Source: Chloroflexi bacterium RBG_16_56_11
Lineage (GTDB): Bacteria; Chloroflexota; Dehalococcoidia; Dehalococcoidales; RBG-16-60-22
Assembly: GCA_001796865.1 (NCBI GenBank)
Contig: MGNQ01000009.1
Span: 19,547 to 64,513 of the forward strand
Direction: 5' to 3'
DNA: 44,967 bases
The notes under the pieces were generated by a model, which was not told where the DNA came from, made no database searches, and was given only the letters and a program-made list of their open reading frames with translations. This document shows, piece after piece, positions 1-44,967 of this stretch. The translations under genes were made by a program, and so were the position numbers. Numbering within the stretch: the first letter of the stretch is position 1; each line of letters opens with the position of its first letter.

Positions 1-3
1 AAC

Positions 4-1125
4 TCACCCCAGTGCCTGCCGCAGATCATCCAGGATGTCCTCGGTATTTTCGAGGCCGACTGAGAGACGGACCAGCCCATCCGTGATGCAGCACTTCTCG
101 CGGTGCTCTTTAGGCATAGAGGCATGCGTCATTGTCGCCGGATGTGATGCCAGCGAAGTGGGTCCCCCTAGCGACTCTGCCAGGATAAAGAGTGTAATTT
201 TCCTGAGGAAGCTGTAAGCTGCTTCTTGTCCACCCTTCAATTCAAAGCTGACCATCCCGCCGAAGCCCTTCATCTGCCGGCGGGCGATTTCATGACCGGA
301 ATGCGAAGCTAGTCCCGGGTAATACACCTTTTTTACCGCCGGGTTTCTGCTGAGATATTCGGCCACGGCAAAAGCGTTATGTTCATGGTGGTTCATCCTG
401 AGATGCAGTGTTTCGATGCCCCTCAGTACCAGCCAGCAATCGAAAGGAGAAGCGCAGGTGCCCATGGCGTTGAGCAGATATTGTACCCTCTCGGTCAATT
501 CTTTGGTGGTAGTTATCACAGCACCACCGACGACGTCGCAATGGCCGTTGAGGTACTTGGTGGTGGAGTGGACGACGAGGTCTACTCCGAGGTCTATCGG
601 CCGCTGGAAGTAGGGCGTGGCGAAGGTATTATCGATAACGGTCAACAATTTATGTTTCTTGGCCACGTCTACCGTCATCTCGATATCGGTTATATTGAGA
701 AGCGGATTGGAAGGGGTTTCCAGCCAGAGCATCCGGGTGTTCGGCCTTATAGCCTCCTCAATTTTACGCCGGTTATCCAGCCTCAGGAAGGTAGTCTCTA
801 TGCCGAAATGCCGCATCACGTTCTCCAGCAGGCGGTAGGTTCCCCCGTAAACGTCATCGCCGCAGATAACATGGTCACCAGTCTTGAGCAGGTGCAGCAC
901 GGTGGTCTCGGCGGCCATGCCGGTGGCGAAGGCAAAGCCGGCCTTGCCTCCTTCGAGCTGTGCCATGGTATCCTCCAGGATTTTCCGTGTCGGATTGGAT
1001 GTACGTGAGTAATCATACCCTTTTGTCTTACCGATGTCATCGAAGGCAAAAGTCGATGTCATGTAAACAGGGGGGCTGATGGCCCCGTAAGCACGGTCCA
1101 TACGCTCGCCGGCATGGATATTCAT
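4..1125 (-). CDS. Cys/Met metabolism PLP-dependent enzyme (cystathionine gamma-synthase / gamma-lyase family)
   Basis: Protein shows the Cys/Met PLP family signature (ISPPVYMTSTFAF, YDYSRTSNPT, VVHSTTKYLNGHCDVVGG). ATG at 1125 (MNIHAGERM) is preceded by GAGGAG, so the longer ORF start at 1140 is less likely. Confidence 0.92.
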   Translation of the reverse strand: MNIHAGERMDRAYGAISPPVYMTSTFAFDDIGKTKGYDYSRTSNPTRKILEDTMAQLEGGKAGFAFATGMAAETTVLHLLKTGDHVICGDDVYGGTYRLLENVMRHFGIETTFLRLDNRRKIEEAIRPNTRMLWLETPSNPLLNITDIEMTVDVAKKHKLLTVIDNTFATPYFQRPIDLGVDLVVHSTTKYLNGHCDVVGGAVITTTKELTERVQYLLNAMGTCASPFDCWLVLRGIETLHLRMNHHEHNAFAVAEYLSRNPAVKKVYYPGLASHSGHEIARRQMKGFGGMVSFELKGGQEAAYSFLRKITLFILAESLGGPTSLASHPATMTHASMPKEHREKCCITDGLVRLSVGLENTEDILDDLRQALG

Positions 1126-1323
1126 TGTCTCACTCCTCATATTCTTCCTCCTTACTTTCTACGGATAAAGGATTGTTTCGGGTCGTGATCGATATGCCGA
1201 CCAGGTAATTTGATAACGGCGGTCAAGGGGGGACTGTAACAGGATATTCTGTGTCAGATTGAGATTTTAAACATCCCGGATAGCATCCGTTAGACACGAA
1301 CCCAGATGCATTGCAGAAATAAA

Positions 1324-1353
1324 GTTGACTAATTTGATAAACTAAGTATACTA
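1324..1353 (+). promoter_or_regulatory. Predicted sigma70-type promoter reading toward the sulfur/siroheme operon
   Basis: TTGACT (1325-1330), 16-nt spacer, TATACT (1347-1352); the same module is present inverted at 1443-1472. Confidence 0.6.
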
Positions 1354-1442
1354 TTCTCTAAAAAACCTGTCAAGCAATACCGATAAAAACGTTTAAACTC
1401 AGCCGGGGGCTTGACAGGATGGGAAAAGTATTGTAAATTGGT

Positions 1443-1472
1443 TAGTATACTAAACTTATCATATTAGTCAAC
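1443..1472 (-). promoter_or_regulatory. Predicted sigma70-type promoter reading toward the metB-like gene
   Basis: Minus strand: TTGACT (1471-1466), 16-nt spacer, TATACT (1449-1444); near-identical to the plus-strand module at 1324-1353. Confidence 0.6.
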
Positions 1473-1904
1473 AATTAGGTTATGAACACATTTTTGACTG
1501 CCCGTAAAACTGTCAACCCTGTAAATGAACACGGTAGGCAACTACCACTGTATGTTCCATTTACACTGCAGAACATTTTTCACCCCGGGCGCCATTTCTC
1601 TTTCTCCGGGATACAGACCTTTTCTGGAGGAACTCATCACACCTGCGCCTGTACCAGCGCCGGTTGTGGCGCTGCGGCAGAACACTGAACCTTTTCCCGG
1701 AACCTCGCGAGTCAATCACCCCGCAAATAACACACAACCGGCATTTCAGGTTAATCTTACCAGACCGACTTTGCATCAGGCGTATAACCGTAGATATTAT
1801 TTTTCACCCTGTGCAATTTACGTCAGGTTTCATGAAATCTTTTTGCTTTCATAGAATTTAATAATTTTTAAAGGATCACTGGGATAAGGAGGGGAAGAGA
1901 ATAT

Positions 1905-2852
1905 ATGCCAGAGGATGAAAAGAGCCAACCCGGGATGAATTTTGAAGAGCTCAAGAGCGGCGGATTCATCAAGCAGACGCAGGAGAACCTGTTCACCGTA
2001 AGACTCAGGTGCCCCGGAGGCAAGCTGACCTCTCGGCAGTTGAATAAAGCGGCGGAGCTTGCCGAAAAGTATGGCCGCGGGGAGATTCATAACTCCTTTC
2101 GCCAATCTATTGAAATCCCTTACGTTCATTACCGGTATTTTAATGATATTATCGCTGAGCTTAAGCAAATAAACTGGGCGGTAGCTTCCTGCGGTCCGCG
2201 CATTAGGGTCCCCACTGCTTGCGCCGGATGTACCTGGAACCCTAACGGGCTGATGGACACCCAGACCATGTGCCGGGAGATAGATAAGCGGTATTTCGGG
2301 ACTCCCACCACTCATCATAAATTCAAGATATCATTCTCGGGCTGCCCGATAGACTGCGCCCGCTCCCGGGAGATGGACCTGGGTTTCCAGGGTATGGCGG
2401 AGCCGGAGCTGGTATCCGAAATGTGCACCGCCTGCGGGCTTTGCATCTCCAGCTGTGAGGAAAAGGCGCTGACTATGGTCAACGGGCTGCCGGTGAGGGA
2501 TTACAGCAAGTGCATCTATTGCGGGGACTGCGTCAAGGTGTGTCCGGTAAACGCTATGATCGAGATGAGAAAGGGATGGCTGGCACGCGTCGGGGGGAAA
2601 CATGGCCGGCACCCCCTGTATGCTTATGAGATAGCGCAGTTCGTCTCGGATGAACAGTGTTACCCCCTTCTTGAAAAGACGATGGATTGGTATAAAAGCA
2701 ATGCTACCGGAAGAGAAAGAATCGGGGCAACCGTGAGTCGTATCGGCCTGGCCAAATTTCTGGATGAAGTAGTAAAACCCCTGGGTTTGGAGGTTATCGA
2801 GACGCCAGAAGAAAGAAAAAAGTACCGGACGGGAGGCAACCTGTATATGTAG
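1905..2852 (+). CDS. Small siroheme-[4Fe-4S] sulfite reductase with ferredoxin domain (anaerobic/Dsr-LP/Fsr-C-like)
   Basis: SGCPIDC and upstream Cys cluster typical of siroheme sulfite/nitrite reductases; two 4Fe-4S motifs (CTACGLCISSC, CIYCGDCVKVCP); AGGAGG RBS upstream; next to cysH. Confidence 0.85.
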   Translation: MPEDEKSQPGMNFEELKSGGFIKQTQENLFTVRLRCPGGKLTSRQLNKAAELAEKYGRGEIHNSFRQSIEIPYVHYRYFNDIIAELKQINWAVASCGPRIRVPTACAGCTWNPNGLMDTQTMCREIDKRYFGTPTTHHKFKISFSGCPIDCARSREMDLGFQGMAEPELVSEMCTACGLCISSCEEKALTMVNGLPVRDYSKCIYCGDCVKVCPVNAMIEMRKGWLARVGGKHGRHPLYAYEIAQFVSDEQCYPLLEKTMDWYKSNATGRERIGATVSRIGLAKFLDEVVKPLGLEVIETPEERKKYRTGGNLYM

Positions 2853-2905
2853 TATTCCCATATCTATCGAGCACGAACAAGAATTAATTGGAGGAAAGCG
2901 CAACA

Positions 2906-3646
2906 ATGGAAGAAAAAGTTCAACATGCGAAAGAACTAATAAGAGAATCGATAGTTAAATATCGCCGGATTGCGGTAGCCTGCTCTTTCGGCAAGGACAG
3001 CATGGTAACGGTGCATATTGCCAGGGAAGTTGACCCGGACATCAAGGTGTTTTCGGTGATGACCCAGTACAAGCCGAAGGAGACGTTTGAATATCTCCAA
3101 TTGATGAACAGGCGGATGAACCTGAATACCACGGTATATATTGTGGCGGACAGCGTTCCTGAGATACTCCGCGATAATAACATCGAAGTGATATTGCTAC
3201 CTTCGGCGGAGTTTAATCAGGCTGCGACCAGAGTCAACTCCGAAAAAGCTAGGGCCATTTACGAGACTGACCCTGATGAATGCTGCCGCCTGCTCAAGGT
3301 TGACCCCACCAAAGTAGCGGTAAAAGACCTCGATGCCTGGATAACGGGCTTAAGGAACACCGAGGGCAGAACCAGGGTAGATTACCAGGAGGTCGAGCAT
3401 AAGGGCGGCCTTGTTAAAATCAATCCGATTTTAACTTTTACGGAGACCGATATCTGGAAATACATGGCCACCCGGGGCATCGAACCCCATCCCTGGTACC
3501 GCATGGATTACCGCTCCATCGGCTGCGCCCCTTGCTCGAATCCCGGCGGCGTACTGGAGCGGGACGGCCGGTGGAAGGACACCAGCAAGTGTGGCGGCGA
3601 GTGCGGCATACATACACAAACACTCAAATTAGCCGTGAAGCGATAG
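2906..3646 (+). CDS. cysH: Phosphoadenylyl-/adenylyl-sulfate reductase (CysH family)
   Basis: CSFGKDSMV PP-loop, C-terminal KCGGECGIH, internal SIGCAPCSNP; ATG at 2906 preceded by GGAGGAAAG. Confidence 0.88.
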   Translation: MEEKVQHAKELIRESIVKYRRIAVACSFGKDSMVTVHIAREVDPDIKVFSVMTQYKPKETFEYLQLMNRRMNLNTTVYIVADSVPEILRDNNIEVILLPSAEFNQAATRVNSEKARAIYETDPDECCRLLKVDPTKVAVKDLDAWITGLRNTEGRTRVDYQEVEHKGGLVKINPILTFTETDIWKYMATRGIEPHPWYRMDYRSIGCAPCSNPGGVLERDGRWKDTSKCGGECGIHTQTLKLAVKR

Positions 3647-3655
3647 AGGATAAAC

Positions 3656-4843
3656 ATGGAAAGTCAGGGATTCAATCACCATCTAAGGGTATATTCGGAT
3701 ATAACCCAGTTGATTGGCAGCCTGGATAACCCCACGCCTTTGGTCAGGCTGAACAGGATCAACGGAAATAAGGATTTCTCTATTTACCTTAAGCTGGAGA
3801 GGTATAATCCCTTCGGCTCGGTCAAGGACAGGATCGCCCTTGCCATGATCAAGCGGCTGGATATCGGCCATAAAACACTCGTCGAGCCCTCTTCAGGGAA
3901 TACGGGGATTGCCCTTACTTGTGTTGCCAACTCCCTGGGGATACCGATAGAAATAGCGGTGCCGGAAGGTATCCCCGAGGAAAAGAAAGTCCTGCTAAGG
4001 TTTTTAGGAGCCAAGCTTATGGAAGCCAGTGATTCGTTGTGTCCCGTGTTCCCGAGTGAAGGAGCGAGGGGGCTGGTTAATGCCCTGGTAAATAGCCCGG
4101 CCACCCGCGATAGCTACATCAGCCCTAACCAGTACGAGAACGAGCTAAATGTCCAGGCCCATTATGAGACGACGGGGCCGGAAATCTGGAAGCAGACCGG
4201 GGGAAAAATCGACTATTTCTTTGCCGGATTCGGCACCTGCGGCACGATAACGGGTGTCGGACGCTACCTCAAAGAACAAAACCCAGCGGTAAAAATAGTG
4301 GCCGTGGAGCCTTCTTCAAAAAACCACCGGCTGCCGGGGATGAAGAGGATAACCGGGCTGGCAGAAGAATATGTACCCAAAATCCTTGACAGGTCAATAA
4401 TCGATGACATAGTCGAGGTGGATGATGAGCAAGCCTATAAAACGGCGCTGGAGTTGGCCCGGAAAGACGGCATCCCCGTCGGGCCGACCACCGGGGCGAT
4501 TGTTACCGCCGCCCTGCGATACGCCGGGTTAAACAAAGGTCTGGCGGTGGCCATTTCACCCGATGATGCCTTTAAATACGCCAGCTTTTACGCCGGGGTG
4601 CTGAAGGGAGAGGAAGAAAATGGCCGTCGCCGTGAATATGATCTGAGCGACCTTGTCTGCCCGCTATCCAAGATGCGAGCAACGGAACTGATTGACGGGC
4701 TGCGACAGGGAGAAACGGCAGCTATTATCCTCGGTGATGTCGATTCGCTGAAAAACGTGTCCAAAGAGTTGAAGACCAGGGGCGTCAAGCTGAGCTTTGA
4801 GCAGGAAGGTGAAAGCCGGTTCAAATTGACCGTCACAAGATAG
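3656..4843 (+). CDS. Cysteine synthase-family PLP enzyme fused to a C-terminal TusA-like sulfurtransferase domain
   Basis: N-terminal CysK motifs (NPFGSVKDR, EPSSGNTGIAL, GTCGTITGVGRYL). C-terminal ~70 aa (DLSDLVCPLSKMRATELIDGLRQGETAAIILGDVDSLKNVSKELKTRGVKLSF...) matches the TusA/SirA pattern. Confidence 0.85.
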   Translation: MESQGFNHHLRVYSDITQLIGSLDNPTPLVRLNRINGNKDFSIYLKLERYNPFGSVKDRIALAMIKRLDIGHKTLVEPSSGNTGIALTCVANSLGIPIEIAVPEGIPEEKKVLLRFLGAKLMEASDSLCPVFPSEGARGLVNALVNSPATRDSYISPNQYENELNVQAHYETTGPEIWKQTGGKIDYFFAGFGTCGTITGVGRYLKEQNPAVKIVAVEPSSKNHRLPGMKRITGLAEEYVPKILDRSIIDDIVEVDDEQAYKTALELARKDGIPVGPTTGAIVTAALRYAGLNKGLAVAISPDDAFKYASFYAGVLKGEEENGRRREYDLSDLVCPLSKMRATELIDGLRQGETAAIILGDVDSLKNVSKELKTRGVKLSFEQEGESRFKLTVTR

Positions 4844-4890
4844 ATGGAATGCCTCTCCTGAATTATGTGACACCCGGTGGAGTAATACAA

Positions 4891-5160
4891 ATGAAAAATA
4901 AAAACATTGAATGTGCCTATATCGGAGAAATGAAAAGACGTTCGTGGTTGAAATCTATTACCTGGCGGATTATCGGGATTGTTATTCTGGGTTTGATTTC
5001 CTGGCTGATCACTCATGACTGGGAACAGACATCCGTAATAACGATTTCCTTCCATGCTGTTCGTCTTGTCCTCTACTATTTTCATGAGAGATGGTGGGAC
5101 AACCGCGAGTGGGGCCGGATAAAAGTCACGGGACAACTGGAGAAAGGAGAAGGCATCTAG
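4891..5160 (+). CDS. DUF2061 small membrane protein
   Basis: MKRRSWLKSITWRIIGIVILGLISWLIT...HERWWDNREWG resembles DUF2061; located within the sulfur-assimilation operon. Confidence 0.75.
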   Translation: MKNKNIECAYIGEMKRRSWLKSITWRIIGIVILGLISWLITHDWEQTSVITISFHAVRLVLYYFHERWWDNREWGRIKVTGQLEKGEGI

Positions 5161-5214
5161 CCTCGGAATGTGCCGGCGGGTCAGGAAGGGTCGCCGACTC
5201 ATGAAAGCAAAAGA

Positions 5215-5865
5215 ATGAGCTACTACCCGGTGTTTTTAAATATCAAAGGGAAAAAATGCGTCGTCTTCGGTGGTGGAGAGGTCGCTCTGCACAAGGTGAC
5301 ATCTCTTCTGGATAACGGAGCGCGTGTAAAAATAGTAAGTCCGGTAATTTGCAGCGATTTATCGCGCCTGGCAGAAACCGGGGCAGTCCAGGAGGTTAAA
5401 CGGGAATACCGAGACGGAGACCTGCGAGGCGTTTTTCTGGCCATCGCGGCGACCGATAACTGGAAAACTAATCTCGAGATTACAGTTGAAGCCCGCCGGA
5501 GAGGCTGCCTGGTCAATACCGTTGATGACGCCGACCATTCCGATTTTATCTTGCCTTCTTGCCTGCGCCGGGGAGATATTACCATTGCCGTTTCCACGTC
5601 GGGCAAGAGCCCGGCGCTGGCCCGTAAGCTCCGCCATAAACTCGAAAAAGAAATTGGTAATGAATATGCCTCTCTGATTGGTCTGGTTGCCGCAGTGCGG
5701 GAGGAAATGAAAAAGCAAGGGATAAAGATAAACAGAAATACCTGGCAGGAAGCCCTCGACATCGAGTGGCTGCTAACGCTTTTAAAAAGCGGCGATACGC
5801 TAGGGGCAAAAGCAGCAATTATGGGAAAACTATTGGCGATACAGGATTACTCAAATGTATCTTAA
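5215..5865 (+). CDS. Precorrin-2 dehydrogenase / siroheme synthase N-terminal type (CysG-N/Met8-like)
   Basis: YYPVFLNIKGKKCVVFGGGEVALHKVTSLLDNGA, NTVDDADHSDFILPS, RGDITIAVSTSGKSPALARKLR. Confidence 0.9.
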   Translation: MSYYPVFLNIKGKKCVVFGGGEVALHKVTSLLDNGARVKIVSPVICSDLSRLAETGAVQEVKREYRDGDLRGVFLAIAATDNWKTNLEITVEARRRGCLVNTVDDADHSDFILPSCLRRGDITIAVSTSGKSPALARKLRHKLEKEIGNEYASLIGLVAAVREEMKKQGIKINRNTWQEALDIEWLLTLLKSGDTLGAKAAIMGKLLAIQDYSNVS

Positions 5866-7120
5866 TCTGGTAGGTATCAATCACCACATAACTCCCGTCA
5901 ATATCCGGGAACGGGCCGCGGTGAGAAGAAGCAGGGTTCAGGACGCCCTCGAAGCGCTAAAAAAAACGGCAGCTCACTGTGTCATCCTGTCCACGTGCAA
6001 CCGTACCGAGATTTACACAGTGGAAAACCATAATCAAGAAAAAGAAAGGGCCGGACTCTTTTTCTTGAAAAAATATTTACACGTTCCTGAATCTATCCTG
6101 TCAGAATATGCTTATTTCTGCAGCGGCGCCGCCGCCGCAGAGCACCTTTTCGGCGTGGCCGGTGGTCTTGATTCCATGATAGTAGGAGAATGCGAAGTCC
6201 TCGGGCAGGTCAAACGGGCATTGGCTTCCGCGGAAGAAGCCGGAACGGCCAACCTCCCACTGCGTCGCTTGTTTCAGGCTTCGATCAGGACAGGGCGTCG
6301 AATCCGCAAAGAAACCGAAATCAGCCGGAACCACCTTTCCGTCAGCTCTATAGCCGTAGAACTGGCCGTGCAATCCCTGGGCGACCTTGCGCGATGCCGG
6401 ATATTAATTATCGGGGCCGGCGAAGCTGGTAAAGGGGCGGTTCTCGCCGCCAGGGAAAAAAACGCGGGTGACATTCTTGTCGCCAGCCGAACCCTGGAAA
6501 GGGCTTCGGCCTTGGCCCGGGTTTTACGAGGTACCGCCATTAAATTCGACGATATACCGGCAATACTGGGTTCCTGTGACCTTGTTGTTGCCTGTGCCGA
6601 CGCCGGCGGAACCATCATCAACTCACATCAGGTCGCCCAGGCGTTGCAGAAGCGTAATGGTTCACCACAGGTAATAATCGATATCGCTGTACCCCGGAAC
6701 GTGGACCCTGACGCTGGTCTGATAGATAACGTATCCCTTTATAACATCGATGACTTGAATCTAATTTCGGAAAAGAACCACCAGCTGCGCAAGCGTGAGT
6801 TAATAAAGGCCAGACGGATTATCAGGGAGGAGAGAGAAAGGTTCCTGTCCTGGTGGCGGAGTTTTTCGGTTAGCCCGGTTATCTTTGCCCTCATGGAAAA
6901 GGCCAACCGTATCCGGGATGCTTATTTCGATAAAACGTTAAAAAAGCTGCCGACGCTCTCCGATGAAGAAAGGCATAGCCTGGAAAAGATGACCGAAGTC
7001 ATCGTGACTAGATTGCTTCAGGACACCGTCGACATGCTAAAAGAGAATTCCAACCGTGACGGGCAATATTCTCGCCTGGTCAGCCAGCTTTTCCGCCTGG
7101 ATTGCGAGGTGTCGCAATAA
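5855..7120 (+). CDS. hemA: Glutamyl-tRNA reductase
   Basis: VGINHHITPVNIRERAAV, STCNRTEIY, GLDSMIVGECEVLGQVK, IIGAGEAGKGAV. Confidence 0.95.
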   Translation: MYLNLVGINHHITPVNIRERAAVRRSRVQDALEALKKTAAHCVILSTCNRTEIYTVENHNQEKERAGLFFLKKYLHVPESILSEYAYFCSGAAAAEHLFGVAGGLDSMIVGECEVLGQVKRALASAEEAGTANLPLRRLFQASIRTGRRIRKETEISRNHLSVSSIAVELAVQSLGDLARCRILIIGAGEAGKGAVLAAREKNAGDILVASRTLERASALARVLRGTAIKFDDIPAILGSCDLVVACADAGGTIINSHQVAQALQKRNGSPQVIIDIAVPRNVDPDAGLIDNVSLYNIDDLNLISEKNHQLRKRELIKARRIIREERERFLSWWRSFSVSPVIFALMEKANRIRDAYFDKTLKKLPTLSDEERHSLEKMTEVIVTRLLQDTVDMLKENSNRDGQYSRLVSQLFRLDCEVSQ

Positions 7121-8043
7121 TCCCGAGGAAAATCGTGGTAGGTTCCAGGACCAGCCGGCTGGCTTTAATCCAGACGGAATTGGTTGTCGCGGAGATGAAA
7201 AGGGTGTCTCCGGGCACTGTATTTACCGTAGAGAAAATCGTTACCCACGGCGACCGTGACCGGCAGATCCCGCTCGACCGTGAAGAAGCGGCCGGTATCT
7301 TTATCAAGGAGCTTGAAGAAGCCTTGCTGGAGAAAAAGATTGATATCGCCATACACAGTCTTAAAGATGTACCGGAGAGAATTACGGCCGGACTGTGCCT
7401 TGCGGCGACGACGGAGAGGCTTGAACCCGGGGATGTGCTGGTAACCCGGGGGCTATCGCTGGCGCAACTACCTCCGGGCTCGCGCATCGGCACCGATAGT
7501 CTACGGCGTTCTATACAGCTACTCCGTCAGCGAAAAGACCTGGAGGTACATAGCCTCCGCGGCAACGTCGATACCCGCGTGGGCAAAGTGGTCCAAGGTG
7601 AGTTGGACGGCATCATCCTGGCTGCCGCTGGACTCATACGTCTCGGCCTTCAAGACAGGATTTCACAGTACCTGCCAATCGACGATTTTCTACCGGCCCC
7701 CGGCCAGGGCGCGCTCGCAATAGAAATAAGGCAGGACGATTGCCAGGTGTATCAGTTGGTTTCCCAGGTTAACCACCTGCCCACCTGGCAGAGCGTCACT
7801 GCTGAACGTGCCTTACTCACCGCTTTGGGGGTTGACTGCGATGTTCCCATCGCAGCCCTGGGCCGGGTAACAGATGGCTGGTTGACACTCACCGGCATGG
7901 TAGCGAGCCGGGACGGCAATGTCCTGCTACAACGTAAGGCGGAAGGGGATGCCCGGGAAGCGGGAAGGGTCGGCGAGCGGCTGGCGCGGATGATGTTGGA
8001 ATCAGGCGCGTCGGAATTAATTGCCGGGTTGAGACGCAAATGA
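7102..8043 (+). CDS. hemC: Porphobilinogen deaminase (hydroxymethylbilane synthase)
   Basis: VGSRTSRLALIQTE, DIAIHSLKDVPE, LRGNVDTRVGK, LPAPGQGALAIE. TTG start likely; overlaps the hemA end. Confidence 0.93.
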   Translation: MRGVAIIPRKIVVGSRTSRLALIQTELVVAEMKRVSPGTVFTVEKIVTHGDRDRQIPLDREEAAGIFIKELEEALLEKKIDIAIHSLKDVPERITAGLCLAATTERLEPGDVLVTRGLSLAQLPPGSRIGTDSLRRSIQLLRQRKDLEVHSLRGNVDTRVGKVVQGELDGIILAAAGLIRLGLQDRISQYLPIDDFLPAPGQGALAIEIRQDDCQVYQLVSQVNHLPTWQSVTAERALLTALGVDCDVPIAALGRVTDGWLTLTGMVASRDGNVLLQRKAEGDAREAGRVGERLARMMLESGASELIAGLRRK

Positions 8044-9554
8044 ACGGTACAGTCTATCTGATTGGGGCTGGTCCGGGAGATCCGGGTCTAATGACGTGCA
8101 AGGGATTGGATTGCCTGGTCAGGGCAGACGTGATTATTTACGACCACCTCGTTAATAAGCAGTTACTGGATATAGCCCCGGAAAGCGCCGCCAGAATTTA
8201 CGCGGGAAAGAGTGCCGGCTGTCATGCCATGTCTCAAGATGAAATCAACCGCTTGCTGGTATCTAGTTCCAGGGAAGGCAAGGCCGTGGTACGGCTTAAA
8301 GGCGGCGATCCATTTGTCCTGGGTAGAGGAGGTGAAGAAGCCGAAACCCTGGCCAAATGCGGCGTCCCTTTCGAAATCGTACCCGGGGTTACCTCGGCGG
8401 TAGCGGCACCGGCTTACGCCGGGATTCCGGTCACCCATCGTGAACTAGCATCATCTTTTGCCGTTATTGCCGGTCATGAAGACCTGGCGAAGAGTGATTC
8501 TAGAATACAGTGGGCTAAACTGGCTACCGGTGTGGACACTCTGGTATTTCTGATGGGTATGCAGAACCTCCCCGAAATCGTGGCCAGGCTTGTCGAGCAC
8601 GGCAGGGCTATTGATACCCCTGTGGCGGTTGTCCAAGACGGCACAGGACCTCTGCAGAAGACGGTAGTGGGCACTTTAAGGGACATCGTGGATCTTGTTA
8701 AAGAGAATGGCATGGTGCCTCCGGCTGTTGTCGTGGTCGGTGAAGTGGTCAGGCTAAGGGAAACAATTCGCTGGTTCGATAACCGCCCGCTATTCGGTAA
8801 ACGTATACTGGTTACGAGGGCAAGCCACCAGGCAAGCACAATGAGCAAAGCGCTGGCCGAAAGGGGCGCTCTGCCCGTCGAACTACCTGCTATTACTATC
8901 CAGCGTTTATCTGACGATAAGGAGCTCAAAGCGGCTATCCTGAATCTAGGACAGTACCAGTGGATAGTCTTCACCAGTGTGAATGGCGTTGAGGCCTTCT
9001 TCGATGCTCTGGTCAATCAAAAGCTGGACTCTCGTGCCCTGAGCCAGTTGATAATCGGGGCCATCGGGCCTTCAACAGCAGAAGCATTGCGTCAAAAAGG
9101 CATCGTCGCTGATTTCCAGCCGGATATATTTACGAGTGAAGGGCTTATCGCCGGTTTAAAACAGTGGAATATCGCCGGTCAGCGATTCCTGCTCCCACGA
9201 GCTGACATTGCCGGTGAAGAACTGGTTCAGGGACTGGTTGGATTTGGGGCCTTGGTGCAGGAAATCGCAGTCTACCGGACTTCACCCGATGTCGAGTCTA
9301 TTGCTCAGGCCAAAGAGATGCTTCTAACGAAGCAAATCGATGTCATCACTTTTACCAGCTCATCGACGGTAACAAACCTGATAACCGCTCTTGGCGATAA
9401 CGAAATACCAGAAGGGGTCAAGATTGCCTGTATCGGGCCGAAAACGGCGGAGACCGCAATAAAAGCCGGACTTAAACCTGACGTAGTAGCTAAGGAGCAT
9501 AATATCTCCGGCCTGATAGACTCGTTAGAGGAATTTTTCAGAAAGGCGGCATGA
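8040..9554 (+). CDS. Fused uroporphyrinogen-III C-methyltransferase / uroporphyrinogen-III synthase
   Basis: N-terminal SUMT motifs ([53 protein letters not shown]) followed by a HemD domain ([35 protein letters not shown]). Confidence 0.93.
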
Positions 9555-9555
9555 T

Positions 9556-10548
9556 ATGGTAGTCTTTCCCGCGCAGCGCTTGCGTCGCTTACGCCGGACA
9601 GAAACAATACGGAGACTGGTACAGGAAACAAAGGTGGAAGTGAGGGACCTGGTCTATCCTCTCTTCGTGAAAGAGGGTATGGGTATCACGGAGGAGATAC
9701 CTTCCATGCCGGGCATCTTCCGGTTCTCTCCCGACCGGTTGCCAGCGGAGGTTGAAGAGATAGCCGGACTGAACATTCCCGCCGTTATTCTCTTTGGTAT
9801 TCCGGAACACAAGGATGAAACTGCCTCCATGGCGTGTCATCCAGAAGGGATTATCCAGCAGGCAATACGGACTATAAAGAAGTCAGTCCCTGAGCTTCTG
9901 GTGGTGTCCGATGTTTGCCTTTGTGAATACACAAGTCACGGTCACTGTGGCGTGATATCGAACGGCGATGTTGACAACGACAAAACATTATCATTCCTGG
10001 CGAAGACGGCTCTCTCGCATGCCGAAGCGGGAGCTGACATAGTCGCTCCTTCTGATATGATGGACGGCAGAGTCAAAATAATACGGGAAACCCTGGACCG
10101 GGCCAGTTATCAGAATATACCTATCCTCGCTTATTCGGCCAAATACGCCTCGGCATTTTATGGTCCTTTCCGGGATGCGGCGGAGTCATCTCCGCGGTTC
10201 GGCGACCGCCGCTCCTACCAGATGGATCCGCCCAACGTGCGGGAAGCGTTGCGGGAGGTTGAAGAGGACATCAACGAAGGCGCTGATATGGTGATGGTTA
10301 AGCCGGCATTGCCTTACCTGGATGTCATCAGCCGGGTACGGGCCGCTTTCAATCATCCATTAGCCGCCTATAATGTCAGCGGCGAGTATGCAATGGTAAA
10401 AGCAGCCGCCCGGCAAGGCTGGCTGGATGAACAACGCGCTATCACAGAGATTCTCACGGCTATCAAGAGAGCCGGTGCAGATATCATAATCACCTACCAC
10501 GCCAAGGACTTTGCCCGCTGGTCGGAACTGATGCAGGGAACCATATGA
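9556..10548 (+). CDS. hemB: Delta-aminolevulinic acid dehydratase (porphobilinogen synthase)
   Basis: [15 protein letters not shown], Zn-type [43 protein letters not shown]. Confidence 0.95.
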
Positions 10549-11828
10549 ATCAACAACGTTCCGAAGAACTCTTCCGCGAGGCACAACGTTTCCTGCCCGG
10601 CGGTGTTGACAGCCCGGTAAGATCTTATAAGGCGGTGGGGGGCACGCCACCGTTCATAGTGAAAGGACGAGGGTCAAGGATATTTGATGTAGATGGGAAT
10701 GAATTCATTGACTACGTCTCGTCGTGGGGGCCTCTGATTCTGGGTCATTCTCACCCGCAGGTAGTTGAAGCGTTGAAAAAAGCCGTGGAACGAGGAACGA
10801 GCTTTGGCGCTCCGACCGAATTGGAGATAACACTGGCCAAAATTATTTCAGCGGCTATTCCCTCCATCCAGATGCTACGCTTTGTGAACTCAGGGACAGA
10901 AGCAACTATGTCGGCTCTACGTCTGGCACGGGCCTATACGAAACGAGACAATATTATCAAATTCGCTGGCGGTTATCACGGCCATGCCGATGGGCTTCTC
11001 GTCAAAGCCGGCTCGGGTGCGGTCACGCTGGGTATACCCGATTCCCCTGGTGTTCCCTCCGGTTATGCCCGGAATATGCTGACAGCGCCATATAATGATG
11101 CTACGGCCGTAGAGCAACTTTTTGAACTCAATCCTGAAAAAATTGCGGCTGTCATAGTTGAGCCGGTGGCGGCTAACATGGGAGTGGTGCCGCCTCGACC
11201 CGGTTTCCTGGAAAGTCTGCGTAACCTGACCAGCCGGTTCGGCTCACTTCTCATATTTGATGAAGTTGTTACCGGCTTTCGCGTTGCTTATGGAGGTGCC
11301 CAGGTTAAATTTGAGGTCGCTCCCGACTTGACATGCCTGGGGAAGATTATCGGCGGCGGATTGCCGGTGGGCGCATATGGCGGTAGAAAAGATATTATGG
11401 AAATGGTGGCTCCGGTGGGGCCAGTATATCAAGCCGGGACGCTGTCGGGAAATCCCATAACGATGACGGCGGGGATAGAGACGCTTAAATTGCTCCATCA
11501 GCCCGGTTTTTATGAACAACTTGAAAATAAAGCGGCGAGCCTCGAAAAGGGAATAGCTATTGCAGCGGCCAGAGCTGGCGTCAATGTTTATATTTCGCGT
11601 GTCGCCTCGCTTCTTACAGTCTTCTTAACCGGTGACCGCGTAATCGACTATGAATCAGCGAAGCGAGCCAGTACCGCGGCGTTTAGCAGGTTCTTTCATA
11701 GTTTGTTAGCCGAGGGCATTTACTGGCCACCATCTCAGTTCGAGGCGGCCTTTGTCTCGTTTGTCCATAGTGAAGAAGACGTCCAGCTTACCATCGGAGC
11801 GATTGAAAAGGCACTTAACTCGTTATAG
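10545..11828 (+). CDS. hemL: Glutamate-1-semialdehyde 2,1-aminomutase
   Basis: [80 protein letters not shown]. Confidence 0.95.
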
Positions 11829-11853
11829 ATAGTCGCGAAGATAGATAATAAAG

Positions 11854-12255
11854 GTGCTCGATATTAGGGTAAATTCGATGAGATGTTGGAAGCGGTTGAA
11901 ATCACTCGTTGCGAGGCAGCATGAGCCTTGTCCAGGATGTCGCATGTGTGTGCAATTAACGGGCAGGCCCCCCGAGAACCAAGCAGAGTACTTTGTCAAG
12001 AAAATAATGGGAGAACGTGAGTCGGTTCCCCTTCACTGGCTAGAGGGGCAGATTAGTAACACTCTCTATCATGAGGAGCTTAAGCTCGGTGCCGGGACGC
12101 TTGACATAGGCGTATGGGGGCCAGGTCTATTCGTTAAAGAGGCGGACCGCATCCTAGCGGAAATACGCCCGGAGTTTGCTTATTTCGTACGAGAGAATGG
12201 AACCAAGTTGGAGGCTACAGAGGCTTTCGAAGGGGGCCAGAAATCTGGTTATTGA
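11854..12255 (+). CDS. Hypothetical protein
   Basis: 133-aa ORF in the same direction as hemL, overlapping the next ORF by 4 nt; CPGCRMC motif; no family recognised. Confidence 0.5.
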   Translation: MLDIRVNSMRCWKRLKSLVARQHEPCPGCRMCVQLTGRPPENQAEYFVKKIMGERESVPLHWLEGQISNTLYHEELKLGAGTLDIGVWGPGLFVKEADRILAEIRPEFAYFVRENGTKLEATEAFEGGQKSGY

Positions 12256-12596
12256 ATTATTGCCGACAGGCTATCTCTAAAACATACTACGACCTGTTCA
12301 CATTTATTATTCAATTCGCTAATGAGTTATCTGAGTGGGACTCACATGATGAAGACGATCTCTTTTCTTATCCTATTTACATTCCAACAGCGTTGGATGT
12401 GTGCCTGACACACATGCGCCAAGAAATCAGTTCTCCCAATGACGAAAGACTTCCCGAGTATCGACGCACACTAGCTGACGCTCAAAACAGTCTTCGAGCA
12501 TCCCGTTACCAACGGCTACTAGATGATCGTATCGCCAAAGAGGTAGCGGAAGAATGGCTGCAAAGTAACACCACAAAAGTGCGGCTATCGTTTTGA
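12252..12596 (+). CDS. Hypothetical protein
   Basis: 114-aa ORF with an ATGA-type overlap with the upstream ORF; no family recognised. Confidence 0.5.
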   Translation: MNYCRQAISKTYYDLFTFIIQFANELSEWDSHDEDDLFSYPIYIPTALDVCLTHMRQEISSPNDERLPEYRRTLADAQNSLRASRYQRLLDDRIAKEVAEEWLQSNTTKVRLSF

Positions 12597-12695
12597 TCGC
12601 TATGTAGCATCTTTCGGCAAGTCGACATATTTCAACAACACTTGACCTCTATAGTCATGTTGCCCCCGGTCTTCAAGCGGCGGCAGCACGCTGTT

Positions 12696-12724
12696 TTGAC
12701 GAGGCTTTAAGTCCCAAGTATAAT
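12696..12724 (+). promoter_or_regulatory. Predicted sigma70 promoter upstream of tRNA-Arg
   Basis: TTGACG (12696-12701), 17-nt spacer, TATAAT (12719-12724). Confidence 0.65.
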
Positions 12725-12855
12725 AGAATGGCTGAGAAAACAAGGCATGACAATGAAGCCGCAGAAAAAATCTATTAGCAAATAATTGGCAACATCTATT
12801 TATGTCTACTTTTGTCGCGGCATCATGTCGCCGTTTTAGCTTCAGAAAACAATAT

Positions 12856-12931
12856 GCCCCTGTAGCTCAGGCGGATAGAGCAGCGGTTTCCTAAACCGTG
12901 TGCCCGGGTTCGAGTCCCGGCAGGGGTACCA
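12856..12931 (+). tRNA. tRNA-Arg (anticodon CCT), CCA encoded
   Basis: Cloverleaf readable by eye: acceptor GCCCCTG/CAGGGGT, anticodon loop TTCCTAA, T-arm GGGTTCGAGTCCC, encoded CCA at 12929-12931. Confidence 0.93.
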
Positions 12932-13092
12932 GTTTCAATTGACGCTAACGTCCTGCCTTTTCAACACCGCCTTCTTCAATCCCGGAGTACAAGTTAACCC
13001 TTACCTGAAACAGGTGTTACCCCCATTGGCGAATCCGGCCGGCATGTATATAGTCAAATATAGTCATGCCTTGGGAAGCCGGAGGTTACGGG

Positions 13093-13308
13093 ATGCCCGT
13101 AAAACTGCAAGAGGTTGTTTTTTACACCACCAGTGAAGCCTGCCGCCTGGCGGGCACCAACCGCAATACCTTCCTCCGCTGGGTCCGGGAGGGCAAGTTC
13201 CCCGATGTCGCCCACCGCAACCGCAACGGCTGGCGACTCTTTGTCGAAAGCGATATCTCGAGGTTGAAGCAGTGCGTTAACCTCGTTCAAAAAACAACTG
13301 ATGAATAA
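13093..13308 (+). CDS. Small MerR/excisionase-like HTH DNA-binding protein
   Basis: YTTSEACRLAGTNRNTFLRWVREGKFPDVAHRNRNGWRLFVESDISRLKQ has helix-turn-helix family 17-like organisation. Confidence 0.75.
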   Translation: MPVKLQEVVFYTTSEACRLAGTNRNTFLRWVREGKFPDVAHRNRNGWRLFVESDISRLKQCVNLVQKTTDE

Positions 13309-13378
13309 GATAAAAATCACATCAATAATATTGACTGTTGCATTATAATATTATTGCGCATGAGAGGGGAACATTATT

Positions 13379-14779
13379 ATGTTAACCAGCATCACACCGG
13401 AAAACACCGAGTTCGTTCTCCTTTCCTTTGAAGGCCCGGATGGCTATTCTCTCGCCGGCGGACTCGGCGTCCGGGTGACCAATCTCTCGCAAAGCCTGGC
13501 CAACCTGGGATTCCCCACCCACCTTTTCTTTATCGGCGACCCCCGTCTCAAAGGAGAAGAGACTCTCCAGACCGGCGCCGTCCTGCACCGCTGGTGCCAG
13601 TGGATCAGCCACTACCACCCCAACGGGGTCTACCAGGGCGAGTTCGAAAAGATTTTCGACTTCAACCGCTCCGTTCCGGGATACATCATCGATAATATCG
13701 TCAGGCCCGCCATAGCGCGGGGTAAGATAGTGGCCATCCTGGGCGAGGAATGGCACACCGCCGAGGCCATGATTTACCTCAGCGATAGGCTCCATGAGAT
13801 GGGACTGAGGAACCGCGTGGTGATGTTCTGGAACGCCAACAACACCTTCGGCTTCGACCGCATCGACTGGGGGAGACTGGCTTTCACCAACACTATCACC
13901 ACGGTAAGCCGCTATATGAAAAATATCATCCTGGGTCTTGGCCGGGGACTTCATCCTCTGGTAATACCGAACGGCATACCCGGTGTACTGCTGCACCGGA
14001 TGGACAACGAAGCCTCTGCCGAGCTGCGGGCACGGATTCCCGCAGATGTGGTCCTTTCCAAGGTGGCCCGCTGGGACGAAGACAAACGTTGGGATACGGT
14101 CATTGATACGGTCGCCCGGCTCAAGGAGCGCGGTAAAAAACCGGTGCTGCTGGCCCGCGGCGGCATCGAACCTTATGGCAATCAAATTCTCGAAAAGGCC
14201 CGCTCGCTTAACCTCCAGGTCAGGGACGTGCACGCCCAGGGGAACACGATGAAGGACTATTTCCAGGCCATCGAAAACTCCGGGGGGGCGGATATTTTAA
14301 GTCTGAAATTCCACTGCCCGCCGGAGCTGCTGCGCCTTTTCTACCATTCCTCGGATGCCGTGCTCGCCAATAGCAGCCACGAGCCTTTCGGGCTGGTGGG
14401 GCTGGAGACGATGGCCGCCGGCGGCGTCGCTTTTACCGGCAATACCGGCGAAGACTATGCCATTCCCTTCCACAATTCCATCGTCCTGGAAACGAGAGAC
14501 CCGCGGGAAATGGTCATCTATTTGTCCTATCTCCAGGAAAATCCTGACGTCACGAAAAAAATACGGCGTATGGCCCGGGAGACGGCCCGCATCTATACCT
14601 GGGAAAGGGTCGTCGAGTATCTTATCAGGAAGCTGGAATATCGCGCCCGCTCCCAGGGTATCCTGGCCAACGAGCCGAAGAAAGCCACGCCGGAGCCTTT
14701 CATCGGTATCGAGCCCGTGGACACCGAGGCCAGGCCCGGCCTCGAAGTCATCAAAGCAAGGGAAATGGCCCGGGTCTAG
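13379..14779 (+). CDS. Glycosyltransferase (GT-B fold, glycogen synthase/GT4-like)
   Basis: GGLGVRVTNLSQSLANLGF N-terminal motif; VIPNGIPGVLL; NSSHEPFGLVGLETMAAGGVAFTGNTGEDYA donor-site motif. Confidence 0.85.
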   Translation: MLTSITPENTEFVLLSFEGPDGYSLAGGLGVRVTNLSQSLANLGFPTHLFFIGDPRLKGEETLQTGAVLHRWCQWISHYHPNGVYQGEFEKIFDFNRSVPGYIIDNIVRPAIARGKIVAILGEEWHTAEAMIYLSDRLHEMGLRNRVVMFWNANNTFGFDRIDWGRLAFTNTITTVSRYMKNIILGLGRGLHPLVIPNGIPGVLLHRMDNEASAELRARIPADVVLSKVARWDEDKRWDTVIDTVARLKERGKKPVLLARGGIEPYGNQILEKARSLNLQVRDVHAQGNTMKDYFQAIENSGGADILSLKFHCPPELLRLFYHSSDAVLANSSHEPFGLVGLETMAAGGVAFTGNTGEDYAIPFHNSIVLETRDPREMVIYLSYLQENPDVTKKIRRMARETARIYTWERVVEYLIRKLEYRARSQGILANEPKKATPEPFIGIEPVDTEARPGLEVIKAREMARV

Positions 14780-14801
14780 GCTTTTCTCCCCTGCACTCCC
14801 A

Positions 14802-15959
14802 TCAGGCCCCCGTCGGACTGCTCCGGGAGGTCCGGCCATCGTGGCCGAGCTCCTGGAGAAGCTGCACATAACGGATGATATCGGCGCGGCTGAGCATCCC
14901 CGCGCACGTCCCCTCTCTCTGGATGAGGAGCTGGTTCACGTCATGCTGCGTCACCAGCTTAAGCGCCTTGCTCACGTCATCGTCGGGAGACACCGTGAAG
15001 AGGGGCGCCCGTGTCATAATCTCCCCAACTTTCGTCGTCGCCCATTTTTCCCGCGGCAGTCCCTTGACATCGGTTATCGTCACGATGCCTTCCGTGCGCT
15101 CCCCCTGGCACACCGGGAGGGCGCGCCCGTGCTTCCTGTTGAAAATGTCCGTGACCAGCTGGTCGACGGTGGTATCAGGTGTGACGGTCTCCGGTTTGGG
15201 GCTCATGATATCCCGCACCTTCTTGCCGCTGAGCAGCTCCCGCAACATGACCTCTTTCCGGCTGGCGTCGGCGGTGCTGCTCAGGAACCACCCGATGAAA
15301 GCCGTCCAGATGCCTCCCAGGAAGCCGAACATACTCCCCGTCAGCACCTGGTACACTCCGAACCCTATGAGCGCCCAGCCGAGTAACCGCCCCACCGTCG
15401 CCGCGATGTTCGTGGCCTTGACCAGACTACCTGTCGCCGACCAGAGAATAGAACGCAGGACGCGCCCCCCGTCCAGCGGGAAACCGGGTACGAGGTTGAA
15501 GATACCCAGGACGAGGTTGATGTAAGCCAGATAGCCCAGCATGGCGTCGATGACCGTTCCATCGGCGGACAGGCGCTCCAGTCCCCAGAAGACCCCGGCC
15601 AGGACCAGGCTCGTCACCGGCCCTACGATGGCCATGGAGAACTCTATCGCTGGCCGGGCCGGTTCCTCCTCGAGGTTGCTGACGCCCCCCAGGATGAAAA
15701 GGGTGATGCTGTTAACGGACATGCCGCGCGCCCGGGCGACCAGTGAGTGGGCGAGTTCATGGAGCAGCACGCAGATAAAAAGCATCAACGACGCCACGAC
15801 GCCCATGAGCCAGTAAGTAAGGGTCTCCTCTCCCGGCACCGTTACCCGGAAAACACCCTCCGCCAGCGACCATGTTATCAGGATAAAGATGAATAGCCAC
15901 GAGTAATGAATACCGATATCGATACCGGCGACGCGGAAAAGGCGGATGGAACTCTTCAT
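14802..15959 (-). CDS. Site-2 protease-type (M50) membrane metalloprotease with tandem CBS domains
   Basis: HELAH (HExxH), FPLDGGRVLRSILW, C-terminal CBS pair (VRDIMSPKPETVTPDTTV..., VGEIMTRAPLFTVSPDDDV...). Confidence 0.92.
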   Translation of the reverse strand: MKSSIRLFRVAGIDIGIHYSWLFIFILITWSLAEGVFRVTVPGEETLTYWLMGVVASLMLFICVLLHELAHSLVARARGMSVNSITLFILGGVSNLEEEPARPAIEFSMAIVGPVTSLVLAGVFWGLERLSADGTVIDAMLGYLAYINLVLGIFNLVPGFPLDGGRVLRSILWSATGSLVKATNIAATVGRLLGWALIGFGVYQVLTGSMFGFLGGIWTAFIGWFLSSTADASRKEVMLRELLSGKKVRDIMSPKPETVTPDTTVDQLVTDIFNRKHGRALPVCQGERTEGIVTITDVKGLPREKWATTKVGEIMTRAPLFTVSPDDDVSKALKLVTQHDVNQLLIQREGTCAGMLSRADIIRYVQLLQELGHDGRTSRSSPTGA

Positions 15960-16498
15960 AGGTTGTCTCCTCCGAGGTCCTGTTTATATCCCCGTAAAGA
16001 TTTATTCTCCTTCGGTCTTATTAGCAAAATCGGCCGCCCCGACTTTTTCAGCACCTCTTCCGCCACGCTCCCGAAGACGACCCGTCCCAGGCCGCTGTGC
16101 CCGTGGGTCACGAGGGCTATCAGGCCGACTCTCTCTCGATGGGCGTATTCTATGATAAGCTCAGCGGCATCGCCCGGCCTGGCCACGCTGGCTACTTCCA
16201 GGCCCTTTTTGCGTAAAGACACGGCCACCCCTTCGAGGTAGTCGAGGGCGATTTGTTTGTATTTCTTGTCTTCTTTCCTCATCAACCCGGGGCCGATAGG
16301 CGCGCCGGAGCGGATGTCCGCGGCCACCGCCGACGACGGGACGATATAGGCACGGAACAGGATAACCCGGCTCTTGAACTGCCGCGCCTGTTCGGCGGCG
16401 TAGGGCAGTATCTGCTCGGCTATCTTCGAGCCGTCCAGGCAGACCAGTATCTTCCCGAAAATATTCTTCGCGCCCGTTTTCATCTCCCGATTAAACAA
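15956..16498 (-). CDS. Universal stress protein (UspA family)
   Basis: KILVCLDGSKIAEQILPYA, ALVTHGHSGLGRVVFGSVAEEVLKKSGRPILLIRP. Confidence 0.92.
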   Translation of the reverse strand: MFNREMKTGAKNIFGKILVCLDGSKIAEQILPYAAEQARQFKSRVILFRAYIVPSSAVAADIRSGAPIGPGLMRKEDKKYKQIALDYLEGVAVSLRKKGLEVASVARPGDAAELIIEYAHRERVGLIALVTHGHSGLGRVVFGSVAEEVLKKSGRPILLIRPKENKSLRGYKQDLGGDNL

Positions 16499-16670
16499 TT
16501 ATAGCAGAAATCCGCCTCGATTCGGATACCTCGGGTTAATTTGAGCCTAAATGTAATAAATATTCAACATTTTTTTCGACCATTTGATGATTTCGACACG
16601 GCGGGTATACTATAATTCCAATCGAGTTACCCTATAATTATAGATAGAAGGCGTATTCCAGGAGGCATGA

Positions 16671-16916
16671 ATGCTGAAACTGACGACGAAATCGAAACTT
16701 AATCCCGGAGAGGTGGTAAAAAAAGCCGTCGCCTACTTCGGTCCCGGGGGCTACGGCCTGACCGTGACTAACAAGACCGATACCTGCGCTTCTTTTGAGG
16801 GCGGCGGGGGGGGCGTGGAAATCACCACTTGCCCCGAGGGCAAAGGCACGTCAGTCGACTTCGAGACCCGGGAGTGGGAAAACCAGGTCAAGGAGTTTGC
16901 CCGCAGTCTTAAATAA
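16671..16916 (+). CDS. Small conserved-looking hypothetical protein
   Basis: 81-aa ORF with upstream AGGAGG; Gly-rich centre flanked by Cys (TCASFEGGGGGVEITTC). Confidence 0.7.
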   Translation: MLKLTTKSKLNPGEVVKKAVAYFGPGGYGLTVTNKTDTCASFEGGGGGVEITTCPEGKGTSVDFETREWENQVKEFARSLK

Positions 16917-16958
16917 CCTCCTTCCTCCGGCCTTCCGGCCGACGTTGAAGGTCAACGA

Positions 16959-18332
16959 ATGATATTCAAACGCATTAAATCGGCGGGCATCGCCCACAAC
17001 TCCTATTTCATCGGCTCCGGCACTGACGCCGCCGTCATCGACCCCCGCCGGGACTGCCAGGTCTATGTGGATATCGCCCGTGAACATGGCCTCAGAGTCC
17101 GGTACATCCTCGAGACCCACCGCAACGAGGACTATACCATCGGCTCGATTGAACTGAACCACCTCACCGGGGCCAGGGTCCATCACGGTCCGGGCCTTGA
17201 CTGGAAATACGGGGAGACCCTCCGGGATGGGCAGGAAATAACCATAGGCAACCTGAGGCTGACGGCAATACTCACACCCGGGCATACCGATGAAAGCCTG
17301 TCCTATATCCTGACCGACCTGTCTACCGGAGAGCACCCGGTGATGGTCTTCACCGGGGATGCCCTTTTTGTGGGCGAGACCGGGCGGACCGACCTTTACG
17401 GTCCGGAAGAAGCTACCCGGCTGGCTTCAACCCTCTACAACAGTATCTTTAAAAAGCTCCTGCCCCTCGGCGACGGCGTCATCATTTGCCCCGCCCACGG
17501 CGGCGGCTCGGTCTGCGGCAAGCGCATTGCCGCCCGGGACGAGAGTACCATCGGCATCGAGAAGGAGCAGAACCCGGCCCTCCGGCTGACAAAGCGGGAA
17601 GAGTTCGTACGCTACAAGCTGTCGGAGAGGCTGGAGCGTCCACACTATTTCCGCCGGATGGAAAAGTACAACCTGGAAGGGCCTCCCCGGCTGGGGCGCT
17701 TGCCTGACCCCACCCCGCTGACCCCCGCCGAGTTTCTCAAGGAAATCGACCGCGGCGCTATCATCGTTGATACCAGCGGGGAAGCCGCCTTCGCCGGCAT
17801 TCACGTCAAGGGCTCCTATAGCATCTGGCTGGAAGGGCTCCCCGCTTTCGCCGGCTGGGTGCTTCCCTACGACCATCCCATCCTGTTGGTGCTGGAAGAC
17901 CCCTCGCACCTTGACCCGGCAGTACGCTCCCTGATACGCGCCGGTTACGATGATATCACCGGCTACCTCCGCGGCGGCATCGAGCGATGGTATAACGCCG
18001 GGCTGCCCCTGGAAAGCCTGCCATTGCTTTCCGTGCACCAGCTCAAAAACATGCTCGACCGGGGCGAAAGGCTGTTGTTGCTGGATGTCCGCGACCAGGA
18101 CGAATGGGAAGCCGGCCACATCACCGGGGCGATGCATATCTATGTCGGCCACCTGGAGCAGCGCCTGGCGGAAGTACCCCGGGACATACCGTTAGCTGCC
18201 TACTGCGGCTCGGGACGCCGCTCCGGGCTCGCCGCCAGTATCCTGCTGCGGGCCGGCTACGCGAAGGTGTATAATGTTGCCGGCAGCATCACGGCCTGGA
18301 AAGCCGCGGGTTTTCCGCTGACCAGAGACTGA
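16959..18332 (+). CDS. MBL-fold protein with two C-terminal rhodanese domains
   Basis: MBL N-terminus (GSGTDAAVIDPRRDCQVYVDIA, LTPGHTDESLSYIL, VFTGDALFVGETGRTDL); second rhodanese with active-site loop YCGSGRRSG. Confidence 0.9.
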   Translation: MIFKRIKSAGIAHNSYFIGSGTDAAVIDPRRDCQVYVDIAREHGLRVRYILETHRNEDYTIGSIELNHLTGARVHHGPGLDWKYGETLRDGQEITIGNLRLTAILTPGHTDESLSYILTDLSTGEHPVMVFTGDALFVGETGRTDLYGPEEATRLASTLYNSIFKKLLPLGDGVIICPAHGGGSVCGKRIAARDESTIGIEKEQNPALRLTKREEFVRYKLSERLERPHYFRRMEKYNLEGPPRLGRLPDPTPLTPAEFLKEIDRGAIIVDTSGEAAFAGIHVKGSYSIWLEGLPAFAGWVLPYDHPILLVLEDPSHLDPAVRSLIRAGYDDITGYLRGGIERWYNAGLPLESLPLLSVHQLKNMLDRGERLLLLDVRDQDEWEAGHITGAMHIYVGHLEQRLAEVPRDIPLAAYCGSGRRSGLAASILLRAGYAKVYNVAGSITAWKAAGFPLTRD

Positions 18333-18339
18333 TTCTTAG

Positions 18340-19281
18340 ATGGCGCACCAGCATCATACCAACGACCACGGGGAGGTTTCCCTCGGGTATCGCCGCATGT
18401 TTTTCACCCTGGCCATCGTGCTCATCATCATGGTGGCCGAGGTCATCGGCGGCATCGTCAGCGGCAGCCTTTCCCTCCTCGGCGATGCCGGCCACATGTT
18501 TGTCGACGCCCTGGCGCTGGGGCTGAGTCTCTTCGCCATGTCCGTGTCCCGGCGGCCCGCAACCGCCACCCGGACCTTCGGCTACTACCGCGTGGAAATC
18601 CTGGCGGCGCTGGCTAATGGAGTCATCCTGGTGCTGGTGGCCGCCTACATCATCTACGAAGCTTACCAGCGATTCCTGGAGCCGCCCCAGGTCAAACCAC
18701 CGCTAATGCTGACCATAGCGACCATAGGACTGTGCGCTAATCTGGCCGGGATACTGCTCCTCAACCGTGCCAGCCGCGGCAGTCTGAACATCCGGGCCGC
18801 CTTCTGGCACATCGTCGGCGATACCGTTTCATCCGTGGGAGTTATCGCCGCCGGCGTCATTATCCTGCTGACCGATTTGTATATCGCCGACACCATCGTG
18901 GCGGTAGTTATCGGTGTCATCATCCTCTGGGGCGCCGTGCGTATCGTCCGTGAGGCCGGGGACATCCTCCTGGAGACGGCCCCGAAACATCTCGAAATGG
19001 CCGAGGTCACCGGGGCGTTAAAGGATATCCCGGGCGTCAACGAGGTGCACGATATCCACGCCTGGACCATCACCTCGAATATCTATGCCCTGAGCGCCCA
19101 CCTCGTCATCGACGACCAGATGGTCAGCCGGAGCGTGGACATCGTCAGGAACGCCCGCCAGCGCCTCGCCGAAAGGTTCGATATCAGCCATACTACCCTG
19201 CAGCTGGAATGTGAAAGCTGCCCCACCGGCCTGGTCTGCGAGCTGGATAAGCCCGAGACAAACCGGGATTCTAAATCCTAG
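18340..19281 (+). CDS. Cation diffusion facilitator transporter (CzcD/ZitB-like)
   Basis: LLGDAGHMFVDALALGLSLFA, TFGYYRVEILAALANGV, DIHAWTITSNIYALSAHLVI. Confidence 0.93.
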   Translation: MAHQHHTNDHGEVSLGYRRMFFTLAIVLIIMVAEVIGGIVSGSLSLLGDAGHMFVDALALGLSLFAMSVSRRPATATRTFGYYRVEILAALANGVILVLVAAYIIYEAYQRFLEPPQVKPPLMLTIATIGLCANLAGILLLNRASRGSLNIRAAFWHIVGDTVSSVGVIAAGVIILLTDLYIADTIVAVVIGVIILWGAVRIVREAGDILLETAPKHLEMAEVTGALKDIPGVNEVHDIHAWTITSNIYALSAHLVIDDQMVSRSVDIVRNARQRLAERFDISHTTLQLECESCPTGLVCELDKPETNRDSKS

Positions 19282-19295
19282 ATTATTTATATACG

Positions 19296-20069
19296 ATGGA
19301 ATTCATTGTCGTACCGGCAGTTTCCTTCATCGCTTCGCTGCTTTCCTTTTACTCCGGCTTCGGACTGGGTACCATGTTGCTGCCGGCGTTCGCCCTGTTT
19401 TTCCCGGTAAACACCGCGGTAGCCCTGACCGCCGTCGTGCATCTGTTGAACAACCTCGTTAAGGGCGCACTGGTCTTCAAACGCGCCAGCCGGGACGTGG
19501 TGCTCCGTTTCGGCCTCGTCGCCATCCCGGCCTCTCTCCTCGGGGCCTACGTCCTTTCCCGCCTCAACGACCTTACGCCGCTATCAAGCTATGATATTTT
19601 CGGGCGGAGCTTTTTTATCACGCCGATAAAACTTATCATAGCGGTCTCGATGGTGCTTTTCGTTTCATGGGAAGTCTTTCCGCCCTTCCAAAAAATAACC
19701 TTCGACCGGAAGTTCCTTCCGGTGGGCGGCGTTTTCAGCGGTTTTTTCGGCGGTCTCTCCGGCCAGCAGGGGCCGCTGCGTGGCGCCTTCCTGGTGAAAA
19801 CTGGACTCACTCCGGATGGCTTCATCGCCAGCAGCGCGGTGATTGCCGTTCTCACGGACATCCCCCGCCTTTCGATTTATTTCACCAGTTTTTCTCTGGC
19901 CGGGACAGGAAAAAACCTGACCTTGCTGGCGGTGGCTACCGGCGCGGCCATCCTGGGTGTCTGGCTCGGTAATGCCTGGAGCAGGCAGATATCCATGAAA
20001 ACAATCAAAATCCTGGTCTCCGTAATGCTTTTCGTGATTGCCCTGGCCCTGGGCGCCGGATTAATATAA
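19296..20069 (+). CDS. TauE/SafE-family permease (putative sulfite/sulfonate exporter)
   Basis: FGLGTMLLPAFALFFPVNTAVALTAVVHLLNNLVK; GGVFSGFFGGLSGQQGPLRGAFLV. Confidence 0.88.
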   Translation: MEFIVVPAVSFIASLLSFYSGFGLGTMLLPAFALFFPVNTAVALTAVVHLLNNLVKGALVFKRASRDVVLRFGLVAIPASLLGAYVLSRLNDLTPLSSYDIFGRSFFITPIKLIIAVSMVLFVSWEVFPPFQKITFDRKFLPVGGVFSGFFGGLSGQQGPLRGAFLVKTGLTPDGFIASSAVIAVLTDIPRLSIYFTSFSLAGTGKNLTLLAVATGAAILGVWLGNAWSRQISMKTIKILVSVMLFVIALALGAGLI

Positions 20070-20111
20070 TAATCGTGGTTTTAGATTTAAACGCGAATCA
20101 AAAATAAAATA

Positions 20112-20148
20112 GGCGGGCTTCATCGGCTTTCGCTTCAGAACGCCCGCC
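20112..20148 (-). terminator. Possible rho-independent terminator on the minus strand, downstream of the Lon-like gene
   Basis: GGCGGGC/GCCCGCC arms; on the minus strand the stem is followed by TATTTTATTTTT. Confidence 0.4.
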
Positions 20149-20385
20149 CCTGGTTTCGTTCCATTACTCCCCCTTTTTGGTTACCCTCGCCAAATGCCCG
20201 TAATATTCAACCGGGCCTTTACCAGCGCACGGGGAGCTCAGGAACCTTCGCCCCTATCTTCAATTACCTTAATCCGTCCATCACCTTCTTCCTTCTCACT
20301 TCCCCACCCCCCTCACTTCTAACTAATCATAGCCCCGGGTGTTGCGCCGGTCTGTGACTTTTGTCGCTATAGTCCGTCCGGGCGA

Positions 20386-22884
20386 CTACTTCGCTTCCTT
20401 CTTCTCCTCGGCGTAAAATCCCTTGAGACGCTCCGCCATCTCTTTGAGCCGCCTGTCTACGAGATAGTTGACTGTTCCCGCGGGATAGGAGCCGTCTTCC
20501 TCTCTCTCTCCGGCGGGAATGCCCGTGAGCACTTGGATGCCATCGTCGATGGTCCGGGCGGTGTAGATGTGAAATTTGTTGGCGCGGACCGCCTCGACGA
20601 CCTCGTCCCGTAGCATGAGGTTCACTACGTTCTGCTCGGGCACCATCACTCCCTGGTCGCCGGTCAGCCCCTGGGCCTGGCAGACCTTGAAAAACCCCTC
20701 GACCTTCTGGTTCACACCCCCGATTGGCTGCACCTCGCCTTTCTGGTTGACCGACCCCGTTACGGCGATGCCCTGCTTGATGGGTATGTCGGCCAGGCTG
20801 GAGAGAATGCCGTAAAGCTCCGTCGAGGAGGCGCTGTCCCCTTCGACGCCCTCGTAAGACTGCTCGAAGCAAAGGCTGGCGGAAAGTGAAAGCGGCTTGT
20901 CCTGGGCGTACTTCCATCCCATGTACCCGCTCAGTATCATGACTCCCTTGTTGTGGATTGGTCCGCTGAGCTGTGACTCCCTTTCGATGTTGATGACGCC
21001 GCCGCGACCCAGGAAGGTCTTGGCGGTAATTCGTGAAGGCCGGCCGAAGCTGATGTCCCCGAGGGAGTAAACGCTCAGGCCGTTGACCTGGCCGACCACT
21101 GCCCCTGTGACGTCTATCATGATGGAGCCACGCTTTATCATGGTCCTTATCCGCTCGTCGACCAGGTTATGGCGGAACAGCCTCTCTTCCATCGCTTTCT
21201 GCACGTGGGCGGCGGATATGTTTTTGGCGTGGTCGCGGTCGGCCCAGTAGTTCGCTTCCTCTATCCACTCCTTAACCTGGGCGAACCGCGAGGACAAGCG
21301 CTCCTGGTCGGCTACCATCCGGGCGGAATACTCGATTATCTTGGCCACCCCGCCCGGTTCAAAGTGCCTCGCCTCGCACTCTTCGCAGCAGCCGGACAGG
21401 AAAGCGGCGTAAGCCAGCATGTTCTCCCGCGTCTTTTCAATTTCGAAATCGAAGTCGGCCTTGACTTTGAAAATCTCCCAGAAGTCCTCGTCGAAAGCGG
21501 AAAGGACCTGGTAGAGGGCCGGGTCGCCGGTGAGAATCACCTTCACGGAAATGGGCATGGCCTCCGGTCTCAACCCCTGGGGCGCTATCAGCCCGAACTG
21601 CTCGAACGGGTCCTCTATCTTGACTTCCCGGTTTTTAATGGCGCGCTTGAGGGCCGGCCAGACGCCCGCGTTGGTCAGCACATCGGTCGCACTGAGCAGC
21701 AGGTAGCCGCCGTTGGCCAGGTTGAGGGCACCCGGCTTGAGCATGGTATGGTCGCTGAGATAGCCGCCGAAGAGAAACCGCCTCTCGATTTTCCCGAAGA
21801 TATTCCCGAAGTTGGGGTTACTCTCGACGATGACGGGGGGCACTTTAACCTCGCTGTTGTCCACGAAGACATTGACCTGGAAGGGCAGAAAAGGATTTCT
21901 CCCGCCGATGACCTGGCTCATCGGCACGCCGAAAATCGGGTTTACCGGCTCCTCCGTCCCCTTGAAAAGCTCCAGGTTGTCCAGAATATACGACCTCAGG
22001 CCAGTATAAAATTGGCCGACTTTCGGCCACGGTGCGTATTGCTGCAGGAGCGGGTCGAAAAGGCGCGTGACCGTATATTCGCCGATAGCTTTGTCGGCCT
22101 TTTGCAGTTCCTCCACCGCCTTCCTCTGCATCTCCCCGGCGGCCTCGAAGCTCACCTGCAGCTTCTTACGTAACGCGGCCTGCCGGGCGTCGAGCTCTTT
22201 CCGTTTCGCCTCTTCCAGGGAAAGGTACTCGTTTTCCTGCATGGGGCGGTCTTCCACGAGGGGAATGAGCACCGGCCCGGCCGGGGACATCTGGAGGGCG
22301 AAGCCCTGCTGGCGGGCTTCAACCGCTATCGCTTCGAATACTTTTTGCTGCTCGCCCTGGGCTTCTTCCACGGTCTTCTGCCGCTGCCGCTTGTATTCCT
22401 CGGAGGAGAAAGCCTGGCCTAGTTCCTGCCTCAGTTTACCGAGTAGACCGGTAACATCGTCCCTCAGGTTTTTACCCCTGGTCCTGGGCAGGTTGACTAT
22501 CTGCGGGCAATCGGGTTCCTTGAAATTGTACAGGTAGCACCAGTCCTCGAGGACGAAGGCCTCGCCGCCTGCCTCCCTGGCCTTTACTACCTTTTCGATA
22601 TATGTCTTCACCATCGAGCTCTTGCCCATCCCGGTCAGTCCGGCGACATAGATGTTGTAGCCGATTCCGTTCATGTTCAGCCCGAACTCGACCGCCCGGA
22701 CGGCACGCTCCTGGCCGACGAATTCACGCAAGGGTGCCAAGTCCTTGGTGCATTCGAAATCAAAAATCCTGGGGTCGCACTCCCAGCGCAGCTTCTTGAC
22801 CGGCACCTCGTATTTAGCGAGCCCTTTAGTAATTTCTTTCCCGGTTTTTGCCGGGAGTTTTTTCCGCGTTTTTTTCTCGGTCAT
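20386..22884 (-). CDS. Lon-related ATP-dependent protease (AAA domain + S16 protease)
   Basis: Walker A GLTGMGKSSMV; catalytic Ser EGDSASSTELY; Lys region PIKQGIAVTGSVNQKGEVQPIGGVNQKVEGFF. Confidence 0.92.
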   Translation of the reverse strand: MTEKKTRKKLPAKTGKEITKGLAKYEVPVKKLRWECDPRIFDFECTKDLAPLREFVGQERAVRAVEFGLNMNGIGYNIYVAGLTGMGKSSMVKTYIEKVVKAREAGGEAFVLEDWCYLYNFKEPDCPQIVNLPRTRGKNLRDDVTGLLGKLRQELGQAFSSEEYKRQRQKTVEEAQGEQQKVFEAIAVEARQQGFALQMSPAGPVLIPLVEDRPMQENEYLSLEEAKRKELDARQAALRKKLQVSFEAAGEMQRKAVEELQKADKAIGEYTVTRLFDPLLQQYAPWPKVGQFYTGLRSYILDNLELFKGTEEPVNPIFGVPMSQVIGGRNPFLPFQVNVFVDNSEVKVPPVIVESNPNFGNIFGKIERRFLFGGYLSDHTMLKPGALNLANGGYLLLSATDVLTNAGVWPALKRAIKNREVKIEDPFEQFGLIAPQGLRPEAMPISVKVILTGDPALYQVLSAFDEDFWEIFKVKADFDFEIEKTRENMLAYAAFLSGCCEECEARHFEPGGVAKIIEYSARMVADQERLSSRFAQVKEWIEEANYWADRDHAKNISAAHVQKAMEERLFRHNLVDERIRTMIKRGSIMIDVTGAVVGQVNGLSVYSLGDISFGRPSRITAKTFLGRGGVINIERESQLSGPIHNKGVMILSGYMGWKYAQDKPLSLSASLCFEQSYEGVEGDSASSTELYGILSSLADIPIKQGIAVTGSVNQKGEVQPIGGVNQKVEGFFKVCQAQGLTGDQGVMVPEQNVVNLMLRDEVVEAVRANKFHIYTARTIDDGIQVLTGIPAGEREEDGSYPAGTVNYLVDRRLKEMAERLKGFYAEEKKEAK

Positions 22885-23005
22885 CTTCCCGCGCTCTCAA
22901 TCCGGTTCGCTTGAACAATTGCCATCGATCGCGGCCATGTTAATAGATGACGGTGTAGTATCCGCTCATGGCTCAGTTTAGCGTTTGCTGATGGATGTCC
23001 GTTTT

Positions 23006-23311
23006 TCAGACAAGGAGTTTGGAGAGGTCGTGTAACCGGCTCGTCGCCTGCCGGGACGCCTGTGCCCGACTGGTTGACCTGAGAAGATTTTTAGCCAGGA
23101 TTTCGTCCTTGACGATGTCTTTCACCCAGTTGGTGAAGTCGTTCTTCTGAGAGTTTACGTGATATTTATAGTCGTCTTCGGAGATGTTTTTAAGCTCCGC
23201 CTCCAGCTCCCTTATATTGCGCAGTGTATGGCCGTTGATGCACCTGAACACGTATATATCCGGCACATCGGCCGTCAGCCTCTTCGCCCTTTCTTTCAAT
23301 GTCTCAACCAT
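23006..23311 (-). CDS. Small hypothetical protein (possibly DUF5752-like)
   Basis: DIYVFRCINGHTLRNIRELEAELKNISEDDYKYHVNSQKNDFTNWV; family recognised only by general resemblance. Confidence 0.6.
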   Translation of the reverse strand: MVETLKERAKRLTADVPDIYVFRCINGHTLRNIRELEAELKNISEDDYKYHVNSQKNDFTNWVKDIVKDEILAKNLLRSTSRAQASRQATSRLHDLSKLLV

Positions 23312-23418
23312 CGCAGCCCTCCTTCAGTATTATCAGATTTGACAGAGAACATCGCCTCATGATCGCCATACGGATTCGCGCGCCCTCCCCTGTCCCCACG
23401 GTTTCTTCTTTCCGCCGG

Positions 23419-23604
23419 TCACCTCTCCTTGAGGAACCCCACGACATCCTCCCGCATGAATCTGCGGTCGCCCCGGGGGCCGATGCGGTACGTCTTGATG
23501 ATTCCACTGCTGCTCCAGCGCCTCACGGTGTTAATATGTATGTTGAGCAACCGTGCCACTTCACCGGGACGTAAAAAGGCGTCTTTTTTTAAAATATGGG
23601 CCAT
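23419..23604 (-). CDS. Small excisionase-like HTH protein
   Basis: LRPGEVARLLNIHINTVRRWSSSGIIKTYRIGPRGDRRFMREDVVGFL; start ATG at 23604 with AGGAGGC RBS, so the upstream 58 codons of the supplied ORF are unlikely. Confidence 0.8.
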   Translation of the reverse strand: MAHILKKDAFLRPGEVARLLNIHINTVRRWSSSGIIKTYRIGPRGDRRFMREDVVGFLKER

Positions 23605-23630
23605 GCCTGCCTCCTTTATTATACCAGAGG

Positions 23631-24485
23631 TTACAAGAACTCGGTGATAACGTTTTCCACTTGCGCGGGACTGATTTCCCGGGTTACCAGCGGGGCGCCG
23701 GCGAGCGCCGGTATCTGGTCTTCGTAGGTCGGCGCTTCCTGCCGGTAAATTACCCCGATGGGTATTTTGTCTCCCCACTCCTGCGCTTTTCCCAGGGCAG
23801 CGGCCTTGTCGGCCGGGTCGTATTCGCCGCCCTCCGGTAGCTTATATACCCTCTGCCGGTACCACTGGAACGTGTTTTTCTGGTTGAAAGATACGCACGG
23901 CTGCAAAATATCTATCAGGGCGAAACCTTTATGGTTGATGCCCTTTTTGATGAGGTCGGTGAGGTGCTCGGCGTCACCGGCGAAGCCCCGGCTGACGAAA
24001 GTCGCCCCGGCGGCGATGGCCAGCGTAACGGGGTTTATCGGCGGGGCGGCCCCGGATGGCGTGGTCTTGGTGACAAAGCCCGTGTCGCTGGTCGGCGAGG
24101 CCTGTCCCTTGGTCAGGCCGTACACCTGGTTATCGTGTACCAGGTAGGTTATATCGTGATTGCGCCGGCAAGCGTGGATAAAGTGGTTTCCCCCCTCCCC
24201 GTAGGCGTCTCCATCACCGCTGATGGCCACGACCACCAGCTCGCGGTTGGCAATCTTCGCCCCGATGGCCGGTGGCACCGGCCTCCCGTGCAGCGAGTTA
24301 AATATGTTGCCGCTGGTATAATGCGGCAGTTTCCCCGCCTGGCCGATTCCGGAAACGAGCAGCAGCCGGTGCGGCTCGATATTGAGCTCCACCAGGGCGC
24401 TGTTCAGCGCCTTTAAAATGCCGAAATTACCGCAGCCGGGGCACCACGTCGGATTCAGTCCGCTGTAATCAGAAAGTTCGACCAT
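23631..24485 (-). CDS. korB: 2-oxoacid:ferredoxin oxidoreductase, beta subunit
   Basis: WCPGCGNFGILKALNSAL; TPP motif GDGDAYGEGGNHFIHACRRNHDITYLVHDNQVYGLTKGQASPTS. Confidence 0.92.
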   Translation of the reverse strand: MVELSDYSGLNPTWCPGCGNFGILKALNSALVELNIEPHRLLLVSGIGQAGKLPHYTSGNIFNSLHGRPVPPAIGAKIANRELVVVAISGDGDAYGEGGNHFIHACRRNHDITYLVHDNQVYGLTKGQASPTSDTGFVTKTTPSGAAPPINPVTLAIAAGATFVSRGFAGDAEHLTDLIKKGINHKGFALIDILQPCVSFNQKNTFQWYRQRVYKLPEGGEYDPADKAAALGKAQEWGDKIPIGVIYRQEAPTYEDQIPALAGAPLVTREISPAQVENVITEFL

Positions 24486-24486
24486 C

Positions 24487-26184
24487 CTAGCACCCCTCCT
24501 TTTTTGCGGCTTCGGCGATAAAGGCCGGCGTCAAAGGCCGGCCGTCGAATCTCAGGATTTTTCCGCTGACATCCCGTCCGGTCTCCGTCTTAATCAGCCG
24601 GGCGAGCTGGCCCGTAGCGTTGCTTTCGATGACGTAGGTGTTTGTCGCCACGCCGAGAACATCCGAGACAGCCGCGGTGGGGAACGGCCAGAGCTCATTG
24701 AGCTGGAGCATGTTCACGCTCCTCCCTTCCCGGCGCAGGATGTCCACCGCCTCCTGGATGGCGCCGCCGGTGCTTCCCCAGCCGATGAGTGATGTCTCGG
24801 CCTTCTTTCGACCGTACGTAAACGGCCGGCTGATTTCCTGTTTCAACCCCACCATCTTGCGCAATCTCTTCTGGACCTGCGCCGTCCTGGTGGCGGCGTC
24901 CTCGGTGAGGTGTCCCGCCTCATCGTGCTCATCGCAGTCCGTGACCACCAGCGCCCGGCTCAGGCCCGGGAAGGCCCGGGGAGAAACGCCCGACTTCGTG
25001 ACCTCGTGCCGCCGGTATTTCTCCGGCGCCCCCTCACCCCGGTAGATCAGGCCGCGCTCGATGTTCACCCCGCCGATTTCGAACGGCTCGACGGTCGCGT
25101 AGGAGGTCGCCAGGTGGTGGTCGGTCAGGATAATCACCGGAAGCTGGTACTTCTCCGCCCAGTTGAAGGCCCGTATCGTCACCCCGAACGCGTCCTCGAC
25201 GTTCCTTGGCGCCAGCACCGCCCTGGGAAAATCCCCGTGGTGAGCGTGGAGCACGAACTGAAGGTCGCCCTGCTCTGTCCGGGTGGGCAGTCCCACGGCC
25301 GGTCCCGGGCGCTGCGCGTCAATCATTACCACCGGGGTCTCGGTGATTCCGGCCAGGCCCAGCCCTTCGACCATCAGGCAGAAGCCGCTACCGGAAGTGG
25401 CCGTCATCGCCCGCACGCCGGCGTAACCCGCCCCGATGGTCATGTTTACCGCGGCGATTTCGTCCTCGGCGTGTACCATCACGATACCCAGCTCTCCCGA
25501 TTTGGCTGCCAGGTACTCCATGATGGAGCCGGCCGGCGTCATGGGGTAAGCCGCCATGAATTTGCATCCCGCGGCGATAGCCCCCAGGCATATCGCGTCG
25601 TTACCGGTAAGCAGCATCCGGCGGCCCGTGACCACGGTCTTCAGGGCACGCCGTTTTCCGGCATAGCCCTTCATCACGTGCTCGTAGCCCGCCCTGGCGG
25701 CGGCGATGTTGCCCTCGGCGACCTTGCCCTCGCGGAAATACCCGGACAGGACGATATCCAGCATCGCCGGGTCGTAGTCTATCAGCGCCAGCGCCGCCCC
25801 GAGGGCGACGGTATTGGCCATGAGCCTCTCGCCGGCCAGTTTTTCCAGCGGCACACTGAAAAGCCGCTTATCCGCCCCGGCGTCGGCTATTGTCTCGCCG
25901 TCGTAAATCGCCACCCCGCCTGCAGCCAGCTCTGGCAGGTGCAGGTCGATAGTCTCTTTATTGAGCGCCACCAGTATATCCACATCTTCCCTGACCGCTC
26001 CCACCCTGCCGTCCTTAATCCTGGCCCGGAAGAAGTTGTGGCCGCCCCTTATCCTCGATTCGTAGTCCTGGTCAGCGAAGACATGATAGCCGGCGCGGGA
26101 CATCGCCTTGGCCAGCAGGAACCCCGCTGACTGCACTCCCTGGCCCGCCTCGCCCCCCACCAGAAAGTTGATATCGACGGGCAT
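24487..26184 (-). CDS. korA: 2-oxoacid:ferredoxin oxidoreductase, fused gamma-alpha subunit
   Basis: N-terminal gamma domain (VGGEAGQGVQSAGFLLAKAMSRAGYHVFADQDYESRIRGGHNFFRAR) joined to an alpha domain (AAYPMTPAGSIMEYLA, TATSGSGFCLMVEGLGLAGITETPVVMIDAQRPGPAVGLPTRTEQGDL). Confidence 0.93.
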   Translation of the reverse strand: MPVDINFLVGGEAGQGVQSAGFLLAKAMSRAGYHVFADQDYESRIRGGHNFFRARIKDGRVGAVREDVDILVALNKETIDLHLPELAAGGVAIYDGETIADAGADKRLFSVPLEKLAGERLMANTVALGAALALIDYDPAMLDIVLSGYFREGKVAEGNIAAARAGYEHVMKGYAGKRRALKTVVTGRRMLLTGNDAICLGAIAAGCKFMAAYPMTPAGSIMEYLAAKSGELGIVMVHAEDEIAAVNMTIGAGYAGVRAMTATSGSGFCLMVEGLGLAGITETPVVMIDAQRPGPAVGLPTRTEQGDLQFVLHAHHGDFPRAVLAPRNVEDAFGVTIRAFNWAEKYQLPVIILTDHHLATSYATVEPFEIGGVNIERGLIYRGEGAPEKYRRHEVTKSGVSPRAFPGLSRALVVTDCDEHDEAGHLTEDAATRTAQVQKRLRKMVGLKQEISRPFTYGRKKAETSLIGWGSTGGAIQEAVDILRREGRSVNMLQLNELWPFPTAAVSDVLGVATNTYVIESNATGQLARLIKTETGRDVSGKILRFDGRPLTPAFIAEAAKKEGC

Positions 26185-26216
26185 GATTTACCTCTCTTGC
26201 TGATTTTTGCCTTCTG

Positions 26217-26606
26217 TCATTGCACGATGACTTTCCCCGTCATCGTCGGATGGAAACCGCAATGGTAGGTGAAGGTCCCTTTCACCGCAAAGGTGTGGCT
26301 GAAATTATCGCCTCCGGACAGGCTGCCGCTATCGAACGAACCGTCGTCGGCGGTCACCGTGTGGGTGACACCGTCGTTATTGCGCCAGGTCACCATTGTT
26401 CCCGCCGTCACGGTAAGAGTCGCCGGACGGAAAGCCTGTCCCTGCATCGTGACCTCGGTACCGGCGGCCCCCGCCGGAGGGGTCGTCCCGGTAGTACCGG
26501 TGTCGGAATAGGAGCTGCAGGAAACTCCCCACGTTGAAATAATCACCATAAAGAGGCATATCACGTACGCCGCTGGTTTTTTACTTTTTTTCTGAAACCC
26601 TGACAT
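26217..26606 (-). CDS. Cupredoxin (plastocyanin-like) lipoprotein
   Basis: Signal peptide with lipobox-like VSCSS; Cu-ligand pattern H...C(GFH)H..M (YHCGFHPTMTGKVIVQ). Confidence 0.85.
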   Translation of the reverse strand: MSGFQKKSKKPAAYVICLFMVIISTWGVSCSSYSDTGTTGTTPPAGAAGTEVTMQGQAFRPATLTVTAGTMVTWRNNDGVTHTVTADDGSFDSGSLSGGDNFSHTFAVKGTFTYHCGFHPTMTGKVIVQ

Positions 26607-26669
26607 CTTGACACCTCTTCGAGAATAGTCCGCAGCCAGATTGACTCGGGAAATGATCATTTCCGGGGG

Positions 26670-27185
26670 CTAGCCGGCTACTTTCTTCAGAGCCTGGATG
26701 GCCTTGTCGTAGTCCGGTGGCTGGCCGACCTCCGGCACGTACTCGACGTAGCGGATGACATCGTCGCGGTCGATGATAAAGATGGCCCGGGAAAGCAGGC
26801 GCATGTCTTTGATGAGCACGCCGTAAGCCTGTCCGAAGGACGCGTCGCGGTGGTCCGATAGCGTTTTCAGGTTGGCGATGTTATGGGCGCCGCAATACCT
26901 GGCCTGGGCGAAAGGCAGGTCCATGCTGATGGTGTACATCACGATATCCTTGAACTTGGCCGCCTCCGCCTCGAACCGCTGTGTCTGGAGGTCGCAGACG
27001 GACGTATCCAGGGAATGCACCACACTAAGCAGGCGCACCTTGCCGCGACTCTGCGCCAGCGATATCTCGTTGAACTCTATACCCAGCAGGTTGAACGCCG
27101 GTGCCTTCTGTCCAACCTTTATCTCTGTGCCGGCCAGTATATGAATTTTGCCTCCCCGGGTCACCGTCCTTTTCGTTTCAGCCAT
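26670..27185 (-). CDS. tpx: Thiol peroxidase (Tpx-type peroxiredoxin)
   Basis: SLDTSVCDLQTQRFEAEA, ISMDLPFAQARYCGA. Confidence 0.88.
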   Translation of the reverse strand: MAETKRTVTRGGKIHILAGTEIKVGQKAPAFNLLGIEFNEISLAQSRGKVRLLSVVHSLDTSVCDLQTQRFEAEAAKFKDIVMYTISMDLPFAQARYCGAHNIANLKTLSDHRDASFGQAYGVLIKDMRLLSRAIFIIDRDDVIRYVEYVPEVGQPPDYDKAIQALKKVAG

Positions 27186-27195
27186 CTTTACCCTC

Positions 27196-27555
27196 CTATT
27201 GCATTACGAAACTTGTCGTCTTGTCATTCACGTTCACGGTGTAGGTCACCCCGGATGTGAAGTCCGTCCCCAGGTTGACGTTTTGCTCGAAATATCCGTA
27301 GACCTGCGTGCAAACGGCCTCCCGGGGTCGCTCGTTGGTTACCGTAATCTTTACGGTGTTTCCGCCGCGCTCCGTCTTCAGCTCGTGGAACCTGGTGCAG
27401 CCGTCGGGCAGGCCTCCCTGGATATAGACGAAGACCTGCGGCGGAGCCGACTCGGCGATGTTTACCGTGACTTCGTGTATGGGCGAAGGTTTAATCTCTA
27501 TTTCCTCGCCCGAAGTGCCGGACTGGCAGCCCGTGAAAAGCGAAATCAGCAGCAC
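27196..27555 (-). CDS. Small putative lipoprotein of unknown function
   Basis: Short hydrophobic N-terminus ending in FTGCQS; start codon uncertain (GTG). Confidence 0.6.
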   Translation of the reverse strand: MLLISLFTGCQSGTSGEEIEIKPSPIHEVTVNIAESAPPQVFVYIQGGLPDGCTRFHELKTERGGNTVKITVTNERPREAVCTQVYGYFEQNVNLGTDFTSGVTYTVNVNDKTTSFVMQ

Positions 27556-27762
27556 GCCGTCGCGCCGCCGCTGAGCCGATTTATCGCTAGTCCATGGGTC
27601 ATGCGAACAACTCCGGTAGAGATAGCATGTACCCTGAGATTGTAATCGGCAGGCAATGGAATAGTTATAAAATGTTACAGAAAAAAATTACAAAACTATG
27701 ACATTTTTGGTAAGGAGAGTTGCAGATAAGTTAGGTCTGCCGCGGGGAAATAGGCGCCGGTA

Positions 27763-30096
27763 TCAATACCGGCGCCGATGGAAGAGTATACTGTAGAGCC
27801 CCAGTTTGGTGAGAATCGCATCAAAAATACGGCACCGCGCTTTTAGTAGCTCCGCCTCTTCGAACAGCCCCAGTCTGCCTCTTCGTCCGAACTGGTTTTC
27901 CGTATAGACACGGGCGACGTGGTTGAAGTAGCTAGCTTGCTCGGGGAAGACCGCGGCCAGCTCCGCGGCATACTCCATGGGCGTCTGCTGGGGCTTCGGT
28001 CCCAGCTTAATCATCTCGGCGGCGCTGCACATCCTGGCGTAGACCAGGGTGGCCAGCGTCGACCTCTCGACGTGCCAGAGCCAGCGGTAATATGACCGTC
28101 GTATGAGCAGCACCGGCGATACTATGAGAAGGATGGCCAGAAACCCGCCGATAACGATAAGCAAGCCCCTTCCAAGCTCGTCGGCGAAAGGCACCGGCCC
28201 GAGCCGGAACTCAGGAGTCTCTTCCGCGGCCGGTGGGGTGGTGCCATCAGCCGGCGGCGGAGTTATGCCGTATATTCCCAGCGTCTGCCAGATGTCCCAT
28301 TGCGGCAGGCTGGCGATGGTGTCGCCGGATATCCAGGGCGTCTCGATGGGCACCTCGCTGCTCGGGCTTTCCGAGCCTCCCGGTGTCGCCTCGACATCCA
28401 CCCACCCGTAGCCCGGAAAATATACCTGGGGCCAGGCATGGTAGAACTTATCGCGTAGCAGGTATTCCCCGGGATTTTCACCCGGTTCACCGGGGAGATA
28501 GCCGACAGCGAGCCTGGTGGGTACGCCCACGGAACGCAGCATCACCGCCATGGCCGAGGCGAAATGAACGCAGAAGCCGGATTTCTGCGTGGTCAGGAAA
28601 TATTCGACGGTGTCCCTCCCGGCGGGCGCGGCCTTCGCGTCGAGGTTATAGGACAAACGCGAAAGGTATCTATCTATGGCCACCACCTTGTCATAAGGTG
28701 AAACCGCCGCGGACGTCACGCTCGCTGCCAGGCGGCGTATCCTGTCGGGAAAATCCGGCGGCAACCGGAGGTAGTCCGGCGACATGTTTGGTGGATAGTC
28801 CATCGATGCCCCGGCCAGACCCCCGGGATTGTTCTCGGCGATGGTGGCGGTCACGGAGTACCGTTCGCCGGAGGCCAGCACCCTCGGCGAGGAGATACCG
28901 ACGATATCACCGCTACTCACCCGCACCAGCGCCGGCATATCGGCCGATATGAAGCTGCCCCCGTTGAGCAAAATGTCCGTTTTTATCTGTGTCTCTACGG
29001 AATAGGTAATCGCGTTTCGGCCTGACACCGGGCTCGCCCCACCCCATGGCTCGCCCTGCCCCAGGACGTAGTCAGATACCGCGCTGTTCTCCCATCCGTT
29101 AGCGGTATAGGTGTCATAAACATGTACCTGCCAGTAAGAAGGCTGGTCAGACCTCACGATGAAATCTACCTGGTCGCCGCGGTGCCACCCTTCCCCGAAT
29201 TCCAGGTCCTGAAGCGTATTGGTCGTGCTGAGGGGCTGCTTCGAAGGCACCGTGCTGAAAAAATTCAGGCTTGATTCTTCGATGTTCCTCTTCCAGAGCG
29301 TCCTGGCGGCAATCATCGTTTGAAGCTGGGAAATCCTCGCCTGCGGCATTACCCAGGCGATGGAGCCGGCCACGATAACCGTGCACAACAACGATACCGT
29401 GAGATACATCCAGAAACGCCGTGGATAGCTGGAGCCGGGTAAAGAGAGGTGCTGCCACCGGGCGATGCGCGTCTGGACGATTAAAAAAATAGCCGCGAAG
29501 AAATAGAGACCGAAGAAGAAGAAATACCGGGAAGGCAGGTTGCTCAGGTTCACCAGGACAACCACCGTCCCCAGGCAGGCTCCGACCCAGGCATTCTGCC
29601 TCCGCAAAAGGTACCACGTGGCCGCGTAGCCGACCACCCAGGTCAAAAACACGATGAATAATACGAATCCGGCAGTCTCGGCGCCGGGCAACGGCGACGC
29701 CGCCGGCTGCCAAGAGTTACGGATAACCTCGAGCAGCTGTGTGAGCCCCGCTGCTCCCGTCGCTTTCGGTAGCGTGAGATATACCTGCCAGGCCGTCACC
29801 AGTCCGCCGGCGACCAGCCCCAGCAGATGGGACACCAGGCCCGGTAAACGACTCCAGACCAGCAACCCGGAGACCGCCACGGCCAGAGAAAGGACCAGCG
29901 TCAGCGAAGGCTGCGGATTAATCCAGTGGGCCCGCTCTATGGAGAGCACGGCTATCTCCAGGGTCACCCACAGCAGTCCGATATTCAGCCAGGTTTGCCA
30001 GCGGCGCAGCCGTGTCCGGAAGTCCGCCGCGAGCTCCTTGAGTCGGGGTGTGCCCCGCCCGGGATTCCCGGCCTTTTTGCTTTGACTGGTGCCCAA
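27763..30096 (-). CDS. Membrane transglutaminase-like protein (TgpA family)
   Basis: N-terminal multi-TM, then transglutaminase core (KSGFCVHFASAMAVMLRSVGVPTRLAVGYLPGE...HAWPQVYFPGYGWVDVEATPG), C-terminal DUF4129-like region. Confidence 0.9.
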   Translation of the reverse strand: MGTSQSKKAGNPGRGTPRLKELAADFRTRLRRWQTWLNIGLLWVTLEIAVLSIERAHWINPQPSLTLVLSLAVAVSGLLVWSRLPGLVSHLLGLVAGGLVTAWQVYLTLPKATGAAGLTQLLEVIRNSWQPAASPLPGAETAGFVLFIVFLTWVVGYAATWYLLRRQNAWVGACLGTVVVLVNLSNLPSRYFFFFGLYFFAAIFLIVQTRIARWQHLSLPGSSYPRRFWMYLTVSLLCTVIVAGSIAWVMPQARISQLQTMIAARTLWKRNIEESSLNFFSTVPSKQPLSTTNTLQDLEFGEGWHRGDQVDFIVRSDQPSYWQVHVYDTYTANGWENSAVSDYVLGQGEPWGGASPVSGRNAITYSVETQIKTDILLNGGSFISADMPALVRVSSGDIVGISSPRVLASGERYSVTATIAENNPGGLAGASMDYPPNMSPDYLRLPPDFPDRIRRLAASVTSAAVSPYDKVVAIDRYLSRLSYNLDAKAAPAGRDTVEYFLTTQKSGFCVHFASAMAVMLRSVGVPTRLAVGYLPGEPGENPGEYLLRDKFYHAWPQVYFPGYGWVDVEATPGGSESPSSEVPIETPWISGDTIASLPQWDIWQTLGIYGITPPPADGTTPPAAEETPEFRLGPVPFADELGRGLLIVIGGFLAILLIVSPVLLIRRSYYRWLWHVERSTLATLVYARMCSAAEMIKLGPKPQQTPMEYAAELAAVFPEQASYFNHVARVYTENQFGRRGRLGLFEEAELLKARCRIFDAILTKLGLYSILFHRRRY

Positions 30097-30099
30097 TTT

Positions 30100-31338
30100 C
30101 TAGCCTCCGATCCCCGTGTACTGAGTTTGTGCCGCGAACAGGCGGCTGTCCAGCGCCCGCGATATCCTCATCCCCCGCTCGATTGTATATACGTGCAGGC
30201 CGTTGGCGGCGAGGATACGCGCCATGTCCGTCGCCGGAGTCCCGCCGCCGAAGCTGAGGGCATCCAGAAGGATGGCCGTGACGATGACGCCACGACTGAT
30301 GTAGCGGCGTAAAGGCGCCGCGATTTCCTGGTCCCGGGAAGGCATGATGATAATGACCGCCGAGCCCGGCTCGAGATTTTCCGCCTCCAGGTTCAGCAGG
30401 GTCTCGATCCTGACATGCCCGACCGCCTTCATCAGGGCCAGGGCGTGCATCAGGTGCTGCATCTGCGCTTCTCCGGTCTCCGGCAGGTAAAGATGAGGCC
30501 GGTCACTGGAAGCTATCATGCCCACGCGCTTCCCGCCTTCCAGGTATTTCTTCGTCAGTGAAGCGGCGATAGTGATACCGTATTCCTCGGTGCTCTCTTC
30601 GCCCTCCCCGGCGTGGGGCTCCTGCTGCATGTCCAGGACGATCCAGATGTATTTGAACGCGTAGTTGGAGCGGTCGGGGTCGAACTCCTTGACCATGAGC
30701 TTGCCGGAGTGCGCCGTGGACTGCCAGTGGATATGTCGCAGGCTGTCCCCGCTGGTGTATTCACGCACCCGGGAGACACTCGGGCCTGCCTCGCTGGCCA
30801 TCCACCGGCGGGGACTGGACCCCGGTTCCTGGCGGGGCAGGGCCTGGAAAAACGGCAGGTCTACCGTCGCCGGATAAACGACCACATCTTGCGGCTCGCC
30901 GAGCTTCCGGTTTACCGGGAAAAAGCCCAGGGGGTCGGTAACGCTGGCCGTGAAGGCGCCCACGTGATATTGCCCCCGTTTCCGGCACGGAGCGCTGGCA
31001 TACCAGGTATGCGACCCCCTCGAAGGGAGATTAAACGCCGTCACGTTCCCGTAGCCGGGTAAGTCGGTCTCCTCGTGCGCCTCGATTACAGGTGTGGGTA
31101 TCCGGGAGCGGTTGGAAACGGTGAACTCCTGCTTGATGACATCGCCGACGTAGCAGCTCTCGGGCACCTTTTTCGCCCGCCCGTCAACGCCGCGGACGCT
31201 GAAGCGTGTCCACAGGTAATTCAGCAACAGGACGACCACGAAAAAAATGAAGAACCGCCACAGCAGGCCGAAACCGCCGGCCAGGGCGGCGGCGAGGATG
31301 AGAAGAGAGATGATAATCAACGCCAGGCGGGTCTTCAT
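30100..31338 (-). CDS. DUF58 domain protein
   Basis: REYTSGDSLRHIHWQSTAHSGKLMVKEFD is the DUF58 hallmark; sits between the TgpA and MoxR genes. Confidence 0.92.
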   Translation of the reverse strand: MKTRLALIIISLLILAAALAGGFGLLWRFFIFFVVVLLLNYLWTRFSVRGVDGRAKKVPESCYVGDVIKQEFTVSNRSRIPTPVIEAHEETDLPGYGNVTAFNLPSRGSHTWYASAPCRKRGQYHVGAFTASVTDPLGFFPVNRKLGEPQDVVVYPATVDLPFFQALPRQEPGSSPRRWMASEAGPSVSRVREYTSGDSLRHIHWQSTAHSGKLMVKEFDPDRSNYAFKYIWIVLDMQQEPHAGEGEESTEEYGITIAASLTKKYLEGGKRVGMIASSDRPHLYLPETGEAQMQHLMHALALMKAVGHVRIETLLNLEAENLEPGSAVIIIMPSRDQEIAAPLRRYISRGVIVTAILLDALSFGGGTPATDMARILAANGLHVYTIERGMRISRALDSRLFAAQTQYTGIGG

Positions 31339-31375
31339 AAGCTTCCTTGAAAAAACCGGTTCCGGGGGCTTTCTT

Positions 31376-32350
31376 CTAGCCGGACTTCCTCCGCGAAGGT
31401 ACTGCGCCGGGGACCGGGATGGTGTCCAGGATATCGGTTATCGCCGACTTTCCGTTCTTGCTATGGGACGGGCCCTGTGACGATAGTAGCGACCGGTGGG
31501 CCAGGGCCGGCCCGGCCAGGGCCTTCACGTCGTCAGGCAGGACGAAGTCGCGTCCCTCGAGCAGGGCGCGGGCCTGGGCCGTCCGGAAAAGGGCCAGCGA
31601 GCCCCGCGGTGACGACCCCAGGTATATCGACGGGTGGCGCCGCGTTGCCTCCACCAGTGTTACGATATAGTTTTTCACGAGGTCGTCGACATATATTTGC
31701 TTTACCGTTTCCTGGAGGGTTACGACATCTTCAGCGTTGACCACATGGTCTATTTGTTCGATGGGATGGATGTATTGCTGCCGTTCTATGATGGCGATTT
31801 CCTCGGTCAGGCTGGGATAGCCGATATTTATCCGCAGCAGGAACCGGTCGAGCTGCGATTCCGGCAGCGGGAACGTGCCCTCGTACTCAATCGGGTTCTG
31901 GGTAGCCAGAACGTGGAACGGCGCGGGCATCTTTCGGGTGACCCCGTCGACGGTCAGTTGCCGCTCTTCCATGGCCTCCAGCAAAGCCGACTGCACCTTC
32001 GGCGTGGCCCGGTTTATTTCATCGGCCAGCACCACCTGAGCAATTATCGGGCCCGGGTGAAACTCGAAATCACTGATTTTCTGGTTATATATCGAGACGC
32101 CCGTAATATCGCCCGGCAGCATGTCCGGCGTGAACTGCAGCCGCTTGAAGCTGCAGTGAATCGATTTCGCCAGGCTCCGCGCCAGCATCGTCTTGCCCAC
32201 TCCCGGGGCGTCCTCGATGAGGAGATGCCCGTTGCTTATCAGGGCAATCACCGCCAGCTGCACCGCCTCGGTCTTGCCGACCATGACTTTCTCGACGTTA
32301 CGAATGATTTTCTCGGCCAGTTCCCTGGCCCTGTTGATATCGTTCTCCAA
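31376..32350 (-). CDS. MoxR-family AAA ATPase
   Basis: HLLIEDAPGVGKTMLARSLAKSI, LADEINRATPKVQSALLEAMEERQLTVDG, ATQNPIEYEGTFPLPESQLDRFLLRI. Confidence 0.95.
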   Translation of the reverse strand: MENDINRARELAEKIIRNVEKVMVGKTEAVQLAVIALISNGHLLIEDAPGVGKTMLARSLAKSIHCSFKRLQFTPDMLPGDITGVSIYNQKISDFEFHPGPIIAQVVLADEINRATPKVQSALLEAMEERQLTVDGVTRKMPAPFHVLATQNPIEYEGTFPLPESQLDRFLLRINIGYPSLTEEIAIIERQQYIHPIEQIDHVVNAEDVVTLQETVKQIYVDDLVKNYIVTLVEATRRHPSIYLGSSPRGSLALFRTAQARALLEGRDFVLPDDVKALAGPALAHRSLLSSQGPSHSKNGKSAITDILDTIPVPGAVPSRRKSG

Positions 32351-32512
32351 TGTTTCCTGCTCCCCTGGGGCTCCCGGAAATACTCGGTTTTTACTTCCCC
32401 TAATTCGATTGTATCACAATAAAAAATCGCCCACAAAAAATAGTTTTTACATTGCGTGAATCAATGTTTCTGGGAAATATTTCACCAGTCATTTACAGTC
32501 TTAATAAAACGT

Positions 32513-32546
32513 CAGGCCCGGCTTTGACACCGGGCCTGGCTTTTTT
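32513..32546. terminator. Intrinsic terminator (possibly bidirectional)
   Basis: CAGGCCCGG / CCGGGCCTG perfect arms (32513-32521 / 32530-32538) followed by TTTTTT; on the minus strand followed by ACGTTTTATT. Confidence 0.7.
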
Positions 32547-32561
32547 CCGCACCGGGCCTTG

Positions 32562-32729
32562 TTACTTGCCGTCTTCCGTTAACGCGTGTTTCTTTTGTTC
32601 GTAGATTACCTGCAGGTCGCGCAGGAAAGCGCATTGCAGGCACTCCTCATACCAGCCGTTATAGTCCTTATCGATATAGAGGTTCCCGCCGCACTTCGGG
32701 CAGCGCCTGTTTGAAGTCGTTTTCCCCAT
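32562..32729 (-). CDS. Small zinc-ribbon protein (55 aa, below the ORF-track cutoff)
   Basis: Translated by hand: MGKTTSNRRCPKCGGNLYIDKDYNGWYEECLQCAFLRDLQVIYEQKKHALTEDGK*; CxxC...CxxC; AAAGGAGG RBS; promoter and terminator both present. Confidence 0.8.
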   Translation of the reverse strand: MGKTTSNRRCPKCGGNLYIDKDYNGWYEECLQCAFLRDLQVIYEQKKHALTEDGK

Positions 32730-32808
32730 ATCAGTATGGCCTCCTTTCCCTGTTTAAACAGGCCTTACATCTTGATATTAGCAGTCTCACCTGCCGACTG
32801 CTAACTAT

Positions 32809-32837
32809 ATTGTAGGCACGTTCGCCCGGTTTGTCAA
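32809..32837 (-). promoter_or_regulatory. Predicted sigma70 promoter for the zinc-ribbon gene
   Basis: Minus strand: TTGACA (32837-32832), 17-nt spacer, TACAAT (32814-32809). Confidence 0.7.
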
Positions 32838-33056
32838 TACCCCCCGTCACGTTTTGAGCACACTTTTTAAATACTCTGAAAACGAATCGCGCCAGCCTGG
32901 TTTCGCTTCGTTTCCCACCCAGCCAGGGATATCCATGAACTGGAAACGCAAGGCCACCGGGGAGTTATTCCAGCCTGGCATGAAAAATCCACCCCCTCCC
33001 AACACACGCCATCCGTCAGGCTTGAGAGCGCCAGTCTGCCGGTTAAAACAGGCAGG

Positions 33057-33791
33057 TCAGGTATTTCCAGTGCCCTGAAAACGGTAACCTATCCCGGGCA
33101 CGCTGACGATATACTTTGGATTCTTGGGGTCAGGCTCGAGCTTGGATCTTAAGTGCCCGATATAGACATGCAGGTATTCTCTCTCCGTCTTATATTCCGG
33201 CCCCCAGATTTTACCCAGGAGGTAGCGGTAAGCCAGCGCTTGGCCTTCGCTCAGTACCATCTCTTTCAATAGCTTGTATTCCGTCGGTGTCATCTTCACC
33301 TCGTTGCCATTCACCGTCACTGTCCGTGTCATAAAATCTATCTTGATGTTATCGCTCTCGAAAGAAGAGCTGACCGGGCCGGAATCGTCGATTTTGTTAC
33401 GCCGGAGCACAGCCTTTATCCGGGCGATCAGCTCGTCGAAACCGAAAGGCTTGGTGATGTAATCATCGGCACCGAGGTCGAGACATTTCACTTTATCGGC
33501 GGTATCTCCGCGGGCGCTGAGCCCGATAATCGGCACCTGCGACCACTGCCGCACCCTCCGGCAGAACTCGAACCCGTCCAGCTCGGGCATCATGATATCC
33601 AGAAGCACGATGTCAGGGTGATCCTTCTCCACGATTTGCAGCGCCTCGACCCCATTCTGGGCGGTGAGGATATGCCAGCCTTCCCCGGACAGATTGAAAC
33701 GCAGGGACTTCAATATTTTCTCGTCATCGTCAACTACCAGGATGTACGTGTGGGCCGCATCAACGTCGACTTTTGCGGTCTTGCTGTTCAT
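33057..33791 (-). CDS. OmpR-family response regulator
   Basis: Receiver (VDDDEKILKSLR, DIVLLDIMMPELDGFEF, ITKPFGFDELIARI) plus winged helix (LTPTEYKLL-like, VYIGHLRSKLEPDPKNPKYIVSVPGIGYRF). Confidence 0.95.
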   Translation of the reverse strand: MNSKTAKVDVDAAHTYILVVDDDEKILKSLRFNLSGEGWHILTAQNGVEALQIVEKDHPDIVLLDIMMPELDGFEFCRRVRQWSQVPIIGLSARGDTADKVKCLDLGADDYITKPFGFDELIARIKAVLRRNKIDDSGPVSSSFESDNIKIDFMTRTVTVNGNEVKMTPTEYKLLKEMVLSEGQALAYRYLLGKIWGPEYKTEREYLHVYIGHLRSKLEPDPKNPKYIVSVPGIGYRFQGTGNT

Positions 33792-36262
33792 AGGCTGACT
33801 CCATTCTCGTTTACCGGCAGGCTGAAAATGAACTTCGAGCCCCGGCCGAGTTCGCTTTCCGCGCGTATTTTCCCGCCATGTGCCTCAATAATGCCGCGGC
33901 ATATGGCCAATCCCAGCCCGATGCCTGAGTTTGAGTAGCGGTTCCTGTCGACGCGATAAAACCTTTCGAAGACCTTGTCCAGATACTCCGGTGGTATACC
34001 CACACCTTTGTCGGCAACGCTGCACATTACCTCATCGCCGGATGTCCAGGCCTCGATAACAATCCCTGTGCCCGCCGATGAATACTTGGCAGCATTCTCG
34101 CAGAGATTTACCAGCACCTGGCCGATACGCATTTTATCGACGAAGACAATCGGAAGCTCCTCGGGAATGCCCACGCTCAGCCTGTGGCCGCGGGTGACTA
34201 CATTCAGCGCCTTTTCCGCCCATTCCAGAATCTCGGACAACTGATAGTAGTCCCTTTCCAGCTTCATGGCTCCGGCTTCGAGGCTGGACATGTCCAGCAG
34301 GTTACTCACCAGCCTGGTGAGCACATCTGTTTCCTGATCGATATCCTTAAGAAAATCCAGCTGATCCCCGCTCGGCCATCTTTTAGCGTGCCGTAAAAAG
34401 GTCGTCACATGTCCCTTGATAACCGCCAACGGCGTGCGCAATTCGTGGGAGACCATGGATAGTAGATCGGTCTTGAGTCGTTCGGACTGTCTGAGGGTTT
34501 CAATCTTGACCTGGGCCCGGATTATTTCCTCTTCCAGTCGCTTCCTTTCCGTAACGTCACGGAACACCTCGATAAGTGACAGGCTACCGTCGGGATTTAA
34601 TAGAGGTGCGGTGGCCACCTCGTATTCTCTGGCTCCTATATTCCGGCTTCCGATGGGGCGTGGACTGGCCTGATTATTCTCCCCTCCCCCTGGTACCGGG
34701 CAGTCCGGGCAAATTTCTTCCCTTTCCAAAGCCTGCCAGCACTTGCGTTCGGCCCGAGAGCCGAAGGACGCTGAAGCCGAATTGTTCATAAACTGAATTG
34801 TCTGGTTCTTACCGACTATCATCACGCAGTCGGTCATGTTGTTCAGCCAGGTCTCCAGGTTTTCACGGGACTCAAGAATGTCTCTGTACAATCTCGTGTT
34901 TTCCAGGGTGACGGCTATCTGATTACTTATCGTCGTTACTATTTGTATGTCCTCGACGCTGTAGGACTGCCCGGCGAGTTTTTTACCTACCAGGATTAGT
35001 CCTGATACCTGGCCGCCCCGCAACCTCAATGGGGCGATGAGCTCTACCCCGATACGCTGTAGCGGCTCTGTTTCTTCCCAGACAACATTCTGCAGTTGGG
35101 GAATAGTGACGATATCCCGAAAACGCAGCGGTCCGCCGGAATGTTGCAGCCACCGTAGTAGCGGATTTTGAGCTTTGATAACGACGCCTGAGGTATCGCC
35201 CGTGCCGCTGGCGGTGGCGACAACCTGGAAATCACCACTCGCCGGAACAGGCTGCATCAAATAAACATCGGAGGCACGCAGCGCTCCGGCGACCAGCTTG
35301 ACCGTGGTCCCGACGACCATGGAGATATCACCGAGGCTCTGGGCATGCCAGTTGTAGGTCTCCAGGGCCTCCAGAGAGCTGTAGCGGTCCCTGTAAAACC
35401 ATTTATCCACCTGCTTTTGTATCCGGCCCCATAACGCCGGGACAGAAAACGCCAGTATGATGATGAGAACGAAATACACCCATGGCGCTACTGGCGATTC
35501 GGCCAACAGAAAAGTCGCGAAGAAAAACAGTCCGATAACCGGCACGGCCATGGCGGCGGAGGTCAGGATATAAGCGAAGCTCTTGCGCAGGACAAACCTG
35601 ATATCAAGCAGATTATATTTAAGAATGGCTACAGTTGTCAGGAGACAGAAGATGATAATGCTGATGACCAGACCCGGATAGGCAGGTAGCCCCATCAGCG
35701 GCAGCACGTCGAATAATCCGCCGATAGCGATAATGCCGCAGCCCGTTAAAATATAGGCGGCGCGATTCCGCTCATCGGGCCGCGGCGATGTTCTGAAAAC
35801 CCTGTACCAGTTACCGGCCGCGAACGCTCCCAGAATCAGAACCAGCGCTATTAAGACCATTCCCACCGGGGCGTACTTCGGAGCGTAGCCGTATGGCTTG
35901 ACGAGTACACCGGCGATAAGGTAGTCCCGTAAAGTAAGCGGGATGGACGCCAGGACGATGATATATAGTCCGAGAACAATCCATTTCCTACGATTGACGG
36001 TGGTGGACACGACCGAGAAATGATAATACACCGCCGCCATGAAGACTGCCAGCGGAATAAGCCATTTTTCCCACAAATAGGCGTGGGCGGTGTCAGGACT
36101 CGCCCGCATCCCGTATATCAGGAAACCCCACAGTGTTAAACTCGCCAGGAAAACGGAAAAGAGACGATACGTAAAACTACGGAACCGTGCCAGAAGCACC
36201 GTGACCGTCAACACCAGGCAGCTAAAGGCCTGGACCAGCGGCAAGACCAGGTAAGCATTCAT
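33788..36262 (-). CDS. Membrane sensor histidine kinase (multi-TM N-terminus, GAF, PAS, HisKA, HATPase)
   Basis: H-box MVSHELRTPLAVIKGHV; N/G boxes NLCENAAKYS, DKGVGIPPEYLDKVFERFYRVD, GIGLGLAICRGIIEAHGGKI; overlaps the response regulator by 4 nt. Confidence 0.95.
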   Translation of the reverse strand: MNAYLVLPLVQAFSCLVLTVTVLLARFRSFTYRLFSVFLASLTLWGFLIYGMRASPDTAHAYLWEKWLIPLAVFMAAVYYHFSVVSTTVNRRKWIVLGLYIIVLASIPLTLRDYLIAGVLVKPYGYAPKYAPVGMVLIALVLILGAFAAGNWYRVFRTSPRPDERNRAAYILTGCGIIAIGGLFDVLPLMGLPAYPGLVISIIIFCLLTTVAILKYNLLDIRFVLRKSFAYILTSAAMAVPVIGLFFFATFLLAESPVAPWVYFVLIIILAFSVPALWGRIQKQVDKWFYRDRYSSLEALETYNWHAQSLGDISMVVGTTVKLVAGALRASDVYLMQPVPASGDFQVVATASGTGDTSGVVIKAQNPLLRWLQHSGGPLRFRDIVTIPQLQNVVWEETEPLQRIGVELIAPLRLRGGQVSGLILVGKKLAGQSYSVEDIQIVTTISNQIAVTLENTRLYRDILESRENLETWLNNMTDCVMIVGKNQTIQFMNNSASASFGSRAERKCWQALEREEICPDCPVPGGGENNQASPRPIGSRNIGAREYEVATAPLLNPDGSLSLIEVFRDVTERKRLEEEIIRAQVKIETLRQSERLKTDLLSMVSHELRTPLAVIKGHVTTFLRHAKRWPSGDQLDFLKDIDQETDVLTRLVSNLLDMSSLEAGAMKLERDYYQLSEILEWAEKALNVVTRGHRLSVGIPEELPIVFVDKMRIGQVLVNLCENAAKYSSAGTGIVIEAWTSGDEVMCSVADKGVGIPPEYLDKVFERFYRVDRNRYSNSGIGLGLAICRGIIEAHGGKIRAESELGRGSKFIFSLPVNENGVSL

Positions 36263-36272
36263 GGAATCACCT

Positions 36273-37883
36273 TTACCGGGCTTCCGCTACCGTCCCCAGC
36301 AAGCTGCTGATGACTTTATCAGAAGCGTTCATGTGCGGGGGTTTGAGATGGGCCATATCGGCACCTTCTTTTTTCCTCTCTTCGTAATACCGCTGGAAAC
36401 TCCCTGACGGGATAACCGTTACCTTTAAAGGCCGGATACCGAGCATGGTCTCCAGATGAAGATAGTCCTTGCTAAGTTTCAGCAACTGCTCGTGGATTGT
36501 TTTCTCAAGTCCACTGCTTTCTGTCCCTTTTAGCTCGAGATACAGATGGATAATCGGCTTGCCATCCTCATTCTCTTTACGGGCCGACCAGTCCTCGAAC
36601 CTGACGCCAGTGTTCACGATTGCCTGCCACATCGTCTTTTCATCGAGTCGGGTGAACCCGGCGATATCGATAAGGTCGTCCGCCCGGCTTTCGAAGGCCA
36701 TCTGCGGCAGCTTGATACCTGCTTCATCGTCCTCGAGGGCGACACAGCGCAGGAGGTCGCCCAACCGGTAGCGCAGGAAGGGCATGCCGTGATAGTTGGT
36801 GATAATTATCTCGTAGAGCTGCCCGGTCCGTAAGTCGTCGAGGAGCACGGTCCCCGGCCGGTATTTTTTGTCCTGCCGGTTTTTCAGCCACTCGTCCTCG
36901 GGTATGAATTCCAGAAAGCAAAAAGACGGCACGAAGGTCAGGTACCTTTTATTCCAGGCATTCGTGGCAAGCAGGCCGGCTTCAGTGGCACCGTACAGCT
37001 CCATGGGATATTTGCCCCAGTAATATTTTATCCGTTCTTTATAAATACTGGTGTCCATGCCATAGCATACAAGGCCTTTGAAAGACCACAGGTCTTTCGG
37101 TAGCATTCCCCGGCCTGCCGCCTTGCTCCGGAGCCAGGCGAGAACCAGGCGCGACAGTATCTGCGGCTGCAGCATGCGCCGGTTGAACTTCATCTGCCCC
37201 GAGGATTCGGTAAATCTTTCACCCATCCTGACCAGGACGCTCGTCATCGAGCTCAACATATCCGCCCCGGTACGTAACGTCATCTTAAACCCATCTTCGA
37301 TTTTCTTCTCGAAATCCGTGTTGCTGTAGTTTTCCTGGGGAGGAATAAGCCGGGCGCCGAGCTGCGGGGCCAGTAGCTCGCTCATAATCCCGGACAGGTA
37401 AGGGGAGGCTGGTAAATTATGCAGAACCCGGAAACCGCTCCGTATATTGACATTGCCTTTTTTGGTGGTGCAGGCAAGGATGGCTACGGCCGCCGTATAC
37501 ATGGCGTAGACCTCGATAGCCCGTTGCGTGTACGGTACCCACTTGCTGGTACCACCCCTACCAGATGTACATGCCCAGCAGTAAGGCTTGGCAGTCAAGA
37601 GCTCTTCATTCTTGACACCAAGGGTATCGGCGTAGTCATCATACGTGGTCAGCGGTACCAATTGGCGAAATTCAGACATATTCCTGGGTCGCTCAGGCAT
37701 GAATCTCCTGGCCAGGGGGCTGTCAGACACGACCTCGATCTGTTTCATGAGAAGCTGCTGCTGTATATCCATGAACTCCGGAAGTGTGAGGTCGAGAAAT
37801 CCACAATACTTGTTCCAGGTCTTTTCCTGGCTTCCTATGCGGAAAAGCTCATCTTCTGTAATCATGTTGTCCTTTCTTGCCAT
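36273..37883 (-). CDS. GH3-like adenylate-forming enzyme
   Basis: ACTSGRGGTSKWVPYT nucleotide-binding loop, YPMELYGATEAGLLA, TNYHGMPFLRYRLGDLLR, DIAGFTRLDEKTMWQAI: GH3/auxin-responsive superfamily-like. Confidence 0.8.
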   Translation of the reverse strand: MARKDNMITEDELFRIGSQEKTWNKYCGFLDLTLPEFMDIQQQLLMKQIEVVSDSPLARRFMPERPRNMSEFRQLVPLTTYDDYADTLGVKNEELLTAKPYCWACTSGRGGTSKWVPYTQRAIEVYAMYTAAVAILACTTKKGNVNIRSGFRVLHNLPASPYLSGIMSELLAPQLGARLIPPQENYSNTDFEKKIEDGFKMTLRTGADMLSSMTSVLVRMGERFTESSGQMKFNRRMLQPQILSRLVLAWLRSKAAGRGMLPKDLWSFKGLVCYGMDTSIYKERIKYYWGKYPMELYGATEAGLLATNAWNKRYLTFVPSFCFLEFIPEDEWLKNRQDKKYRPGTVLLDDLRTGQLYEIIITNYHGMPFLRYRLGDLLRCVALEDDEAGIKLPQMAFESRADDLIDIAGFTRLDEKTMWQAIVNTGVRFEDWSARKENEDGKPIIHLYLELKGTESSGLEKTIHEQLLKLSKDYLHLETMLGIRPLKVTVIPSGSFQRYYEERKKEGADMAHLKPPHMNASDKVISSLLGTVAEAR

Positions 37884-38057
37884 CTATTGTCATTTGTATA
37901 GATTCTAGCGGCGAATTCGTACAGTTTCAAGAGAAATACAGAGGAGATTTAGTAGGCTTCCGGACGATTTTTAGAAAATTTTTAGCGCACCGAGCCAATA
38001 ACTGCCTGGCTGCTATGTTTCCGGTGGCTGGTACAATTTTCTGTGACCTTCCCCAGC

Positions 38058-38086
38058 TTTACTTCGAAGCTGAAAAATGGTATACT
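38058..38086 (+). promoter_or_regulatory. Predicted sigma70 promoter upstream of gyrB
   Basis: TTTACT (38058-38063), 17-nt spacer, TATACT (38081-38086). Confidence 0.5.
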
Positions 38087-38188
38087 AAAAAAGGTTGGAC
38101 AATAGTGTTTTTCAACCAGCGGGATATTTTTCCGTATCAACACCGGCACGGCCGCCGGGGCCTGGTAAATTTTTTTTTACCGCTTTAG

Positions 38189-40615
<2,427 letters not shown>

Positions 40616-40633
40616 CTAATTCCGCAACCGGCC

Positions 40634-40852
40634 TTATAGTAAAGCAAGAAACTCATCCCTACTTAATCCGGCATCTCTAATCAAATTACGCAAGATTCCC
40701 CGTCCTAGTTCTTTGTGTCTGGGTACCGAAAGCCTGCCTTTAGAAGGGTGAAGTAATATCATATGGCTCCCTTCAGTATGATCCCAAACATATCCGACTT
40801 TATGCACCGCTTTAATAAAATCGTCACCTGATATTATCGGAAGGTGAGCCAT
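40634..40852 (-). CDS. hicA: HicA-family toxin (YcfA-like mRNA interferase)
   Basis: LPIISGDDFIKAVHKVGYVWDHTEGSHMILLHPSKGRLSVPRHKELGRGILRNLIRDAGLSRDEFLALL. Confidence 0.88.
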   Translation of the reverse strand: MAHLPIISGDDFIKAVHKVGYVWDHTEGSHMILLHPSKGRLSVPRHKELGRGILRNLIRDAGLSRDEFLALL

Positions 40853-41373
40853 TAAACGGCGACCTCAACCTCTCGTACCTCAGTGATACTGGGTATCGGT
40901 TCTCCGTGCCTGAGCATGCTGGCGATATACCCGCGTATGGCCTCTCTGATGTTGGCAATAGCCTCTTCCTCGTTTCTCCCCTGTGAATGGCACCCAGGCA
41001 AAGCCGGAACGCTGGCAACGATAAAGCCATCCTCATCCTGTTCCAATGTGATGGCAAACTTCTTAGTATCCTCGATGTTAACATTACTGGTAGCATGATG
41101 ACGTATCGGCTCCGGTCCATTCATGGCCTCTAACGAGCGGACTGTAAAACCTAATTTTCTTAAAATGTGATGAGCGTATTGCGCATTAAAAAAACCCGTA
41201 TAAGGTAGCCCCGTCACCAGGTGGAGAAGTTGCTTTATTGGATATCTTAATCCGTGAAGTTCTACATAATATCTATTTCGGCCGTCAAATGGCTTCGGAG
41301 GGACATATTTGGCTGCATTAAGAATACTATCTCTTTTTATTTCATAGCCCTGACCATCTATAATGAACCTCAT
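40852..41373 (-). CDS. HicB-family antitoxin with an additional ~85-aa N-terminal domain
   Basis: C-terminal half KFAITLEQDEDGFIVASVPALPGCHSQGRNEEEAIANIREAIRGYIASM is HicB-like; overlaps hicA at TAATG. Confidence 0.82.
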   Translation of the reverse strand: MRFIIDGQGYEIKRDSILNAAKYVPPKPFDGRNRYYVELHGLRYPIKQLLHLVTGLPYTGFFNAQYAHHILRKLGFTVRSLEAMNGPEPIRHHATSNVNIEDTKKFAITLEQDEDGFIVASVPALPGCHSQGRNEEEAIANIREAIRGYIASMLRHGEPIPSITEVREVEVAV

Positions 41374-41406
41374 AAAATACTTCCTTCTTTCTTTCTTCTT
41401 TCTATT

Positions 41407-41434
41407 ATTATAATGATAAGGAAATATTTGTCAA
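41407..41434 (-). promoter_or_regulatory. Predicted consensus sigma70 promoter for the hicB-hicA operon
   Basis: Minus strand: TTGACA (41434-41429), 16-nt spacer, TATAAT (41412-41407). Confidence 0.7.
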
Positions 41435-41544
41435 TAGGTCTATGAGAAGAGGGATAATACAATAAAGTGTGAACTACTGCCCAGCTCGGAAATTCCACCA
41501 CATAAAATTAATACAGATCTATATCTTCTGATTTATTTGCTTTA

Positions 41545-42111
41545 TTACTTCCCTTGTATCAGCGAGAAGAACTCGGCGCGGGAGGCTGATTTACTCCGGA
41601 AGGCCCCCCGGATAGCGGAGGTAATGACGTTGCTCCCCGGTTTCTTGATGCCCCGCATCGTCATGCAGAGGTGCTCCGCCTGTACCACCACCGCTACCCC
41701 GGCCGGGCCGATGCCTTCGTCGATGGCGTCGGCGATTTCCGTGGTCATCCGCTCCTGCACCTGGGGCCGACGGGCGATGGTCTCCACCACCCTGGCCAGC
41801 TTGCTGATACCGACGATACGACCTTCGGTGTTGGGGATATAGCCCACGTGCGCCACGCCGAAAAAGGGCAGCAGGTGGTGCTCGCACATGGAATAGAACG
41901 GTATGTCCTTCAGGACCACCATCTCGCGGTGGCCGAGCTCGAATCCCACGTCCAGGTCTTCCTTAGGGTCCTTATGAAGCCCGGTGAAAAGCTCGGCGTA
42001 CATCTCTGCCACCCGCTGGGGGGTATCGCGAATCCCTTCGCGCTGCGGGTCTTCCCCGATAGCTTCGATGATATCCGCCACCGCCCTCTTGATCCTGGCC
42101 TCGTCAACCAT
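41545..42111 (-). CDS. folE: GTP cyclohydrolase I
   Basis: [63 protein letters not shown]. Confidence 0.95.
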
Positions 42112-42147
42112 GTTGGGCCTCCTTGTTTACCTGCCGCCGTACTATTC

Positions 42148-42235
42148 TGTCATTGCGAGGAGCGAAGCGACGAAGCAATCCGTATCTTTGTTTCCTGTGT
42201 TATTGACGGATTGCTTCGCTACGCTCGCAATGACA
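42148..42235. repeat. Imperfect long inverted repeat (palindromic interspersed/MITE-like element)
   Basis: Left arm TGTCATTGCGAGGAGCGAAGCGACGAAGCAATCCGT (42148-42183), right arm ACGGATTGCTTCGCTACGCTCGCAATGACA (42206-42235). Confidence 0.85.
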
Positions 42236-42283
42236 AATCCAATATACTTCGGGCATAAATAAAAGCTGTCTGAAGTAATACGT

Positions 42284-43336
42284 TTACCCCAACCCCAACG
42301 CCTTTTCCACCGCCGCCAGCTCCCCCGGCAGCTCCAGGAAGGGCGGGGCGTTCTTGAGGGCGGTTTCGGTATCTTTGAGGCCGTTTCCGGTGACCACGGC
42401 GACAATGACCTTACCGGAAAAGTCTGCTCCCTTTCCGACGAGCTTGATAAGGCCGGCCAGCGACGCCGCCGAGGCCGGCTCGCCGAAGACCCCCGCCTCC
42501 GCAGCCATAATCCTCTGGGCGGCGAGTATCCCGGCATCGCTGACCATGTCGATAACACCGCCGGACTCGTCCCGGGCGGCTACCGCCTTCTGCCAGCTCG
42601 CCGGATTTCCGATGCGGATGGCCGTGGCCACCGTCTCCGGCTTCTCGATGATATGTCCCCGCACGATGGGCGCCGCCCCCTCCGCCTGGAACCCATACAT
42701 CTTCGGCTTCCTGGTGGCTTTGCCCGCCGCATGATATTCTTTAAACCCTTTCCAATAGGCTGTTATGTTGCCGGCATTCCCCACCGGCAAAAAGAGATAG
42801 TCCGGGGCGTCGCCGAGGACGTCAATAATCTCGAAGGCGGCCGTTTTTTGCCCCTCGATACGGTAAGGATTGAGTGAGTTCACCAGCGTGACCGGGTGCT
42901 TCTGGCTGAGGCCGCGCACAATATTCAAAGCGCCGTCGAAATTGCCTTCGATAGCGACGATTTTCGCGCCGTAGATGACGGCCTGGGCCAGCTTCCCCAT
43001 GGCGATATTGCCCCGCGGGACAACAATAATACATTCGAGCCCGCAGTACGCCGCGAAGGCGGCGGCTGAGGCGCTGGTGTTGCCGGTCGAAGCGCAGATG
43101 ATAGCCCGGCTCCCATCTTCTAACGCCTTGGCCACGGCCACCACCATGCCGCGGTCTTTGAACGAGCCGGTAGGGTGGCAGCCCTCCAGCTTGAAATATA
43201 GCTGTCCGCAGCCATACTTCCTCGCCAGGCGTTCACATTTTACCAGCGGGGTGTCGCCCTCACCGATGGTGAACATCGGGGTCTTTCCGGTAACAGGTAA
43301 ATATTTTTTATACTGGAGCAGGACTCCCTTTTTCAG
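42284..43336 (-). CDS. thrC: Threonine synthase (probable non-ATG start, CTG at 43336)
   Basis: [18 protein letters not shown]-Lys motif, [38 protein letters not shown]. In-frame upstream extension [20 protein letters not shown] matches the usual threonine synthase N-terminus. Confidence 0.9.
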
Positions 43337-43338
43337 TG

Positions 43339-44652
43339 CTAACCTCCCTCTATGTCCTCGACCCGTATGCAGTTAGCGATTTTTTTGACCGCTTCGAGGC
43401 TCTCTAGCTCGCGGAGGGCTTTCTGAACAGCCTTTTCCCGGGCAGGGTGAGTCATGATGACTATCTCCGCTGTCTTCGTCCGGCTTTCCGATTCCGGTTG
43501 TATCGCCGAGGAAATACTGATTTTATTGTTACCGAAGATTGTCGCTATCTGCGCCAAGACACCAGGCCGGTCCGCGGCGCTCAATCTTACATAGTATTGT
43601 GTCACTATCGCATCGATAGGTTTGATTGTCTTACCTGACGCGGCCTTCCAGGTAGAAACGCTACCTATCCCCAGGATAATCTTCCGCGCCGAGGATACGA
43701 TGTCGGCTATCACGGCGCTGCTGGTAGGCCTGGCTCCGGCACCTTCACCCATGAAAAGCACCTTCCCGACCAGGTCCCCTTCCACCTGGATGGCGTTATA
43801 GACACCTTCGACTTTAGCCAGGAAAGAGTCGGACGGGATGAAGACCGGGTGCACCCTGGCCTCTATCGAAGCATCGCATTGCTTGGCTATCGCCAGGAGC
43901 TTGATGGTAAATCCCAGTTCTCGGGCATACCTGAAATCGCGCGCCTCGATACGCGAGATCCCCTCCCGATAGATGTCCTCCGGACGCACCCGGGTCTGGA
44001 AGGCCAGCGTGGCCATTATGGCCAGCTTATAGTTGGCGTCGATACCCTCAATGTCATTCACTGGATTGGCCTCGGCATAACCCAGCTTCTGAGCTTGCTT
44101 CAAAGCCGCAGCGAAATCGATGCCCTCCCTGGCCATCCGGGAAAGGATGTAGTTAGTGGTACCGTTTATAATGGCGAAGATACCACTGATATCGTTGGCC
44201 ACCAGGTCGTGTTTAAAAGGAGCGATGAGCGGGATGCCTCCGCCCACGCTCGCTTCATATTGCAGCCCGACGCCGTGCTTCCGGGCCAGCCCTAACAGCT
44301 CAACGCCGTGCTTGGCGATAACTTCCTTGTTGGAAGTGACGACATGCTTGCCGCCCGATAAGGCCCTTTTCAGATATTCGTAGGCCGGATTTTCACCGCC
44401 TATGGCCTCGACGACAATATCGATGCCTCGCTCACCAAAAAACTCATCATCGTCGGTGGTCAAGAGTCCGGCGGGCATCTTTTTCGCCTGCGGCCGCGCC
44501 AGGTCCTCAGGCAGCACTTTGACCCGCCGCAATACCAGGGGACAGCCTGCCTTTTCCGCGAGGGTATCCGCCTTTTCCTGCAGCACCATGGCTACCTGCC
44601 CCGCCACCACCCCCAGTCCCATCAACCCTATTCCTATACTCTTCCCGGCCAT
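43339..44652 (-). CDS. hom: Homoserine dehydrogenase (with C-terminal ACT domain)
   Basis: [71 protein letters not shown]-terminal ACT region [30 protein letters not shown]. Confidence 0.95.
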
Positions 44653-44660
44653 CTCTTACC

Positions 44661-44967
44661 TCAGCCCGTCAGCTCCTTCTGGGCGCGCAATATCGCCCAT
44701 TGTTGAAGCGACTCGTCAAAATAGCTATCGTCCACCTTATTTGCAGGGTCCGACTGCACCTCGGAAATCCAATCGTTAAGAAGCTGCTGTATGAGGGTAT
44801 TTCGGTCTTCGCTGGTCAGCGTCTTATTATTGTCTTTATCGACTATTTTTACCAGCCAAGAGCCTCCCTGAGTCCAGTACAGTTCATCCCGGATAGGATC
44901 GCTCCATTTCCCCGGTTCCGTATCCGGGCTGAAAACATAGTTATTGAAAGGGGTACTGATATTAGAT
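44661..44967 (-). CDS. C-terminal part of a CDS running off the window (function unassigned)
   Basis: Minus-strand open frame ending TGA at 44661-44663: ...SNISTPFNNYVFSPDTEPGKWSDPIRDELYWTQGGSWLVKIVDKDNNKTLTSEDRNTLIQQLLNDWISEVQ...AQKELTG*. Confidence 0.65.
   Translation of the reverse strand, partial: SNISTPFNNYVFSPDTEPGKWSDPIRDELYWTQGGSWLVKIVDKDNNKTLTSEDRNTLIQQLLNDWISEVQSDPANKVDDSYFDESLQQWAILRAQKELTG

Follow-up and report, generated by a model that had tools for sequence, protein, structure and literature searches.

How is transcription controlled in the intergenic region that separates a metB-like gene from a set of sulfite-reduction genes in Chloroflexi bacterium RBG_16_56_11, and what are the long inverted arms that lie there? 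We analyzed a 44,967-nucleotide stretch of this genome (here called the window), for which the original prediction had read the arms as two near-identical promoters facing each other, forming a shared operator and a transcriptional-interference switch that an Rrf2/CymR-like sulfur regulator might bind. On one side, the metB-like gene (4 to 1140, minus strand) encodes a Cys/Met metabolism PLP enzyme (PF01053; E = 1.8 × 10−157) that belongs to the cystathionine gamma-synthase/lyase group; no NCBIfam equivalog was above its cutoff among the matches listed. On the other side, three genes follow one another on the plus strand: an asr-like sulfite reductase gene (1905 to 2852) with NIR_SIR and NIR_SIR_ferr matches (siroheme/4Fe-4S plus ferredoxin domains; the best NCBIfam model, sulfite_red_C, was below cutoff), a cysH-like PAPS/APS reductase gene (2888 to 3646; PF01507, with NF002537 above cutoff), and a gene for a cysteine-synthase-like PALP protein (3656 to 4843; PF00291) that carries a TusA sulfur-carrier domain (PF01206) fused at its C terminus. 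The same-strand series continues from the sulfite-reduction genes into siroheme and heme synthesis genes (1905 to 11828), with open reading frames that resemble a siroheme NAD-binding protein (domain checked) and hemA, hemC, cobA-hemD, hemB, and hemL (by reading). Beyond these, two adjacent open reading frames of 133 and 114 amino acids (11854 to 12596) had no Pfam match.

The inverted duplication itself was confirmed. Two 30-mers lying 89 nt apart were complementary at 26 of 30 positions (87%); when the 764-bp intergenic region was randomized 200 times under a first-order Markov model, no 30-nt inverted pair scored above 22 of 30. Each arm contains TTGACT and TATACT separated by 16 nt, in the direction originally given, and the inner 10-mer CCTGTCAAGC (1366 to 1375), its inverse (1409 to 1418), and the central 8-mer GTTTAAAC (1391 to 1398) were all in place. 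The arm pair was single in the 2.27-Mb assembly with up to 3 mismatches allowed. A genome-wide scan with the spaced pattern as first written, which has six N positions and thus one too many, returned 0 matches, and the same pattern with five N positions returned only the two arms.

When the 156 genomes of the same order were searched with the arm sequence, allowing three mismatches, four matches were obtained outside the genome of origin. In two of these (L036 in G107 and L037 in G150), the next gene downstream encodes an Rrf2-family regulator, with cysK after it in G107; cysK is a frequent neighbor of the regulator genes that carry the element. De novo motif discovery in 46 regulator upstream regions, a set that left out L036 and L037, yielded gTatACTATGTTGATtAtaTTAGTCAACAA. 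This family motif is composed of three half-sites, GTWTACTA, GTTGAYTA, and an inverted TTAGTCAAC, and has dyad symmetry above chance: its matrix aligned with the reverse-complemented matrix at two offsets (r = 0.73 and 0.64), and 0 of 500 permutations reached r = 0.73. We then scored the window with a stricter matrix, re-fitted on 44 regulator loci with the own-genome loci excluded, for which a softened version of the initial matrix served as the starting point. The left arm (30.2 bits; minus strand, 1351; E of about 2 × 10−7) and the right arm (29.4 bits; plus strand, 1445; E of about 5 × 10−7) ranked first and second in the window, each on its predicted strand, compared with 7.5 bits for the next, unrelated site and a maximum of 14.3 bits for 200 column-permuted matrices. 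The left arm thus constitutes putative operator 1 (1322 to 1353, minus strand, toward metB; TAGTATACTTAGTTTATCAAATTAGTCAAC), and the right arm constitutes putative operator 2 (1443 to 1474, plus strand, toward asr; TAGTATACTAAACTTATCATATTAGTCAAC).

Conservation of the arms in relatives has two sides: the motif recurs at rrf2 and cysH promoters, but the mirrored pair has no orthologue among the genomes searched and was seen only in RBG_16_56_11, so that the metB/asr intergenic region itself is without a footprint. Outside the genome of origin, the 29 best loci retrieved within the order comprised 22 at rrf2, 2 at cysH, 1 at HcyBio, and 4 in other places. The two cysH sites (L163 and L164; 29.4 and 29.6 bits) lie directly upstream of orthologues of the window gene in G022 (76% identity) and G108 (71% identity). 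Across 30 metB loci, a clear site was found only at the locus studied here and at one with an adjoining rrf2 gene. The arm sequence was absent directly upstream of asr at the two orthologous asr loci of the family, where the neighboring gene is rrf2 or cysK; in one genome (G013), rrf2, cysK, asr, and metB share a contig, and in another (G022), rrf2 adjoins asr. A phylum-wide profile search reached 8 further genomes and included one locus of the same class with an rrf2-cysK neighbor; none of the query genes was near the remaining loci from that search. In GTDB contigs, a near-exact operator pattern occurred on a single contig, from Dehalococcoidia bacterium E44_bin29.

The related loci also bear on the direction of transcription. 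Of 48 related regulator promoters, 47 have a TTGACA-like −35 box and a −10 box on the upstream side of the element, oriented into the operon. In the window, the −35 boxes with this conserved polarity are the inner 10-mers, since a TTGACA sits inside CCTGTCAAGC and inside its inverse, and transcription should therefore diverge from the center. Both TTGACA-containing pairs, the better promoter-like pairs of this stretch, had been missed in the original prediction, and their directions are opposite to those it gave. On the minus strand, the predicted metB promoter (1345 to 1373) has −35 TTGACA at 1373 to 1368, a 17-nt spacer, and −10 TATACT at 1350 to 1345; it matches consensus at 11 of 12 positions and was the top score of the region in a promoter scan. 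Its transcript would be expected to start near 1338, and operator 1 overlaps both the −10 box and this start region. On the plus strand, the predicted asr-cysH-cysK promoter (1411 to 1439) has −35 TTGACA at 1411 to 1416, a 17-nt spacer, and an imperfect −10, TAAATT, at 1434 to 1439 (10 of 12 consensus matches). Here a start would be expected near 1446, and operator 2, which was also found by pattern, spans about −3 to +27. The distance from −35 box to operator is 22 bp on the metB side and 34 bp on the asr side, within the 18 to 35 bp seen at related loci. The predicted asr leader is long (1446 to 1904; about 459 nt). Relative to shuffled sequences it folded slightly better (z = −1.79), and the value for the metB leader was z = −0.28, giving no clear structured RNA; Rfam had no match between 1000 and 2000 of the window. 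A second promoter, or a leader element of an undescribed type, may lie within the asr leader.

Pattern and profile searches of the genome of origin extended the set of candidate sites beyond the arms to two rrf2-cysK promoters (contigs C15 and C55), cysE (C27; 26.0 bits), and a metY-like gene (C54; 21.7 bits). The metB-side arm was the top profile match of the whole genome (E = 2.7 × 10−4), and the right arm was only partly matched in that search (E = 0.45). Taken with the matrix scores, these sites suggest that the arms behave as operators common to two sulfur transcription units, and to this extent the shared operator originally proposed holds up. The proposal of an Rrf2/CymR-like sulfur regulator likewise appears right in kind: the element stands at rrf2 promoters in a sulfur-gene context, and the proposal gains support from the occurrence of the motif ahead of the rrf2-cysK, cysE, and metY-like genes of the same genome and ahead of cysH in relatives. 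The two rrf2-cysK loci (L073 on C15 and L072 on C55) are similar neighborhoods of rrf2, cysK, HcyBio, and cysteine desulfurase genes, each with its own operator.

Orthologues of the regulator were found in 103 of the 156 genomes of the order, and two are encoded in the genome studied here. Both of the latter belong to the Rrf2 superfamily (133 to 136 bits against a TIGR00738 cutoff of 73.3), and both fall below the equivalog cutoffs for CymR (121 to 133 versus 195 bits) and IscR (102 to 127 versus 207.55 bits). The promoters of both genes carry the motif, as do those of rrf2 genes in other genomes of the order. Among 49 regulator proteins, cysteines at 92, 99, and 105 were conserved in 49, 48, and 49, respectively; E43 was present in 43, and position 107 was threonine in 41, with H107 absent. 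By sequence, the nearest solved chain was the Rrf2/BadM-family entry PDB 4cic (E = 1.9 × 10−37 and 3.1 × 10−33), followed by CymR. In the alignment with 4cic, which is IscR of Thermincola potens, the chain offers no cysteine partner for the second and third query cysteines; the deposited chain may be altered.

The motif was observed directly, along with the strand it occupies, where it sits at promoters, and the sulfur genes around it; regulator binding, repression, start sites, and the signal are inferred. We conclude, with a probability of roughly 85% and on sequence comparison, that the metB/asr region is a divergent promoter pair under two mirror-image operators that serve an Rrf2 regulator of a Dehalococcoidia type, similar to CymR and IscR. 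RNA polymerase would start leftward to metB from the TTGACA at 1373 (minus strand) and rightward to asr-cysH-cysK from the TTGACA at 1411 (plus strand). One regulator dimer would sit on each 30-bp arm, occluding the −10/start region and thereby blocking the promoter on that side; because the operator is positioned over this region, repression rather than activation is expected. With an adequate supply of sulfur, cysteine, or Fe-S, the metB and asr units would both be silenced, and a shortage would release both; candidate effectors are Fe-S status, either cysteine or O-acetylserine, and a complex with CysK. Either or both of the rrf2 products encoded on C15 and C55 most probably act as the regulator; their genes lie beside cysK and HcyBio with operators of their own, and since these rrf2 genes are on other contigs, metB and asr would be controlled in trans. 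Weighing against the model are the imperfect −10 of the asr-side promoter, the partial profile match of the right arm, the lack of an orthologous mirrored pair, and the length of the predicted asr leader.

The alternative that survives best, although we consider it unlikely, is that the arms are bidirectional. The −10 sequence AGTATACT is palindromic and reads as TATACT on both strands, so that this symmetric −10 could engage polymerase either way, with outward starts serving the genes and inward antisense starts arising when the operators are free. Bidirectional promoters arising from symmetric sequences have been described in E. coli (PMC12825309), and such activity fits alongside the operator model. 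However, the outward −10 of the right arm is TAAATT, not the palindrome, and the window differs from the bacterial precedent in having two separate divergent promoters with one predicted operator each.

It is considerably less probable that the arms are operators of another regulator that also acts at rrf2 promoters. That the motif lies close to rrf2 argues indirectly for autoregulation, which leaves room for such a protein; against it, the motif goes with rrf2 throughout the order, and its inner dyad is similar to the type 1 site of another Rrf2 protein, IscR (PMC3899308).

The convergent promoters originally proposed, whose overlapping transcripts would interfere, are less probable again and in our view can very nearly be set aside. 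Both TTGACT-16-TATACT hexamer pairs are present, each with 10 of 12 consensus matches, and about one in four related sites shows a promoter resemblance in the opposite direction (2 mismatches or fewer). The related promoters, however, have the opposite polarity, and inward transcription would drive neither flanking gene directly. The TTGACT taken as a −35 box is, judged by comparison of related sites, the conserved distal half-site of the putative operator, TTAGTCAAC in the other direction; it is kept at related sites where a TTGACA promoter reads the other way. The facing-promoter interpretation thus probably has the direction inverted, and the interference switch is left unsupported, the TTGACA promoters being predicted to read outward. 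The region also illustrates how an operator half-site can mimic a −35 box and flip the interpretation of a promoter. Finally, the 149-bp stretch with its 30-bp inverted ends could recall the terminal inverted repeats of a small mobile element, a reading with next to no probability that we rejected on its single genomic copy, and also disfavored by the lack of an exact match to the arm pattern in viral contigs, the absence of an evident target duplication (by eye), and the match of the arms to single operators at rrf2 promoters elsewhere.

Under the preferred reading of two mirror-image Rrf2 operators, the regulators can be set beside two known systems. CymR, which represses cysteine metabolism in Bacillus subtilis and Staphylococcus aureus, belongs to the same Rrf2 superfamily, its structures are among the closest solved ones, and its regulon of cysteine and methionine synthesis genes resembles the one predicted here (metB, asr-cysH-cysK, rrf2-cysK, cysE, and the metY-like gene). 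CymR binds DNA through a complex with CysK; in the genome studied here, cysK adjoins rrf2 at both loci. The regulators described here differ from CymR in falling under its equivalog cutoff and in having three conserved cysteines. CymR of B. subtilis does not bind an Fe-S cluster (PMC9338935), so these cysteines may indicate one here; together with the scores below both equivalog cutoffs, they suggest an Fe-S-dependent repressor of a cysteine regulon. The likeness to IscR, the Fe-S cluster regulator of E. coli and Pseudomonas aeruginosa, lies in three cysteines near 92 to 105 and, mostly, E43. In contrast, the cysteine positions are 92-99-105 here and 92-98-104 among the Fe-S ligands of IscR, the position of its remaining ligand, H107, is mostly T here, the targets are cysteine and methionine genes, and the operator has an additional half-site. 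The family motif has an inner dyad, GTTGAYTA-N3-TAGTCAAC, that is similar to the type 1 site of IscR, ATASYYGACTRWWWYAGTCRRSTAT (PMC3899308); the window arms retain mainly the outer dyad.

A wider proposal is tentative, and we rate it as doubtful. Dehalococcoidia may use a distinct three-cysteine Rrf2 protein, neither CymR nor IscR, that senses Fe-S or cysteine and couples cysteine, methionine, and sulfite-reduction genes through a three-half-site operator of two overlapping dyads. The mirrored pair might then act cooperatively, with dimers 119 bp apart center to center that loop the DNA or jointly shut both promoters. Dehalococcoidia are hard to grow and include the organohalide-respiring Dehalococcoides. 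A published Rrf2/CymR-type sulfur regulon for this class was not found in the literature searched, and the present analysis offers a predicted one, with regulator, operator, and targets, for one of its orders. Should the conserved cysteines indeed hold a cluster, IscR-type sensing and a CymR-type regulon would be joined in one protein.

Several further sites were seen in relatives. In G143, an operator-like site of 30.7 bits (L161:1501-1530) has an ArsR-family gene on one side and a gene for a SufC-like ATPase on the other, which hints at a tie to Fe-S assembly. Two others, in two relatives, are away from known sulfur genes (L147:1501-1530, 29.2 bits; L149:1498-1527, 28.2 bits). Tandem copies of TATACTA extend over the rrf2 promoter in G140 (L082:1658-1716) and G136 (L085:1375-1433), perhaps a double-operator variant.
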